64,000 nt of DNA from an uncultured beta proteobacterium (GTDB lineage Bacteria > Pseudomonadota > Gammaproteobacteria > Burkholderiales > SG8-41), in the NCBI GenBank assembly GCA_903889565.1, contig CAISYC010000049.1:1-64000 (forward strand), given 5' to 3'. The notes under the pieces were generated by a model. That model worked only from the letters and a program-made list of their open reading frames with translations. It was not told the origin of the DNA and ran no database searches. Each line of letters starts with the position of its first letter. The stretch's first letter is position 1. Positions 1 through 64,000 of the stretch are shown here, in pieces. The position numbers and the translations under genes were made by a program.

Positions 1-1261
1 GGGCTGCGCTATGGGGACCGATGCGCTCGGCCTTGGCGAGCAGCCGTGCGCTTTCGCGCGAGGGGTTGAAGATGCGATCGGCGTGCTCGATGGCGAAGGT
101 GCCCTTACGCTCTGACTTCGGATGCCGGCGCAGCATTTGGCCGGTGGCATCCAGAATCTCGATGTCGCGCTCGAAGATGCGCACCGTGACCTCGCTGTGC
201 GGGGCGGCCGGCAGTGCGGCGTAGTAGGAGCTCTCGACCTGAACGAGCCCGGCGTCGTCCACCGTGCGCGTAGCCTGCTTGAAGTAGCGAAACCCCTGAA
301 GTGGCAAGGCGCGCAGGTGCGGCTGCTCCTCGCGGTACATTTCGAGCACCTGGCGCTTCTTGCGCCCGTGGATACGCAATGCTGCCCACCGCTCCTCCCA
401 GTGCGCGAGCCACGTGTTCTGCGCCTCGATCGAATCGAACTTACGGCCCTTCAGCGCGGTGCTCTGCGTATGCCCAATTGCGTTCTCGACCGTGCCTTTG
501 CGATTCGGATCACCGACGCGGCAGGGGTCGGCCACCACGGCGTAATGCGAGAGCATCGCGGAATACACCGGATTCAATTCCGGGGCGTAAATGTCGGTGC
601 GTATCACCCCTTCCTTCAGGTTATCGAGCACCACATATTGCGGACATCCGCCGAAGGCGCGAAACGCTTCTTCGTGCAGCCGCGCCCAGATCTCCTGACT
701 GGTCTTCCACACCACCTTGCGGAAACTCTTGCCGGAGAACTTCAAGGTCATCACGAACAGGTACGGGCGCCGGTACTTGCCGGCGCGGTACAGCGTCAGC
801 GCCCCCTGCCCGTAATCGACCTGCGCCTCTTCGCCGGGCAGGAATTCCAGCACATCGAAGCGCTCGGGGGCGCGGGCCTTCAACTTCGACACGAAGCGCT
901 TCACCGTGTTGTACGCGTGCGCGAATCCGTGGGTTTCCACCAGGTCCTGGTAGATGCTCACCGCATTGCGGCCGAGCCCGACCTGCACTTCGATCCAAGC
1001 CCGGTGCGGCTCGCACGCCGAGGGCGTCACCCGCGTGGCCGCGGACGCCGTGGCGCCTTCCGGAGCCGGTGGCCGGGGTGGGGGAATTTGACCGGCCGCG
1101 ACTTCAGAGCCGGTGGCCACCCCGGGGGAATTTGAAAGCCGTTGGTAACGGCGGATCGTCTTGCGATCCACCCCCGTAAAGCGTTCGACCTCGCGCTGCG
1201 TGGCCCCGTTGTCCAGCAGCGTCTGGATGGCGGTGCGTAAATGTGGCTTCAAGACGTTCAA
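1..1261 (-). CDS. istA: IS21-family transposase (IstA-like), 3' part cut by the window edge
   Basis: The frame is open from a TTG at 1261 to the window edge (about 420 codons). A strong purine-rich RBS (GGGGAGGAAGGA) sits just before the TTG. The N-terminus holds a helix-turn-helix (TQREVERFTGVDRKTIRRY). A DDE integrase core follows: VDYGQG near residue 147, VVLDNL near 208 and KGTVENAIG near 255. This is the IstA architecture of the IS21 family. The partner ATPase gene istB would lie beyond position 1 and is not seen. Oddly, the linker after the HTH is encoded by two 23-bp copies of the element's own end repeat (1068-1090 and 1112-1134). Confidence 0.9.
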   Translation of the reverse strand, partial: MNVLKPHLRTAIQTLLDNGATQREVERFTGVDRKTIRRYQRLSNSPGVATGSEVAAGQIPPPRPPAPEGATASAATRVTPSACEPHRAWIEVQVGLGRNAVSIYQDLVETHGFAHAYNTVKRFVSKLKARAPERFDVLEFLPGEEAQVDYGQGALTLYRAGKYRRPYLFVMTLKFSGKSFRKVVWKTSQEIWARLHEEAFRAFGGCPQYVVLDNLKEGVIRTDIYAPELNPVYSAMLSHYAVVADPCRVGDPNRKGTVENAIGHTQSTALKGRKFDSIEAQNTWLAHWEERWAALRIHGRKKRQVLEMYREEQPHLRALPLQGFRYFKQATRTVDDAGLVQVESSYYAALPAAPHSEVTVRIFERDIEILDATGQMLRRHPKSERKGTFAIEHADRIFNPSRESARLLAKAERIGPHSAA

Positions 1262-1391
1262 TCCTTCCTCCCCTCGTTTGTGAGGGGGCGAGGGTAACGT
1301 CTCGTCGCCGGTGAGCCGCGGCTTAGCCGATACTACGCGGGCTCAGGTGGGGGAATTTGGGGTGGCCACAGCTGGGGGAGTTTGGGTGGCC
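1068..1391. repeat. IS21 end with four copies of a transposase-type repeat
   Basis: The core is GGTGGCC, then about 5 nt, then GGGGGARTTTG. Copies at 1068-1090 and 1112-1134 lie inside the transposase gene; their 5-nt centres are GGGGT and ACCCC, reverse complements of each other. Two more half-overlapping copies are at 1346-1367 and 1371-1391, outside the gene. IS21 elements are known for multiple terminal repeats bound by the transposase. The outermost copy marks the IS boundary, near 1391-1396, where the flanking gene loses its own sequence. Confidence 0.75.
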
Positions 1392-1719
1392 GCCGGGGCG
1401 TCTTCACACATAGACTCAACGCTTCAGCGACAGTGTATCTGCGGACATTCGTGACTTGGTGTTTTTGGTAATACGCGTCTTTGAAGATTACGTTCTTCCT
1501 CCCACCGCTCACCTCATGGATCACTTCATCACCTTCTTCGATCCATGCGTGGTTTACGGCTTCGTCCTGTCGTAGTGCAGCTACGTTACCGTGAACGACC
1601 CGGTAGTCGTCTGGGAATTCGAGGACGGTCGGATCTTCGATGAATTTGATAACAGCCTCGAAGCAGTCCCCCGTTGGAGTTGGGGGATCAGGTCTGTTTC
1701 GTTTTGATGAGGCTGACAT
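1333..1719 (-). pseudogene. Small protein with GDC...HAW motifs, 3' end replaced by IS21 insertion
   Basis: ATG at 1719 is preceded by AGGAGT at good spacing; an upstream in-frame start at 1836 lacks this. The native part reads from MSASSKRNRPD to about LCVKT. After that the frame runs into the IS end, giving the proline-rich tail PKLPQLWPPQIPPPEPA. The body carries GDCF, VVHGNV and NHAWIEEGDEVIHE. This spacing of Cys and His resembles small phage or plasmid proteins of unknown function that conserve a Cys, VHG and HAW(V/I)E. A papain-like fold is possible, but I do not assign one. It reads in the same direction as the primase-helicase gene upstream. Confidence 0.6.
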
Positions 1720-1866
1720 TGCCACTCCTGGGGTGCCGGGCCTTAGGAATTTCACTCTGTTTTCTCTATATATAATATTAGAAATTTCAATTCTTCCTAA
1801 ACCATTGTTTTGCCGTACGAATCGCCCAAGTGCCAACCCACGAGTTTTTCAAATTCGTGGGTTCCT

Positions 1867-4800
1867 TCAAGCCGCTTTTTTGACCCGGATTCCCTTGAAG
1901 CTAGGGCAGTCGGTTGCCAAGTTCTTGTCAAATTCCCCACCCTGCCAATCCACCGGCTTACCCAGCGAACACGAGTTACGGTCAAAGTAAACGCAACTGC
2001 TGCACACATCCTTAGGCACCAGTAGCTCCCCGACTGACTTCTCTTCACTCACGGGATAGCTTTTGTGTTCAACCGGCCATTGGTCCAGTCGTTGGGCTTT
2101 CAGCTCCAGAAACTGAATCATCCCAGGCAAATCCCAGTTTCCCGGCACCAATGGTTTGGAATAATCCGTTTCCCTTCGTTCGTCCACAATCCTCACCCCA
2201 AAGAACACTCCCAGAGGCTCCAGGAGGTCTTTTACGAGGCTGCACGCCACAGCCTGCACCTTCGCCCTGTCGTTTTTGCTACCGAATTTTCTAGCGCGTT
2301 CTCGGGCCTCTTCCAAGGTCTTGAACTTTCGTTTCAGCGCCAAGTATTCCAACTCCCCATTCGCCAGCGCCAGAAACCCCTCAGACAGCTTCTCGTTCCT
2401 GGTCAAACTCGCAGCCAATCCAAACCCATCCATTGTTCCAGGCCCGAGTTCCTGGATTTTCTTCAGCACCACGGTTATTCCCCAGGTTTTCTCAGCTACA
2501 GCCCCAGCCCAACCATCTACCGTCTCCGGGTCATACTGGGCTGAAACCCAAGGCAGGCGTTCTCCGAACAGTCGTTGAACCTTGGACAGGTCCACCTGCT
2601 TTGCCTTGGCCGGTTCATCCAGCCCACAGAGTTTTAGGGCAACAGCCTGGGCATCAGTCTGGATCTCCAACTCGACCCTTGCGTTCTCAGCCATCCAGTT
2701 GTCCCGGCGCTCCTCATGGAGCTTCTCGAGCTTCCAGAAATACAGATACGGCAAGTCGTAGTTCAATTCCCCGGCCCGTTCTGTAATGGCACCAAGGTAT
2801 TCGTTTTTGGCAGCTTTTTTAACCGCCTGGTAAATCTTGGCTCTGTCTTTGTTTACCGTGATCTCTTCCCCAGTCGTAATTCGATAATTCTGGAACGAAT
2901 CGTTTTCAATTAACTCCCCCAAAGCTCCAGCCGTGTTTTTCTCGACCAAACGAAGCTGGCTATACACATTCCGGTCGATTTGCAGATGTTCCTCAAGCAA
3001 CCCCCTAAGGATCGTTTCCTGCAAAAACCCTTCCTCAACCTCTTTTTTAACCTCCAGCGTCTTCGGCAGCTTTACCGGTTCCTCGTAGACCGTCCCGACA
3101 TAAACTCGGACTTCACACTGGACGCTGCCACGATTAGCACGGTTCACTGTCTGAATAATCTGGTTGGTGTCTGCCTTCAGGTGTTCGAAGCTGCACCAGA
3201 AGATTTCCGGTTCGCATTCAAAGTTAAGTCCAAGGGAAAACAACGGACTTGAGATCAGAATAGGTTTCGACCCAGTTCTCGCTGCCTCAATCTCTTCGCC
3301 GGTGTTTTCGATTCTGGAAACCACGTCGGCGTATTCCAACAAGCCGTAGGACGCCAAGAGGTTCACGTAAGTCTTCATTCGAGACGTAGGCACAATCAAC
3401 ACGGTTCTTGGTAACGCCTGTTGTGCCTTCACACGTTCCGCAAAGTCCTCCAGCAACGTAACCAAATCCGAGCCAAACGCCTCCAGTGGACGGATGAACA
3501 ACGGATTACGCTTGACCGGCTGAAACTCGTAAACACAGAAGTCCTCGACAGACCCCAAGGCACGGGAGGCAACATCCACGAGTTTCAACTGCTGAACCGT
3601 GGTCAGCGTTCCAGTTAACAACAGGGTTCGACCCGCCTTCATCACGGCGTATTCCAGCAACTCATTGCGTCTATTCGAACGCATGAACTCATCCAAGCCA
3701 GCGTGGATTTCGTCGAGTATTAAGTGGTGCCTTACGTCTCTTTCGTAGGCAATTCCAAGTATCCGGCGCAAAGATTCATTGGTCGTGACGATTACCCCGT
3801 AGTCCGGGAAATTGCTCCTCCACACCTCTTTATAGGACCACGGGTTCAGCCCTGCTGCTTCAAGATCGGCCTGCATTTGGTTCACCAAGGCGATGGTCGG
3901 AGCCGCATAGATCACCAGTTCTCCAGCACCGAGTGGTCGAATCCAGTCAATGGCTTGCCGGGTTTTACCAGTCCCAGTAGGGGCTAAAACAAGGGAAACT
4001 CTCGCCGTTGCAAAGTCCCTAAAGGCAGGCAGGTAACCGGTGTCCGTCAAAGACAATTCCTCGCTCGGAACCTCGTTAAACCAGCGCAGTGTGTCCCGGA
4101 CATAGCGGTGAGCACCCTCAGACAGTTCCTTCAAAGCCATGGAAACACCATCGCCGTAACGACGAGCAATCTGTGGCTGGTTCTTGGCTACAAACCAGGA
4201 GCCGGGAGTGTTTTCATCGTCAAAACGTAGGACAAAATACTTGTCTTCGCCCGTCAGTTTCCCGTCAAGGAATGTCCTGCCACCTCTGGCTTGGCTGGTT
4301 GGATTCGTGAAATACGAACTGGCAGCAACACCGGTTAATGTTCGGGTAATCACGGTTCGGCTTACAAACCCGTGTTCCCGTAACCATGCCGAACGAATGC
4401 GATGCTGGAGTGAATCAGCATTCGCCACGACGTTCTCAGCCAACTCCGGGACCTCAACGCAGTGCTTCGACTTCTTGATTAAGTCCTGGCGTTTCTCCGG
4501 TTCCAGAAGACAACGAACACCCTCGCCAATGTCTGGAAGAGCCACGTAATGTGCTTGGACGGCGGATCTAATCGGCGCTGGATCGATGCCATATTTCAGA
4601 TCCCAAACGTTGCCCTTGTTTTGCCTGAACCAGTAAAACCCAGTGTTCAGGCAATGCAATCTCAAATGTGCTGCCAATGCGTCACCCGGAACACGTTTCG
4701 ATAACCAGAAGAACAGGTGAACGTTCAAGCCCTTTTTCTTAAGGGTTCCGTCTGGCCCTAGGATTCCGGAACTACTGCTGAACTGGTAGAAATACGTCAC

Positions 4801-5253
4801 CCCCTCGAACTCCGCAGGGAGTTTCGCAATTACCCATTCGATTGCTTCCACTGACAACGGATCCATTCCCTCCAGCAACTCAACATCGTCAATGTCCAAC
4901 ATGACCCACGGCGTTCCAGCCGAGTGCTCCGGGAAATTGGTGCCGTTCCTCGCAACGTTTATTTCTTGTCTTAATGGGTGAATCCCACGGACAAGGATCT
5001 TGTGGGAGTCGCGGGAAATGCCGTCGATCAGGTTTGCCAGGTCACAAATGTTGGCAGCTGGGTAAACCGCAGCATCGAACCTGGCTGCGTTTTGATATGG
5101 CGTGGTCTTGAGCTGACCTTCAGCATTCAGAAAATATTTCTTGTTGACCGGATGATCTCGAGAGGTGAGAACTGTGATGACTGAAACATTTTCTTGTTTA
5201 TTTTCTTGTACTTTTTTGTCGCTTGCGTTAAAATAACTATTAGATACTTTCAA
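1867..5253 (-). CDS. Primase (AEP/PrimPol-like)-SF2 helicase fusion, replication protein of a mobile element
   Basis: A 1128-aa protein. The N-terminal part looks like an archaeo-eukaryotic primase: an acidic motif WVMLDIDDVEL with D120, D122 and D123, an SSSSG turn near 160, GLNVHLFFWL with H179, and GIDPAPIRS near 223. The centre is an SF2 helicase: Walker A APTGTGKT (424-431), DEIH (514-517) and the TGT motif near 547. The last 50 residues hold four cysteines (1084, 1087, 1095, 1116) that could bind Zn or Fe-S. Such fusions serve as self-sufficient initiators of plasmids, phages and satellites. The start is uncertain: TTG at 5253, with no clear RBS. Lower GC than the chromosome supports transfer. 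Confidence 0.8.
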   Translation of the reverse strand: MKVSNSYFNASDKKVQENKQENVSVITVLTSRDHPVNKKYFLNAEGQLKTTPYQNAARFDAAVYPAANICDLANLIDGISRDSHKILVRGIHPLRQEINVARNGTNFPEHSAGTPWVMLDIDDVELLEGMDPLSVEAIEWVIAKLPAEFEGVTYFYQFSSSSGILGPDGTLKKKGLNVHLFFWLSKRVPGDALAAHLRLHCLNTGFYWFRQNKGNVWDLKYGIDPAPIRSAVQAHYVALPDIGEGVRCLLEPEKRQDLIKKSKHCVEVPELAENVVANADSLQHRIRSAWLREHGFVSRTVITRTLTGVAASSYFTNPTSQARGGRTFLDGKLTGEDKYFVLRFDDENTPGSWFVAKNQPQIARRYGDGVSMALKELSEGAHRYVRDTLRWFNEVPSEELSLTDTGYLPAFRDFATARVSLVLAPTGTGKTRQAIDWIRPLGAGELVIYAAPTIALVNQMQADLEAAGLNPWSYKEVWRSNFPDYGVIVTTNESLRRILGIAYERDVRHHLILDEIHAGLDEFMRSNRRNELLEYAVMKAGRTLLLTGTLTTVQQLKLVDVASRALGSVEDFCVYEFQPVKRNPLFIRPLEAFGSDLVTLLEDFAERVKAQQALPRTVLIVPTSRMKTYVNLLASYGLLEYADVVSRIENTGEEIEAARTGSKPILISSPLFSLGLNFECEPEIFWCSFEHLKADTNQIIQTVNRANRGSVQCEVRVYVGTVYEEPVKLPKTLEVKKEVEEGFLQETILRGLLEEHLQIDRNVYSQLRLVEKNTAGALGELIENDSFQNYRITTGEEITVNKDRAKIYQAVKKAAKNEYLGAITERAGELNYDLPYLYFWKLEKLHEERRDNWMAENARVELEIQTDAQAVALKLCGLDEPAKAKQVDLSKVQRLFGERLPWVSAQYDPETVDGWAGAVAEKTWGITVVLKKIQELGPGTMDGFGLAASLTRNEKLSEGFLALANGELEYLALKRKFKTLEEARERARKFGSKNDRAKVQAVACSLVKDLLEPLGVFFGVRIVDERRETDYSKPLVPGNWDLPGMIQFLELKAQRLDQWPVEHKSYPVSEEKSVGELLVPKDVCSSCVYFDRNSCSLGKPVDWQGGEFDKNLATDCPSFKGIRVKKAA

Positions 5254-5643
5254 TGTAATAACTCGTTAATCAAAGCCAACTCGGTAGTCTTTCGCAAAAT
5301 CGCTATCGAGTTGGAATTACAGGCTCTCCCTCAGTTTTTCCTTGAGCCTTTCGGTGCTTCTAGAGGGAAATTTCCGCGACAGTCCTATACTGAAGCGAAA
5401 ACAAAACAACGACCGGTGACGCGACTAACGTCACTGGTCTTTTCAATTCAAGTTTTATTTATTGATCTGATCCTGAACGGTCAGATTCTTTTTCTGCACC
5501 TGCTTTCTTTTACTTACATCACCGAATGCGTTGTCCGGTGCGCAATACTTTTAGTATTCTATCAGTACGGGGCCGCTTTTTCAATGACGAAGACATACGT
5601 GTCCACAACACCTCTATAGCTCTCTGAGCTCTTTCCCTAACCG
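5254..5643. other. 390-bp AT-rich intergenic region of the mobile element
   Basis: No convincing gene. It contains the 5411-5443 hairpin, a small palindrome AATACT-TTT-AGTATT (5549-5563) and a bulged hairpin near 5464-5490 (TCTGATC/GGTCAGA). The primase start and its regulation must lie here. Just inside the primase gene the string ATTTTCTTGT occurs twice in tandem (about 5188-5211), so an iteron-like origin is possible, but two copies are weak evidence. Confidence 0.4.
5411..5443. terminator. Hairpin terminator, probably bidirectional
   Basis: Stem GACCGGTGACG (5411-5421) pairs with CGTCACTGGTC (5429-5439), with one G-T pair and a 7-nt loop. TTTT follows on the + strand. On the minus strand the stem is followed by GTTGTTTTGTTTT. 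It can end the 6209-5644 regulator operon before the primase-helicase gene, or a short + strand RNA. Confidence 0.6.
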
Positions 5644-6012
5644 TTAGATCCGACTGAGTTGTTCAGCCAGAACCACCGGGATTTCGAAGAACTCATGCTC
5701 CCACCACGGCCCTGATTGCAGGTCTTCCACCTCAAAACAACTGTAATCCGAGACCAACGTTACAAAGCGCGTTGGAACATAAGCCGTGCGGATCCATTCA
5801 AGGATTTCCGCCTGAGTCACACCGTAACGTTCAGCCGCAACCTCGACATCTCCTGAACACGCAATCGCGTCCCTGACATCATTCTTGCCGAACTCGATGT
5901 CTTCCTGCATTTCGCTGGCGAGTCCGGAGTAATGCAGGATGGTCGTTGGTCCACTGAGGGGTTTGTCTTTGCTGCCCACTACGCGATATTGAATGAAGTC
6001 CAGGGCGTTCAT
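5644..6012 (-). CDS. Hypothetical protein, 122 aa, partner of an HTH regulator
   Basis: ATG at 6012 overlaps the stop of the upstream HTH gene (ATGA), so the two are translationally coupled. The protein is acidic. Its middle reads VAAERYGVTQAEILEWI, which looks like a helix-turn-helix of the kind found beside phage-type repressors. The C-terminal half is rich in aromatic and acidic residues (GPWWEHEFFEIP). I do not recognise the family. The context suggests a regulatory partner or phage/plasmid early protein. Confidence 0.65.
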   Translation of the reverse strand: MNALDFIQYRVVGSKDKPLSGPTTILHYSGLASEMQEDIEFGKNDVRDAIACSGDVEVAAERYGVTQAEILEWIRTAYVPTRFVTLVSDYSCFEVEDLQSGPWWEHEFFEIPVVLAEQLSRI

Positions 6013-6209
6013 TGAACCGCCTCCTCGACCTTACGGAGTTCCTCAAACGGCACTCCACTCAATTCCGATAACTGTTTTGCCTTATCGTAATTCGGCACGA
6101 ACCCGTTGTTGATCCACATGTAAACCGTGGCACCGGACACTCCGATTCTGTTTGAAACTCGCGTAACTCCTCCCGCCTTCTTAACTGCGGCTCTGATTTT
6201 TTCATTCAT
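6009..6209 (-). CDS. Cro/YdaS-like helix-turn-helix regulator
   Basis: A 66-aa protein whose centre, AGGVTRVSNRIGVSGATVYM followed by WINNG, matches small Cro-like (YdaS-type) DNA-binding proteins of prophages and integrated elements. AAGGAGAA sits at good spacing before ATG 6209. It is the first gene of a minus-strand operon with the 122-aa protein. Upstream lies the inverted repeat GAAAAACT-TTTTG-AGTTTTC (6235-6254), a plausible operator for autorepression. Confidence 0.8.
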   Translation of the reverse strand: MNEKIRAAVKKAGGVTRVSNRIGVSGATVYMWINNGFVPNYDKAKQLSELSGVPFEELRKVEEAVQ

Positions 6210-6234
6210 AAAATTCTCCTTATTGTTTTTATGC

Positions 6235-6254
6235 GAAAAACTTTTTGAGTTTTC
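6235..6254. promoter_or_regulatory. Candidate operator of the Cro-like regulator
   Basis: Inverted repeat with arms GAAAAACT and AGTTTTC around TTTTG, 26 bp before the regulator's ATG, in very AT-rich DNA that also carries TATATTTATTTTAG. The position fits autoregulation; the binding protein is inferred from context. Confidence 0.4.
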
Positions 6255-6426
6255 CTATATTTATTTTAGTTTGTGATTTGCCGACTTGATGAAATTTCGG
6301 GAATAATTTTTGAGGGCGAAAGGTGGCCTCGCCTGAACACCGTTGGAAGGTGAGAATTTGTCAGGGAAAGGACTAGAGACGGGGGAGTAGAGCTAGCAGG
6401 AATGGTTACGGCACAAGGAGGGACGC

Positions 6427-6879
6427 TTAAGTCGCCACCCCGACCGTATACCTGAACGACAGGTTCTCGATGTTCCTAAGAACCCACTTTTCAGCCTGGC
6501 GAACGTAGTAAAGCCGTAGCTTCCCCGTGACCTGAACCGCGTCTTCATCCTTCTTGGGATTGTTGTGCGTGGTCATGAACACCGTGACCGTTGCCGTGCT
6601 TGGCGTGGATTCGGTTTCAAGCACTTCGACCTGCTTGAATTCATCGGCATCGAACGTCCACTCAGTCGGATCACTGTTGTCCGATGCATCCGTAATCACG
6701 ACAACATGACCCACAACGTCCCGTATGATTTTTTCTACGGGGATTGGTTGACCTTGCTTGTCCTGACTGGCAGTTGGAATTGTTGAATTCTTATAGTCGT
6801 CGGTAGTGGACTGTGGGGTCGGGGAACAACCAGACAGGGCCAAGGCGAATGGGATTACGACGAACGCAAGACGTGTCAT
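6427..6879 (-). CDS. Predicted lipoprotein, unknown function
   Basis: A 150-aa protein with a signal peptide ending in the lipobox LALSGC, so it should be lipid-anchored after Cys18. The mature part starts with a Ser/Thr/Gln-rich linker, then a compact domain ending in LRLYYVRQAEKWVLRNIENL. That pattern of strands resembles small NTF2-like or periplasmic beta-rich domains, but I cannot name the family. It is the last accessory gene before the tRNA. No RBS is obvious. Confidence 0.65.
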   Translation of the reverse strand: MTRLAFVVIPFALALSGCSPTPQSTTDDYKNSTIPTASQDKQGQPIPVEKIIRDVVGHVVVITDASDNSDPTEWTFDADEFKQVEVLETESTPSTATVTVFMTTHNNPKKDEDAVQVTGKLRLYYVRQAEKWVLRNIENLSFRYTVGVAT

Positions 6880-7093
6880 AGCGAACTTCAGAAGGTTGCC
6901 GATTAAACCAATACTGCTTCCGACTTTGCTTGCTGTCCACCCCGACTAGCCGTGGACTAAACCTGGGGGTGGGTTGAGGACGCTCGGATTGTTGGCAAGC
7001 AACAGTCGGCCAGGTTGGACTTACAATGGACTTACGACCGAATTTGCTCTAGATTTGCATCTATCGAAATCGACACTAACCATTTGTTTTAAA

Positions 7094-7171
<78 letters not shown>

Positions 7172-7231
7172 ATTCAGGTCGATTGCAGATAGCGATCCGC
7201 GCACATGCGATGCTGTTGTGGCGTCGCTGGA

Positions 7232-8200
7232 TCAGAAATTTCGCGATACCGCGAAACTGGCCAATTGTAGCAAATAATCGCGCTGTTTAGAATTCGGCAC
7301 GCAATCAAGCGCCCTTTGCGCCGCCCGCGCCTCGGCTTCGGCCTGCTCGCGGGTGTAGTTAAGCGCACCGGTGCGTTCGATGGCGGCAATGATCTGCGGC
7401 AACTCGTCGAGACCGCCGCGTTCGATCGCGCGCTTGACCAGCGCGCGCTCATCGGCGTTGCCGTGCTTGATCGCATACAGGAGCGGCAGCGTCGGCTTGC
7501 CCTCGGCGAGATCATCGCCGACGTTTTTGCCGGTGTCTCGGTTGTCGCCTGAATAGTCGAGCACATCGTCGATCAGCTGGAATGCGGTGCCCAGATGCAT
7601 GCCGTAGTGCGCCATCGCCGTTTCCTGCGCCTGGTCGGCGCCGCCGAGTATGGCGCCGAGGCGGGTCGAGGCCTCGAACAGCTTGGCGGTCTTGTAGCGA
7701 ATCACCTGCAGATAGCTTTCTTCCTCGACCTCGGGGTCGTGGCAGTTCATCAACTGCAGCACCTCACCCTCGGAGATGATATTGGTCGCCTCGGCCAGCA
7801 CCTGCATTACGCGCATGCTGCCGATCTCGACCATAATCTGAAAGGCGCGCGAATAGACGAAATCGCCGACCAGCACGCTCGCCGCATTGCCGAACAGTGC
7901 GTTGGCGGTGGACTTGCCGCGGCGCAGATCGGAGCCATCGACGACGTCATCGTGCAGCAGGGTCGCGGTGTGAATGAATTCGACCACGGCGGCCAGTTGA
8001 TGGTGGTGGCTGCCCTCATAACCGAACGCGCCAGCCGAGAGGATGACGAGCGCGGGACGCAGCCGTTTGCCGCCGCTGCCTATGATATGTTCAGCCACCG
8101 TGCGCACGAGAACGACATCCGAGTCGAGGCGGCGCCGGATGACCGCATCGACCGCCTGCATGTCGGCGGCCAGGAAATCGCCAAAAACAGGAATGGTCAT
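7232..8200 (-). CDS. ispB: Octaprenyl diphosphate synthase
   Basis: A 322-aa trans-polyprenyl diphosphate synthase that makes the side chain of ubiquinone from FPP and IPP. Both Asp-rich motifs are intact: DDVVD (84-88) and DDVLD (211-215), with GGKRLRP (43-49) and the KTAKLF segment typical of long-chain synthases. Length is normal for IspB. It is divergent from rplU-rpmA, the standard order in beta- and gammaproteobacteria, and marks the start of core chromosome beyond the tRNA. Confidence 0.96.
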   Translation of the reverse strand: MTIPVFGDFLAADMQAVDAVIRRRLDSDVVLVRTVAEHIIGSGGKRLRPALVILSAGAFGYEGSHHHQLAAVVEFIHTATLLHDDVVDGSDLRRGKSTANALFGNAASVLVGDFVYSRAFQIMVEIGSMRVMQVLAEATNIISEGEVLQLMNCHDPEVEEESYLQVIRYKTAKLFEASTRLGAILGGADQAQETAMAHYGMHLGTAFQLIDDVLDYSGDNRDTGKNVGDDLAEGKPTLPLLYAIKHGNADERALVKRAIERGGLDELPQIIAAIERTGALNYTREQAEAEARAAQRALDCVPNSKQRDYLLQLASFAVSRNF

Positions 8201-8323
8201 CGCTTAAACGGCCCAAACCGGCAAATCACGGCATCAGCGGGGCAAAAGACACTCAAAGCAGGGCTTAAAGGCACAATAACAGCCGGTTATCCAGGGTTCG
8301 GAAGTCCTTTATTTTACTCCGTT

Positions 8324-8352
8324 TTGACTCGAAATTAGCAGTTGGGTATAAT
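8324..8352 (+). promoter_or_regulatory. Sigma-70 promoter of rplU-rpmA
   Basis: A -35 box TTGACT (8324-8329) and a perfect -10 TATAAT (8347-8352) are separated by 17 bp. They lie about 50 bp before the rplU start, so transcription should begin near 8359. The match to consensus suits a ribosomal protein operon. Confidence 0.85.
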
Positions 8353-8399
8353 GCTCGGCTTTCCCGATCCGGCGGTCCGTCCGGTCACGAGGTCAAAAT

Positions 8400-8711
8400 A
8401 TGTATGCAGTCATCAAAACCGGCGGCAAGCAATACCGCGTCGCCTCCGGCGAAAAACTCAAAATTGAAACGCTCGTCGCCGAGATCGGCAGCGAGATCGT
8501 CATCGACCAGGTTCTGATGGTTGCCGACGGCGACAAGGTCACGCTCGGCACCCCGGTGCTGGCCGGCGCCTCGGTCAAGGCCAAGGTCATCAGCCACGGT
8601 CGTGGCGACAAGGTGCGCATTTTCAAGATGCGCCGCCGCAAACACTATCGTAAATCGCAGGGCCATCGGCAGAATTACACCGAGATCGAAATTCTCGGCA
8701 TTGCCGCCTAG
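8400..8711 (+). CDS. rplU: 50S ribosomal protein L21
   Basis: 103 aa, normal length. It starts [14 protein letters not shown] and has the [19 protein letters not shown] segment that is the L21 signature and contacts 23S rRNA. It is followed 20 bp later by rpmA, and both are driven by the promoter at 8324-8352. Confidence 0.98.
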
Positions 8712-8731
8712 CCGCATTCAGGAGCTGACAC

Positions 8732-8989
8732 ATGGCACATAAAAAAGCAGGCGGAAGTTCACGCAACGGTCGCGACTCGCAGTCCAAGCGACTCGGCGTC
8801 AAGGTCTATGGCGGCGAGGCCATCATTCCGGGCAACATCATCGTCCGCCAGCGCGGCACCGAGTTCCATCCCGGCGTCAATGTCGGTATGGGCAAGGACC
8901 ACACGCTGTTCGCGACCGCCGCGGGCAAGGTCCTGTTCTCGGTCAAAGGCTCGGCTCGTAAAAGAACCGTCAGCGTCGTGCCCGCGTAA
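8732..8989 (+). CDS. rpmA: 50S ribosomal protein L27
   Basis: 85 aa, starting [20 protein letters not shown], the L27 N-terminal arm that reaches the peptidyl-transferase centre, followed by the [10 protein letters not shown] signature. GGAGCTGAC before the ATG serves as RBS. A strong terminator follows. Confidence 0.98.
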
Positions 8990-9011
8990 GCGACACGTTC
9001 TTTCGGTCACA

Positions 9012-9042
9012 AAGGCTCTGTCGCAGGACAGAGCCTTTTTTG
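9012..9042 (+). terminator. Rho-independent terminator after rpmA
   Basis: Stem AAGGCTCTGTC, loop GCAG, stem GACAGAGCCTT, then a run of T. It separates rplU-rpmA from obgE. Confidence 0.92.
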
Positions 9043-9142
9043 TTTAAACCGATTTCGAACAAGGGGAACCTTGTATCCCCCATTTCAGTGGAAACCCTGA
9101 AATAAGCGATGCTCAGTTCAGCCCTACCTTAAAAGACAGCCC

Positions 9143-10186
9143 ATGAAATTCATCGACGAAGCGAATATTGAAGCCCACGCCGGCAAGGGCGGCGATGGCT
9201 CGGCTTCGTTTCGCCGCGAAAAATTCGTGCCGCGCGGCGGCCCCGACGGCGGCGATGGCGGGCGCGGCGGCAGCATCTTTGCGCGCGCCGACCGCAACAT
9301 CAACACGCTGGTCGATTACCGCTTTCAGCGCATTCACCGCGCCAAGGGCGGCGAAAACGGGCGCGGCGCCGACTGCAACGGCCGCTCGGCGGAAGACGTC
9401 GTGCTGCGTGTGCCCGTGGGCACCGTCGTTACCGATGCGGAAACCGGCGAGGCGGTGGCCGATCTCGCCAGCCACGACCAGGTCGCTTTGCTGGCCAAGG
9501 GCGGCGCCGGCGGACTCGGCAACCTGAATTTCAAATCGAGCACCAACCGCGCGCCGCGCCAGTTCACCCGCGGCGGCGACGGCGAATCGCGCAGGCTCAA
9601 ATTCGAATTGAAGGTGCTGGCCGATGTCGGCCTGCTCGGCATGCCGAATGCCGGCAAATCGACCTTCATCCGCGCGGTCTCGGCAGCGCGACCCAAGGTT
9701 GCCGATTATCCGTTCACCACGCTGCACCCGAATCTCGGCGTGGTGCGCGTCGATGAAAACCGCAGCTTCGTCATTGCCGACATTCCGGGCCTGATCGAGG
9801 GTGCCGCCGAGGGTGCCGGCCTCGGCCACCAGTTTCTGCGCCACCTCGCGCGCACGCGCCTCCTGCTGCATATCGTCGATCTGGCGCCGTTCGATCCGTC
9901 CACCGATCCGGTCGCCGAAGCGCGCGCGATCGTGCATGAACTCGAAAAATACGACCAGGCGCTGTTCGACAAACCGCGCTGGCTGGTGCTGAACAAAATG
10001 GATCTGCTCGATGTTGACGGGCGCGACGAGCGCGTGCGCCGCTTCATCGCCGATTTTGGCTGGCAGGGCAAAAGCTTTATCATCTCGGCGATCGACGGCG
10101 GCGGCTGCCGCGAAATCACGTTTGCAATCATGGAGCACCTGCAGAATACCGCGGTTCCCGCCGAGCCGGTGGCGCAGGACGATTAA
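9143..10186 (+). CDS. obgE: Obg-family GTPase, ribosome assembly
   Basis: A 347-aa Obg/CgtA protein involved in 50S maturation and stress control. The Gly-rich Obg fold covers about 1-158 ([12 protein letters not shown]). The G domain follows, with G1 GMPNAGKS (166-173), G3 DIPG (213-216) and G4 NKMD (284-287). The order rplU-rpmA-obgE-proB is conserved in betaproteobacteria. ATG 9143 is the standard Obg start ([10 protein letters not shown]). Confidence 0.97.
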
Positions 10187-10233
10187 CGCCCCCCGATAAC
10201 AGTCCCATACACAACGCGAATTCTGATATCACG

Positions 10234-11352
10234 ATGACGACCGAACTGGCACATGCGCAACGCCTGGTCGCGAAAGTCGGCAGCAGCCTCGTCACCAACC
10301 GCGGCCAGGGCCTCGACCATGAAGCGCTGACGCGCTGGGTGCTGCAGATCGCCGAACTGCGCCGTCTCGGCCGCGAAGTCATCCTGGTTTCGAGCGGTGC
10401 GATCGCCGAGGGCATGCAGCGCCTCGGCTGGAAAAAAAGACCGAGCGCGGTCAACGAACTGCAGGCCGCGGCCGCGGTCGGCCAGATGGGCCTGATCGAA
10501 GCCTATGAATCGCGCTTCCGCCAGCACGGCCTGCTCACTTCACAGATCCTGCTGACACACGAAGATCTGGCCGATCGCAAACGCTATCTCAACGCGCGCT
10601 CGACGCTGCGCACGCTGCTTGATCTCGGCGTCGTGCCGATCATCAACGAGAACGACACGGTCGCCACCGACGAAATCCGTTTCGGCGACAACGACACGCT
10701 CGGCGCGCTGGTCACCAACCTGGTCGAGGCGGATGCGCTGATCATCCTGACCGATCAGAGCGGCCTCTATTCGGCCGATCCGCGCAAGACGCCGGATGCG
10801 ACGCTGATCCGCGAAGCCGTCGCCGGCAGCCCCGAACTCGAAACGATGGCAGGCGGCGCCGGCAGCGAGATCGGGCTCGGCGGCATGCTGACCAAGGTGA
10901 TCGCGGCCAAACGCGCGGCGCGCAGCGGCGCGCACACGGTCATCGCGTCCGGCCACGAACAGAACATACTGGTACGGCTGGCGGCGGGCGAACATATCGG
11001 CACGCTGCTGCGCGCGGCGACGCCGACACTGGCGGCACGCAAGCAGTGGATGGCCGATCATCTGCAGGTACGCGGCCGCCTCACACTGGATGCCGGCGCG
11101 GTCAAGGCGCTGCGCGAACTGCGCAAGAGCCTGCTGCCGATCGGCGTCACCGCGGTCGGCGGCGAATTCGAACGCGGCGAGTTGGTTGGCTGCTGCGACG
11201 AAGCGGGCGTTGAAATTGCGCGCGGCCTCGTTAACTACAGCGCCAGCGAGGCGCGGCGGGTGCTGCGCACGCCGTCAGCCGAGATCGAGTCGAAACTCGG
11301 CTATGTCGGCGAACCCGAACTGATTCACCGCGACAATCTCGTGCTGCTTTAA
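10234..11352 (+). CDS. proB: Glutamate 5-kinase
   Basis: 372 aa. It catalyses the first step of proline synthesis, ATP-dependent phosphorylation of glutamate. The amino-acid-kinase domain starts [14 protein letters not shown] and includes [21 protein letters not shown] and [13 protein letters not shown]. The C-terminal third is a PUA domain, as in E. coli ProB. It lies 47 bp after obgE in the same direction, so the two may be co-transcribed. No proA is in the window. Confidence 0.97.
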
Positions 11353-11397
11353 AGCGGCATTCGCCCTGCCGATTTGGCTGCGCAACGATCGCGCGGG

Positions 11398-11910
11398 TTA
11401 ACGCCGGCCGTAGCGCAGCAGTTGCAGGATTTCGCGCAGGCTGCGCGGGCGTACATTGCTGCCGCAGAAAAAATCGCCTGCAAGCACAAGTCGCGGCGCA
11501 CTGCCGCTTCTGGCCTCAATCGGCAACCATTGGCTGTCGCGCGCAGGCGACCAGCCGCCGCCGCGGGTGCCGAACGCATAATTGCGCTGCTGCCGCGTGA
11601 GGCAGGAAATACCCTCGAACGAAACGTTCTCGGCGCCGCCCGAACTGCGCACGACCATGACATAGCGAACCATCTCATCGGCGACGAGCGAAAGCGTATC
11701 CGCGTCAATCAGAAACCGGTTGCCGGTGGCAGCATCGGCCGAAAACTCCACCAGGCTCGCTGCCTTCGGAAACGGCGGCGGCGCGACATCCTCCTGCGGC
11801 CGCGCCTTGACGTCGTATTCCTGCTCCTCGGTATCGGCTTTCGAGCCGCCCAGATGCGAGCATGCGGCCAGCGCGCCCAGCATCAAAACCGATACAAGCC
11901 GGCGCATCAA
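11398..11910 (-). CDS. CNP1-like family lipoprotein
   Basis: A 170-aa protein with signal peptide and lipobox (LGALAACS). The rest matches the CNP1 family (cryptic neisserial protein), typical of betaproteobacteria next to proB and rppH. It includes NRFLIDADTLSL, RYVMVVRSSGGAENVSFEGI and SCLTRQQRNYAFG. Function is unknown; it should sit in the cell envelope. Its start overlaps the stop of the DUF3501 gene upstream by 4 bp, so it may be read as the last gene of the rubrerythrin operon. Confidence 0.85.
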   Translation of the reverse strand: MMRRLVSVLMLGALAACSHLGGSKADTEEQEYDVKARPQEDVAPPPFPKAASLVEFSADAATGNRFLIDADTLSLVADEMVRYVMVVRSSGGAENVSFEGISCLTRQQRNYAFGTRGGGWSPARDSQWLPIEARSGSAPRLVLAGDFFCGSNVRPRSLREILQLLRYGRR

Positions 11911-12491
11911 GACGCGAGGTCCTTCACCAGCGCGGCGCGGATGCCGGCATCGACCTCGGTGCCGACCGAATATTCGGGGTGATCGACGCCGGCCGCCAGG
12001 CGCGCGCCGGCAACGAGCGCCTGCTTCATTGCCGCGGTCAATTCGAAACGCACGAAATGCACTGCCGAAGTCTTGTCTGCGTTTTCGCGCTCGAGATCTT
12101 CGTCGGCAATCGCATTAACGCGTTCGTGCCCGTCAACCTGTACCCACACGCGATCCTCGACGCCCTTCAGGCGCGCCAGCATGACGTGACGCTCCGCAAC
12201 GTCCGGATATTCGATCATCAGCGTTGCCTTCCAGTTGCTGCCGTCGGGAATCAGCGGATTGTAGGCGTCGAGCTCGTCGCGTATGCCCTCCTCCTCGAAG
12301 ATGCGTTCAACGCGCAGCATTTCCTGCACCTGGTAGCGCACCGTCAGCGCGTCCTCGAAGATCAGCGTGACATGGTCGCCGAGCGCGAGGGTGCGGTGTT
12401 TCTTGTGCGCGATCACCTGCTGGCGGAATTCCGGACGCGCCTTCGAATAGGCTTCAAGCGTCATCAAATCGCCGGGCTGCAGTTTGTTCAT
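11907..12491 (-). CDS. DUF3501 family protein
   Basis: A 194-aa cytosolic protein starting MNKLQPGDLMTLEAYSKARP, with RRxV-type basic segments and DELDAYNPLIPDGSNWKATL, features I associate with DUF3501. This family is almost always encoded with rubrerythrin and a heterodisulfide-reductase-like Fe-S protein, as here. The biochemical role is unknown. A part in peroxide or oxidative-stress handling is inferred from the neighbours. It starts 7 bp after the Fe-S gene. Confidence 0.85.
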   Translation of the reverse strand: MNKLQPGDLMTLEAYSKARPEFRQQVIAHKKHRTLALGDHVTLIFEDALTVRYQVQEMLRVERIFEEEGIRDELDAYNPLIPDGSNWKATLMIEYPDVAERHVMLARLKGVEDRVWVQVDGHERVNAIADEDLERENADKTSAVHFVRFELTAAMKQALVAGARLAAGVDHPEYSVGTEVDAGIRAALVKDLAS

Positions 12492-12498
12492 GGTGTCC

Positions 12499-13848
12499 TC
12501 AGAGTCCGTAAGCGGTTCTCAGCAAGGTCAGAGGATGCGCGAGTTGCGCCGCCGTCTTGCCGCTTTCTTGCAATCCCTGTTCGATGTGGCGGCCGCCGAG
12601 CTGGCAGTCGGAGGCCACCCAGTCCGCCTCGCCGCCGCCGGGAAACTCGCCCATCGCGCGAAACACCGGCTTGCCGATTTTCATCGCCATCGCGTGAAAC
12701 TCCTTCTTGCAGCCCCAGCTGCCGGAGTGGCCGGAGCAGCGCTCCACGGTATTGAGCTTTTCCTTCGTCGCCAGCTGCAGCACCTCGCGCGTCTTCTGCC
12801 CCATGTTCTGCACACGCAGATGACAGGCGATGTGGTACGAGACCCGGCCGAGATCCTGCTTGAAATCGGTTTTCAGCAGGCCGTCCTTGTGCCGCAGCAT
12901 CAGATATTCGAACGGATCGAACATCGCCTCGCGCACGGCCTTGACGTTCGCATCCTGCGGGAACATCAGCGGCAGCTCCTGCTTGAACATCAGGGTGCAC
13001 GACGGAATCGGCGTAACGATGGCGTAGCCCTCGCGCGCCAGCTTCGCCAGCGGCGGAATATTCCGGCTCTTCAGTGCAGCGACGGCTTCGAGATCGCCGA
13101 GTTCGAGTTTGGGCATGCCGCAGCAGGCCTCTTTCTCGACCAGCGTCCACGGAATTTCATTGTGCTCGAGCACTTTGACCAGATCGCGGCCGATGCCCGG
13201 TTCGTTGTAATTGATATAACAGGTCGAGAAGATGGCGACCTTGCCCGGCGCGCGCGTGCCTTCGCGAACCACGTTCGATTTGCTGGCACCGGCGGAGGCG
13301 CGAAAGGTCGGCGATTCATAAGAAGGAATCCACGCCTTGGCATCCACACCCAGCGTTTTTTCCATCACGGCGCGGGCAACGCCGTTGTGATTGGCCGCAT
13401 TGACGAACTGAACCACCACCGGAATCGATGCGAGTTTGCCCAGCGCATCGGTGGCCGACATGAATTTGTCGCGCGCGCGCGCGCCGCCCTGCTTGTACTT
13501 GACTGCCTTGGCGCGCAGCATCAGATGCGGAAAATCGAGATTCCACGGATGCGGCGGCACATAGGGACACTTGGTCATGTAACAGACATCGCACAGATAA
13601 CACTGATCGACGACCTTGCCGAAATCCTGCTTGTCCACACCGTCGAGTTCGCCGGTCTTGCCTTCGTCGATCAGATCGAACAGGGTCGGAAAAGAACCGC
13701 ACAGGCTGACGCAGCGTCGGCAACCGTGGCAGATATCGAAGACGCGGTGGAGTTCCGCGTTGAGCTTGTCCTCGTCATAGAAGTCCGGAGACTTCCAGTC
13801 AAGCGGGTGCCGGGTTGGCGCTTCCAGACTGCCTTCGCGTACGGTCAT
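12499..13848 (-). CDS. Heterodisulfide-reductase/GlpC-like Fe-S protein of the rubrerythrin operon
   Basis: A 449-aa protein with two [4Fe-4S] ferredoxin motifs, C40-x2-C-x2-C-x3-C50 and C83-x2-C-x2-C-x4-C94. A CCG-type cysteine-rich domain follows (KEACCGMP), and then a variant one (CSGHSGSWGC). It resembles GlpC and heterodisulfide reductase subunit D and probably passes electrons to the rubrerythrin. ATG 13848 is chosen because the upstream in-frame TTG at 13884 falls in the T-run of the preceding terminator. Confidence 0.9.
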   Translation of the reverse strand: MTVREGSLEAPTRHPLDWKSPDFYDEDKLNAELHRVFDICHGCRRCVSLCGSFPTLFDLIDEGKTGELDGVDKQDFGKVVDQCYLCDVCYMTKCPYVPPHPWNLDFPHLMLRAKAVKYKQGGARARDKFMSATDALGKLASIPVVVQFVNAANHNGVARAVMEKTLGVDAKAWIPSYESPTFRASAGASKSNVVREGTRAPGKVAIFSTCYINYNEPGIGRDLVKVLEHNEIPWTLVEKEACCGMPKLELGDLEAVAALKSRNIPPLAKLAREGYAIVTPIPSCTLMFKQELPLMFPQDANVKAVREAMFDPFEYLMLRHKDGLLKTDFKQDLGRVSYHIACHLRVQNMGQKTREVLQLATKEKLNTVERCSGHSGSWGCKKEFHAMAMKIGKPVFRAMGEFPGGGEADWVASDCQLGGRHIEQGLQESGKTAAQLAHPLTLLRTAYGL

Positions 13849-13882
13849 GGCGGGCTCGTGTGTGGACGTTGGTGAATGCTGC

Positions 13883-13930
13883 AAAAAAACAAGGGGCGAA
13901 GCCGAGGTTTGCGCCTCACGCCCCGCCCCT
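13883..13930 (-). terminator. Terminator between rubrerythrin and the Fe-S gene
   Basis: Read on the minus strand: AGGGGCG ... GAGG, loop, CCTC ... CGCCCCT, then a G and seven T. It follows the rubrerythrin stop. It probably lets rubrerythrin be made in excess over the downstream genes. Confidence 0.75.
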
Positions 13931-13947
13931 GCGATTGACGTATTGGC

Positions 13948-14367
13948 TTAGTCGGCCAGCGCGTCGAGCGACTTCTGGAACCGGTTGGCATGCGAACGCT
14001 CGGCTTTTGCCAGCGTTTCAAACCAGTCGGCAATTTCCTCGAAACCTTCGCTGCGCGCGGTCTTCGCCATGCCCGGGTACATATCGGTGTACTCGTGCGT
14101 TTCGCCGGCGATGGCGGCCTTCAGGTTGTTGCGCGAGCTGCCGATCGGCAGTCCGGTGGCAGGGTCGCCAACGACCTCGAGGTACTCGAGGTGGCCGTGC
14201 GCATGGCCGGTTTCGCCTTCGGCGGTCGAACGGAACACCGCGGCAACATCGTTCTGACCTTCGACGTCGGCTTTGGCTGCGAAATACAGATAGCGGCGAT
14301 TGGCCTGGGATTCGCCGGCGAACGCGGCTTTGAGGTTGCCCTCGGTTTGCGAACCTTTGAGTTGCAT
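13948..14367 (-). CDS. rbr: Rubrerythrin (ferritin-like domain only)
   Basis: A 139-aa four-helix diiron protein that reduces peroxide. The iron-ligand motifs are visible: [33 protein letters not shown] and [10 protein letters not shown]. It has no C-terminal rubredoxin domain, so electrons must come from another protein, plausibly the Fe-S protein downstream. ATG 14367 has AGGAGAT at correct spacing; an upstream in-frame start at 14463 lacks this and precedes the likely promoter. Confidence 0.95.
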
Positions 14368-14465
14368 GGAGATCTCCTGAAATTTAAGGCTTACTGTCCG
14401 GAGCGATTGTGCACGAACCGCCCCACTGACCGGCAACCACGCATGCCCGCCGGCCCAAGGCATAA

Positions 14466-14482
14466 ATTAGACTAAATCTAAT
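14466..14482. promoter_or_regulatory. Candidate operator of the rubrerythrin operon
   Basis: Perfect inverted repeat ATTAGA-CTAAA-TCTAAT in an AT-rich island about 100 bp before the rubrerythrin ATG. A related half-site, TTTTAGTTTAAG, follows at 14490-14501. The position fits a repressor or activator site for redox or iron control (Rrf2 or Fur families are candidates). The regulator is unknown. Confidence 0.5.
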
Positions 14483-14538
14483 TTGTAGTTTTAGTTTAAG
14501 ACGCGGCTCGCACGCTGTCAACGCGCGTCGGCAACCGT

Positions 14539-15051
14539 TCAGCGAACGACAGCTTCGCGATTCTGCCGGTCCTGCGCGGGACGGCGCAGAAAACGCGACA
14601 ACTCGCTCAACGCCAATTGATAGACCTCGCGCTTGAACTCCACCACCGAATCCAGCGGCACCCAGTATTCGTTCCAGCGCCAGGCATCGAACTCCGGCTT
14701 TTCCGACGCCCGCAGTTGAACGTCGGTATCGCGTCCGACCAGCCGCAGCAAAAACCAGATCTGCTTCTGCCCGCGGTAATGACCGCGCCAGTCGCGGCGC
14801 AGCCATTGCTCGGGCACGTCGTAGCGCAGCCAGTCGCGGGTGCGACCGAGTATCTTGACGTGGTGCGGCTGCAGCCCGACCTCTTCCTGCAACTCGCGAT
14901 ACATCGCCCGCTCCGGCGTCTCGCCGGCATCAATGCCGCCCTGCGGAAACTGCCACGCGTGCTGCCTGACCCGTTTGCCCCAGAAAACCTCGTTCTTGCC
15001 GTTGCAAATGACTATTCCGACGTTGGGGCGATATCCGTCACGATCAATCAT
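14539..15051 (-). CDS. rppH: RNA pyrophosphohydrolase (Nudix)
   Basis: A 170-aa RppH that removes pyrophosphate from mRNA 5' ends to start decay. The Nudix box lies at 38-60 ([13 protein letters not shown] then [10 protein letters not shown]), and the N-terminus [15 protein letters not shown] is diagnostic. ATG 15051 is the family start; the upstream in-frame start at 15120 adds unconserved residues. It is next to proS across one gene, a common betaproteobacterial order. Confidence 0.96.
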
Positions 15052-15124
15052 GTGAATCACCCTTGAATCTGTCTGATGGGCAAATTTTTCCACACTTCCC
15101 GCCGCTTGGAAAGCAGCCAATTGC

Positions 15125-15913
15125 TCAGATAAACAGGCGCTCGTCGTCGTGCCCGTTAAGCACCTTCAATTCCTCGACGAAACGGCCGAACGTCAGGCCG
15201 CATAGACGCTCCAGATCCTTGGCGCGCCGCTGCAATTCGGGCCAGCCGGGATTGCCCTGATCGCACTTGAAAGCAAACGCGGCAATATTGCCCGGCTTGC
15301 CCGCGGGCAGGCATAACACACGGCCATCGAACGCCTTGCGGATGCGCTCGACGCAGGCATTAAAGTCGCGATCGCCGCCCCACAGATTGACGACGAGGAT
15401 GCCCTGTTCGCCAAGCACCCGCGCGCAGTCGCGGTAAAACGGCAGCGTCGCCAGCGCCGCGACCTGCGATTCCGAGTCGTAGCCGTCAACCACCAGCACG
15501 TCCGCTCGCAAGCCCTTGCGCGCGACGTATTCGACGCCGTCGCCGACCATCACGTTGAGGCGTTGGTCGTTCGGCGGCAGCAGAAAATACTGATGCGCGA
15601 TCGCCACCACCTGCGGATTGACCTCGACTGCGGTCACGCGCGCCTGCGGGAAATGGTGGTAAACGAACTTCGCCAGCGAGCCGCCGCCGAGGCCGATCAT
15701 GTGCACGTTCTGCGGCCGCGGATTGAACAGCAGAAAAGCCATCATGCTGCGCGTGTAAACGACTTCGAGATCGAACGGGCGCGCAATGCGCATCGCGCTC
15801 TGCACGGTGTCGCTGCCGATATGCAGGGTGCGCACGCCGAATTTTTCGCTGATGTAAACCGACTCGTTGTCGGTCTGCGGCTTGCGCACGCGCCAGCTCT
15901 GCGGGAACTTCAT
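15125..15913 (-). CDS. Spermidine-synthase-like (aminopropyltransferase-fold) protein
   Basis: A 262-aa Rossmann-fold protein with [19 protein letters not shown], the acidic [17 protein letters not shown] and [12 protein letters not shown], as in polyamine aminopropyltransferases. It lacks the MFS-type membrane half found in some relatives. The substrate is unclear; many such stand-alone proteins are annotated as spermidine synthase without proof. It is divergent from proS. Confidence 0.8.
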
Positions 15914-15995
15914 TGCGAGGGATTATTCCGGAAAGTTGCGTTGGTTCGGTAGAATAAGCACTTTTACAGCTTTCGCATAGGTTCCGAACACTCAC

Positions 15996-17709
<1,714 letters not shown>

Positions 17710-17711
<2 letters not shown>

Positions 17712-17814
17712 GCGTTCTAATTTTTATGAATGCAGGAACGCTCGATCCCTTACCCCGCCCCTCTCCCATCGGGAGAGGGCGCAAACAGCCCTGATCCGCA
17801 GATGCGAATCAGGG
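17710..17814. repeat. Three consecutive inverted repeats between proS and the transglycosylase
   Basis: GAGCGTTC/GAACGCTC (17710-17743), CCCTCTCCC-ATC-GGGAGAGGG (17759-17779) and CCCTGAT/ATCAGGG (17789-17814). The second resembles widespread REP-like palindromes. The third spans one possible ATG (17802) of the next gene. None has a good T-run, so they are not typical terminators. Confidence 0.6.
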
Positions 17815-18413
17815 AAATATTGTCGATGGCGCTGCTGCTGGCGGCCTGCATTCCGCTCGCGCACGCCGGCAACCAGAAATTCGAACCGCTGTCGGACAGC
17901 GTGCAATCGGCGCTGCATTCCGCAATCAGCGACGAAGCAGTGCCCTTTCTCGCGTTCGACACCGCCGAGGAAGCGCGCGCCTGGCTCGACGCCATGTCGA
18001 GCAAGCTCGAGCGCCGCATGCCCGACCGGCGTCAGCGCGAGGAATTTCTGGTCACCGTACACTACGAAGCCAAACGCGCCGCACTCGATCCGCAACTCGT
18101 GCTCGGCCTGATCCAGGTTGAAAGCGCGTTCCATAAATACGCGGTGTCGAGCGCCGGTGCCCGCGGTTTCATGCAGGTAATGCCGTTCTGGACCAAATTG
18201 ATCGGACAGCCCGATCACAACCTGTTTCACCTGCGCACCAATCTGCGTTACGGCTGCGTGATCCTCAAGCATTACCTCGACATCGAACACGGCGATTACT
18301 ACCGTGCGCTGGGCCGCTACAACGGCAGCCTCGGCCAGCCGCAGTATCCGAACGCGGTGGTGCGCGCCTGGTTGAACAACTGGAAATACCCCGTGCGCCG
18401 CAGCGCGCGTTAG
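17802..18413 (+). CDS. Lytic transglycosylase (SLT family)
   Basis: A 203-aa exported muramidase that cleaves peptidoglycan. The signal peptide is RIREILSMALLLAACIPLAHA. The SLT core has GLIQVESAFHKYAVSSAGA, with the catalytic Glu in QVES, then GFMQVMPFW and NLRYGCVILKHYL, ending ALGRYNGSLGQPQYPNAV. ATG 17802 gives a normal signal peptide but sits in a hairpin. ATG 17826, with AGGGA upstream, is the alternative. Related to the mltC/slt type. Confidence 0.9.
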   Translation: MRIREILSMALLLAACIPLAHAGNQKFEPLSDSVQSALHSAISDEAVPFLAFDTAEEARAWLDAMSSKLERRMPDRRQREEFLVTVHYEAKRAALDPQLVLGLIQVESAFHKYAVSSAGARGFMQVMPFWTKLIGQPDHNLFHLRTNLRYGCVILKHYLDIEHGDYYRALGRYNGSLGQPQYPNAVVRAWLNNWKYPVRRSAR

Positions 18414-18417
18414 GCAC

Positions 18418-20312
<1,895 letters not shown>

Positions 20313-20331
20313 CGGGCCGGCTACCCGCGGG

Positions 20332-20697
20332 TTGGCGTTGAAACCCGCCGCCCTCGCCTCCGCAATATGCGCCGCTGCGCTGATTGCGCTGATTTTCCTC
20401 GGGCTGGCGTGGGAACTGTGGCTGGCGCCGCTCAGGCCCGGCGGTTCGCTGCTGGCACTCAAGGTGCTGCCGCTGCTCGCGCCGCTGTTCGGTGTGCTGC
20501 GCGGCCGCGCCTACACCTACCAGTGGTCGAGCATGCTGATCCTCGCCTATTTCACCGAGGGCGTGGTTCGCGCCTGGTCGGACCGCGGGCTCTCGGCGCA
20601 ATTGGCGCTGCTGCAAACCGCGCTGACGGTGGTCTTTTTCATCGCCGCGGTCGCCTATATCCGCACCCAGCCGCGCGCCCGCGCGAAGTCGGATTGA
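20332..20697 (+). CDS. DUF2069 family membrane protein
   Basis: A 121-aa protein with four hydrophobic segments and the motif TYQWSSMLILAYFTEGVVRA, typical of DUF2069 proteins that follow wrbA in betaproteobacteria. It starts with TTG (20332 or 20338); no ATG fits and the RBS is weak. Function is unknown. Confidence 0.82.
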   Translation: MALKPAALASAICAAALIALIFLGLAWELWLAPLRPGGSLLALKVLPLLAPLFGVLRGRAYTYQWSSMLILAYFTEGVVRAWSDRGLSAQLALLQTALTVVFFIAAVAYIRTQPRARAKSD

Positions 20698-20798
20698 CGG
20701 CGCGCCCGCAGTTCGATTAGTTTCGGAGTCTAGGCGGCAAGGCAGTGCATTGCCGCCGTTGCAAAAACCAATAAAACGCACATCAAGCGAGGAGTTTC

Positions 20799-22085
20799 AT
20801 GCCCAACGTTGCCAACGACTGGACGAAGGTTCGTTACGATCTCGACAAGTCGGAAAATTTCGAGGCGCTGTGCAATTCGCCGTGGTACAGCGACGCCGTT
20901 TACAATAAATTCTCGGCCGAAGAATTCGCCCGCCGGCACAAGCTCGCGCGCGAGTTGATGGCGCGTGACGGCTTCGACGCGCTGATCCTCTGCGGCAGCC
21001 CGAACATCTACAGCCACGGCAGCGGCGTGACCTGGGGTTGCGGCCTGATCGACGACCGCGGGCTGGCGCAATACATGGTGCTGCCGGCGAAAGGCGAGCC
21101 GACGCTGATCTATCCGCATCCGGGCTGCCACATCGAAGCGGTACGCAAGATGGTCTCGATCGCCGATGTAAGGAGCGGCCAGCACGGGCATTATGGAAGA
21201 GCTGTCGCAGAACGACTGCTTGAGCTCGGACTACAAAAGGGGCGCATCGGCATCACTGCCGCCGACCGCACCGGCCCTGAGTTCATGGGCGTGAACGCCT
21301 ATCTGGAAATGAAGAAGCACGTGCCGGAGGCCGACTTCGTGCTGCAGCCGATGCTGATGCATGAGCTGACCTACCTCAAGAGTGCCGAGGAAATCCGCGC
21401 CATGGCGAAAGCCGGAGAACTGGCGATGAATGCGCTGCGCGCGGTCGCCGCGCGCGCCAAACCCGGCGTGCGCGAATACCAGCTCGCCGCGGCGGCGACG
21501 CACGCCGTGATGGATGGTGGCGGCCGCGTGCATCTATTGATGATCGGTTCGACCTCGATGCACGACCCGAAACTGATTTTTCCGAATCCGAATCCGTCGC
21601 ATCGTGTGCTGCAGCAAGACGACATCATTCTGTGCGAACTGGCGATGACCTACATGGGCTACACGGCCAAGGTCGGCCATCCGGTGTCGATCGGCCAGCC
21701 GACCGAACGCTACAACCGCTTTCACAAGGACGTCGTGGTGCCGGGCTTTCGCGCGATCGAGGCGCAGCTCGCGCCGGGTCGCAATTTAGAAGAGTTGCGA
21801 AAAAGCGTCTGCGGCGTGTTCCGCGCGAAGGGCGCGCAGTCGCGGCCGATCCTGATGCACGGGCACGATCTGATCACCTCGCTGCCCTTCATCATGACCG
21901 ACGAAGTCAAGGGCGCGCCCTTCGACATGGTGATGAAACCCGGCATGGCCTACGGCATCGAAATCACGCCGGTCAGCGCTGACGGAACGTACGGAATATT
22001 TTTCTCCCGCTCGTATGCAATCACCGACGGCGGCGTGCAGGCGCTAACGCCCTACCCGGCGGACGATATACTGGTCGCCGGCTGA
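20799..22085 (+). CDS. M24-fold (prolidase/creatinase-like) protein with altered metal ligands
   Basis: A 428-aa protein with an N-terminal creatinase-like domain and a pita-bread domain. GAGGAG precedes ATG 20799. In metallo-M24 enzymes the first ligand region reads like D-x-G-x-x-x-x-G-Y-x-x-D. Here it is ILCELAMTYMGYTAKVGH (about 278-295), so the first Asp is Glu and the second is lost. HGHDL and YGIEITP are kept. It may be a non-metal M24 enzyme, as creatinase is, or bind metal differently. It sits directly before a Bug receptor, suggesting hydrolysis of the imported ligand. Confidence 0.8.
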   Translation: MPNVANDWTKVRYDLDKSENFEALCNSPWYSDAVYNKFSAEEFARRHKLARELMARDGFDALILCGSPNIYSHGSGVTWGCGLIDDRGLAQYMVLPAKGEPTLIYPHPGCHIEAVRKMVSIADVRSGQHGHYGRAVAERLLELGLQKGRIGITAADRTGPEFMGVNAYLEMKKHVPEADFVLQPMLMHELTYLKSAEEIRAMAKAGELAMNALRAVAARAKPGVREYQLAAAATHAVMDGGGRVHLLMIGSTSMHDPKLIFPNPNPSHRVLQQDDIILCELAMTYMGYTAKVGHPVSIGQPTERYNRFHKDVVVPGFRAIEAQLAPGRNLEELRKSVCGVFRAKGAQSRPILMHGHDLITSLPFIMTDEVKGAPFDMVMKPGMAYGIEITPVSADGTYGIFFSRSYAITDGGVQALTPYPADDILVAG

Positions 22086-22102
22086 ACAGGAAGGGAGTTA
22101 CG

Positions 22103-23074
22103 ATGAAGCTTCCGGCACTCATAACCGCAGCGGTTGCGCTGTCGGTGTACGGCGCGGCGGGTGCCGCCGACACCGCGCAGACCTATCCGAACCGGCCGAT
22201 CCGCATGATCATGCCGAATGCGCCGGGTAGCGCCAACGACACCATGGGCCGCATCCTTGCCGCCAAACTCGGCGAGGCGCTGGGCCAGCAGATCGTCGTC
22301 GATAACCGCGCCGGCGCCGGCGGCGTGCTCGGCATGGAAATCGGCAAGACCGCCAATCCCGACGGTTACACATTGGTCTCGCCGTCAACCGCGGCGACCT
22401 CGATCGCGCCGCATATCCAGAAACTGCCGTACGACCCGGTCAAGGACTACGAATTCATTTCTCTGTTCGCGATCATGCCCAACATCCTCGTCGTCAATCC
22501 GGGGCTGCCGCCGAAGTCGGTGCGCGAATTCATCGATTACGCCAGGATCAACGGCAGCAAGCTCAACATGGCCTCGGCCGGCGCCGGCGCGCAAAGCCAC
22601 CTGTCCGGCACCGCCCTGATGAACGCGGCTGGCTTTCAGTCGGTGCACGTGCCCTACAAAGGCGGCGGCGCCTCGGTCACCGCGGTGGTCGCCGGCGAAT
22701 CGCAATGGACCTTCACCCCGGCGGCGGCAGTGATGTCGCTGATCCGCTCGAACCGCCTTCGCGCGCTCGGCCACAGCCTGCTCAAACGCACTCCGCTCCT
22801 GGGCGACATGCCGGCAATCGCCGAAACGATTCCCGGCTTTACCTACAGCGGCTGGTACGGCATTACCGCGCCGAAGAACACGCCCAAGCCGGTCATCGAG
22901 CGGTTGCGCGCGACGCTGCTGAAAGTAGCGGCGACGCCGGAATTCCGCGAACTGATCGCAGCACAAGCCGCCGAGGTCGTCACCGACACGCCGGACGAGT
23001 TCCGCAAATTTGTCGAAGACGACATCGTCGTCACCGGCAAGGCGGTGCGCGCCGCCGGCCTCAAGGCCGAGTAG
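22103..23074 (+). CDS. Bug family (TctC) periplasmic solute-binding protein
   Basis: 323 aa with a Sec signal (LITAAVALSVYGAAGAADT). The Bug signature follows: YPNRPIRMIMPNAPGSANDT, then QQIVVDNRAGAGGVLGMEI, DGYTLVSPSTA, LPYDPVKDYEFIS and VPYKGGGASVTAVVAG. Bug proteins capture organic acids or similar solutes. No TctA or TctB membrane subunit is in the window. It starts 17 bp after the M24-fold gene with a strong RBS (GGAAGGGAG), so they form one operon. Confidence 0.95.
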   Translation: MKLPALITAAVALSVYGAAGAADTAQTYPNRPIRMIMPNAPGSANDTMGRILAAKLGEALGQQIVVDNRAGAGGVLGMEIGKTANPDGYTLVSPSTAATSIAPHIQKLPYDPVKDYEFISLFAIMPNILVVNPGLPPKSVREFIDYARINGSKLNMASAGAGAQSHLSGTALMNAAGFQSVHVPYKGGGASVTAVVAGESQWTFTPAAAVMSLIRSNRLRALGHSLLKRTPLLGDMPAIAETIPGFTYSGWYGITAPKNTPKPVIERLRATLLKVAATPEFRELIAAQAAEVVTDTPDEFRKFVEDDIVVTGKAVRAAGLKAE

Positions 23075-23092
23075 CCGCCGGCAAGCGGAGCG

Positions 23093-24064
23093 CTATTCGA
23101 CTTTCAATCCGGCGAGCCGGATCGCCTCGCCGAAGCGCGCGGTTTCCTCGCGCACGAAACGGATGAATTCCTCCGGCGTGCCGCTGACCGGATCGCCGCC
23201 CTGCCGCTCCATCAGTTCGCGCGTCGCCGGATCGCGCACCGCTTTCACCAACGCGGCATATATTTTTTCGAAGCGCGGTCTGGCGATACCCTTCGGTGCC
23301 ATCAGCCCGGCCCAGCCGGTGGAGAGATAACCGGGCACGCCGGATTCGGCAATCGTCGGCAGATCCGGCGTCAGCGGCGAGCGCCGCTCGCCGCCGCTGG
23401 CCAGCGCGCGCAAGCGGCCCGAGCGGATGTGCACCATCACCGACGGGCTCGGCGCGATGGTGAACTGCGATTCGTTGCCCATCACCGCGATCAGCGAGGC
23501 GCCGCCCTTGTACGGCACGTGGTGCACGTCAATCGCCGCCATGTGCGTGAACAGCACGCCGGCCAGATGACTCTGAAACCCGGCGCCGGCATTCGACATG
23601 TTGAGCCGGCCCGGATTCGCCCTGGCATAGGCGATCAACTCTTTCACGCTGCCGACGGGCAGCGACGGATTCACCACCATGATGTTCTGCGTGATGGCGA
23701 ACATCGACAGCGGCGCGAAATCGGCGAGGGGATCGTAATTGAGCTTTTTGTAGATCTGCGGCGTGATCACCTGCATGCCGGTCGAACTCACCAACAGGGT
23801 GTAGCCGTCGGGTGCGGCGCGCGCGGCGATCTCGGCGCCGATGATGCCGCCGGCGCCGCCGCGGTTATCCGCCACCAGCTGCTGGCCGAGTTCCTCGCCG
23901 ACGCGTTGCAACAGCACCCGCGCCAGCGTATCGACCGAAGTGCCGGTGGTCTGCGCGATGATCACGCGCACCGGCTTGGTTGGAAAGGCATCCGCTGCAA
24001 CGCCTACATCGCAGACGCCGCCGAATAAAAGGAGACTGCAGCAGCACAGTGGCAATCGCATCAT
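23093..24064 (-). CDS. Bug family (TctC) periplasmic solute-binding protein
   Basis: 323 aa. The signal peptide has an internal cysteine pair (PLCCCSLLLFGGVCDVGVAA), so a lipoprotein form is possible. The Bug motifs are FPTKPVRVIIAQTTGTSVDT, ADNRGGAGGIIGAEIAARA, DGYTLLVSSTGMQV and VPYKGGASLIAVMG. It is convergent with the previous Bug gene and lies 39 bp after the dehydrogenase gene in the same direction, so it is likely co-transcribed with it. Confidence 0.94.
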   Translation of the reverse strand: MMRLPLCCCSLLLFGGVCDVGVAADAFPTKPVRVIIAQTTGTSVDTLARVLLQRVGEELGQQLVADNRGGAGGIIGAEIAARAAPDGYTLLVSSTGMQVITPQIYKKLNYDPLADFAPLSMFAITQNIMVVNPSLPVGSVKELIAYARANPGRLNMSNAGAGFQSHLAGVLFTHMAAIDVHHVPYKGGASLIAVMGNESQFTIAPSPSVMVHIRSGRLRALASGGERRSPLTPDLPTIAESGVPGYLSTGWAGLMAPKGIARPRFEKIYAALVKAVRDPATRELMERQGGDPVSGTPEEFIRFVREETARFGEAIRLAGLKVE

Positions 24065-24103
24065 TCCGCTCCTCCGTTGCCGCGATTACGGCCGTCGTGC
24101 AAC

Positions 24104-24991
24104 TCAGCGCGAACGCTGCTTCGACCAGCGCACCGGCAGCATCGCGCAATCCCTGGCGCCAAGACCGTCGGCCGATGCCGCATCAAAACAGGCCAGCGCC
24201 TGCTCGGCCACCGGCAGGCGCGCGCCGAACGAACCTGCCTCTTCGATCATGGTGCGCAGATCCTTGCGGACCGAATCGATATCGAAGGTGGTCTGTGCGG
24301 GCTCGACGCCATCGATGGCGCCGGCGAGCGCCGCGCCGCGCACCTTCAGCACGTTGGGCGCGCCCGAGGTATCGCCGAGGATGTCGATCAGGCGCGCGCC
24401 GTCGAGCCCGAGGCGGCTGCACAGCGCCAGCGATTCGCCCAGCGCCTGCCAGTAAACAAGCAGCGGCAAATTGATCGCCAGTTTCATGCTCGCCCCCGCG
24501 CCGACCGCGCCGACGTGTTCGACGCGGCGGCACAGTTGATCGAGCAGCGGTTTGGCGCGCGCGACGTCGCTGGCGTCGCCGCCGACAAAACCGAACAGCT
24601 TGCCGTCTTTCGCCGGTCCGACCGTGCCGCCGACCGGGCAATCGATCATGGCGCCGCCTTTCGCATTGATGCGCGCCGCCAGAGCCTTGGCGGTGTCGGG
24701 CCGCACCGTGCTCATTTCGACGAAAAGCTTGCCGGCAACGTCGGCCGACAGCAGACCATTCGCGCCGTCATAGGCGGCGGCGATGGCAGCCGCATCGGTC
24801 AGGATGGAAATCACGATTTCGCAATGCGCGGCGAGTTCCGCCGGTGTCTGTGCGACCTGTGCACCGGCCGCCGCCAGCGCGGCGGTTTTGCCGGCGCTGC
24901 GATTCCACAGCGTCACCGTGTGACCTTGCCCCATCAAACGCGCCGCAATGGCCGCGCCCATCTTGCCGATTCCGACGACACCGATTTTCAA
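24104..24991 (-). CDS. Beta-hydroxyacid dehydrogenase (3-hydroxyisobutyrate dehydrogenase-like)
   Basis: A 295-aa NAD(P)-dependent oxidoreductase. The N-terminal Rossmann motif is GIGKMGAAIAARL with LWNRSAGK. The family signature is CPVGGTVGPAKDGKL, and the catalytic Lys lies in SMKLAINLPLLVYWQALGE. The substrate is probably a short 2- or 3-hydroxyacid. It is divergent from the CocE hydrolase and upstream of a Bug receptor, consistent with catabolism of a transported acid. Confidence 0.9.
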   Translation of the reverse strand: MKIGVVGIGKMGAAIAARLMGQGHTVTLWNRSAGKTAALAAAGAQVAQTPAELAAHCEIVISILTDAAAIAAAYDGANGLLSADVAGKLFVEMSTVRPDTAKALAARINAKGGAMIDCPVGGTVGPAKDGKLFGFVGGDASDVARAKPLLDQLCRRVEHVGAVGAGASMKLAINLPLLVYWQALGESLALCSRLGLDGARLIDILGDTSGAPNVLKVRGAALAGAIDGVEPAQTTFDIDSVRKDLRTMIEEAGSFGARLPVAEQALACFDAASADGLGARDCAMLPVRWSKQRSR

Positions 24992-25104
24992 GCGATCCTC
25001 CGATATTGAGTAATTGCATCGAGCGCGCTAAAGTGACACGGCGCGCGCATGGCGTCAATGCGCGCGAATTGAACAAAAACAATTTGACGCATCCGGGGAG
25101 AACA

Positions 25105-26850
25105 ATGGCTGCTGCGAAATCCGAAGTCCGCGATGGCATGCGCATCGACTGGGATGTTACGATCACGATGGACGACGGACTCGCGCTCAGCGCTGACGTA
25201 TTCAGACCGGTTGCACCCGGACAATATCCGGTCATTCTGAGTTACGGCCCCTATGCCAAAGGCCTCGCTTTTCAGGAAGGCTATCCCAGCGCGTGGAACC
25301 GCATGGTCGCCGAGCATCCGGATGTCGCCGCCGGTTCGACCAACCAGTACCAGTCGTGGGAAGTGGTCGATCCCGAAAAATGGGTGCCCGACGGTTACGT
25401 CTGCGTGCGCGTCGATTCGCGCGGCGCCGGCCGTTCGCCCGGCTTCATCGATCCGTTCTCGCCGCGCGAAACGCGCGACTTCTACGAATGCATCGAATGG
25501 GCCGGCGTGCAGCCGTGGTCGAACGGCAAGGTCGGACTTAACGGCATTTCCTACTACGGCATCAACCAGTGGCAGGTTGCCACGCTGCAGCCGCCGCATC
25601 TCGCCGCCATGTGCATCTGGGAAGGCTCGGCCGACTGGTATCGCGACATGACGCACCACGGCGGCATCCTCTCGACCTTCTGGGCCAACTGGTACGACAT
25701 GCAGGTGAAGACGGTGCAGTATGGTCTGGGCGAACGCGGACCGCGCAATCGCGTAACCGGCCAACTGGTGTGCGGTGACGTCACGCTGTCGGACCGCGAA
25801 CTCGCCGCCAACCGTGCCGATTTCGGCGACACCATACTTGCGCATCCGCTCGACGATCAATATCACCGCGAACGTTCGCCGCAGTGGGACAAGGTGACGG
25901 TGCCGTTTTTGTCGGCGGCCAACTGGGGTGGTCAGGGCCTGCATCCGCGCGGCAACTACGAGGGATTCACGCGCGCGGCCTCCAAACAGAAATGGCTGGA
26001 AGCCCACGGCATCGAGCACTGGACGCATTTCTACACCGACTACGGCGTCAATCTGCAAAAGCGTTTCTTCGCGCACTTTCTCAAGGGCGAGGACAACGGC
26101 TGGCAGCAACAACCCAAAGTGCAGCTGCAGGTGCGCCACCCCGACCGCTTCGTCGAGCGCCATGAGAACGAATGGCCGATTGCGCGCACGCAGTGGACGA
26201 TGTTCCATCTGCACGGCCGCACTTCGCAACTGCTGCCGACGCCGGTGAGTACCGCCACGCAGGTGAGTTTTGATGCGCTGGACGACGGCGCCAGTTTCAT
26301 CTCGCCGCCAATGGAGACGGACATCGAGATCACCGGTCCGCTGGCGGCGCGGATTTTTATTTCATCGACCACCGCCGACGCCGACCTCTTTCTGGTCTTC
26401 CGCGTGTTCACGCCGGACCTGCGCGAAATCACCTTCATGGGCGCGATCGATCCGCATACGCCGGTTGCACAGGGCTGGCTGCGCGCCTCGCATCGCAAGC
26501 TCGAGTCAAAGCTGTCGACCGACTACCGCCCCTATCACACCCATGATGAAAAGCAGCCATTGAAGCCCGGCGAGATCGTGCAACTCGACATCGAGTTGTG
26601 GTCGACCTCGATCGTGGTGCCGGCGCGCCATCGCATTGCACTGACGGTGCGCGGCCGCGATTACGAATACGCCAAATCCACCGGCGCGCGGCTGTCGAAC
26701 TTCAAGAACGAATTGCTGGGCTGCGGACCGTTTCTGCACAACGAACCGCGCGACCGCCCGCCGGCGATCTTCGGTGGCCGCACCACGCTGCATTTCAGCC
26801 CCGAACGGCCTTCTTTTATCCTGCTGCCGGTCATTCCGCCGAAGCAATAA
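25105..26850 (+). CDS. CocE/NonD family serine hydrolase
   Basis: A 581-aa X-Pro dipeptidyl-peptidase-like (CocE/S15) hydrolase. The nucleophile is Ser149 in GLNGISYYG. VRVDSRGAGRSPG, WEGSADWYRDM and the C-terminal beta-sandwich (LDIELWSTSIVVPARHRIAL) follow the family order. ATG 25105 has GGGGAG at good spacing; the frame is open upstream to 24844 but overlaps the divergent gene. No signal peptide. Likely an esterase or amidase; the substrate is unknown. Confidence 0.9.
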   Translation: MAAAKSEVRDGMRIDWDVTITMDDGLALSADVFRPVAPGQYPVILSYGPYAKGLAFQEGYPSAWNRMVAEHPDVAAGSTNQYQSWEVVDPEKWVPDGYVCVRVDSRGAGRSPGFIDPFSPRETRDFYECIEWAGVQPWSNGKVGLNGISYYGINQWQVATLQPPHLAAMCIWEGSADWYRDMTHHGGILSTFWANWYDMQVKTVQYGLGERGPRNRVTGQLVCGDVTLSDRELAANRADFGDTILAHPLDDQYHRERSPQWDKVTVPFLSAANWGGQGLHPRGNYEGFTRAASKQKWLEAHGIEHWTHFYTDYGVNLQKRFFAHFLKGEDNGWQQQPKVQLQVRHPDRFVERHENEWPIARTQWTMFHLHGRTSQLLPTPVSTATQVSFDALDDGASFISPPMETDIEITGPLAARIFISSTTADADLFLVFRVFTPDLREITFMGAIDPHTPVAQGWLRASHRKLESKLSTDYRPYHTHDEKQPLKPGEIVQLDIELWSTSIVVPARHRIALTVRGRDYEYAKSTGARLSNFKNELLGCGPFLHNEPRDRPPAIFGGRTTLHFSPERPSFILLPVIPPKQ

Positions 26851-26888
26851 CCGGCCGGCTCTTCAACCGGCGTTCAACCCGCATTCGC

Positions 26889-27752
26889 TCAGAACAGTTT
26901 CTTGCGCCGCCATTTTTTCGGATGCGGTCCCGGATAGGTGAGCCCGCTCGAGCTTAGTCCCAGATCAACCATCGCCTTGGCGAGCGTAATTGCGCAGCTG
27001 TAGCCTTCGAGCACCGGGATTTCCCAACCCAGTTCCTCCAGCCGCTTCTGCAGAATCGGCCGCATCCAGAACAGCGCCGAACAACCGAGCGTCAGCACTT
27101 CGGCGCCGTCTTCCTCGATCGCAGCCACCGCCTCGCGTACTGCGGTGTCCATGATTTCCGACGACTCCCCGCGCAGCACCTTGTTTTTTGCCAGATGTAC
27201 CTGCGACTCGCCGGTGTGCGGCGGCCGCGGCAATGGATAATTGATGTTGCGAATCGACGCGCAGCGATCCTCGAAGCGGTGCTTCACGACGAGATCGTAG
27301 TAATACATGTTGTGCACTTCGGACAGATCGATCACGCTGAAGCGGTTGCCGAGCATCGTTGCCACGTGCATCTGCGAAAACGCGCAGGCGGTCACCGCCA
27401 CACCGTAGGGACGGGCGATTTCGCGCGATTCGATGAAACCCGGCTCGCCGCCGCCCAGCAGCACGATGCCGTTGTATTTTCCGCTGTCACAGGCTTCGCG
27501 CACGATCGCCAGCCTTCCGGCCGCCGCCAGTGCGAATTCCTCGCGCGTTTCCACCGGCCAGTCGCCGTACGTGACGAGCGGGCCGCGGTGCAGATCCCAT
27601 TCGACATCGGCGAGGAGCGCCTTGTTCTCCTCGTAATTCATCAGGCAGGTTTCCTTGGCGCCCTCGACCGGCCGGTGCAGATGTTTCGACGTCGGCGGCA
27701 GGTGAAACGCCTGGATCAGCAGGAAGCGGTATTTTTTTTTCGTGTCTGTCAT
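26889..27752 (-). CDS. Asp/Glu/hydantoin racemase-superfamily protein
   Basis: A 287-aa protein with the pseudo-symmetric Cys pattern of this superfamily: VAVTACAFSQMHVAT (first Cys region) and VLTLGCSALFWM (second Cys). GGGEPGFIESREIA is an unusual insertion. Members racemise amino acids or hydantoins, or act as maleate isomerase. Function here is not resolved. ATG 27752 is chosen over 27785 because the protein becomes family-like only after it. It precedes no other gene in its direction. Confidence 0.75.
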   Translation of the reverse strand: MTDTKKKYRFLLIQAFHLPPTSKHLHRPVEGAKETCLMNYEENKALLADVEWDLHRGPLVTYGDWPVETREEFALAAAGRLAIVREACDSGKYNGIVLLGGGEPGFIESREIARPYGVAVTACAFSQMHVATMLGNRFSVIDLSEVHNMYYYDLVVKHRFEDRCASIRNINYPLPRPPHTGESQVHLAKNKVLRGESSEIMDTAVREAVAAIEEDGAEVLTLGCSALFWMRPILQKRLEELGWEIPVLEGYSCAITLAKAMVDLGLSSSGLTYPGPHPKKWRRKKLF

Positions 27753-27777
27753 GATGTGTATCCCGTTAGGGCGTCGC

Positions 27778-28767
27778 TCACTCACCGGTGACGCCGACTT
27801 GTTTGACCAGCTTGCCCCAGAATTCCGACTGCGTCTTCATGAACCGGCCGCAATCGTCCGGCGACTTGCTGGTAATCACGTCGGCGCCGCCGCTGCCGAG
27901 TCGTTCGATCACCCAGGGGTCTGCCATCACCTTGGTCACCGCGGCGTATATTTTCTTCACGACCGGCGACGGCGTGCCTGCCGGCAAATAGACGGCCTGC
28001 CACGAACCGGTGGTCAGTTCATTGAAACCGAGTTCGAGAAAAGTCGGCACGTCGGGCAGCGCGGCGATGCGCTTGGCCGCCACCACCGCCAGCACCTTGA
28101 CGCGTCCGCCTTTGACATGCGGGACGAACGAGGCCACCGTCACCAGCGATGCGGCCACTTCGCCCGACAACAGCGCGGTGGTGGCGGGCCCGGCGCCGCC
28201 CTTGTACGGGATCTGCTGGATATTGATGCCGGTTTTCAGCTTCAGATATTCCATGATCAGGCCCTGCGCGCTGCTTGCCGCCGCCGCGCTGTAATTGAGT
28301 TTGCCCGGCCGCGCCTTCACGTAATCGATGAATTCGCGCAGGGTGTTGCCCGGCACCGAAGAATGCACCGCGAGCGCGCCGGCGACATCGACCACCGTGG
28401 ACACGCAGATGAAATCGCGCACCGGTTTGACCGGAAACTTGTCGAACACCGCCGGATTGATCGCCATGGTGCCGACATTTCCAAGCAAAAAGGTATAGCC
28501 GTCGGCCGGCGCATGCGCGGTGAGTTCGACGCCAATGTTGCCCGAGGCGCCGGCGCGGTTGTCGATGACGACCTGCTGGCCGAGTTCCTCGGAGAGCTTT
28601 GGCTGCAGGATACGGCCAACGAAATCGGAGGCGCCGCCGGGCGCAAACGGCACGATCATGCGCACCGGGCGCGCCGGATAACTGGAGGCGGTCTGCGCCT
28701 GCGCGGCCACAGTCAGTGCGGACAGCAGCAACGGCATCAATGCGCGGCACGGGAATCTGCGTTTCAT
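27778..28767 (-). CDS. Bug family (TctC) periplasmic solute-binding protein
   Basis: 329 aa, signal peptide RRFPCRALMPLLLSALTVAA cleaved near AQA. Bug motifs: YPARPVRMIVPFAPGGASDF, QQVVIDNRAGASGNIGVEL, DGYTFLLGNVGTMAI and IPYKGGAGPATTALLSGEV. ATG 28767 has GGAGAT at good spacing. It lies 25 bp before the racemase-like gene in the same direction, so the two probably form an operon for one substrate. Confidence 0.95.
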   Translation of the reverse strand: MKRRFPCRALMPLLLSALTVAAQAQTASSYPARPVRMIVPFAPGGASDFVGRILQPKLSEELGQQVVIDNRAGASGNIGVELTAHAPADGYTFLLGNVGTMAINPAVFDKFPVKPVRDFICVSTVVDVAGALAVHSSVPGNTLREFIDYVKARPGKLNYSAAAASSAQGLIMEYLKLKTGINIQQIPYKGGAGPATTALLSGEVAASLVTVASFVPHVKGGRVKVLAVVAAKRIAALPDVPTFLELGFNELTTGSWQAVYLPAGTPSPVVKKIYAAVTKVMADPWVIERLGSGGADVITSKSPDDCGRFMKTQSEFWGKLVKQVGVTGE

Positions 28768-29040
28768 GTCGGAATCTCCGGTTGCGATAGCGGACGGGGC
28801 CGTGAACGGGTCAATCCGCATTTTAGCAGCGCGACCACCGCGGCTGCGCTGGCATGCCGGACGCCAAACGACGTATCATGTCAAAAAAACAGCCGCGCCC
28901 GCCGCAGTTGGCGGTGCCGGCACCAAGCGCGCGGGTCTGAACGCGCATCCACGGTTGATACCGGCCTTCACGCATGCAACAGCCTGCGTGCGCGTCGCCA
29001 TCGACCTCAATCCTAAACACCAACTTCAGGGAAAAGCAAA

Positions 29041-29967
29041 ATGTCTCAAACCGATCTCCGCGCCAAATACGGTCCGAACGCCTTCGACGTCGGCCGCAAA
29101 ATCCAGGGCGAGAATTTCGACAAGCGGGTCGCCGAACGCGACAGCCTCGACCAGCACTTCACGCGCGCGTGGATCGATTTCGCCATCAACGGCATGAGCG
29201 CGCGCAAGGCGCTCGACACGCGCACCCGCCTGCTCGTGCTGACGGGGCAGTACACGATGGCGAAAAGCCACGCCATGCTCGAAGACACCATCCGCGCCGC
29301 CGTCGCCGCCAGGGTCGATGCGCGCGAGATACTCGAGGTCGTACTGCAATGCACCGTCTACGGCGGACACACCACGGTGGAGCCCGCGATCAAGGTGTTT
29401 CACCGCGTCGCCGCCGATCTCAAGCTGCTCGACGAACTCGCGAAAACGCAGTTGCCGCTTGACGGCACCAACGCCAAACGCAGCGAGGCCGACGAGCGCG
29501 CGCGCTGGCATGCCGACGACCGCGCCGACCCGCGCACCGAAGATCTGGTCAAGCGTCACGGCTGGCTGGCAGTCAGCCGCGGCCTCGTCCTGCGCCCGAA
29601 ACACCACCTCAACGTGCTTGAGTTCCTCGACAAGATCGATCCGGAATTCGCCGGCCTGTGGGTGCGTTTCTGCTATGGCGACATGTACACGCGCAGCGTG
29701 CTCGACGACAAGACGCGCCTGCTGTGCATGATCGGCGACTGCCTCGCCGTCGGCGAAGGCACGCAGGCGCGCGGCCACATGCGCGGCGCCATGCGCAACG
29801 GCGCCTCGGCGCGCGAGGTGCTCGAAGTCGTGCTGCAGACCTGCGTCAACTTCGGCATGCCCGGCATGTTGCACGCGCTGGAGAACTTCGTGCAGATCAT
29901 GCATGAGGACGGCAGGCTGGCGGAAATCGGCAACCCGCCGATCGCCGTGAAGTCTTACGCGAAGTAG
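29041..29967 (+). CDS. Carboxymuconolactone decarboxylase-family protein, two tandem domains
   Basis: A 308-aa protein made of two CMD repeats. The first has DTRTRLLVLTGQYTMAKSH and DAREILEVVLQCTVYGGHT (about 58-115). The second has DDKTRLLCMIGDCLAVGEG and SAREVLEVVLQTCVNFGMP (about 222-280). Known CMD enzymes act in protocatechuate catabolism; others are AhpD-like. AGGGAAAAGC precedes the ATG. A 10-bp inverted repeat that may end transcription follows. Substrate unknown. Confidence 0.88.
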   Translation: MSQTDLRAKYGPNAFDVGRKIQGENFDKRVAERDSLDQHFTRAWIDFAINGMSARKALDTRTRLLVLTGQYTMAKSHAMLEDTIRAAVAARVDAREILEVVLQCTVYGGHTTVEPAIKVFHRVAADLKLLDELAKTQLPLDGTNAKRSEADERARWHADDRADPRTEDLVKRHGWLAVSRGLVLRPKHHLNVLEFLDKIDPEFAGLWVRFCYGDMYTRSVLDDKTRLLCMIGDCLAVGEGTQARGHMRGAMRNGASAREVLEVVLQTCVNFGMPGMLHALENFVQIMHEDGRLAEIGNPPIAVKSYAK

Positions 29968-29984
29968 CGCAAAGCGGCTGTAGC

Positions 29985-30027
29985 CACAGAGGTCACAGAG
30001 AACTCATTTTCCCCTGCGACCTCTGTG
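29985..30027. terminator. Inverted repeat between convergent genes
   Basis: CACAGAGGTC (29985-29994) pairs perfectly with GACCTCTGTG (30018-30027) across a 23-nt loop, followed on the + strand by ACAACAGTTTTATT. It lies between two convergent genes, so it could end both. The loop is long for a classic terminator. Confidence 0.5.
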
Positions 30028-30041
30028 ACAACAGTTTTATT

Positions 30042-31013
30042 CTAGTTCGCCGTCACATTCAAATCGCGCAACACCTTCGACAACTTGGCGATTTCGGAAT
30101 TGATGTGGGCGGCGAACTCCTCCGACGTGTCGCCGATCGTCACGTAACCGAGCTCCGCCAGCCGGCTGTTCATTGCCGGGGCAGCGAGCACATTGACTGT
30201 CGCGCTGCGCACACTCGTAATGACATCCCGCGGCGTTTTCGCCGGCGCCAGAATGCCGTACCAGTTACCCGATTGGTAACCGGGGTAACCGAGTTCCGCC
30301 ACCGTCGGCATTTGCGGCAATAAAGGCACGCGCTGGCGACTGGTCACCGCAAGCGCACGCAGTCGATGCTGCCGCAGATGCGGCAACGCAGTCGCCAGCG
30401 GCGCGAAATAAACGGATGTTTCGCCCGCGAGCACCGAAGTCAGCGCCTCGCCGCCGGCGCGGTAAGGCACATGCAATAACCGTATGCCCGCCAGCCCTGT
30501 AAATAATTCCGCGGCGATGAAGGTTGCCGTGCCGGCGCCGCCGGAGGCGTAATTGATCGCCCCCGGTTTTGATCTCGCCAGTTTGACCAGTTCGGCAATC
30601 GATTTCACCGGCAACGAAGGATGCACCACGACAATCGCGGGAGCCGAGGCGACCTGAGTCACCGGCGCGAAATCGCGCACGATGTCGTAACCCATATTGC
30701 GATAGAGCGTGACGTTGGCGGCATGCCCGATATTGGCGAACAGCAGCGTGTAGCCATCGGCCGCCGCCCTGGCGGCGATTTCAGCGCCGATGTTGCCGGC
30801 CGCTCCCGCGCGGTTATCGACGATCACCTGCTGCCCGAGCCCTGCGGTCAACGCGCCGGCGATCATGCGCCCGATGACGTCTGAACCGCTGCCGGCGGAG
30901 AACGGCAGGATCATGCGCACCGTTTTCACCGGATAATTCTGCGCCGACACCGGCGCCGCAATCGCCGCCAGGACAACTGTGAGGGCAACGGCGCGTCGAA
31001 CGATCGACTTCAT
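30042..31013 (-). CDS. Bug family (TctC) periplasmic solute-binding protein
   Basis: 323 aa from ATG 31013; the frame is open upstream to 31256 but that part overlaps the next gene. Signal peptide KSIVRRAVALTVVLAAIAAP, then Bug motifs YPVKTVRMILPFSAGSGSDV, IVDNRAGAAGNIGAEIAARA and VPYRAGGEALTSVLAGETSV. It is about half identical by eye to the next gene (31034-31996): both end in a similar GYV(T/P)(I/V)GD tail. A tandem duplication is likely. Confidence 0.94.
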   Translation of the reverse strand: MKSIVRRAVALTVVLAAIAAPVSAQNYPVKTVRMILPFSAGSGSDVIGRMIAGALTAGLGQQVIVDNRAGAAGNIGAEIAARAAADGYTLLFANIGHAANVTLYRNMGYDIVRDFAPVTQVASAPAIVVVHPSLPVKSIAELVKLARSKPGAINYASGGAGTATFIAAELFTGLAGIRLLHVPYRAGGEALTSVLAGETSVYFAPLATALPHLRQHRLRALAVTSRQRVPLLPQMPTVAELGYPGYQSGNWYGILAPAKTPRDVITSVRSATVNVLAAPAMNSRLAELGYVTIGDTSEEFAAHINSEIAKLSKVLRDLNVTAN

Positions 31014-31033
31014 ATCGACACCCGCGAGCACCG

Positions 31034-31996
31034 CTATTCCGCCTTCGCGCCGGTCTGGCGTATGATTTTCGCCAGCGTCGCGATTTCGGTTTTGATGAAG
31101 GCGCCGAATTCCTCGGGTTGATCGCCAACCGGCACATAGCCGAGTTCGGCGAGTTGTTTTCCGATCTTCGGTTCGGCCAGCGCCTGCACCGCGGCGTTGC
31201 GCAGGATATTGATAACGTCGCGCGAAGCCTTTGCCGGCACCACGATGCCGTACCAATTACCGGACTGATATTCGGGATAGCCGAGTTCGGCGATGGTCGG
31301 CAGAGCGGGCGCCACCGCCAGCCGTTTCGCCGTCGTCACCGCCAGCGCGCGCAAACGGCCGGCCTTCACCTGCGGCATCAATACCGACAGCGGCCCGAAA
31401 TACACCGATACCTCGCCCGACGCGACAGCGGTCGCCGCCTCGCCGCCGCCGCGATATGGCACATGCAGAAGGTTGATGCCCGCCATGCTCTTGAACAATT
31501 CGCCGGCGACCCAGGTCGCGGTGCCGGTGCCGGTCGAGGCGTAGTTGATTTCGCCGGGCCGCACCTTCGCCAGTCGCACCAGTTCGGCAATCGATTTCAC
31601 CGGCAGCGAGGGATGCACCACCGCCAGCGACGGCGACGCGGCCAGTTGCGTCACCGGCGCAAAATCGCGCAGCAGATCATAGGCAAGATTGCGGTAGAGG
31701 CTCACATTGCCGGCGTGCGTGCTGCTGACCTGAAACAGCGTATAGCCGTCGGGCGCGGCCTTTGCGCCCGCCTCGGCGCCGATATTGCCGGAAGCGCCGG
31801 TGCGGTTATCGACGACCACCTGCTGGCCAAGAATATTTCCCATGCCGCCGGTGACGATGCGCGCCAGCGTGTCGGCGCCGCTGCCCGGCGACATCGGCAC
31901 GATGTAGCGGATGACCTTCAGAGGATAAGGCTGCGCCTGCGCCGCGCCGATGGCGCACGCAAACAGAGACATCACTGCCAACATCCGTTTCGTCAT
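31034..31996 (-). CDS. Bug family (TctC) periplasmic solute-binding protein
   Basis: 320 aa, signal MLAVMSLFACAIGAAQAQ. Motifs: YPLKVIRYIVPMSPGSGADT, VVDNRTGASGNIGAEAGAKA, DGYTLFQVSSTHAGNVSLYR and VPYRGGGEAATAVASGEVSV. Its downstream neighbour (30042-31013) is a close paralogue 20 bp away. The pair likely recognises related ligands. It lies 32 bp after the AhpD-like gene, in the same direction. Confidence 0.95.
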   Translation of the reverse strand: MTKRMLAVMSLFACAIGAAQAQPYPLKVIRYIVPMSPGSGADTLARIVTGGMGNILGQQVVVDNRTGASGNIGAEAGAKAAPDGYTLFQVSSTHAGNVSLYRNLAYDLLRDFAPVTQLAASPSLAVVHPSLPVKSIAELVRLAKVRPGEINYASTGTGTATWVAGELFKSMAGINLLHVPYRGGGEAATAVASGEVSVYFGPLSVLMPQVKAGRLRALAVTTAKRLAVAPALPTIAELGYPEYQSGNWYGIVVPAKASRDVINILRNAAVQALAEPKIGKQLAELGYVPVGDQPEEFGAFIKTEIATLAKIIRQTGAKAE

Positions 31997-32028
31997 CGCC
32001 CCTCCGTTGCCGCGACGACAGCCGGCGT

Positions 32029-32622
32029 CTACGCACGATGCTTGCCGACGCTCCAGCCGTGCCGCTGCAGATGTTGCTCGCCGAACTCGATCGGTTCGGC
32101 TTCGAGCGCCGGCGCGATGCTATCGTTCCAGCGGTTGAGAAAACCATTGAGCGACACCGCTCCCGCCAGCTCGACGATCTGCTCGTCGCTCCAGTGCTGC
32201 TTGAGGCGCGCCATCAGTTGATCGGTCACTGCATTCGGTTGCGACGCGGCGGCCACCGCAAAATCGAGCGCCGCGCGCTCCGCTTCGCTATAGAAGGGGC
32301 TCGTGTTGTAATCGATCACGGCGTCCAGTTTTGCATCGTCGATGCCGGCGCGGTGCGCGGCTTCCGCCGCATGCGCCATGCTGTAGTTGCAGCCGTATTT
32401 GCGGCTCGCCATATAGGCGACCAGGCGCTTGAAGCCGAGCGGCACCTTGCTTGCCGGGTCCCACACGGATTGCGCGAGCAGTGCCAGTGCCTTCACCATT
32501 TTCGGCTTGTGCTGCATGATGAGCACGCTGTTGGGCACATAGCCGAGCAATTTGGCGTAGTGTCCGAAACTCTCCTGCAAATCCGGATTGGCGTCGGCCG
32601 CCAGCGGTGTGACTCTTGCCAT
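32029..32622 (-). CDS. Carboxymuconolactone decarboxylase/AhpD-like protein
   Basis: A 197-aa single-domain member. The usual AhpD site is E-x-C-x2-C-x3-H. Here it reads RKYGCNYSMAHAAEAAHRAG, with the second Cys replaced by Ser, so a disulfide-based peroxidase cycle is unlikely. The context (Bug receptors, thioesterase) suggests catabolism. It lies 9 bp after the thioesterase gene, in the same operon. Confidence 0.85.
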   Translation of the reverse strand: MARVTPLAADANPDLQESFGHYAKLLGYVPNSVLIMQHKPKMVKALALLAQSVWDPASKVPLGFKRLVAYMASRKYGCNYSMAHAAEAAHRAGIDDAKLDAVIDYNTSPFYSEAERAALDFAVAAASQPNAVTDQLMARLKQHWSDEQIVELAGAVSLNGFLNRWNDSIAPALEAEPIEFGEQHLQRHGWSVGKHRA

Positions 32623-32631
32623 GGCTGTTCC

Positions 32632-33129
32632 TTACTTTTTGGCGGATTTCCTGGCGGCAGCTTTCTTTTTGCCACCAATGTCGAACGTACGAGTTTTCGG
32701 AATCGCGATTTGCGTCTGCGTAACGATCGCAACACGGCTGCCGTCCGGATTGCGGATGGTCGTCTGCCACACCGAGGTGGTGCGGCCGATATGCAGCGGA
32801 ATCGTAACCGCGCGCAGCACCGGACCCAGCCCCGCCGCAAAGAAATTGGTCTTCGATTCGATGGTGCCGCCGCTGTAGCCGGGCGGACGGTTGGCCACGG
32901 CGCCGCAGGCGCCGAGCGCATCGGCAAACGACATCAGCGCGCCGCCGTTGACGTTGCCGCGGTAGTTGCGGTGCATGTCGCGGATTTTCATTTCGCCGAC
33001 GACTTTTTTCGGCGTCACCGAAATCAGTTTCACGCCCAGCGTGCGCGGCATGCCGCCCTTCATCACCGAGCCCATCACCGCCTTGCGGATTGCCGCCGAC
33101 TTCGCGCCTGGTTTGGTGCTTGTTGCCAT
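32632..33129 (-). CDS. PaaI-like hotdog thioesterase
   Basis: A 165-aa hotdog-fold protein with MHRNYRGNVNGGALMSFADA, the equivalent of the acyl-CoA thioesterase motif HGG-x-x-x-x-x-A-D (the first His is Asn here), and RTTSVWQTTIRNPDGSRVAI. The C-terminus is Lys-rich. It probably releases free acid from a CoA ester made in the surrounding catabolic pathway. It is the first gene of the minus-strand run toward 30042. Confidence 0.85.
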   Translation of the reverse strand: MATSTKPGAKSAAIRKAVMGSVMKGGMPRTLGVKLISVTPKKVVGEMKIRDMHRNYRGNVNGGALMSFADALGACGAVANRPPGYSGGTIESKTNFFAAGLGPVLRAVTIPLHIGRTTSVWQTTIRNPDGSRVAIVTQTQIAIPKTRTFDIGGKKKAAARKSAKK

Positions 33130-33362
33130 TTGTTCCTCTAGGTCGATTGATTTGCCGCCGGTAGTTTAGGCAGCATGACGCAGTTTGTCGATGTGCGTGG
33201 CGCGATTGCGCGCCGGTCCCGACAGAAACAAGCACCTGCTCCACAAAGGCTTTGCCGCAGAGAATACATGGATCACAGAGCAACCGGGAACACTTGCTTG
33301 TATCGGCGCCGCAGCGATGTCCGCCGCTTTACTCTTTGTAACCTGCGCTCCTGGTAGCCGTT

Positions 33363-34313
33363 TTATTGTTTTGGAATATTCGCCTCACGCGCAATATGCG
33401 CGTACTTGTCCATCTCGCCGCGAATGAATACGGCAAATTCTGCCGGCGTGCTGCCGACCGGCGACAGGCCCCAGGCATCCAGCTGATCGCGCGCCTGCGG
33501 CGCATTGACCACCGCGGCGACGTTGCCTTGCAGAATGCCGATAATGCGCGGCGGCGTGCGCGCCGGCGCGAACAGGCCGTACCAGCCTGTGATGTCGAAA
33601 CCCCTGAGGCCGGATTCATCGATCGTCGGCACCTCGGGCAACACCCTGGAGCGCGCGCGCCCGGTAAAACCCAGCGCGCGCAACCGGCCCGACTTCACAT
33701 GCGGCGTGGCAATCACGGTGCTCGGAAACATCAGGCTGATATGGCCGCCCAGCACATCGGTCAGCGCCGGCGCCGACCCCTTGTACGGCACATGAGTCAA
33801 TCGGGTATGCGCCATGATGTTGAACAATTCGCCAGCCATATGCAGCGTATTGCCGATGCCACCGGAGCCGAAGGTGAGCTGGCCGGGCCGGGCATGATCG
33901 AACTCGATCAGCTCTTTGACGTTTTTCGGCGCAATTGACGGATGCGCGCACAGCACCAGTCCGCCCGAGGTGGCGGCCAGACTCACCGGCGTAAAATCGC
34001 GCAGCGTGTCGTAGGGCAGTTGTTTGTAGATGCTCGGATTGATCGCATACGAACCGGTCGTCATCAGCAGCGTATAGCCGTCGGGGTTGGCCTTGGCCAC
34101 GATATCGGTACCGATGATGCCGTTCGCACCCGAGCGCCCGTCGGAGATAACCTGCTGTTTGAAACGCTCGGTCAAGCCATTGGCGAGAAAACGGCCGACG
34201 CCATCAACCGGTCCGCCGACCGCCGAGGACACGAAGCGCACCGGCCTGACCGGAAAGTCCTGTGCCGCCGCGGCAACGGCAAGCCATGCGAACGCAAGCG
34301 CGCAGGCCCGCAT
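33363..34313 (-). CDS. Bug family (TctC) periplasmic solute-binding protein
   Basis: 316 aa, short signal RACALAFAWLAVAAAAQ. Motifs: FPVRPVRFVSSAVGGPVDGV, ISDGRSGANGIIGTDIVAKA, DGYTLLMTTGSYAINPSIYK and VPYKGSAPALTDVLGGHISL. It lies 47 bp after the cytochrome c gene of the GMC dehydrogenase unit, in the same direction, so it may supply that system's ligand. Confidence 0.94.
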   Translation of the reverse strand: MRACALAFAWLAVAAAAQDFPVRPVRFVSSAVGGPVDGVGRFLANGLTERFKQQVISDGRSGANGIIGTDIVAKANPDGYTLLMTTGSYAINPSIYKQLPYDTLRDFTPVSLAATSGGLVLCAHPSIAPKNVKELIEFDHARPGQLTFGSGGIGNTLHMAGELFNIMAHTRLTHVPYKGSAPALTDVLGGHISLMFPSTVIATPHVKSGRLRALGFTGRARSRVLPEVPTIDESGLRGFDITGWYGLFAPARTPPRIIGILQGNVAAVVNAPQARDQLDAWGLSPVGSTPAEFAVFIRGEMDKYAHIAREANIPKQ

Positions 34314-34360
34314 TGCAAGGCCCCGCTAACGCGACCGACGGTGCACGGTTTGCTGCAGTG

Positions 34361-34738
34361 TTACTTCAGTGCCGAGAGCAGATAAGCCAGCAGATCGGCG
34401 CGGTCGCGCGCATCCGGCATGCCGGAAAAAGGCATGCGGTTGGCCGGCACCTTGGCCTGCGGATCGGCAATATAAGCATCGAGATCCTGTTCGCTCCAGA
34501 CGATGCCGCTCCTTTTCATCGCCGGCGAATAACGGAATTCATCGACCTCGCCGGCTTTGCGGCCGACCACGCCGAACAGATTGGGTCCGACGCCGTTCTG
34601 CGCGCCGCGCTCGTGCGTGTGGCAGGCCGCGCATTCCTCGAACAGTTTCTGGCCGCGTTTGACGTCGGCGGCATTGACGCCGCCGGCGAGCGCCAGCAGC
34701 GCCGCCGCGAGCACGATCTTCGATTGCATTCCTTGCAT
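34361..34738 (-). CDS. Monoheme class I cytochrome c, electron acceptor of the GMC dehydrogenases
   Basis: 125 aa. Signal peptide (IVLAAALLALAGGVNA), heme motif CAACH at 36-40 and candidate axial Met102 in NRMPFSG. The sequence HERGAQNGVGPNLFGVVGRK is typical of soluble mitochondrial-type bacterial cytochromes c. AAGGAGAAG precedes ATG 34738. It lies 11 bp after a GMC gene. Related dehydrogenases usually use a multiheme subunit, so a single heme here is a simplification. Confidence 0.93.
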   Translation of the reverse strand: MQGMQSKIVLAAALLALAGGVNAADVKRGQKLFEECAACHTHERGAQNGVGPNLFGVVGRKAGEVDEFRYSPAMKRSGIVWSEQDLDAYIADPQAKVPANRMPFSGMPDARDRADLLAYLLSALK

Positions 34739-34749
34739 GACTTCTCCTT

Positions 34750-36525
34750 TCAGGCCGACACCAGCGGGCCGGGGGTTTTCAGGTATTTCTTTTTGATCGC
34801 GTCCGCTGTCCAGTAGGCGAGCGCACCCACCGGTCCGGTCGGATTGTACGAACAGTTGTGCGCGAATACGTTGGCGCCGACCACGAACAGGTTGTGGCAG
34901 TCCCAGCTTTGCAGATATTTGTTCACGGCACTCTCGCGCGGATTGCTGCCCATGATGGTGCCGCCGGTGTTATGCGTACTCTGGTACGGCACCACGGTCC
35001 ACGGTTCGGTTCGCGCAGACGCTTCGTTCAGATGCGTCGGATTCATCGATTTGGCAATCGCATTGATGCGCTCGGCGGCGTGGCGCCCCATCTTGTGCTC
35101 GTTGTCCTTGTAATCGAAGGTCATGCGCATCAGCGGCTGGCCGAAGGCATTGCGATAGGTCGGATCGAGGTCGTAGCAGTTGTAGCGGTTGGGCATCACG
35201 CTGCCGCTGGCGCCGATGTTCATCGCCGTCTGATACCACTTCGAGGTTGCCTCTTTCCATGCGGTTCCCCACTGCGGCGTGCCGCGCGGCACCGGCCGGT
35301 GGCCGATCGGCAGCGCGGTATTGAAGCCGCCGCCGATGGTGTAACCGCCGATGAAACCGTGCGGCGCGCGGTCGAAATCCCAGTTGGTATTGAAGTCGTC
35401 CATCGATATGTTCGAGCCGCCGGAGGACATGAACGGGTTGAAGTTGCGGCCTTCGAAAAACAGCGTCGCGCCGGCGCCGGTCTGGTAGCAGTAGTTCTTG
35501 CCGATGACGCCGGTCTGGCTGACCGGATCATAGGGCTTGCCGATGCCCGACAGCAGCATCAGGTGCACGTTGTTGATGGCATAGGCCGTGAGCAGCACCA
35601 TGTTGGCGGGCTGTTCGAATTCCTCGCCGTTGAGAATATTGGTGTAGGCTACACCGGTGACGCGCTTGCCGCTGGAATCCTTGATGACCCGCGTCACCCA
35701 TGCATTGGTGCGCAATTCGAAGTTGGGCTTCGCCATCGCAATCGGGATCACTGTCATGTGCGGGCTGCCCTTGGCGTTGGCCTCGCAGCCGAAACGCTGG
35801 CAATAACCGCAGTACTGGCATTGGCCGAATTTGGAGCCGTCGGGGTTGGTGTACGCGTGCGACGCGTTCGCCGAGGGGCGCGGGAACGGATGGTAGCCGT
35901 TGTTGCGCGCGGCGTCGGCGAACAGTTCGCTCGCCAGTATGGACGTCAGCGGCGGCAACGGGTAATCGCGCGAACGCGGCGCCTCGAACGGATTGCCGCC
36001 CGGCTGTATCCTGCCCTGCAGATTGCCGGCCTTGCCGGAAACGGCGGCAGTGCGTTCGAATTTGTCGTAATACGGTTCAAGCTCGGCGTAGGTGATGCCC
36101 CAGTCCTGCAACGACATGTCCTGCGGAATGTATTTCTTGCCGTAGCGCTCCTCGTACAGCGTGCGCGCCTTGAACTCCATGTCGGTCCAGCGCCAGGTGT
36201 GGCCGCTCCAGTGCACCGCCGAGCCGCCGACCACGTCGCCCGGCAGAAAGGAACCGAGCCGCCGCATCGGCAGCGCCTCCTGCGATGGATTGTTGCGGAT
36301 GGTCAGCGTGTCGCGCGCGGTGTTCATCATCAGATCGTGCCGGTGCACGTAGCGCAATTCGTCGCGTATGCCCGGCAGGGCGTAATCCTTCGCCGCCTCG
36401 CGCATCGCGCCGCGCTCGAGCGCCACCACCTGGAGGCCTGCTTCGCTCAATTCCTTGGCGAGGATGCCGCCGGTCCAGCCGAGACCGACGATCACGACAT
36501 CAACTTCCTTCAATACTTTTGCCAT
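34750..36525 (-). CDS. GMC-family FAD dehydrogenase, large subunit (paralogue C)
   Basis: 591 aa, like the large subunit of gluconate 2-dehydrogenase or FAD sorbitol/glucose dehydrogenase. N-terminal FAD loop: DVVIVGLGWTGGILAKELSE. C-terminal His-Asn region: STHNTGGTIMG and HNCSYNPTGPVGALAYW. The cluster CQYCGYCQRFGC (C-x2-C-x2-C-x4-C) could hold an Fe-S centre. No signal peptide, so export would depend on the Tat-tagged small subunit. ATG 36525 has GGAG at better spacing than ATG 36531. Confidence 0.9.
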   Translation of the reverse strand: MAKVLKEVDVVIVGLGWTGGILAKELSEAGLQVVALERGAMREAAKDYALPGIRDELRYVHRHDLMMNTARDTLTIRNNPSQEALPMRRLGSFLPGDVVGGSAVHWSGHTWRWTDMEFKARTLYEERYGKKYIPQDMSLQDWGITYAELEPYYDKFERTAAVSGKAGNLQGRIQPGGNPFEAPRSRDYPLPPLTSILASELFADAARNNGYHPFPRPSANASHAYTNPDGSKFGQCQYCGYCQRFGCEANAKGSPHMTVIPIAMAKPNFELRTNAWVTRVIKDSSGKRVTGVAYTNILNGEEFEQPANMVLLTAYAINNVHLMLLSGIGKPYDPVSQTGVIGKNYCYQTGAGATLFFEGRNFNPFMSSGGSNISMDDFNTNWDFDRAPHGFIGGYTIGGGFNTALPIGHRPVPRGTPQWGTAWKEATSKWYQTAMNIGASGSVMPNRYNCYDLDPTYRNAFGQPLMRMTFDYKDNEHKMGRHAAERINAIAKSMNPTHLNEASARTEPWTVVPYQSTHNTGGTIMGSNPRESAVNKYLQSWDCHNLFVVGANVFAHNCSYNPTGPVGALAYWTADAIKKKYLKTPGPLVSA

Positions 36526-36580
36526 TGGCATCTCCGCTTCAATTCATGTCCGCGATGTTGGGAATTGCTGTACCGGCAAG

Positions 36581-38356
36581 TCATGCCGAAACCAGCGGCC
36601 CCTGCTTTTTCAGATACTGTTTTTTGATCGCATCGACCGTCCAGTAGGCGAGCGCACCGACCGGACCGGTCGGGTTGTAGGCCGAGTTGTGCGAAAACAG
36701 GCCGGCGCCGGTGACGAACAAATTGTGGCAGTCCCAGCTCTGGCCGTACTTGTTGACCACGCTGTTGGAAGGGTTGGTGCCCATGACGGTGCCGCCGGTG
36801 TTGTGCGTGCTTTGGTACGGCACCACCGACCACGGGTCAGTGCGCGCGGTGGCCGGATTCATCAGCGTCGGGTTCATGGTTTTCGCGAGATCGTTGATGG
36901 CCTGCGCCGCGTGCTGCCCGACCTTGTGCTCGTTCGGCTTGTAATCGAAGGTCATGCGCATCAGCGGCTGGCCGAACACGTTCCGGTAGGTCGGATCGAG
37001 ATCGAGATAGTTATAGCGGTTCGCCATCACGCTGCCGCTGGCGTTGATGCTCATCGCGCTGTTGTACCACTTGGCGGAAGCCGCCTTCCATTCACTGCCC
37101 CATTGCGGCGTATCGGCCGGCATCGGCCGGTAGGCGATCGGGCGGCCGTGAAACATGCCGCCGAAGATATGCGATCCGCCGACGTAGCCGTACTGCGCGC
37201 GGTCGAACGCCCAGTTGGTGTAAAAGTCGTCAACCGTCACGTTCAGTCCGCCGGTGGACATGAACGGATTGAAATTCCTGCCCTCGAAAAAGAGCGTTGC
37301 GCCGGCGGCCGTCTGGTAACAGTAATTTTTACCGACCACGCCGGTCTGCGACACCGGATCATAGGGCTTGCCGATTGCTGAAGTCAGCATCAGGTGCACG
37401 TTGTTCAGCACAAAGGCGCACAGCACCACGATGGCGGCCGGCTGCTCGATTTCCTCGCCGTTGAGCGTGTTGATGTAGGTGACGCCGGTGACGCGCTTGC
37501 CGTCGGCCGCCTTGTTGATCCGCGTCACCCAGGAATGGGTGCGCAGCTCGACATTCGGGTTACGCAGCGCAATCGGGATCACGGTGGTCAGCGGACTGCC
37601 CTTGGCATTGGCTTCGCAGCCGAAGCGCTCGCAGAAGCCGCAATACTGGCAGGCGCTGAGCGTCGCGCCGTCCGGATTGGTGTAGGTCCGCGAGGCATTT
37701 GCGGTCGGCCGCGGAAACGGGTGATAACCGGCGTTTTTGGCGGCATCGGTGAACATCTCGCAGGCGAGACTCTGATTCAGCGGCGGCAGCGGATAGTCGC
37801 GCTGGCGCGGGGCCTCGAACGGATTGCCGCCGGGCTGGATCTTGCCGCGCAGATTGCCGGCTTTGCCCGACACGCCAGCCGTGTATTCAAAACGCTCGTA
37901 ATAGGGCTCGAGTTCGTCGTAGGTGACACCCCAGTCCTGGATTGTCATGTCCGCCGGAATGTATTTTTTGCCGTAGCGCTCCTCGTACATCGTGCGGATG
38001 CGCAATTCCATATCGGTCCAGCGCCAGGTCTGCCCGTTCCAGTGCAGACCCGCGCCGCCAGCGCCCTCGCCCGGAATGAAGGAACCAAGACGCCGCATCG
38101 GCAGCGCCTCCTGCGACGGATTGTTACGAACGGTCAGCGTGTCACGAGCGACGTTCTGCCCCATTTCATTGCGCGAAGTGAAGCGCAGCTCGTCGCGGAT
38201 CATCGGCACGGAAAAATCCGCCGCCGGCGTGCGCATCGCGCCGCGCTCGAGCGCCACCACCTTGAGCCCCGCCTCGGCGAGTTCCTTGGCGAGTATGCCG
38301 CCCGTCCAGCCGAGGCCGATGATGACGGCATCGACTTCCTTCATGACTTTTGGCAT
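36581..38356 (-). CDS. GMC-family FAD dehydrogenase, large subunit (paralogue B)
   Basis: 591 aa, the same architecture as its two neighbours: AVIIGLGWTGGILAKELAEA at the N-terminus, the cysteine motif CQYCGFCERFGC and the C-terminal STHNTGGTVMG and NSAYNPTGPVGALAYW. It starts 12 bp after the small-subunit stop and is followed after 55 bp by paralogue C. Three nearly equal-length paralogues suggest duplication and divergence for substrates. Confidence 0.9.
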   Translation of the reverse strand: MPKVMKEVDAVIIGLGWTGGILAKELAEAGLKVVALERGAMRTPAADFSVPMIRDELRFTSRNEMGQNVARDTLTVRNNPSQEALPMRRLGSFIPGEGAGGAGLHWNGQTWRWTDMELRIRTMYEERYGKKYIPADMTIQDWGVTYDELEPYYERFEYTAGVSGKAGNLRGKIQPGGNPFEAPRQRDYPLPPLNQSLACEMFTDAAKNAGYHPFPRPTANASRTYTNPDGATLSACQYCGFCERFGCEANAKGSPLTTVIPIALRNPNVELRTHSWVTRINKAADGKRVTGVTYINTLNGEEIEQPAAIVVLCAFVLNNVHLMLTSAIGKPYDPVSQTGVVGKNYCYQTAAGATLFFEGRNFNPFMSTGGLNVTVDDFYTNWAFDRAQYGYVGGSHIFGGMFHGRPIAYRPMPADTPQWGSEWKAASAKWYNSAMSINASGSVMANRYNYLDLDPTYRNVFGQPLMRMTFDYKPNEHKVGQHAAQAINDLAKTMNPTLMNPATARTDPWSVVPYQSTHNTGGTVMGTNPSNSVVNKYGQSWDCHNLFVTGAGLFSHNSAYNPTGPVGALAYWTVDAIKKQYLKKQGPLVSA

Positions 38357-38368
38357 GCGCGATTTCGC

Positions 38369-39094
38369 CTAGCTCATGTCGGCGATGCCGACAAAATTCG
38401 GCGGCAGTTTCTTGTCGCGGTATTTGATGATGTTTTGCGCATGATTGGCGATGACGCCGGGAAAGCCGATCATCTTCCAGCCGGCCTTGTCGCGATTGCC
38501 GCCGTAGATCGGATCCGAGAACATGCCTTCGATCACGGTCTGGTAGACGGTGCTCCAGAACACGCGCACCGGCAGGCCGTCGGCAAACGTGATCTTCGCC
38601 GAGGACAGGCCGAGCAGCACTTCCTGGCGCTGCGTCGCATCGAGACGGTCGAAACTCTTGCTGTAGGTCTTCATGCAATGCGCGTTGGTCGCGGCGATGC
38701 CGGCGCGGTACAACTCGGCCGGCGTCAGCGGCAATTGATAACCCTGGCTGGGCACGCCCGGCTTCCACGGCCCCTGCATGTACAGGCGATCGCCCTTGCC
38801 CCAGCCGCCGGCCAGCGCGCGATCGATGAAAATGGCGAGCCCCATGTCGGTGCCCTTGGGCGACAACTGGTCGGCCGGCACCATGTGATCGACCAGCGCC
38901 TCGACAAACGCAGCCTCGTCGAGATTGAGAAATGCGTAGCCCGGCGCCGGCCCGTTACCCGCCGGCTGCGCCTGCGCGCCCTGCGGCACTGTTACCGCGG
39001 CAGTGGCGGCGGCGGCAACGGCACCGCCGGCCACTGCACTTTTCAGAAAGTCGCGACGGCCGAAACCCTCGTCTTTTTTTTCTTCGTTTTGCAT
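38369..39094 (-). CDS. Gluconate 2-dehydrogenase subunit 3-like small subunit with Tat signal
   Basis: 241 aa. Twin-arginine signal GRRDFLKSAVAGGAVAAAA at 12-30, cleaved after QGAQA. The mature part has FLNLDEAAFVEALVDHMVP and DMGLAIFIDRALAGGWGKGD, as in gamma subunits of FAD dehydrogenases. These act as chaperone and hitch-hiker for Tat export of the signal-less flavoprotein. It is the only small subunit for three large-subunit genes here. GGAGGAC precedes ATG 39094. Confidence 0.92.
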   Translation of the reverse strand: MQNEEKKDEGFGRRDFLKSAVAGGAVAAAATAAVTVPQGAQAQPAGNGPAPGYAFLNLDEAAFVEALVDHMVPADQLSPKGTDMGLAIFIDRALAGGWGKGDRLYMQGPWKPGVPSQGYQLPLTPAELYRAGIAATNAHCMKTYSKSFDRLDATQRQEVLLGLSSAKITFADGLPVRVFWSTVYQTVIEGMFSDPIYGGNRDKAGWKMIGFPGVIANHAQNIIKYRDKKLPPNFVGIADMS

Positions 39095-39143
39095 GCTGTC
39101 CTCCGTGCGTCGGGTGGAATAACCGGATCGAAATGTTGAAAAT

Positions 39144-40919
39144 TTATGCCGAGACCAGCGGCGCCTGGTTCTTCAGATACCTGTTTTTGATTGCATCGGC
39201 GGTCCAATAGGCGAGCGCGCCTACGGGCCCCGTCGGGTTGTAGGCCGAGTTATGCGGAAACACGCCCGCACCCAGCACGAACAGGTTGTGGCAGTCCCAG
39301 CTCTGGCAATATTTGTTGACCACGCTGTTGCCGGGGTTCGTGCCCATGATGGTGCCGCCGGTGTTGTGCGTGCTCTGGTACGGCACCACCGACCACGGCT
39401 CGGTGCGCGCGGTCGCAGGATTCATCAGCGTCGGATTCATCGACTTCGCGATCCGGTTGATGACGTTCGCCGCATGCTCGCCCATCCGGTGCTCGTTGGC
39501 CTTGTAGTCGAAGGTCATGCGCATCAGCGGCGCGCCGAAGACGTTGCGGTAGTTCGGATCGAGTTCGAAATAGTTGTAGCGGTTGGCCATCACGCTGCCG
39601 CTTGAGCTGATGATCATCGCGCTGTTGTACCACTTCGCACTCGCCGCCTTCCATTCCTTGCCCCACTGCGGCGTGCCGGCCGGCAGCGGGCGGTAACTGA
39701 TCGGGCGGCCGTGGGTCATGCCCCCGGCGACGTTGTAACCGCCGATAAAGCCGTGCGGCGCGCGGTCGAAATTCCAGTCGTAGTGAAAATCGTCCATGCC
39801 GACATTGAGGCCGCCGGTGCCCATGAACGGGTTGAATTGCCTGCCTTCGAAGAACAGCGTCGCCGCGGCTCCCGTCTGGTAGCAATAGTTCTTGCCGACC
39901 ACCCCGGTCTGCGCCACCGGGTCATAGGGTTTGCCGATCCCGGAAAGCAGCATGAGGTGGACGTTGTTGATGGCGTAGGCGGTCAACGCCACCATGCCGG
40001 CGGGCTGTTCGTATTCTTCGCCGTTGAGCGTATTGGTGTAGGTGACGCCGGTGACTTTTTTACCGCTCGGGTCTTTCAGCACTTTGGTCACCCACGAATG
40101 GGTACGCAATTCGAAATTCGGATTGCGCATCGCGATCGGGATCACCGTGATCAGCGGACTGCCCTTGGCGTTGGCCTCGCAGCCGAAGCGCTCGCAGAAG
40201 CCGCAGTATTCGCAGGGGCCGAATTTCGAACCGTCTGGATTGGTGTAGGCCCGCGAGGCGTTCGCCACCGGCCGCGGAAACGGGTGGTAGCCGTTGTCCT
40301 TCGCCGCCGCCGTGAACATGTCGCAGGCGAGGCTTTGATTCAGCGGCGGCAGCGGATATTCGCTGTTGCGCGCGCCCTCGAAAGGGTTGCCGCCGTTCTC
40401 GATCCTGCCGCGCAAATTGCCGGCCTTGCCGGAGACCGCGGCGGTGCGTTCGAATTTTTCGTAATACGGCTCGAGTTCGGCGTAAGTGATGCCCCAATCC
40501 TGGATCGTCATGTCTTCCGGGATGAACTTCTTGCCGTAGCGTTCTTCGTAGCGCGAGCGGATTTTGAATTCGGTGTCGTTCCAGCGCCAGGTCACGCCGT
40601 TCCAGTGCGCGCCGGCGCCGCCCACGCCCTCGCCGGGCAGAAAAGAACCGAGCCGCCGCATCGGCAGCGCATCCTGCGAGGGATTGTTGCGGATGGTCAG
40701 CGTGTCGCGCTGGGTGTTCTGCGTGAGATCGTTGCGCGAGGAAAAACGCAGCTCGTCGCGGATGCGCGGCAGCGAGAAATCCTCCTGCGGCGTGCGCGGC
40801 GCGCCGCGCTCGAGCGCGACCACCTTGAGGCCCGCCTCGCTCAGTTCTTTTGCCAGTATGCCGCCGGTCCAGCCCAGACCGACCAGCACCACATCCACCT
40901 CGGGCAGTTTCTTGGCCAT
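39144..40919 (-). CDS. GMC-family FAD dehydrogenase, large subunit (paralogue A)
   Basis: 591 aa, first gene of the unit. FAD loop VVLVGLGWTGGILAKELSEA, cysteine motif CEYCGFCERFGC, C-terminal STHNTGGTIMG and NSAYNPTGPVGALAYW. A very strong RBS (GGAGGAGG) precedes ATG 40919. The gene order A, small subunit, B, C, cytochrome c implies one transcript. The oxidised substrate is probably a polyol, sugar or sugar acid in the periplasm; the sequence alone does not say which. Confidence 0.92.
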   Translation of the reverse strand: MAKKLPEVDVVLVGLGWTGGILAKELSEAGLKVVALERGAPRTPQEDFSLPRIRDELRFSSRNDLTQNTQRDTLTIRNNPSQDALPMRRLGSFLPGEGVGGAGAHWNGVTWRWNDTEFKIRSRYEERYGKKFIPEDMTIQDWGITYAELEPYYEKFERTAAVSGKAGNLRGRIENGGNPFEGARNSEYPLPPLNQSLACDMFTAAAKDNGYHPFPRPVANASRAYTNPDGSKFGPCEYCGFCERFGCEANAKGSPLITVIPIAMRNPNFELRTHSWVTKVLKDPSGKKVTGVTYTNTLNGEEYEQPAGMVALTAYAINNVHLMLLSGIGKPYDPVAQTGVVGKNYCYQTGAAATLFFEGRQFNPFMGTGGLNVGMDDFHYDWNFDRAPHGFIGGYNVAGGMTHGRPISYRPLPAGTPQWGKEWKAASAKWYNSAMIISSSGSVMANRYNYFELDPNYRNVFGAPLMRMTFDYKANEHRMGEHAANVINRIAKSMNPTLMNPATARTEPWSVVPYQSTHNTGGTIMGTNPGNSVVNKYCQSWDCHNLFVLGAGVFPHNSAYNPTGPVGALAYWTADAIKNRYLKNQAPLVSA

Positions 40920-41048
40920 GCTCCTCCTCCGCGTGCGTCCGATTGTTTTTGTATTTCGGAACCGCCGGGTCCGCTTGCGGGACCCTTGTTATTAGCTGCA
41001 TATCCTATCGGTGCCGGCGCGGCAGGGCAAATGAAATTAAAACGCGTA

Positions 41049-41312
41049 GAGCCCATAACACAATGAAACACGTGTGCGTTGCAGCCAGAATTGGTGATGG
41101 CAAGGCGCTCGATGCGGGTAATGGTTATTCCATTGCCAAGTCGAGCAACGCAGCCAGCGCCGATTCTGGCTGCAACCCTTTGGGCTGGCATGAGTTTTGG
41201 CTCAACCCTTTGTCGCAAGCCACTTGCCTAGAATGACTAGGCGGCGTGTCTTGCTTCGCGGTCTGAGCCAAAATCGTGACAGCGCACGCGCGTTTCATTG
41301 TGTTATAGGCTC
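41049..41312. mobile_element. MITE-like palindromic element, 264 bp
   Basis: The ends are 21-bp inverted repeats with one mismatch: GAGCC, C or T, then ATAACACAATGAAAC (41049-41069 and 41292-41312). Inside are two nested hairpin domains. The first has arms GTTGCAGCCAGAAT (41079-41092) and ATTCTGGCTGCAAC (41163-41176). The second has arms TTTTGGCTCA (41195-41204) and TGAGCCAAAA (41263-41272) around GCCTAG-AATGA-CTAGGC (41226-41242). No coding frame is evident. The right end abuts the dnaE2 stop codon. Confidence 0.85.
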
Positions 41313-44300
41313 TTAATGAAAATCCCTGCTTGCGGTGGCCAGTTGCCCGAGCAAGGCGCTGTGATCGGTCAGCCTACCGGCGATCAGATGCACTACTTCG
41401 CCGTCGCGCTCGAGTATGCCGTGCACACCGAGCAGACGAGCACCCAGCAATTCGCGGCGCTGGCGCTCGCCGACATCGCGCCACACCACCACATTGACGC
41501 TGCCGGTTTCGTCTTCTAGCGTGACGAACACTACACCCGAGGCGGTGTCGGGGCGCTGACGCCCCGTGACGATACCGGCGGCGCGTGCCGGCCGGCCGTG
41601 TGGCGCACTGCGCAGTTCGGCCGCGGTGGCGAACCGCAGACGCTTGAGGCGCTCGCGCAGTAGCGCCAGCGGATGACGGCCGAGCGTGAGACCGAGACTG
41701 GCGTAATCGGCGACCAGTTCCTCGCCCTCGGCAGGCGCTTCGAAAGCAGGCGCGATCTCGCGCGGCGCCGCTTCCATCAACAAAGGCGGCGCATGTTCAA
41801 TGCCGGCGACCTGCCAGTGCGCGTGACGGCGGTGACCGGCGAGTGCCGCCAGCGCGCCGGCCGCCGCCAGCGCATTCAGATCGTGGCGGTTAAGCGCGGC
41901 GCGGCGCGCCAGATCGGCGGTCGATGCGAACGCCCCGGCGGCGCGCGCGGCGACTATGCGGTCCGCTGCGGCACCGGTAAGACCGTTGATCATGCGCAAT
42001 CCCAGACGCACTGCCGGCGGTTCGCCTTCGAGGGTGCAATCGCGCGCGCTCACCGCGACATCGACCGCGCGCACGTCGACGCCATGCCGTCGCGCGTCCT
42101 GCACCAGCTGCGAGGGCGCATAAAAACCCATCGGCTGGCTGTTGAGGAGTGCTGCCAGAAACGCCGCCGGCTCGTGATGCTTGATCCACGCCGACACGTA
42201 AACAAGCAGGGCGAAACTCGCCGCATGCGATTCCGGAAAACCGTATTCGCCGAAACCGAGGATCTGGCGGTAGATCTGGTCGGCAAACTCGCGTTGATAA
42301 CCGCGCGCCAACATGCCGGTAACCAGACGCTGTTCGAGATGCTCAAGCCCGCCTTTCCTGCGCCACGCCGCCATCGAGCGACGCAGATGATCGGATTCGC
42401 CGGCCGTAAAACCCGCCGCCACCACCGCGAGCTGCATCACCTGTTCCTGAAAGATCGGCACGCCCAGCGTGCGTTCAAGTACCCCGCGAACTTTTTCACT
42501 TGGGTATACCAGCTCTTCGAGCTTTTGCCGCCGCCTCAGATAGGGATGCACCATGCCGCCCTGGATCGGCCCCGGCCGCACGATCGCCACTTCAATGACG
42601 AGATCGTAGAATTTTTCCGGTCGCAGGCGCGGCAGCATGCTCATCTGCGCGCGCGATTCGATCTGAAAGACGCCGACGGTGTCGGCATGCTGAATCATGC
42701 GGTAGACCGCAGGGTCTTCGGCCGGCACATCGGCCATTGCAAATGGCCGGCTGCGGCGCTGACTGATCATGTCGAGCGCGCGCTTGATCGCCGATAGCAT
42801 GCCGAGGGCCAGCACATCGACCTTGAGCAGACCCAGCGCGTCGAGATCGTCCTTGTCCCATTGAATCACCGAACGATCCGGCATCGCAGCGTTTTCGATC
42901 GGCACCAGGCGCGAGAGCAAGCCGCGCGCAAACACGAAGCCACCGGTGTGCTGCGACAGATGGCGCGGAAAGCCCGCCAGCGTGCGCGCCAGCAGAACCA
43001 GCTGCTGCACCTTCATGCTGTCCGGATCGAAGCCGGCCTCGGTCATGCGTTGTTCCGCGGTGTTCTTGCTATCCCACCACGCAAACGATTTGGCGATGCG
43101 TTCTACCTGCGCGAGATCGAAGCCAAGCGCTTTGCCGACATCCCGGATCGCGCTCTTCGTGCGGTAGGTAATGACGGTGGCGGTGAGTGCCGCGCGATCG
43201 CGGCCGTATTTGTTGTAGAGATACTGGATCACCTCTTCGCGCCGCTGGTGCTCGAAATCGACGTCGATGTCCGGCGGCTCGTTGCGTTCGCGCGAAATGA
43301 AACGCTCGAAGAGAACGCTCATGCGCGAGGGATCGACCTCGGTAATGCCGAGCGCGTAGCACACCGCCGAGTTGGCCGCCGAACCGCGACCCTGGCACAG
43401 AATGCCGCGACTGCGCGCGAAAGCGACGATGTCATGCACGGTGAGAAAGTACGGTTCGTAACCGAGCTCCTTGATCAGCGCGAGTTCGCGGTCGATGAGC
43501 GCGCGCACTTCGGCCGGCGTGTTGTCGCCGTAGCGGCGGCGCAGACCCTCTGCGGCCAGCGTTCTCAGATAGGTCGCCGGCGTATGTCCGGCCGGCACCA
43601 GTTCCTCCGGATATTCGTAGCGCAGGCAGTCGAGTGAAAAATCGCAGCGCGCGGCGACATGCAGGGTTTCAGCCAATAATTCCGGCGGGTAAACTTGTGC
43701 CAGCCGCATGCGCATGCGCAAATGACGCTCGGCGTTGGCAAACAGCGCGTGCTGTGCCTCCGCGACCGGCGTGCCGATGCGAATCGCCGTCAGCGTGTCC
43801 TGCAGCGGGCGCCGCGAGCGCAGATGCATGTGCACATTGCCCGCTGCCACCAGCGGCAGTCGCGATGCCGCGGACAACTGCTGCAACCGCATCAACCGTC
43901 CGCGATCATCGGGTCCGCACAGCAATTCGGCAGCGAGCCAGGCGCGGCCGGCAAAACATTCGCAGAGGCGCCGCGCCTGCGCGAGTTCAACCGGGTCAGC
44001 GACTTCAGCACTCGATTCCCGCGCAGGCAGCATGATCGACACACAACCGTTGGCGGCACCGAGATCGTCCCACTCAAGGCGGTACTGACCCTTGGCGCTG
44101 CGGCGGCGCGCGGTGGTAATCAGTTGCGACAGATTGCCGTAACCCTCGCGATGGGTCGCCAGCAATACGATCTTCGGCCCGCCCTCGAGCTGAAACTCGG
44201 CGCCGATCAGCAGTTTTAACTTGTGCTGTTTGGCCGCGACATGCGCGCGCACCGCACCGGCGAGCGAGCACTCATCGGTGATCGCCAGCGCCGTGTAACC

Positions 44301-44411
44301 GAGCGCCGCCGCGCGCGCCACCAGTTCCTCCGGATGCGAAGCACCGCGCAGAAAGCTGAAATTGCTGACGCAATGCAACTCGGCATAGTCGGGAAGAACA
44401 GCGGACACCAC
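41313..44411 (-). CDS. dnaE2: Error-prone DNA polymerase III alpha-type (DnaE2/ImuC)
   Basis: 1032 aa, normal length. N-terminal PHP domain: ELHCVSNFSFLRGASHPEEL and LAITDECSLAGAV. The polymerase catalytic motif is PPDIDVDFEHQRREEVIQYL, and QHTGGFVFARGLLSRLVPIE is also typical. The C-terminal OB domain ends TASRDFH, immediately at the MITE boundary. The start is GTG 44411 (a second GTG follows). It does damage-induced translesion synthesis with ImuA and ImuB. A 193-bp gap with a REP palindrome separates it from imuB. Confidence 0.96.
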   Translation of the reverse strand: MVSAVLPDYAELHCVSNFSFLRGASHPEELVARAAALGYTALAITDECSLAGAVRAHVAAKQHKLKLLIGAEFQLEGGPKIVLLATHREGYGNLSQLITTARRRSAKGQYRLEWDDLGAANGCVSIMLPARESSAEVADPVELAQARRLCECFAGRAWLAAELLCGPDDRGRLMRLQQLSAASRLPLVAAGNVHMHLRSRRPLQDTLTAIRIGTPVAEAQHALFANAERHLRMRMRLAQVYPPELLAETLHVAARCDFSLDCLRYEYPEELVPAGHTPATYLRTLAAEGLRRRYGDNTPAEVRALIDRELALIKELGYEPYFLTVHDIVAFARSRGILCQGRGSAANSAVCYALGITEVDPSRMSVLFERFISRERNEPPDIDVDFEHQRREEVIQYLYNKYGRDRAALTATVITYRTKSAIRDVGKALGFDLAQVERIAKSFAWWDSKNTAEQRMTEAGFDPDSMKVQQLVLLARTLAGFPRHLSQHTGGFVFARGLLSRLVPIENAAMPDRSVIQWDKDDLDALGLLKVDVLALGMLSAIKRALDMISQRRSRPFAMADVPAEDPAVYRMIQHADTVGVFQIESRAQMSMLPRLRPEKFYDLVIEVAIVRPGPIQGGMVHPYLRRRQKLEELVYPSEKVRGVLERTLGVPIFQEQVMQLAVVAAGFTAGESDHLRRSMAAWRRKGGLEHLEQRLVTGMLARGYQREFADQIYRQILGFGEYGFPESHAASFALLVYVSAWIKHHEPAAFLAALLNSQPMGFYAPSQLVQDARRHGVDVRAVDVAVSARDCTLEGEPPAVRLGLRMINGLTGAAADRIVAARAAGAFASTADLARRAALNRHDLNALAAAGALAALAGHRRHAHWQVAGIEHAPPLLMEAAPREIAPAFEAPAEGEELVADYASLGLTLGRHPLALLRERLKRLRFATAAELRSAPHGRPARAAGIVTGRQRPDTASGVVFVTLEDETGSVNVVVWRDVGERQRRELLGARLLGVHGILERDGEVVHLIAGRLTDHSALLGQLATASRDFH

Positions 44412-44500
44412 GAGAGCCTCTGGAAATTTCGTGCAGGTGATTCAAATCGTCAGAGACGTGCAGTGTTGTGGTTTCGTGTATCGTGATTCGTAGAATTTTT

Positions 44501-44587
44501 AGGGCGGATGAGCGAAGCGTAATCCGCCGGATGAAGCGGTTAGCGATCTCCCGACATTCGGCGGAAGGCGCTACGCTTTTCCGCCCT
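44501..44587. repeat. REP-type imperfect palindrome between imuB and dnaE2
   Basis: AGGGCGGATGAGCGAAGCG... at the left pairs with ...CGCTTTTCCGCCCT at the right, about 24 of 29 positions matching, with an inner TCCGCCG/CGGCGGA. This GGGCGGAT/ATCCGCCC type is spread widely in proteobacterial genomes. It lies inside the mutagenesis operon and may lower dnaE2 expression. Confidence 0.7.
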
Positions 44588-44604
44588 ACGAAACTATCGG
44601 GGTA

Positions 44605-46041
44605 TCAACCAAAAATGCCGTGCAGATACCAGCCGCCGGGCCGCCGCCGTTCGCGGTAAACCCACACGGTCGAACGGTCGGCAGTTTGCGCAACGAAGTA
44701 ATCGCGTTTGACGTCGCCGCCGTCCCACCAGCCCGATTCAATGCGCTCGGGGCCTGCAACGAGGGCGAGCGGGCCGTTTTCGCTGTACGGTTTTTCCGCT
44801 ACCTGTTTCAGCTGGCGCGGTTCGCGCAGCAGCCACAGGGGGCGCGGCCGCGGCGCCGGCCGCACGCTGGGGGTCGGCCGCGCGCCGGGTGCGGCGCGCT
44901 GCCACGCATGTTCGGGCCGGTGTTCAGCGCGCGGCGTCACGCCCTGCACTGCTTCGTTGCCAAGCCGCGCGCGCAAGCGCTCGATCAGCTTCGCCCAGTC
45001 GGCGGAGCGATCGGCCATCTCGGCGAACAGTGTCTTGTTCTCTTCGACCAGTACGAGAATGTCGTCAGCCTCAAGCGCGAGTTGCAGGACGGGAGCGACC
45101 AGCTTCAACGCGGCGAGTTGTTCGCGCACGACTGCGACGAAGCGACCCGGATCGCGCGTTGGTGTCGCCAGTCCGATTTCCAGCACAGTCGGCGCCTGGT
45201 CTTCATGCGTCAGCAGCAGTTTGAAATGCTGCACACTGCCGCAACGCGCACCGAGAAAACCAGCCAGCTGCACCAACAGACGCTGTGCCGAGAAGACCAG
45301 CGCCTCGGCGTGTTCGACCGCAGTGCCGAGCTCGAGCTTGGCCGAGAATTTTTCGGCCGGCGTGAAAAAGCGCCGTGCCTCCGGCCGCGTGCCGAGGATG
45401 CGATCGATCTGTTCGAAGAACTGCGGACCGAAACGGCGCGCCGCGCCGTCGCGCGGCAGCTGCATCGCGGCGCCGACGGTTTTGACGCCGACCGCAGCGA
45501 GCGTCTCCAGCGTTTTCGCATCGCAGTCGAGCGCGCGCACATTGAGCGGCGCGACCTCGGCCTCGATCATGCGCTTGCAGCTGACGATTTTTTCGCTGCC
45601 TGCGCGCGCCAGCAGCCACGCCGCCGCCACCGTCGGCGCCACGCCGACCGCCAGCGTGTAGCCCATGTCGGCCGCGCCGCGCCGGATCAGGCCGAGGATG
45701 GTCTTGATGCCGCCGAACAGTTTGAGGCTGCCCTCGATTTCGAGCAGCAGACCCGACGGCGCCTGCAGCGACACGCCGGGCGTGAACTGCAGCGCCCAAG
45801 TCGCGAGTTGTTCGAGCGCGGCGTGCTCGGCGGCGGCATCGCGCTGGCGATACACCAGATCGGGCACCAGCGCAGAGGCGGCGGCGATGCTGATGCCGGC
45901 GCGCACGCCGCGCGTGGCCGCGCGCGGGTTGCACACCAGCACGCGCGCGCCGTCGGCGACGGCATGCGCCTCAGTGGATGCCGAAGTCTCGGCGAAGGCT
46001 TCGAGCGGCAGACGCGGGAAATTCAATGCGATCCATAACAT
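44605..46041 (-). CDS. imuB: ImuB, Y-family polymerase-like translesion factor
   Basis: 478 aa from ATG 46041 (ATG 46056 is also in frame). It starts [15 protein letters not shown], where an active Y-family polymerase would have catalytic acids; these are absent, as is usual for ImuB. The fold is kept: GVRAGISIAAASALVPDLVY and LAVGVAPTVAAAWLLARAG. The C-terminal Pro/Arg-rich linker and RPLWLLREPRQL are typical. It docks DnaE2 to the beta clamp. Its start overlaps imuA by about 70 bp. Confidence 0.93.
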   Translation of the reverse strand: MLWIALNFPRLPLEAFAETSASTEAHAVADGARVLVCNPRAATRGVRAGISIAAASALVPDLVYRQRDAAAEHAALEQLATWALQFTPGVSLQAPSGLLLEIEGSLKLFGGIKTILGLIRRGAADMGYTLAVGVAPTVAAAWLLARAGSEKIVSCKRMIEAEVAPLNVRALDCDAKTLETLAAVGVKTVGAAMQLPRDGAARRFGPQFFEQIDRILGTRPEARRFFTPAEKFSAKLELGTAVEHAEALVFSAQRLLVQLAGFLGARCGSVQHFKLLLTHEDQAPTVLEIGLATPTRDPGRFVAVVREQLAALKLVAPVLQLALEADDILVLVEENKTLFAEMADRSADWAKLIERLRARLGNEAVQGVTPRAEHRPEHAWQRAAPGARPTPSVRPAPRPRPLWLLREPRQLKQVAEKPYSENGPLALVAGPERIESGWWDGGDVKRDYFVAQTADRSTVWVYRERRRPGGWYLHGIFG

Positions 46042-46705
46042 GGCAGTCCAATCCATTCGGTGGGTTATCGAAATTTCTTTGCACGACTTGCGGCGGCGTC
46101 AGCGCGATGGTGCGGCCAAGCACGCCGCCACGCCGCTTGAGGATGCGCACGGCGAGTCCGCCGGGCCGGGTGTCGAGACGCAATCTGAGCGCCGCCGGGG
46201 TCGCCTCGGTGATGCAGCGCGACGGCCGGAACAGCATGGCGAGCGTCGCACTGCCCTCGGCGGCTAGTTGCAGCCGGCGCAACTCGGCATACGCAATCCG
46301 CTCCGGCCATGCCAGCACCGCGCCGCAGGTCTGCGAACGCAGCGCCTGCTCGTACGCCCACAGCGTTTCGCGCGGCGAGCGCGTGCGGATCACGATGAGA
46401 TGCGACAAATCAATGCCGGCCGCCTGCAAGGCCGGCGCATACGGCAGATACGGCGGTGCGATCCACGCCACCCAGCGCCCCTTGGCGGAGAGCGCGGCCA
46501 GCGCATGACCGAGGATGCCGAGTTCGCCGATGCCTTCGTGCTGCGGCAGAATTTCCGTCAGTGCGGCAGTCGGCCAGCCGCCGCCGGGCAACTCAGCGTC
46601 GAGTTGCGGGTAACCGCTAGCCACGCTCGGCGAAGCAACACGACCGAGCTCGCCGCCGCGCCAGATCGACGGATGCGCCAGCAGTTCGGCAAGTGCCGTC
46701 ATCAC
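45971..46705 (-). CDS. imuA: ImuA, RecA-like SOS mutagenesis protein
   Basis: 244 aa. RecA/SulA-like fold: [60 protein letters not shown]. The Walker A is degenerate, as in other ImuA proteins. It overlaps the lexA stop by 4 bp (ATGA) and the start of imuB downstream. It partners ImuB and DnaE2 in damage-induced mutagenesis. Confidence 0.93.
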
Positions 46706-47325
46706 GCATGTCCCGCGCGGATGACACCGACGCAGATGCCCTCGATCGCCAGCGCATCGCGTCTGAGATCAAGCACGATCGGCGCGAAGTCGGGATTCTC
46801 GGCGATCAGTTCGACGTGATGACCGCGCTGCCGGAAACGCTTGACGGTGACTTCGTCGTGCAGCCGCGCGACCACGATCTGGCCGCCGCGCGCCTCCTGG
46901 GTTTTATGTACCGCGATGTAATCGCCGTCGAGAATGGCGGCGTCGCGCATGCTCATGCCGCGCACCTTGAGCAGATAATCGGCGCGGGGTTTAAACATCG
47001 CCGGATCGACGCGCACATGCGCATCGATATTTTCTTCGCTCATGATCGGGCTGCCGGCGGCGACGCGCCCGACCAGCGGCAGCTCGGCCTGATAACCGGC
47101 GGCGTGCCGATCGGGTTCTTTGACGCGGATGCCGCGCGAAGCGCTGTCGGTGTGCTCGATCGCGCCCTTGCGCGCGAGGGCCAGCAGATGATTGCGCGCG
47201 GCGGTGGCCGAACGGAAACCGAAGTTCGAAGCGATCTCCGCCTGCGTCGGCGGAAAGCCGTCGGCGCGGATGCGTTCCTGGATATAACGCAGCAGTTGTT
47301 TCTGGCGGGAGGTCAGTTCTTCCAT
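46702..47325 (-). CDS. lexA: LexA repressor of the imuA-imuB-dnaE2 cassette
   Basis: 207 aa, complete. Winged HTH at about 27-50 ([20 protein letters not shown]). Self-cleavage site Ala90-Gly91 (RVAAGSP). Catalytic Ser125 (RGMSMRDA) and Lys162 (EVTVKRF). It is the first gene of the operon and is coupled to imuA. LexA copies in this position often form a second class (lexA2) with their own operator, and the site upstream is not the usual CTGT-N8-ACAG, so this may be such a copy. Confidence 0.95.
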
Positions 47326-47366
47326 CGGTTCACCGTTCGGTCAGTGTTCAACATCACAATCGAAGC

Positions 47367-47454
47367 CATCGCAAAAATCTCCCTCGCCCTGGCTCCCGCG
47401 TGAACGGGATCGCACGCCGTGGGGAGGGAAAAAACTCGTAAGGTTTTTGCGATG
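47367..47454 (-). other. Long hairpin in the lexA leader
   Basis: Perfect 11-bp arms CATCGCAAAAA (47367-47377) and TTTTTGCGATG (47444-47454), with partly paired inner parts CTCCCTC and GGGAGGG. It lies in the roughly 150-nt untranslated leader between the lexA promoter and its ATG. It could shape translation or RNA stability. No T-run follows the closing arm, so it is not a simple terminator. Confidence 0.5.
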
Positions 47455-47469
47455 TCCTGTAGTGTTTTT

Positions 47470-47497
47470 AATAACACTGGTGTTATTATACACACCA
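47470..47497. promoter_or_regulatory. Candidate LexA operator
   Basis: AATAACAC-TG-GTGTTATT (47470-47487) is a palindrome with perfect 8-bp arms. It overlaps a second imperfect one, TGGTGTTATTATACACACCA (47478-47497), and the -10 box. No CTGT-N8-ACAG box is present. The position over the lexA -10 is ideal for autorepression. Confidence 0.6.
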
Positions 47498-47512
47498 AAA
47501 GACCTGCGGCAA
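47485..47512 (-). promoter_or_regulatory. Promoter of the lexA-imuA-imuB-dnaE2 operon
   Basis: On the minus strand, -35 TTGCCG, a 16-bp spacer and a perfect -10 TATAAT (47490-47485). It is covered by the candidate operator and would start transcription about 150 nt before the lexA ATG. Confidence 0.7.
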
Positions 47513-47654
47513 CTATTGTCTTAAGTGATTGATTGAACAGGCTGCGCGACCGGTAATCGGCTATGCGCCATCGAACTTCGGGGCTTTGCTCCACATCATT
47601 TTTGCGGCAGCCGGCAAAAGGATCGGGAACCCGAACTCTCAGGGGCGAAAAGTC

Positions 47655-48247
47655 ATGCAACAAAAAGTCCCCTCGGCGGAGCGTATCGAAAACCACATTT
47701 ATCTTCTGCGTGGCCAGAAGGTACTGCTCGATAATGATCTTGCCGCGCTCTACGGGGTAACTACCAAGCGCTTTAACGAACAAGTCGCGGGAATCGCGAT
47801 CGCTTTCCGGCGGATTTCATGTTCCAGCTGGACGTTGAGGAATGGGCATCTTAAGGTCGCAAATTGCGACCTTAAACGCTGGTCGCGGACAGCATCGCAA
47901 ATACCTGCCCTGCGCATTCACCGAGCATGGCAGCGCCAATTTTTAACTCACCACGCGCCACTGAAATTTCGGTCTACGTGGTACGCGCCTTCGTGCGCTT
48001 GCGCGAAACACTGGCCACCCATAAAGCACTCGCGGGCAAACTCGAAGCGCTTGAGAAGCACACCGCGGCACCAGCCTTCAAGCACGACAGCGTTGCCGCG
48101 AATACCCGCGCGCAATTCAAACAGGTGATCGACGCCATGCGTCAACTCATGGCCGCGCCCGAACCGAAGAAACGCCCGATCGGGTTTGCCATGCCGCAGG
48201 AAAAAGACGACAAAACCAGGGGCAAGGCCGCCAAGGCGCAGCGGTGA
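47655..48247 (+). pseudogene. ORF6N-domain protein relic, frameshifted
   Basis: The start MQQKVPSAERIENHIYLLRG and KVLLDNDLAALYGVTTKRFN match the ORF6N DNA-binding domain found in phage and mobile-element proteins. After FNEQV the matching sequence jumps frame (RFPADFMFQLDVEEWAS), then again (LRSQIATLNAGRG ... YLPCAFTEHGS). It jumps a third time to the C-terminal part TEISVYVVRAFVRLRETLAT, ending EPKKRPIGFAMPQEKDDK. At least three frameshifts make it non-functional. Confidence 0.8.
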
Positions 48248-48299
48248 ATCCCGAGATCACCGCGCGCGACGAAGGGCTGGAATCGCAGAATCGTCGTCG

Positions 48300-48480
48300 A
48301 TGCCGATCCCTTTGGTTTCTCTGCCAGCAGACCCGCAGCATCCCTCGCTGCACTTCAAGAAAATCGGCGCGCTTGGGTCTGTACACATCGGCTTTATCAC
48401 CGCGCACTGGCGACCGATGTCGAAGACAACATCCATTGGACCCCGATCGGCACTCGTGCCGATGACGGCAAGAGTCTCAT
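48300..48480 (+). pseudogene. RelE/ParE-type toxin relic
   Basis: One frame gives SLPADPQHPSLHFKKIGALG and SVHIG. The adjoining frame continues YHRALATDVEDNIHWTPIGT and RADDGKSL. Together they follow the usual C-terminal half of RelE-like toxins: HPSLHFK, a WSVRIG-like strand, YRAL, then W-x-W-IG-x-H-x-x-Y. A frameshift and lost Trp/His residues indicate decay. No antitoxin is visible. Confidence 0.5.
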
Positions 48481-48547
48481 GGTCCCGGCCGGCAACAGGT
48501 TGCCGCCCTACGGGCTGACCCGGTTTATCCTGCGCAACCCCAGCAGT
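48481..48547. other. Intergenic remainder, nothing recognised
   Basis: Between the toxin relic and the small secreted-protein gene I see no gene, repeat or clear terminator. Confidence 0.4.
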
Positions 48548-48790
48548 TCATTTAGGCTTTTCATCGACCTTCGGGCACATTGCGATGGTTCCTTTGCCTT
48601 CTATGCAAGCCTTGCTGCAGGCCTTCTTGTCCTGACAGCGCATGTCATCGCACTTCTGATCACAGTGGGCCCAATACACGGCCCCCGATGCCAGCTGCAA
48701 TCTGGAACTCTGGTTTACACCATCCTGCGACTGCGCGAAGACGGTTACGGAAAAAAATACGCTCAAAATGCCAAACAAAAACTGTTGCAT
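48548..48790 (-). CDS. Small secreted cysteine-rich protein, 80 aa
   Basis: ATG 48790 has GGGGAGGG at good spacing; an upstream in-frame start at 48820 lacks it. Signal peptide QQFLFGILSVFFSVTVFA, cleaved near AQS. The mature part has six cysteines, C-x3-C-x3-C-x5-C-x3-C-x9-C (HCDQKCDDMRCQDKKACSKA region), enough for three disulfides or a metal site. I do not recognise the family. Confidence 0.65.
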   Translation of the reverse strand: MQQFLFGILSVFFSVTVFAQSQDGVNQSSRLQLASGAVYWAHCDQKCDDMRCQDKKACSKACIEGKGTIAMCPKVDEKPK

Positions 48791-49108
48791 TAACGCCCTC
48801 CCCTGGACAAATAACGCCATGCACGATGGCTGACCTCAATAAAATATCCCATTCCGACGGGGCAATGCCTGATCGCTCGATTTTTTTGCGGCCGGGGCGA
48901 CTATCGGCTCCACGATCATGCCGGGAGCATTGGCGGAACCTCGGGGGAACGGGTCAACTATATATCCGCGCGCGCCGCGCATCAATTGTCTTTTGCACCC
49001 GCGTTGCGGTCGATGCGCCGTCGGCGCACCGCCGCAATCCCCGCCCGCAAGCGATCGCCGCCGCATGCGCGCGCGCAAACAGCCGCGGCCCTGCGGAAAT
49101 AATCGCCG
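48791..49108. other. 318-bp intergenic region
   Basis: Contains the leader of the small secreted-protein gene. Open frames on both strands here show no recognisable domain and no good RBS. Nothing else supported. Confidence 0.35.
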
Positions 49109-49795
49109 TCAATCCGCACCGGGACCGCCGGTTTGCAGCGGTTCGATCAAGCCCGCATCATCATGCCTGGGTGCGTTCACGCGCGTGCTCACCGCATGAG
49201 CCGCCATCGTCGAATCGGCGCAGGGTTTGATCAGTGGTTTCAGCGCCGCCACCGATTGATTGCGCGGATCGAGCCAGACGTCGTAATCATCGGGGGCCAG
49301 AATCACCGGCATGCGGTCGTGAATGTCGCGCATCACGCCGTTGGGACCGGTGGTGATGATGGCGCAGGTTTCGACCACGCCGTCGGGCCCCTGCCAGCGC
49401 TCGGTGATGCCGGCGATGGCAAACAGCGGCGCGCCGACCGGATGCATGTAGTACGGCTGCCTGCGGCCGGCGACTGTTTTCCATTCGTAGAAGCCGCTCG
49501 CCGGAATCAAACAACGCGATCGCCTGAAGGCATTGCGGAACGACGGCTTCTCATCGACGGTTTCGCCGCGCGCGTTGGCAAGCTTGTTGCCGATCGCCGG
49601 ATCCTTCGCCCAGCCGGGAATGAGCCCCCATTTGAACAGTGCCGCCACGCGCCCCTGCGCAGCGTCCGCGCGCACGATCACGATCTTCGACGACGGCGTG
49701 ATGTTGTAGCGCGCATTCCACTCCGGCGCAATGCCGAGCCGGAAGGCGAGCGCGATGACTTCGGGGTTGGCGTGTAATGAAAAGCGTCCGCACAT
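49109..49795 (-). CDS. yedK: SOS response-associated peptidase / abasic-site crosslinker (YedK/HMCES)
   Basis: 228 aa starting MCGRFSLHA. Cys2 forms the thiazolidine crosslink with abasic sites in single-stranded DNA after Met removal. Other SRAP motifs: YNITPSSKI, KWGLIPGWAKD, NARGETVDEKPSFRNAF, RCLIPASGFYEWK and HDRMPVIL with the active-site His. The frame is open to 49861, but MCGRF must be the start for chemistry. Its nearness to the mutagenesis cassette groups DNA-damage functions. Confidence 0.95.
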   Translation of the reverse strand: MCGRFSLHANPEVIALAFRLGIAPEWNARYNITPSSKIVIVRADAAQGRVAALFKWGLIPGWAKDPAIGNKLANARGETVDEKPSFRNAFRRSRCLIPASGFYEWKTVAGRRQPYYMHPVGAPLFAIAGITERWQGPDGVVETCAIITTGPNGVMRDIHDRMPVILAPDDYDVWLDPRNQSVAALKPLIKPCADSTMAAHAVSTRVNAPRHDDAGLIEPLQTGGPGAD

Positions 49796-49882
49796 GGGCG
49801 GATGATGCCATGCGCGGGCGCGCATTGGCAGCGGCGCGCGGCCGCTTGCGGTGAAACACATCGGCTACAATCGTCGCGAGCA

Positions 49883-51202
49883 ATGGATGCGCGCCAATTG
49901 ATCACCACCGCCCGGCCGGACGAGCTTCGCGGCAAGCGAGTGCTTGTCGTTTTCGGCAGCTACCACAGCAAGCAGCACCTCTACGCGCGCGCGCGCGAAC
50001 TCGGCCTTGCGCTGACCGTGCTCGATGGCCCCGGCCACTGGAGTGCGTCCTCGCCGCTGATCGATAGTTTTATCGGCGTTGATCTGCTGCCGGCGCCGGC
50101 GCTGTTCGCGCGCGCCCTGGCAGCCGTCCGCGCCAGCGGGCTGCGCTTCGACGCCGTGGCGACCTTCGATGAATTCGCCGGCCCGCTGGCGGCCGCGCTC
50201 GCCGCCGCACTCGGGCTGCCGGGGCATGCCGCGCCGGCCATCCGCATCGCGCGCGACAAGGGTCTCACGCGCGACGCCTGCCGCGCCGCGAGGCTCGCCA
50301 ATTGCCGCTACGCGCGCATCGAAGACGCAGGCGATCTCACCGGCGCGGCGGCCGCGGTCGGTTTTCCCGCCGTGCTCAAACCGGTGTGCGGCGCCGGCAC
50401 CGTGCAAACCTATCTGGTCAACGATGCCGCCGCGCTGAACACCCGCTGGCATGAAGTGATGGCCGCGCTGCCCGAACAGAATATGCTGGCGCAAAGCGAC
50501 GACGGCTGGTACGACCTGATGTGGAGCGCCGACCGCCACATGATTCTCGAGCAGGAGCTGGCCGGGCCGAAATACGATGCCGACTGCCTGCTCGATCGGG
50601 GCCGCTGCGTCTACATGGATTTCGTACTGACCGCGGCGGCCGATCAATTGCGCGACACGCGCCGCATCCTGCCGGCGCCGCTTGATGCAGCATGCCGCCG
50701 GCAACTGCAGGATTACGTGATGGCGGCGCTGCAGGCGGCCGGCTTCGTCAGCGGCGTCTTCAATGTCGAGGTCGTGATGACCGCCGCCGGGCCGGTGCTG
50801 GTCGAAATCAACGCGCGCATGTCGGGACACGCCGCGTGGGAAATGCACAGGGCGGTGTCGGGCGTCGATCTGGTCGAGCAGTATCTGCGTCTCTGTCTCG
50901 GTCTGCCGGCGGCGCCGGCCGCCGCTGCGGCGCCGCTTGCGCATGTTGCCGAATCGCTGCTGCCGGCGCCGGTGTCCGGCGTCATCGCAGATACGGATTT
51001 TCTGCGCCGCTTCGCCAATGCGCCGGCGGTCGTCGTCACGCGTACCTTCGTCAAACCCGGCCAGCGCGTCGTCGGCAGCGCCGACGGCGCGCCAGACTGG
51101 ATCGGCAGCGTCGTCACCCGCGGCGCCAGCGCCGATGAATCCGCGCGCGCGCTCGACGCCATTCTCGCGCAGGTCGAATTGCCGATCGAACGGAAAGCCT
51201 GA
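49883..51202 (+). CDS. ATP-grasp ligase 1 (carboxylate-amine ligase-like)
   Basis: 439 aa from ATG 49883. An N-terminal nucleotide-binding-like domain (GKRVLVVFGSYHSKQHLYAR) precedes an ATP-grasp core. The ATP lysine lies in FPAVLKPVCGAGTVQTYLV, and the metal ligands in GVFNVEVVMTAAGPVLVEIN with NARMSGH. This is the pattern of enzymes that couple a carboxylate to an amine through an acyl-phosphate (carnosine synthase, amino-acid ligases). The substrates are unknown. The next ligase starts 2 bp after its stop codon. Confidence 0.88.
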   Translation: MDARQLITTARPDELRGKRVLVVFGSYHSKQHLYARARELGLALTVLDGPGHWSASSPLIDSFIGVDLLPAPALFARALAAVRASGLRFDAVATFDEFAGPLAAALAAALGLPGHAAPAIRIARDKGLTRDACRAARLANCRYARIEDAGDLTGAAAAVGFPAVLKPVCGAGTVQTYLVNDAAALNTRWHEVMAALPEQNMLAQSDDGWYDLMWSADRHMILEQELAGPKYDADCLLDRGRCVYMDFVLTAAADQLRDTRRILPAPLDAACRRQLQDYVMAALQAAGFVSGVFNVEVVMTAAGPVLVEINARMSGHAAWEMHRAVSGVDLVEQYLRLCLGLPAAPAAAAAPLAHVAESLLPAPVSGVIADTDFLRRFANAPAVVVTRTFVKPGQRVVGSADGAPDWIGSVVTRGASADESARALDAILAQVELPIERKA

Positions 51203-51204
51203 AC

Positions 51205-52251
51205 ATGGAAGTCTATTTTCTCGCGCCGTTTGCCGGCGACAAGGACGGCAGCCTGGGCTCGTACTACGAGTCGGACGATTACCGGCGCCAGATCGACAGC
51301 TGGTTCGCCCCGCTCGGCCTGTCCTGGCACTGGCAGCCGGTGACGCATGCCACGCTGGCCGAAGTGGTCGGCCGCCTGCAGCGTTTGCGCGAAACGCAGG
51401 AGCTCGTCGTCTTCAACGCCTGCGACGGCGTCGATGTCGAGGGCTTTCCCGGGCTTTCGGTGGTGCGCGCGCTTGAACGCGCCGCCATTCCATTCACCGG
51501 CGCGGCCTCCGCGTTTTACGAAATCACGACCTCGAAAATCGCGATGAAACAGCGCATGGCCGCGCGTGGCGTGGCCACCGCCCCGTTTCTGGAGATCACC
51601 GACATCGAGCGCGATATCCCTCGGGCCGCGGCAAAGATCGGTTTCCCCTTCATCCTCAAGCCGTCGGTTTCAGCCGGCAGCGCGGGCATCACCGACCGCT
51701 CGGTCGTGCACGACGAAGCCTCCGCGATTGCGCAGGCGCGGCGCATGCAGGCCGCGCCGCGCGATCTGTTCCACTATTACGAAGGCTTGTTCGCCGAGGC
51801 ATTTCTCGGCGGCCGCGAATTCACGGTATTTCTCGTCGCCGGCGCCGGCGGCAGCGTGCAGGTTTATCCGCCGGTGGAGCGGGTGTTCGATGCCTCGCTG
51901 CCGCGCACGCGGCGCCTGCTTTCATTCGACCGCTACTGGGAGCGTTACGAAGAAGAGGAGCCGCTGCCCGGCGGCGGCCTGTTTTATTCGTATGCTGACG
52001 CGCCCGCCGCGCTGCGCGCGCCGCTCGAAGATCTCTCCGCGCGCGCGTTTGCCGCGCTCGACGGCAGCGGTTATGCGCGCGTCGATATCCGCGAAGACGA
52101 CGGCAACGGCGCGCTCCAGGTGCTCGAAGTGAATTCCAACTGCGGCATCACATCGGACGATCAGACCTCGGTCGGCCGCATACTCAATTCCAACGGCATC
52201 GCGATGTCCGCGGTGATCCGGCGCATTCTCGACGACGCGCTGAGCCGCTGA
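51205..52251 (+). CDS. ATP-grasp ligase 2 (D-Ala-D-Ala ligase-like)
   Basis: 348 aa. ATP-grasp core with FPFILKPSVSAGSAGITDRS, EAFLGGREFTVFLVAG, YARVDIREDDGNG and LQVLEVNSNCGI, as in Ddl enzymes. The N-terminal part differs from housekeeping Ddl (FLAPFAGDKDGSLGSYYESD). There is no mur gene nearby. With ligase 1 it could build a two-bond amide product. ATG 51205 directly follows the previous stop. Confidence 0.88.
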   Translation: MEVYFLAPFAGDKDGSLGSYYESDDYRRQIDSWFAPLGLSWHWQPVTHATLAEVVGRLQRLRETQELVVFNACDGVDVEGFPGLSVVRALERAAIPFTGAASAFYEITTSKIAMKQRMAARGVATAPFLEITDIERDIPRAAAKIGFPFILKPSVSAGSAGITDRSVVHDEASAIAQARRMQAAPRDLFHYYEGLFAEAFLGGREFTVFLVAGAGGSVQVYPPVERVFDASLPRTRRLLSFDRYWERYEEEEPLPGGGLFYSYADAPAALRAPLEDLSARAFAALDGSGYARVDIREDDGNGALQVLEVNSNCGITSDDQTSVGRILNSNGIAMSAVIRRILDDALSR

Positions 52252-52277
52252 AACATTTGCCGGCGGGCGGCGGCGAT

Positions 52278-52757
52278 TTATCCGAAACGATCGAAACGCT
52301 CGAGCAGATGCGGTGCGAGCCAGTCGCGGATGGCCGCGCGCCGCGCCGCATCGAGCCAGGCGAAACCGCGGATTTCGCCGCTGCAAGCGCTTGCCGCGCA
52401 GGCGCAGCTGAAGGGCGCCGCCAGTTTCCACTCGGTGGTGTTGTAGTTGAAGCGCAGTTCCGCGCCGGCCGCAATCGGGGCGATCGCCACCACCCGGCGT
52501 TGCACGACATCGACGCGCACGTTCGGCATGCAGCCGTGGTTGAGAAAGGCCCACATGCGATCCGCCGGCACCAGGTGACGGTCGGTCGCCAGCTGTATCG
52601 TATGGCGGCTCGCTGCGGCAACCATGCTGCCGTCCAGATCGAACAGATGTTCGCCCGCCGCGATGGCGCGCGCGGCGCGCACATGATTGCCGTACACCGC
52701 GTCGCCGCGTTCGACATAACAGGCGCCGGTGACGACATCCGGCAAAGGCAGATTCAA
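52278..52757 (-). CDS. SET-domain protein (putative protein-lysine methyltransferase)
   Basis: 159 aa from TTG 52757 with GGAG about 10 nt upstream. SET motifs: MWAFLNHGCMPNVRVD (the NHSCxPN motif with Gly), IAAGAELRFNYNTTEW (the GEELxxxY motif) and a post-SET-like FSCACAASACSGEIRGFAWL. Bacterial SET proteins of this size lie beside ATP-grasp genes in several genomes I recall, so it may modify a pathway product or carrier. It is on the opposite strand between ligase 2 and the exporter. Confidence 0.8.
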   Translation of the reverse strand: MNLPLPDVVTGACYVERGDAVYGNHVRAARAIAAGEHLFDLDGSMVAAASRHTIQLATDRHLVPADRMWAFLNHGCMPNVRVDVVQRRVVAIAPIAAGAELRFNYNTTEWKLAAPFSCACAASACSGEIRGFAWLDAARRAAIRDWLAPHLLERFDRFG

Positions 52758-53038
52758 GTCTCTACTCCGGTTCTGCGCCGCGGCGACGCAAACTTTTCAC
52801 TGCGATTGGGCGCCGGCACCGCCGTATTCTAATCGCACGGTCGTGTTCTAAAAAGCAATCGGATCGGCCGCACGCCGGCGCGGCGCAAGCCGGTGGTATT
52901 ATTCACGCAGCATCAGTGATCCGCCGGCCGCCGCAATCTTTACGGTCAACGCCGGCATCGAGCCACCCCCAGCCACGCCGACAGCGCCGCCGCGAGAACA
53001 GCCTTGATGACCGTATATCTGCATCCGGCGGTCGGTCG

Positions 53039-55213
53039 ATGAGCGAAGCGGAAACCGTCTTCGGCTGTCGCTGGCTGTTCAAACGCTTCGGCCACTGGCT
53101 GGCCCCCTATCGCGGCGCCGCCCTGCTGATCGTCGCCGCGCTGTGCGTCGATCTTGCCTACGAAAACCTGCTGCCGCTCGCCTTCAAGGCGCTGATCGAC
53201 GACGCGATCGGCCCGCACAATGCCGCCGTCCTGTGGACCGTGATCGGCGGCCTCGTTGCGTTGTGCCTGACGGCCGCGGCGGCGGCGACCGCGCGCGACT
53301 ATATCTATGCGAAGCTGTCGGCCCAGGTGTTGCACGATCTGCGGCTGGCGATGTACGGTCAGTTGCAGCGGCTGTCGATGAGTTTTTATTCGCGCACGCA
53401 GGTCGGCGACATCATGTCGCGCTTCTCGTCCGATCTCACGGTGGTCGAGAACGCGATCGTGCTCGCCCTGCCCTCGGGCGTCTACTCGGCCCTCGGCGTG
53501 GTGGTGACCGCGCTGATTCTGTTCGCGCTCGAATGGCGCCTCGCCCTGCTCTCGGCGATCGGCATCCCGCTGTGCCTGATCGGACCGAAGCTGATCGGCG
53601 CGCGCGCACAGAGCGCCGCCAATGAAATGCGCGAGCAGCAGGGCGCGCTCGCCTCGCTGATCCATGAAAACGTGTCCGCGCAGGCGGTGGTCAAATCGTT
53701 CGGCCTGCAGCGCATCGCGCTCGACGCCTTCGCGCAGCGCGTCGCCGCGCTGCTGACGATCTCGCGGCGCGCCAATTTTCTCGCCTATCTGATGGAGCGC
53801 ACGCCCAATCTCGGCCTGATGGTGTTCAACCTGTCGGTGATCTGCCTCGGCGCCTGGCTCGCCTTCAAGGGGCATCTGGCGATCGGCTCGCTGGTCGCCT
53901 TCCAGGGGCTTTTCCTCAACCTGTCGCAGTCGGTCGCCGGCCTGACTTGGGTGGTGCCGAACTTCATCCAGGCCGCCGCCGGCATGGCGCGCATCGAGGA
54001 ACTGCTCGGCGAACACGCCGAGATCGTCGATGCGCCGGGCGCAGAACCGCTGCCGCGCCTGTCCGCCGCGATCGAGTTCCGGGATGTTTCGTTCCGCTAT
54101 GCCGGCCAGTCCGGCGGACTCGATCACGTGAGTTTCCGCATCGAAGCCGGACAGAAGGTCGCCTTCGTCGGCGCCAGCGGTTCGGGCAAGAGCACGGTGC
54201 TCGCGCTGCTGCTGCGCTTCTACGATCCGCAGGCGGGCGGCGTGTTCATCGACGGGCGCGACCTGCGCGCAGCGCAGCAGGCGACGCTGCGCGCGCAAAG
54301 CGCGGTCGTCATGCAGGAGAGTTTTCTGTTCAATACCTCGGTGCGCGAGAACCTGCTGCTGGCGCGACCGCAGGCCGGCGCCGACGAGATTGTCGCCGCC
54401 TGCCGCGCGGCGGAAATTCACGATGCGATTCTCTCTCTGCCCGAGGGCTATGACACCGTCGTCGGCGAACGCGGCGGCCGGCTCTCCGGCGGCCAGCGCC
54501 AGCGCATTGCGATCGCGCGCGCGCTGCTGCGCGACCCGGCGCTGCTGGTGCTCGACGAGGCAACCTCGGCGCTTGATGCGGCAACCGAATCCGCGGTTAA
54601 CGCGACGCTCGCGCGCGTCGCCGGCGGGCGCACCGTGGTCAGCGTCACCCACCGGCTCGCCGCGGCAACGGGTGCCGATCGCATCTTCGTGATGGACGGC
54701 GGGCGCCTGATCGAAAGCGGCAGCCACGACGAGCTCGTCGCGCTGCGCGGCGTCTACGCCAGCATGTGGGCCAAACAAAGCGGCTTTCGCCTGTCCGCGG
54801 AGGGCGACTGGGCCGGCATCGATGCGGCGCGACTGGCGGCGATGCCGGTGCTCAAAGCGCTCGACGCGCCGCTGCTCGAGGAAGTCGCCCGCGCCTTCGT
54901 CACCGAACAGTACGCCGCCGACCGCATGGTGATGCAACAGGGCGACCCCGGCGACCGCTTCTACATCGTGGTGCGCGGCAGCGTCGAAGTGCTGCGCACC
55001 GACGAGAACGGCACGCGCCGGGTCGCGGTGCTGCGCGACGGCGACCATTTCGGCGAAATCGCGCTGCTGCGCGATCTGCCGCGCAACGCCGGCGTGCGGA
55101 CGCTGTCGCCGTGCCTGTTGATTTCCCTGCCGCGCGGACATTTTCTCAAGCTCGTCGGCCGCTCGGCCGAAATGCAGGCGCGCCTGGCGCGCGCGCTGGC
55201 GGAGCGTTCGTGA
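53039..55213 (+). CDS. ABC exporter (fused TM-NBD) with C-terminal cyclic-nucleotide-binding domain
   Basis: 724 aa. Six membrane helices up to about 310, then a complete NBD: Walker A GASGSGKST, Q-loop, signature LSGGQRQR, Walker B LLVLDEATSALDAA, H-loop SVTHRLA. About 140 residues follow with a cNMP-binding fold: MQQGDPGDRFYIVVRGSVEV, DGDHFGEIALLRDLPRNAG. The Arg in LPRNAG is in the phosphate-binding position. ATG 53039 (MSEAET) is chosen; the frame is open to 52916. The TonB receptor follows 19 bp later. Confidence 0.9.
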   Translation: MSEAETVFGCRWLFKRFGHWLAPYRGAALLIVAALCVDLAYENLLPLAFKALIDDAIGPHNAAVLWTVIGGLVALCLTAAAAATARDYIYAKLSAQVLHDLRLAMYGQLQRLSMSFYSRTQVGDIMSRFSSDLTVVENAIVLALPSGVYSALGVVVTALILFALEWRLALLSAIGIPLCLIGPKLIGARAQSAANEMREQQGALASLIHENVSAQAVVKSFGLQRIALDAFAQRVAALLTISRRANFLAYLMERTPNLGLMVFNLSVICLGAWLAFKGHLAIGSLVAFQGLFLNLSQSVAGLTWVVPNFIQAAAGMARIEELLGEHAEIVDAPGAEPLPRLSAAIEFRDVSFRYAGQSGGLDHVSFRIEAGQKVAFVGASGSGKSTVLALLLRFYDPQAGGVFIDGRDLRAAQQATLRAQSAVVMQESFLFNTSVRENLLLARPQAGADEIVAACRAAEIHDAILSLPEGYDTVVGERGGRLSGGQRQRIAIARALLRDPALLVLDEATSALDAATESAVNATLARVAGGRTVVSVTHRLAAATGADRIFVMDGGRLIESGSHDELVALRGVYASMWAKQSGFRLSAEGDWAGIDAARLAAMPVLKALDAPLLEEVARAFVTEQYAADRMVMQQGDPGDRFYIVVRGSVEVLRTDENGTRRVAVLRDGDHFGEIALLRDLPRNAGVRTLSPCLLISLPRGHFLKLVGRSAEMQARLARALAERS

Positions 55214-55232
55214 GCGCGGCAACGATACTGCC

Positions 55233-57161
55233 GTGACAGCAACTTCGATTGCGCTGCGCGCCGGCCTGATCGCACTCGGCTGCCTCGCCGGCGCTGCGGC
55301 CGGCGGCGCGGAAGATGCCGCCACCGCGCGCAGCAGCGTGACCGATTACACCGGCCTCAGTCTCGCCACCAGCGTGCTGCAGTATTCGGACACCTTCTTC
55401 GTGCGCGGCTTCGATCTCGGCAGCCTCACGCTCTACCGCCGCGACGGCCTGACCACGCCAAACTATTCGACCACGCTGCCCTACGAAAACCTTGAACGCG
55501 TCGAGGTGCTCAAAGGCATCTCGGCGCTGGCGCGCGGCTTCTGGTCGCCCGACGGCGTGGTCAATCTGGTCGCCAAGCGGCCGACCGATACGCCGTTCGC
55601 GACGCTGCGCTATTCGGTGAATCCGTTCGGCCAGCGACTGCCGCATCTCGATTTCGGCAGCACGCTCGGCGATGCGGTCGGTTACCGCATCAATCTCGCG
55701 GAGGAGGAAAACGGTCTCGTCTACCAGCCGCACTCCTACAAGCGCACGCTGGTGTCGGCCGCCTTCGACATCAAGCTCGCCGACCGGCTCAAGCTCGAAC
55801 TCGACCTCGACCGCCATCACCAGTCGTACACGCCGCCGCTCAATATCGAGGCGGTCAACGGCGTCGTGCCCGCACGCGTCGATCGCACGCTGCTGCTGGC
55901 GCAGCCGTGGGCGCAGTACAGCGACGAGCAGACCAACGTCGGCGCACGCCTGAGCTGGCAACTCGATGCCGACTGGCGCATGACGCTGGGCCGGCAGGCC
56001 GCGCGGCCGCGCGACAACGACGATTACTGGAGCAGCAGCGGCCTGAATGCCGCGGGCAGCGGCCAGTTCACGCGCGACTGGCGCGTCGGCGCCTGGTACC
56101 GCAGCGACTTCTCGCGGCTCGCGCTCGAGGGCGGCGACAACTGGTTGGGCGTGAGGCATCACGTCGAACTCGGCATCGACCGCCTCGACGTCAGCGCGCA
56201 GGGCGGCGGTTACGCGCATCAGCAATACGCCAGCAGCATCTATGCGCCGGTGCAACTGCTGCCGTCGGCGTTTGCCAATACGCCGTTCGGCCCGACCTCG
56301 CTCTACAGCTTCAGCGAAACCGCGCTGCCGGTTCGCGACACCATCAGTCTGACACCCGGCTGGGAACTGCTGCTCGGCGCGCGCCCGGTGCGCTTTCAGG
56401 GGCAGCAGGCGTTTCTCGGCGCGGTCTCGCCGCAGGAGAAATTCGTGGTCACGCCCAGCGTGGCGCTGATCCATCAGGCGGCACCGGGTCTTTCGCTGTT
56501 CGCCAGCGGCCAGCGCAATCTCGAACCGCCGGGCGTGGCGCCGGTGTATGCCGCCAATGCCGGCCAACTGCTCGCGCCGCCGACCACCGAACAGCATGAA
56601 ATCGGCCTCAAGCTCAATCCGTCGGCGGCAATGACCTACACGGCGGCGCTGTTCGAAGTCAAACGCACGCTGGCGTTTCTCGATGCGAGCAACGTGTTCC
56701 GGCAGGACGGCAAGCAGCAGCATCGCGGCATTGAAGTGGCGGCGACCGGCACGCCGGCAAAATACTGGACCGCCTCGTTCAGCGCGACGATGACGCGCGC
56801 CGAAGTCGTGCAGACCATCGATCCGACGCTGATCGGGCGCCGTCCGGAGAACGTGCCGCATCTGCAATTTACCGCCTCCGGCGAACGCAGGATCGAAAAT
56901 GTCGAAGGCTTGTCCGCAAACTTTACTCTGACCGGGCAGTCGCGTCGCTTCACCGACGCCGGCAATACCGCGCAGATCGCCGGCTACATGCGGCTCGATG
57001 CCGGAATTACGTACGATTTGAAATTCGTCGGCCACGCGATGTCGGTCAAGGCCGGCATCGAAAACCTCACCGACAAATTCTACTGGGCGAGCGCGAAAAG
57101 CGGCCTGATCCAGCCCGGACCGCCGCGCACGGCACGCGTGCAGGCACAACTCGAATTCTGA
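55233..57161 (+). CDS. TonB-dependent receptor (siderophore-receptor-like) with short plug
   Basis: 642 aa from GTG 55233. Signal peptide ALRAGLIALGCLAGAAAGGA. The plug keeps FFVRGFDLGSLTLYRRDGL and LERVEVLKGISALARGFWSP with DGVVNLVAKRPT. But it begins directly after DYTGLSLATSVLQYSD, so the usual first plug part (the PQSVSVIT-like region) and an obvious TonB box are missing. The barrel ends in AQLEF, with terminal Phe. The catecholate/ferrichrome type is likely, from GxxNLVxKRP. Confidence 0.9.
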   Translation: MTATSIALRAGLIALGCLAGAAAGGAEDAATARSSVTDYTGLSLATSVLQYSDTFFVRGFDLGSLTLYRRDGLTTPNYSTTLPYENLERVEVLKGISALARGFWSPDGVVNLVAKRPTDTPFATLRYSVNPFGQRLPHLDFGSTLGDAVGYRINLAEEENGLVYQPHSYKRTLVSAAFDIKLADRLKLELDLDRHHQSYTPPLNIEAVNGVVPARVDRTLLLAQPWAQYSDEQTNVGARLSWQLDADWRMTLGRQAARPRDNDDYWSSSGLNAAGSGQFTRDWRVGAWYRSDFSRLALEGGDNWLGVRHHVELGIDRLDVSAQGGGYAHQQYASSIYAPVQLLPSAFANTPFGPTSLYSFSETALPVRDTISLTPGWELLLGARPVRFQGQQAFLGAVSPQEKFVVTPSVALIHQAAPGLSLFASGQRNLEPPGVAPVYAANAGQLLAPPTTEQHEIGLKLNPSAAMTYTAALFEVKRTLAFLDASNVFRQDGKQQHRGIEVAATGTPAKYWTASFSATMTRAEVVQTIDPTLIGRRPENVPHLQFTASGERRIENVEGLSANFTLTGQSRRFTDAGNTAQIAGYMRLDAGITYDLKFVGHAMSVKAGIENLTDKFYWASAKSGLIQPGPPRTARVQAQLEF

Positions 57162-57176
57162 ACCCCAGCGCGGCGC

Positions 57177-58232
57177 TCAGCCGAACACATGATGCCGTCG
57201 CGGCAGCAGCGAAACGCGGTCGCCGTTGCCGATGCCGAGTTCCAGAAAACGCTCCTTGTTGAGCTCGGCCTGAATCGGCGCGCCGCCATCGACGCGGTCG
57301 AGATCGACGCGCACGCGCGGTCCGATCGTCGAATACTGTCGCACCACCGCCTTGAGCGCATTGGACGAGTCGTTGGCGGCCAGAATCTCGATGTCGTGCG
57401 GCCGCACGTAGAACGTCGCCGCATCATCCTTGACCCCGGCGCCGTCGGGCAGCGGCACCGACCAGTCGCCAACACGCACGTTGCCGTCGTGCACGCGGCC
57501 TTGGAACAGATTGACGTCACCCAAAAACTGGTAAACGAAGGGCGAGGCCGGATGATCGTAGACCTCCGACGGCGTGCCGACCTGTTCGACGCGGCCTTCG
57601 TTCATCACGATCACGCGATCGGAAACTTCGAGCGCCTCTTCCTGATCGTGGGTAACGAACAGGCTGGTGACATGCAGGTCATCATGCAAACGGCGCAGCC
57701 ACGCGCGCAACTCCTTGCGCACCTTGGCATCTAGAGCGCCGAACGGTTCGTCGAGCAGCAGCACCTTCGGCTCAACCGCCAGCGCGCGCGCGAGCGCGAT
57801 GCGCTGACGCTGACCGCCGGAGAGCTGGTGCGGGTAACTGCCGGCCAGCCATTCGAGCTGCACGAGTTTCAGCAGCGACATCACCTTGTCGCGGATCGCT
57901 TCCTTCGACGGCCGCAGATGGCGCGGCTTGACGCGCAGACCGAAGGCGACATTCTCGAACACCGTCATGTGACGGAACAGCGCGTAGTGCTGAAACACGA
58001 AACCGACATGGCGGTCGCCGACCTCGGTGTCGGTGGCATCCTCGCCGTGAAACAGGATCTGCCCGCTGTCGGCGGTCTCGAGCCCGGCAATGATGCGCAA
58101 AAGCGTGGTCTTGCCCGAGCCCGAAGGGCCGAGCAATGCGACCAGTTCGCCGCTGGCGACGTTGATGCTGACATCCTTGACGGCATTGAAGTCGCCGAAC
58201 GCGCGTTTGATGTTGCGGGCCTCGATGCTCAT
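57177..58232 (-). CDS. cysA: Sulfate/thiosulfate ABC transporter ATPase
   Basis: 351 aa. Walker A GPSGSGKT, signature [16 protein letters not shown], Walker [13 protein letters not shown], and the C-terminal TOBE/CysA region ([10 protein letters not shown]). It starts [20 protein letters not shown], as CysA does. ATGA overlap with cysW. It powers sulfate import for cysteine synthesis together with CysT, CysW and Sbp of this operon. Confidence 0.95.
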
Positions 58233-59158
58233 GCTTCACTCCCTTTCGTTTCGCCGCCGGCGTGCCACTCGACAATCGATTTGAGCACCAGCGTGACCAG
58301 TGCCAGCAGCGCCAGCAGCGACGCCACCGCGAAGGCGGCGGCGAAGTTGTATTCGTTGTAGAGAATCTCGACATGCAGCGGCATCGTGTTGGTCAGCCCG
58401 CGCACATGGCCGGAGACCACCGACACCGCGCCGAACTCGCCCATCGCGCGCGCATTGCACAGAATCACGCCGTAGAGCAGCCCCCATTTGATGTTGGGCA
58501 GCGTGACGCGCCGAAAGGTCTGCCAGCCGCTCGCGCCGAGCGTGATGGCGGCGGCTTCTTCGTCCCTGCCCTGCGCCTCCATCAGCGGAATCAGTTCGCG
58601 CGCGACAAACGGAAAGGTGACGAAGACAGTGGCGAGCACGATGCCCGGCACCGCAAAAATGATTTTGACGTCATGCGCCGACAGCCACGGCCCGAACCAG
58701 CCCTGCAGGCCGAAGATCAACACGTAGATGAGGCCGGCGATCACCGGCGACACCGAAAACGGCAGATCGATCAGCGTGATCAAGAGGCTCTTGCCGCGAA
58801 ATTCGAATTTGGCGATCGCCCAGGCGGCGGCCACGCCGAAAGCGAGATTGAGCGGCACCGCGATTGCAGCAGCCAGCAGCGTGAGTTTGATCGCCGACAA
58901 TGCGTCGGGCTCGACGATGGCCGCGACATAGGCGTCCCAGCCCTTGCGCAGCGCCTCGGTGAACACGGCGGCCAGCGGCACGAACAGAAACAGCAGCAAA
59001 AATACAAATGCAATCGCGATCAGCGACGCGCGCACCCACGCCGGCTCGCTGCGCGCATCGCGTTTTTTGGCGCGCCCGGGCTCGAGGCCGATCAGCGCCT
59101 CGGGCACCCAGACGTCGTCCCAGATCAGGTCGTACCGTTGCGTTTGCGCGTGAGCCAT
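58229..59158 (-). CDS. cysW: Sulfate ABC transporter permease CysW
   Basis: 309 aa with six membrane segments and the EAA-like loop [20 protein letters not shown] then [17 protein letters not shown]-type N-terminal extension ([16 protein letters not shown]). It overlaps the cysT end by about 34 bp and cysA by 4 bp, showing coupling. Confidence 0.95.
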
Positions 59159-59964
59159 TGGAGATAGTTGATCAACAGTAACAATACAAATGAAACCAGC
59201 AACAGCACCACCGCCACCGCGGTGGCGCCCTTGTAGTCGTACTGCTCGAGTTTGGCGATGATGATGAGCGGCGTGATTTCGGAAATCATCGGCATGTTGC
59301 CGGCGATGAACACGACCGAGCCGTATTCACCGACCGCGCGCGCGAAGGCGAGCGCGAAACCGGTCAGCAGCGCCGGCAGCAGCGTCGGCAGCAACACGCG
59401 GCTGAAGGTCTGCCAGCGGCCGGCGCCCAGCGTGGCGGCCGCCTCTTCAAGTTCGGCTTCCAGATCTTCCAGCACCGGCTGCACGGTGCGCACAATGAAT
59501 GGCAGCCCGATGAACACCAGCGCGACCAGCACGCCCAGCGGCGTGAACGCCACCTTGACGCCGGCGAGTTCGAAATAACGGCCGAGCCATCCGTTAGGCG
59601 CGTATATCGCGGTGAGCGCGATGCCCGCCACCGCCGTCGGCAATGCAAACGGGAGATCGACCAGCGCATCGACCACGCGCTTGCCCGGAAATTTGTAGCG
59701 CACCAGCACCCACGCCACGATCAGACCGAACACGGCATTGATCGACGCGGCGAGAAGCGAGGCGCCGAAAGTCAGTTTGTACGAGGCGACCACGCGCGGC
59801 GCGGTGACGATGTTCCAGAACTGTTCCCAGGTCAGCGCGGCGGTCTTGATGAAGGCCGCCGACAGCGGCACCAGCACGATGAGGCCCAGATACAGCAGCG
59901 TGATGCCGAGCGCGAGATTGAACCCGGGCAGCACGCTGTGCGCGCGAAATACCAGCGGCTTCAC
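59125..59964 (-). CDS. cysT: Sulfate ABC transporter permease CysT
   Basis: 279 aa from GTG 59964 ([20 protein letters not shown]), which overlaps the stop of the hydrolase gene (GTGA). Membrane segments and the EAA loop [20 protein letters not shown] are as in CysT/CysU. The frame is open further upstream to 60033, but that part is coding for the hydrolase. Confidence 0.95.
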
Positions 59965-60593
59965 GCCGTCACCCGCGCAATGGCAGCAACACGCCGCTGC
60001 AATTCGTAGAACAGGCGCTCGCCCTCCGGCCATGCGCCATGCCCCGAGGCAGCGTTGATATGCCCCGCGTCGCCGAGATTGACGAGATTGCTGCCCCAGC
60101 GCTGCGCGAGTTCGGCGGCCTTGTCGAACGACAACCAGGGATCGTTGGTGCTGGCGACCAGCACGCTCGGTAACGATGGCCCTGCAGTTGCAATGTCCTG
60201 CTCGATACCAAAGCGCGCCGGATTGGCCGGCGCGACGAGAAAGGCCGCGGCGATGCGATCACGCACACTCGATGCCGCGCGCATGGTGGCGAGGCAGCCG
60301 AAGCTGTGCGCGATCACAATGGCCGGTGTGTCGCCTGCATGCAGCGCTTGCTCGACTTCCGCGGACCATGTAGCAAGATCCGGATTGTTCCAGTCGCGCT
60401 GCTCGACGCGAATATATTCGGGATGCGCGCGTTGCCAGTGCGTTTGCCAGTGACCGTCGCCGCTGTTGCGCAGGCCGGGCACCACAAGCACGCGCGCTTG
60501 CGCCTGCGCGGCGGCGAACGCAGCGTTCTTGCGCCGGTAGCCGGCGCGCGCATGAGGCGTCGCCGCGGCGGCATGGATGGATGAAAAAGTCAT
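59961..60593 (-). CDS. RBBP9/YdeN-type alpha/beta hydrolase
   Basis: 210 aa from ATG 60593. VLVVPGLRNSGDGHWQTHWQ, the nucleophile elbow AIVIAHSFGCLAT (Ser), STNDPWLSFDKAAELAQRWG (Asp) and NLGDAGHINAASGHGAWPEG (His) match the RBBP9 family of small serine hydrolases. Role unknown. It lies inside the sulfate operon, 13 bp after the EAL-like gene and overlapping cysT, so it is co-transcribed. Confidence 0.9.
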   Translation of the reverse strand: MTFSSIHAAAATPHARAGYRRKNAAFAAAQAQARVLVVPGLRNSGDGHWQTHWQRAHPEYIRVEQRDWNNPDLATWSAEVEQALHAGDTPAIVIAHSFGCLATMRAASSVRDRIAAAFLVAPANPARFGIEQDIATAGPSLPSVLVASTNDPWLSFDKAAELAQRWGSNLVNLGDAGHINAASGHGAWPEGERLFYELQRRVAAIARVTA

Positions 60594-60606
60594 TGCGATC
60601 CGGACC

Positions 60607-61509
60607 TCACAGGCCGACACCGGCCGCGGTATGTGAAGCACCAGCCAGCGCCTGCGCAACAATCGACATCGGCACCGGTCCGAGCGCCTTGCGCGCGCCC
60701 AGTTCGAAATCCGGGCGACCAAGCAAAAAACCCTGCAGAAAATCGATGCCGGCGCGTGTGGCCACCCCCAGATCGCGCGCAGCGTCGATCTTGATCGCGA
60801 TGGCCTGGCCCTCCCAGGCATGCACGCGGCCGATCAATTCTTCGAGCGCACCCGGCGCCGGCAATAGGCGGGAATCGATGCGCAGAAAATCCGGCTTGAT
60901 TGCTTCGAGTGCGGCGGCATTGCCGGCAGGCAACCAGGTGATGGCAATCCGATAACCGCGGCTGCGATAGTTTTCGCTCGCGCGTTCGACCAGTTCGCGA
61001 TCCTCGGTCGCCTCGCCCGGAATTTCGATCACTACGCGCGACGGACCGACCCCGCACTGGCGCAGCACTTCGCCGAAAACGCGGCCGTGATCGTGCTTCA
61101 CGCTGGCCAGCAGGCGCGGTTCGACGCGCAGGAACAGCAGTTGATCCGACGACGAACGGCCGAAGTAATTGAGAATATGCAGCGAGCGGCACAAACGATC
61201 GAGGCGCACCAGCGCGCTGTCGCCGGCGATCATCGAAAAAATCCCCCACGGCGACACCGAGTCGTCGCCCCAGCCGTCGCAACGCACGCGCGCCTCGTGC
61301 GCAAGCACCTCGCGGCCGCTTGCGGCGAACACCGGCCGAAACACGCTCGACAGGCGGCATTTGTAAAAATCGCCGATGACACGGCCGCGCTCGTCCTGAC
61401 GCAGACGGAATTCGCCCAGCGCATCGACGGCAGCGGCATCCTCCGCCGCGAGGCGGCCGAGGATGGCGGGAATATGCGAATGCAACTGCTGTTCCTTGGG
61501 CGTTGTCAT
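60607..61509 (-). CDS. Degenerate EAL-domain protein
   Basis: 300 aa from ATG 61509. The fold is recognisable: FRPVFAASGREVLAHEARVR (EAL changed to HEA), VVIEIPGEATEDRELVERAS, DFLRIDSRLLPAPGALEELI and QGFLLGRPDFELG. Key acidic residues of c-di-GMP phosphodiesterases are lost, so it more likely senses or binds a ligand or protein. It sits between sbp and the hydrolase in the sulfate operon. Confidence 0.85.
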   Translation of the reverse strand: MTTPKEQQLHSHIPAILGRLAAEDAAAVDALGEFRLRQDERGRVIGDFYKCRLSSVFRPVFAASGREVLAHEARVRCDGWGDDSVSPWGIFSMIAGDSALVRLDRLCRSLHILNYFGRSSSDQLLFLRVEPRLLASVKHDHGRVFGEVLRQCGVGPSRVVIEIPGEATEDRELVERASENYRSRGYRIAITWLPAGNAAALEAIKPDFLRIDSRLLPAPGALEELIGRVHAWEGQAIAIKIDAARDLGVATRAGIDFLQGFLLGRPDFELGARKALGPVPMSIVAQALAGASHTAAGVGL

Positions 61510-61546
61510 TTGAGTTCCACGCAGGTTTGTGTTGGCGGAACAGCGC

Positions 61547-62551
61547 TTACTTCTTCGCGCCGGGCTGGTAAATCTCGTCGAACGTGCCGCCGTCGGCAAA
61601 ATGCGTTTTCTGCGCCTTGGCCCAGCCGCCGAAGGTGTCGTCGATCGTGAACAGGCTGATCTTCGGAAAATTCTTCGCGTACTTGGCGGCGATTTTGGCG
61701 TTGCGCGGGCGGTAAAAATTCTTCGCCGCGATTTCCTGGCCTTCGTCGCTGTAGAGATACTCGAGATAGGCCTGGGCAACCTTACGCGTGCCGCGCTTGT
61801 CCACCACCTTGTCGACCACGCTCACCGGCGGCTCGGCCAGAATGCTGATCGGCGGATAGACGATTTCGAATTTATCGGCGCCAAATTCCTTCAGTGCGAG
61901 ATGCGCTTCGTTTTCCCAGGCCAGCAGCACGTCGCCGATGCCGCGCTCGGCGAAGGTTACGGTCGCTCCGCGCGCGCCCGAATCGAGGACCGGCACGTTT
62001 TTGTAGACCGCAGTGACAAAAGTCTTGGCGTTCGCCTCATCATTGCCGTTTTTCTTCAGGCCGTAACCCCATGCAGCGAGGTAACCCCAGCGCGCGCCGC
62101 CGGAGGTTTTCGGATTGGCGGTGATTACCGAGACACCCGGCTTGATCAGATCGTCCCAGTCCTTGATGCCTTTCGGGTTGCCCTTGCGGACGAGGAAGAT
62201 ATAGGTCGAGGTGTAGGGCGTGCTGTTGTTGGGCAGACGCTTTTGCCAATCGGCCGGCAGCAACTTCGCCTTGTCGGCGATTTCATCGATGTCGTAGGCA
62301 AGTGCCAGCGTGACGACATCGGCCTCAAGACCATCGACCACCTTGCGCGCCTGCGCGCCCGAACCGCCGTGCGACGCCTTGATATCGACCTTCTCACCGC
62401 CCTTGGCCGCCCATTGTTTGGCGAAAGCGGCGTTGTATTCCTGATACAGCTCGCGCGTCGGATCGTAGGACACGTTGAGAATGCTGACGTCAGCATGCGC
62501 CACAGGAATCAACAGCAGGCCGATATAAATTGCGAGTTTCGAAAATTTCAT
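61547..62551 (-). CDS. sbp: Sulfate-binding periplasmic protein
   Basis: 334 aa from ATG 62551. Signal peptide [19 protein letters not shown]. Mature start [20 protein letters not shown], with [34 protein letters not shown] and [19 protein letters not shown], as in Sbp/CysP. It delivers sulfate to CysTWA. First gene of the transporter run, 148 bp after cysN. Confidence 0.95.
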
Positions 62552-62714
62552 TTCGCTTTCTTTCATTCAATATGCGGCGCGGATTTTCGTTCCGCATGTG
62601 GACCGCGATGATTCATTCCTCCAGTCGTTTTGATTTCGGATCAATGACAACATCGACTCATATCAAATAGCTTCCTAGAAACTTTTGGGTATATAGGCGA
62701 CAAATTTTTTGCGC
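62552..62714 (-). promoter_or_regulatory. Upstream region of the sulfate transport operon
   Basis: 163 bp, AT-rich near 62640-62715. It contains direction-fitting elements such as TATATACCC and TTTGATATGAG, but no match I would call a -35/-10 pair with confidence. A CysB-dependent promoter is plausible from the operon's role only. Confidence 0.3.
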
Positions 62715-63998
62715 CTAATGAACGAATGCCGATTGCCGCTCAATCATCCCGGCGGCGACGGTCGCATTGTCAGCCGGGTCGATCACGATGAACGCGCCGG
62801 TCGCGCGTTTGTCGGCATAGGCATCGCAGACCAGCGGCTGATAGAGCCGGATGCCGACCTTCGCAATGTCGTTCATGGCGAGCGTCTGCGCACCGGCGCG
62901 CGGTTCGAGTGCGTTGATGTCGATGGTGTGGTTGATGCTCTCGATCTCCGCCTTCACCGTGCTAGTGGTGTGCTTGATCAGGTAGGGACGGCGCCGGTCG
63001 AGCGGGCGCGCATGCAGCCAGCACAGCGTCGCCTCGATGCGCCTTGCCGGCACCTGCGCCTGCGCTTCGGCCGCCGCCTGGTGCACGATCATGTCGCCGC
63101 GCGAAACATCGATTTCATCGGCAAGTTCAAGCGTGATCGACAGCGGCGCGCGGGCTTCCGCCAGATCGCCGTCGAGCGTCTTGATCGCGGCAATCGTCGA
63201 GGTCATGCCCGAGGGCAGCACGGTCACCGCATCGCCGACCCTGACCGTGCCGGATTCGATGCGGCCGAGGTAACCGCGGCGTTCGCGCCCGCGCGAGGCG
63301 TCGGGCCACGCCAGCAACTGCACCGGAAAGCGCAAGGGATCGTAACCGCGATCGGCGGAAACATCGAGCGTCTCGAGCAGTTCCAGCAGGGTCGGTCCGC
63401 GATGCCAGTTGAGCCGGTCGCCGCGCGTCACCACCATGTCGCCATGCAACGCCGAGAGCGGCACATAATGCACATGGCGCGCGCCGAGGCCTTTGGCAAA
63501 TTCGGCAAACTCCGCGCGGATTTTGTTGAACACATCTTCGGCGAAATCGACAAGATCCATCTTGTTGACTGCCACCACCAGATGCGGCACACCCAGCAGA
63601 TGCGCGAGATAGGCGTGGCGCTTCGATTGCGTCAGCACGCCCTTGCGCGCATCGATCAGCACGATGGCGACGTCGGCGGTGCTCGCACCCGTGACCATGT
63701 TGCGCGTGTACTGTTCGTGTCCCGGCGTATCGGCGATGATGAATTTGCGCTGCGGCGTCGAAAAATAGCGATAGGCCACGTCGATGGTAATGCCCTGTTC
63801 GCGTTCGGCCATCAGGCCGTCGGTGAGCAGCGAAAAATCGATACTGCTCTGGCCGCGCTTCTGTGAAGTCCGCTCCAGATTGTTGAGTTGATCCTCGAAA
63901 ATCGATTTCGAGTCGTAGAGCAAACGTCCGATCAGCGTGCTCTTGCCGTCGTCAACGCTGCCGGCAGCCGCGAAACGCAGCAAATCGGGGTCTATCAC
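62715..63998 (-). CDS. cysN: Sulfate adenylyltransferase, large (GTPase) subunit
   Basis: 427 aa. EF-Tu-like GTPase: GSVDDGKSTLIGRLLYDSK (G1), DTPGHEQYTRNM (G3) and VNKMDLVDF (G4), followed by beta-barrel domains (LAWPDASRGRERRGYLGRIE). It drives APS formation from sulfate and ATP with CysD, which would lie upstream beyond the window. No APS kinase (CysC) domain is fused. It starts MIDPDLLRFAAAGSVDDGK. Confidence 0.95.
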   Translation of the reverse strand: MIDPDLLRFAAAGSVDDGKSTLIGRLLYDSKSIFEDQLNNLERTSQKRGQSSIDFSLLTDGLMAEREQGITIDVAYRYFSTPQRKFIIADTPGHEQYTRNMVTGASTADVAIVLIDARKGVLTQSKRHAYLAHLLGVPHLVVAVNKMDLVDFAEDVFNKIRAEFAEFAKGLGARHVHYVPLSALHGDMVVTRGDRLNWHRGPTLLELLETLDVSADRGYDPLRFPVQLLAWPDASRGRERRGYLGRIESGTVRVGDAVTVLPSGMTSTIAAIKTLDGDLAEARAPLSITLELADEIDVSRGDMIVHQAAAEAQAQVPARRIEATLCWLHARPLDRRRPYLIKHTTSTVKAEIESINHTIDINALEPRAGAQTLAMNDIAKVGIRLYQPLVCDAYADKRATGAFIVIDPADNATVAAGMIERQSAFVH

Positions 63999-64000
63999 CG

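Follow-up and report, generated by a model that had tools for sequence, protein, structure and literature searches.

A primase-helicase protein with a C-terminal cysteine cluster, the putative replication initiator of an integrative element in an uncultured betaproteobacterium

The rep locus and its integrated element

The window, a stretch of 64,000 nucleotides from contig CAISYC010000049.1 (C49) of an uncultured beta proteobacterium, carries near one end a long minus-strand gene, here called rep. A plus-strand reading of 1867-5253 was ruled out by 20 stops in the plus frame. The following features were located in the window and on a second contig, C67, of the same genome:

1..1391, minus strand: IS21-like transposase ORF; contig C49 breaks inside the ORF
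1333..1836, minus strand: ORF downstream of rep; its 3' end enters the presumed IS end
1867..5253, minus strand: rep, coding for AEP primase, SF2 helicase, helical region and Cys4 module; 1128 aa, TTG start
1906..2004, minus strand: Cys4 module with C1084, C1087, C1095 and C1116 (C-x2-C-x7-C-x20-C)
2083..3063, minus strand: C-terminal region (residues about 731-1057) that matches no recognised family; chiefly helices in a model of low confidence, mean pLDDT 52
3094..4026, minus strand: core of the SF2 helicase at residues about 410-720, with Walker A 424-431, DEIH 514-517, G548-T549, QIIQxxNRxNR 698-708
4459..5181, minus strand: predicted AEP primase domain at residues about 25-265, with D120, D122, H179, D224, R229, H235
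5644..6012, minus strand: 122-aa gene between HTH gene and rep; 4-bp overlap with the HTH gene, weak YdaS match below cut-off
6009..6209, minus strand: Cro/YdaS-like helix-turn-helix (HTH) protein of 66 aa, upstream of rep
6427..6879, minus strand: 150-aa ORF between HTH gene and att site; lipoprotein-like start by eye, sub-cut-off matches only
7093..7142, no strand: att core, 50 bp of the 3' part of tRNA-Pro; second copy (98 %) at C67:2025-2074
7095..7171, minus strand: tRNA-Pro (cgg), the integration target, left intact
C67:607-1896: tyrosine integrase, adjoining the second att copy; frame open for 429 aa

The location of rep in an integrated element, as claimed in the original prediction, was borne out. 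The 50-bp att sequence is duplicated, a tyrosine integrase gene lies beside one copy of this conserved target gene, and relatives possess the tRNA-Pro site in its empty state. Because of this empty site, the interpretation of C49 and C67 as the two ends of one element with an unassembled middle is strongly supported. The IS21-like ORF was 27.7 % identical, along 249 aa, to the IstA-like ORF at another locus (L018), the family being assigned by eye; a 25-bp tandem repeat at 1344-1391 is the presumed end of the insertion sequence. Interrupted by this IS, the element of the window may no longer be mobile. Neither iterons nor convincing inverted repeats were detected in the regions scanned around rep.

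Domains of the Rep protein

Three full-length orthologues, from Pandoraea, a Sideroxydans MAG and Microbulbifer, were 38-47 % identical to the Rep protein of the window. Invariant in all four aligned full-length members of this clade were D120, D122, H179 and D224 (Asp and His of AEP motifs I-III), Walker A, DEIH and QIIQxxNRxNR (helicase motifs I, II and VI), and the four cysteines. A Bacillus safensis record was rejected as a firmicute relative: its open-ended ORF was, by eye, nearly the Roseomonas protein WP_265548393 discussed below. Single-sequence pattern scans of genome-contig and viral-contig collections revealed no close relatives of the window protein, a tblastn search of phages had no match at E 1e-5, and a sequence search of the PDB yielded nothing up to E 1. 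The expectation of a little-studied family agrees with the literature searched.

Primase motifs, helicase core and cysteine cluster had been predicted for a single chain, and all were present in the 1128-aa minus-strand translation, the AEP motifs D120/D122, H179 and D224 being followed by the SF2 core and by the Cys4 module (C1084-1116). The proposed DxDD motif at 120-123 reads D120-I-D-D123, and the histidine expected near 179 is H179. These residues belong to the AEP signature of motif I (hhhDhD/E; VMLDIDD at 117-123), motif II (His; H179) and motif III (hD; I223-D224). All 19 aligned AEP rows keep D120 and D122, the motif II His being absent from some. H179 and R229 occurred in 4/4 clade members, which fits the motif II His and motif IV Arg of all3500-like proteins; the placing of R229 in motif IV is our own assignment, and most alphaproteobacterial AEP rows have a different residue in the Arg column.

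In profile comparisons (hhalign), the AEP part matched the OBPs of T5-like phages with E 2.7e-19. The predicted model of the N-terminus (pLDDT 90.3) had an AEP-like fold: 47 of the 50 VIA matches listed were titled primase, PrimPol or LigD/NHEJ polymerase domain, and the other three, HP0184, a poxvirus D5 entry and a replisome-Pol alpha chain, all fit an AEP, HP0184 being described as such in PMC8065100. The best VIA Z score was 6.7 (7jkl), thus below 8, and Foldseek against the PDB gave no match at E <= 0.001 (best E 0.074). A PDB search with the AEP profile A7 had an apparent chance match as its sole yield, which was set aside. Motifs, profile match to the T5-like OBPs and predicted fold identify the N-terminus as an AEP-like primase domain, and the proposed relation to AEP primases withstood the comparison.

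The helicase core, anticipated at 424-550, was recognised by Pfam DEAD (PF00270) on residues 418-555 with 38.6 bits (cut-off 26). Walker A, a DExH box and motif VI, the signature of SF2, are present in the window protein, and the invariance of these motifs in the clade supports the assignment. Profile comparison of the helicase part to structures gave weak matches to Ski2-like helicases, RadD and the herpes OBP.

The predicted cluster C1084-x2-C1087-x7-C1095-x20-C1116 was found in the translation, and is rare by chance: when the protein was shuffled 5000 times, the spacing class C-x2-C-x5-9-C-x12-30-C turned up, at any position, in 14 of the shuffled sequences. Absence from homologues had been named as a refutation, and all three other full-length orthologues possess the four cysteines; the tail was thus present in 4/4 full-length clade members versus 0/12 relatives outside the clade. 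Pfam found nothing above cut-off in any of the four tails. The tail likely binds zinc. In cysteine tails zinc is commoner than an Fe-S cluster, and here the chain ends in a short CxxC...C...C tail that has neither an Fe-S nor a PriCT match in Pfam. An Fe-S cluster in place of zinc is therefore improbable, although Fe-S modules do occur in primase large subunits (PMC5862659). The full-length AlphaFold model was poor (mean pLDDT 52) and was therefore left out of fold assignment and metal placement, which leaves both the Cys4 site and the C-terminal region without structural support.

Sister elements and the role of Rep

Two orthologues reside in complete elements bounded by target duplications, one of 14.7 kb at ychF in Sideroxydans and one of 16.5 kb at guaA in Pandoraea. 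Duplicated att sites together with integrases were thus observed in three genomes, including that of the window. For the Microbulbifer element, the compared stretch yielded no second att copy. Integrase, Rep, a YqaJ nuclease and DUF932 are common to the Sideroxydans and Pandoraea elements; DUF932 was not found in the genome of the window. In Pandoraea and Microbulbifer, rep is closely preceded by a counterpart of the HTH gene; in Sideroxydans none was recognised in that position. Short repeats in the rep flanks of Pandoraea and Microbulbifer were not common to both.

Degraded copies were also encountered. A second rep copy in the genome of the window, on contig C73, covers residues 24-581 only, and a copy in Tepidiphilus about residues 24-170 only, followed by IS-like ORFs. 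Together with the IS21-like insertion at the contig end, these copies would suit a decaying relic, a dead element whose rep stayed intact by chance. We consider this unlikely for the element of the window, since the 1128-aa frame has retained its catalytic residues and the Cys4 module, the integrase frame is open for 429 aa and the att copies are 98 % identical.

Distant AEP relatives of similar size are encoded on the circular plasmids p6 (Roseomonas) and pSR-5. No other Rep was annotated among 36/36 features of p6 and 57/61 features of pSR-5, and a scan of nine other p6 proteins detected no Rep family. Given the domain architecture and these plasmid-borne relatives, we regard Rep as the replication initiator of a small, plasmid-like integrative element in tRNA-Pro, with a probability of roughly 0.7.

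A phage satellite is a different reading of such elements. In P4, the P4 alpha protein amplifies the satellite after helper infection and the helper packages it; Rep would act likewise. The complete elements are small and carry integrase, Rep and recombination genes, with no relaxase, type IV secretion or capsid genes in a scan of the larger ORFs, 12 from Pandoraea and 11 from Sideroxydans. Furthermore, the closest whole-chain homologues of Rep are phage OBPs, and on Roseomonas p6 a terminase small subunit gene adjoins the rep relative. However, Pfam revealed no terminase or other packaging family among the same 23 ORFs, and the distant relatives are encoded by circular plasmids, of which p6 carries ParA and pSR-5 type IV secretion genes. 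A satellite thus appears rather improbable.

Still less probable is that Rep serves the element or its host in repair, recombination or defence instead of in replication initiation. The genes near rep encode not only the YqaJ nuclease but also an annealing protein, Sak, and a STAND-like ATPase, and the PrimPol borne by the Thermus element ICETh2 is, according to PMC7693054, not required for replication of that element. Against this stand the co-linearity of the single-chain primase-helicase with phage replication proteins, the plasmid-borne relatives without another annotated Rep, and the lack of any other Rep family among the scanned ORFs of the two complete elements.

For Rep as replication initiator, we infer roles in initiation, origin recognition, priming, unwinding and metal binding, as well as roles of the HTH protein and host enzymes, that could be combined as follows. 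The tyrosine integrase would excise the element as a circle, and the small Cro/YdaS-like HTH protein would control the rep promoter. Rep would then bind the origin of the element, probably via its C-terminal region and the Cys4 tail, which likely holds zinc. The SF2 motor may open the duplex as UL9/OBP does, and the AEP domain would synthesise the first primer on the strand thus exposed, without need of DnaA or DnaG. This primer would be elongated by polymerase III of the host. As both ends are defined for two elements, the sufficiency of the AEP-SF2 fusion to start a replicon is testable with one gene and its flanks in a laboratory host, and the Cys4 tail offers a handle for separating origin binding from catalysis.

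Comparison with known replication proteins

Membership in CyRepA1 (Slr7037, cyanobacterial plasmid pSYSA) was rejected: NF042913 scored 14.2 bits versus a cut-off of 200, on the helicase part only. The alphaproteobacterial plasmid proteins of Roseomonas (WP_265548393, 1181 aa) and Skermanella (WP_203104484, 1164 aa) resemble Rep in length and in the order of a related AEP domain and a P-loop. Proteins of this type share 21-23 % identity with Rep over the whole chain; they lack a helicase family above the Pfam cut-off (2/2) and the Cys4 tail (9/9 examined).

Primase-SF2 fusions occur in a group of all3500-like proteins (PrimPol-PV1 supergroup) published in 2018 (Kazlauskas et al., PMC5862659). 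As in Rep, an AEP domain with the motif II His is combined with a remote SF2 helicase, there with a SF2/UL9-like C-terminus, and the genes lie in integrated mobile elements; unlike Rep, a Cys4 tail is not mentioned in that description of the group. The hhalign comparison of profile A7 with a single S-2L PrimPol sequence as all3500 proxy gave E 0.52.

The closest whole-chain homologues are the OBPs of T5-like phages (phrog_3712; Proteus phage PM135 ATW69929, Vibrio phage pVp-1 AFB83889, Providencia phage PR1 AQT25206). Like Rep, they have an AEP-like domain and then a SF2 helicase in one chain, with the same motif strings; the clade profile A3 aligned with them co-linearly over window residues 51-711 (hhalign, probability 99.0, E 5.8e-18). 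All three full-length orthologues matched phrog_3712, annotated as 'replication origin binding' (Microbulbifer: residues 20-518, E 8e-14), and this family was absent from the six PHROG rows of the window protein up to E 1. The OBPs are shorter (925-929 aa versus 1128 aa), are phage genes and not part of an integrative element, and lack a Cys4 module of the window kind (3/3). PM135 OBP matches Herpes_ori_bp (PF02399) with E 1.7e-6, whereas PF02399 is absent from the matches of the window protein up to E 1.

As the primase-SF2 order is found in the T5-like OBPs and in the fusions published in 2018, this order is already known, and the window protein is a rare form of a known replication protein type. 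We suggest only tentatively, at somewhat less than even odds, that Rep represents a distinct class of single-protein initiators for small integrative plasmids, with origin recognition by the C-terminal region and Cys4 tail, melting by a UL9-type SF2 motor and priming by the AEP domain, independent of DnaA, DnaB loading and DnaG. Rep combines the helicase kind of herpes UL9 and T5 OBP with a primase domain of its own in small bacterial elements, and such a class would be the bacterial-element counterpart of herpesvirus and T5 initiation.

The rep protein and its primase domain

The open reading frame at 1867..5253, named in the original prediction, is real: the minus strand codes there for a protein of 1128 aa (rep) with the start codon TTG, and the motif features were found at the predicted residues. 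A plus-strand reading was rejected for its 20 in-frame stops. In Pfam, rep matched DEAD (residues 418-555, 38.6 bits against a cut-off of 26) and ResIII (28.7 bits against 22.5); no AEP family was among its matches up to E 1. In PHROGs, phrog_16 'DNA helicase' covered residues 415-678, and the N-terminus matched phrog_24712 (E 4.5e-8) and the 'DNA primase' phrog_16950 (E 1.1e-7). Another gene of the same genome (G000:C30:4386-5651) matched the C-terminal part of phrog_16950 with E 3.5e-83.

The proposed relation of the N-terminus to AEP primases was upheld by kept motif residues, profile alignment and a confident structure model. All 19 aligned N-termini keep R89-G90, W116, D120, D122 and L145-P146, nearly all keep D224, Q233, A238 and P240, and R229 and H235, after D224, are invariant within the clade of rep and its closest relatives. 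We read R229 as the putative motif IV arginine, described for the PrimPol-PV1 supergroup in PMC5862659. The AEP profile aligned to the replication origin binding proteins (OBPs) of T5-like phages with E 2.7e-19 (hhalign). An AlphaFold model of residues 22-275, built from 16 alignment rows, reached a pLDDT of 90.3. Among the 50 VIA matches listed, 47 are titled as primases, PrimPols or LigD/NHEJ polymerase domains; the remaining three are HP0184, an AEP according to PMC8065100, a D5 entry and a replisome-Pol alpha chain. The Z-scores (human PrimPol 6.7, CAPP 6.4, mpox E5 6.3, RepB' 4.6) all lie below 8, where the tool warns of a possibly merely common arrangement. Foldseek against the PDB gave a best E-value of 0.074; in the set of predicted viral proteins, its third-ranked match was the 'Replication origin binding protein' of a Salmonella phage (E 3.5e-11).

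Relatives and the cysteine tail

A profile scan of genome contigs yielded 12 relatives, eight distant ones including the Roseomonas type (L020-L024) and four close ones: Pandoraea captiosa (L015), a Sideroxydans MAG (L016), an uncultured Microbulbifer (L017) and a truncated Tepidiphilus copy (L018). The window's own genome carries a truncated second copy on contig C73 with 63 % identity, limited to residues 24-581. In a tree of the AEP domain (22 rows), both copies and the close four formed one clade with a support of 100/99. The C73 copy (L003:9996-11744, 582 aa, cut after window residue 581) adjoins, as read by eye, miaB/phoH/ybeY-like genes and is what remains of a further such element. In the region L018:4461-9534, the Tepidiphilus homologue spans only about residues 24-170, lies 2.3 kb downstream of a tRNA-Arg and is followed by IS21-like ORFs, with an IstA-like ORF 27.7 % identical over 249 aa to that of the window. 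An open-ended ORF on a 22-kb 'Bacillus safensis' plasmid record (NZ_CP015609.1, L010) is by eye nearly identical to the Roseomonas protein; this record is likely a contamination or mislabelling.

The conservation expected for the four C-terminal cysteines was confirmed: C1084, C1087, C1095 and C1116 are invariant in 4/4 full-length clade members, window included, and the L018 and C73 copies stop short of this region. The pattern was absent from nine alphaproteobacterial-type relatives (L008, L009, L020-L026; a count leaving out L011, L019, L028 and L029) and, scanned with looser spacing, from three T5-like OBPs. Thus the cysteines mark the clade as far as seen and are not a feature of AEP-SF2 proteins at large. 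The tail corresponds to no Pfam family; zinc as the metal of the predicted site is a guess.

The full-length rep type is rare. At E <= 1e-10 the clade profile matched in 3 of 397 phylum-sample and 2 of 398 order-sample genomes, the window's own excluded, and all five matches were confined to the N-terminal AEP part. The window rep matched none of 59 relatives at E <= 0.001, own genome set aside; the class sample (369, own genome included) gave, besides the own genome, two weak matches at residues 385-469. The samples overlap partly, the window's genome being in the phylum and order samples, and pattern scans had a limited sensitivity.

The integrated element and its sisters

The integration target in the window is:

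7095-7171, tRNA-Pro (cgg)

A core of 50 bases (7093-7142) recurs with 98 % at C67:2025-2074 on another contig of the genome. No complete tRNA gene was found at this copy, which adjoins a tyrosine integrase of 429 aa (PF00589, E 1.3e-32). The G+C content is 0.505 (1867-7092) and 0.489 (C67:1-2024) inside versus 0.635 and 0.624 in the flanks. The flanking genes, by eye ispB and ampD, are neighbours in relatives: in 10 of 14 same-genus genomes searched they lie 3.6-4.2 kb apart on one contig, in one 7.8 kb apart, in two on different contigs, and one had no match. In L057 (G012) and L058 (G005) both flanks diverge from one site with an intact tRNA-Pro; the 50-bp core opens both queries, which by itself accounts for the 50 bp over which they overlap. 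Since the flanks adjoin at one tRNA-Pro site in relatives, the two contigs (C49, that of the window, and C67) most likely bear opposite ends of a single insertion, the middle of which is unassembled. The window's contig ends inside an IS21-like transposase ORF. In one same-genus genome (L059, G003:C16, about 3813-8091), a stretch of other DNA of about 4.3 kb separates the tRNA-Pro site from its usual neighbour; this target has probably taken up a different insertion there.

Duplicated targets also bound sister elements. In Sideroxydans, a single contig carries two copies of 124 bp from the ychF 5' end (name by eye) that are 97 % identical and spaced by about 14.7 kb, and an integrase adjoins one of them; in Pandoraea, the guaA 3' end (name by eye) occurs twice at a distance of 16.5 kb, the copies agreeing exactly over 50 + 44 bases on either side of a single mismatch, and an integrase lies towards one of the ends. 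In Microbulbifer, an integrase directly follows the RNase P RNA, and a search of the compared stretch for a second target copy found none. YqaJ and DUF932 are common to the Sideroxydans and Pandoraea elements, the former having a Sak annealing protein, the latter a Gp3-like recombination factor. Pfam revealed no relaxase or capsid families in 12 Pandoraea and 11 Sideroxydans ORFs, smaller ORFs left out. A small Cro/YdaS-like HTH gene lies upstream of rep in three of four full-length cases (window, Pandoraea, Microbulbifer), in the window with another small gene in between; none was recognised before the Sideroxydans rep. In the Pandoraea element, the gene of a STAND-like ATPase (nSTAND1/AAA_16, L035:5445-6740) may be defence cargo. 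The Microbulbifer rep has as neighbours a PAPS-reductase-domain gene (L017:5457-6134) and a 1082-aa ORF (L017:10518-13766) resembling by eye a type I restriction subunit.

Probable replication role and known systems

We consider rep a replication initiator, with a probability of about 0.7. The best support from outside the clade is of two kinds: more distant AEP relatives of similar size reside on the circular plasmids p6 (Roseomonas, 27.9 kb) and pSR-5 (53.8 kb), where no other Rep is annotated (36/36 and 57/61 features, the PLSDB gene table being incomplete), and CyRepA1 offers a precedent (PMC9978351). A scan of nine other p6 proteins detected no Rep family. In p6 (L055:3711-8047), a terminase small subunit gene (Terminase_2, E 3e-33) comes directly after the AEP-type gene, a hint of a phage-plasmid or satellite origin. 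Most likely, the chain would combine at an origin the work of herpes UL9 or the T5 OBP with that of a primase: its C-terminus would bind the origin, the protein would unwind the DNA and lay a primer, and the host polymerase III would take over.

Via the alphaproteobacterial relative L009, 21 phage records (Proteus, Vibrio, Providencia) were reached; three T5-like OBPs from these phages have the same AEP strings, followed by a helicase. The PM135 OBP matches Herpes_ori_bp (E 1.7e-6). The clade profile aligned to the OBPs with E 5.8e-18 over residues 51-711, primase and helicase in identical order; the region between helicase and cysteine tail lies outside this range. The OBP family phrog_3712 was matched by 3/3 full-length orthologues (Microbulbifer: residues 20-518, E 8e-14). 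The window rep alone matched neither phrog_3712 in PHROGs nor Herpes_ori_bp in Pfam, which we count against a strict OBP membership. Other AEP relatives have different motors, D5_N/DUF5906 in L019 and L029 and an ATPase, VirE-like by eye, in L011. No paper describing the clade was found by title or abstract start, weak evidence of absence as subscription literature lay mostly outside the search. Kazlauskas et al. 2018 describe an all3500-like AEP group fused to remote SF2 helicases with relatives resembling UL9 (PMC5862659), so that the architecture is known. As a check on all3500 membership, an hhalign comparison of the AEP profile with the S-2L PrimPol gave E 0.52. The rep clade has this known fusion together with a cysteine tail, in compact integrative elements.
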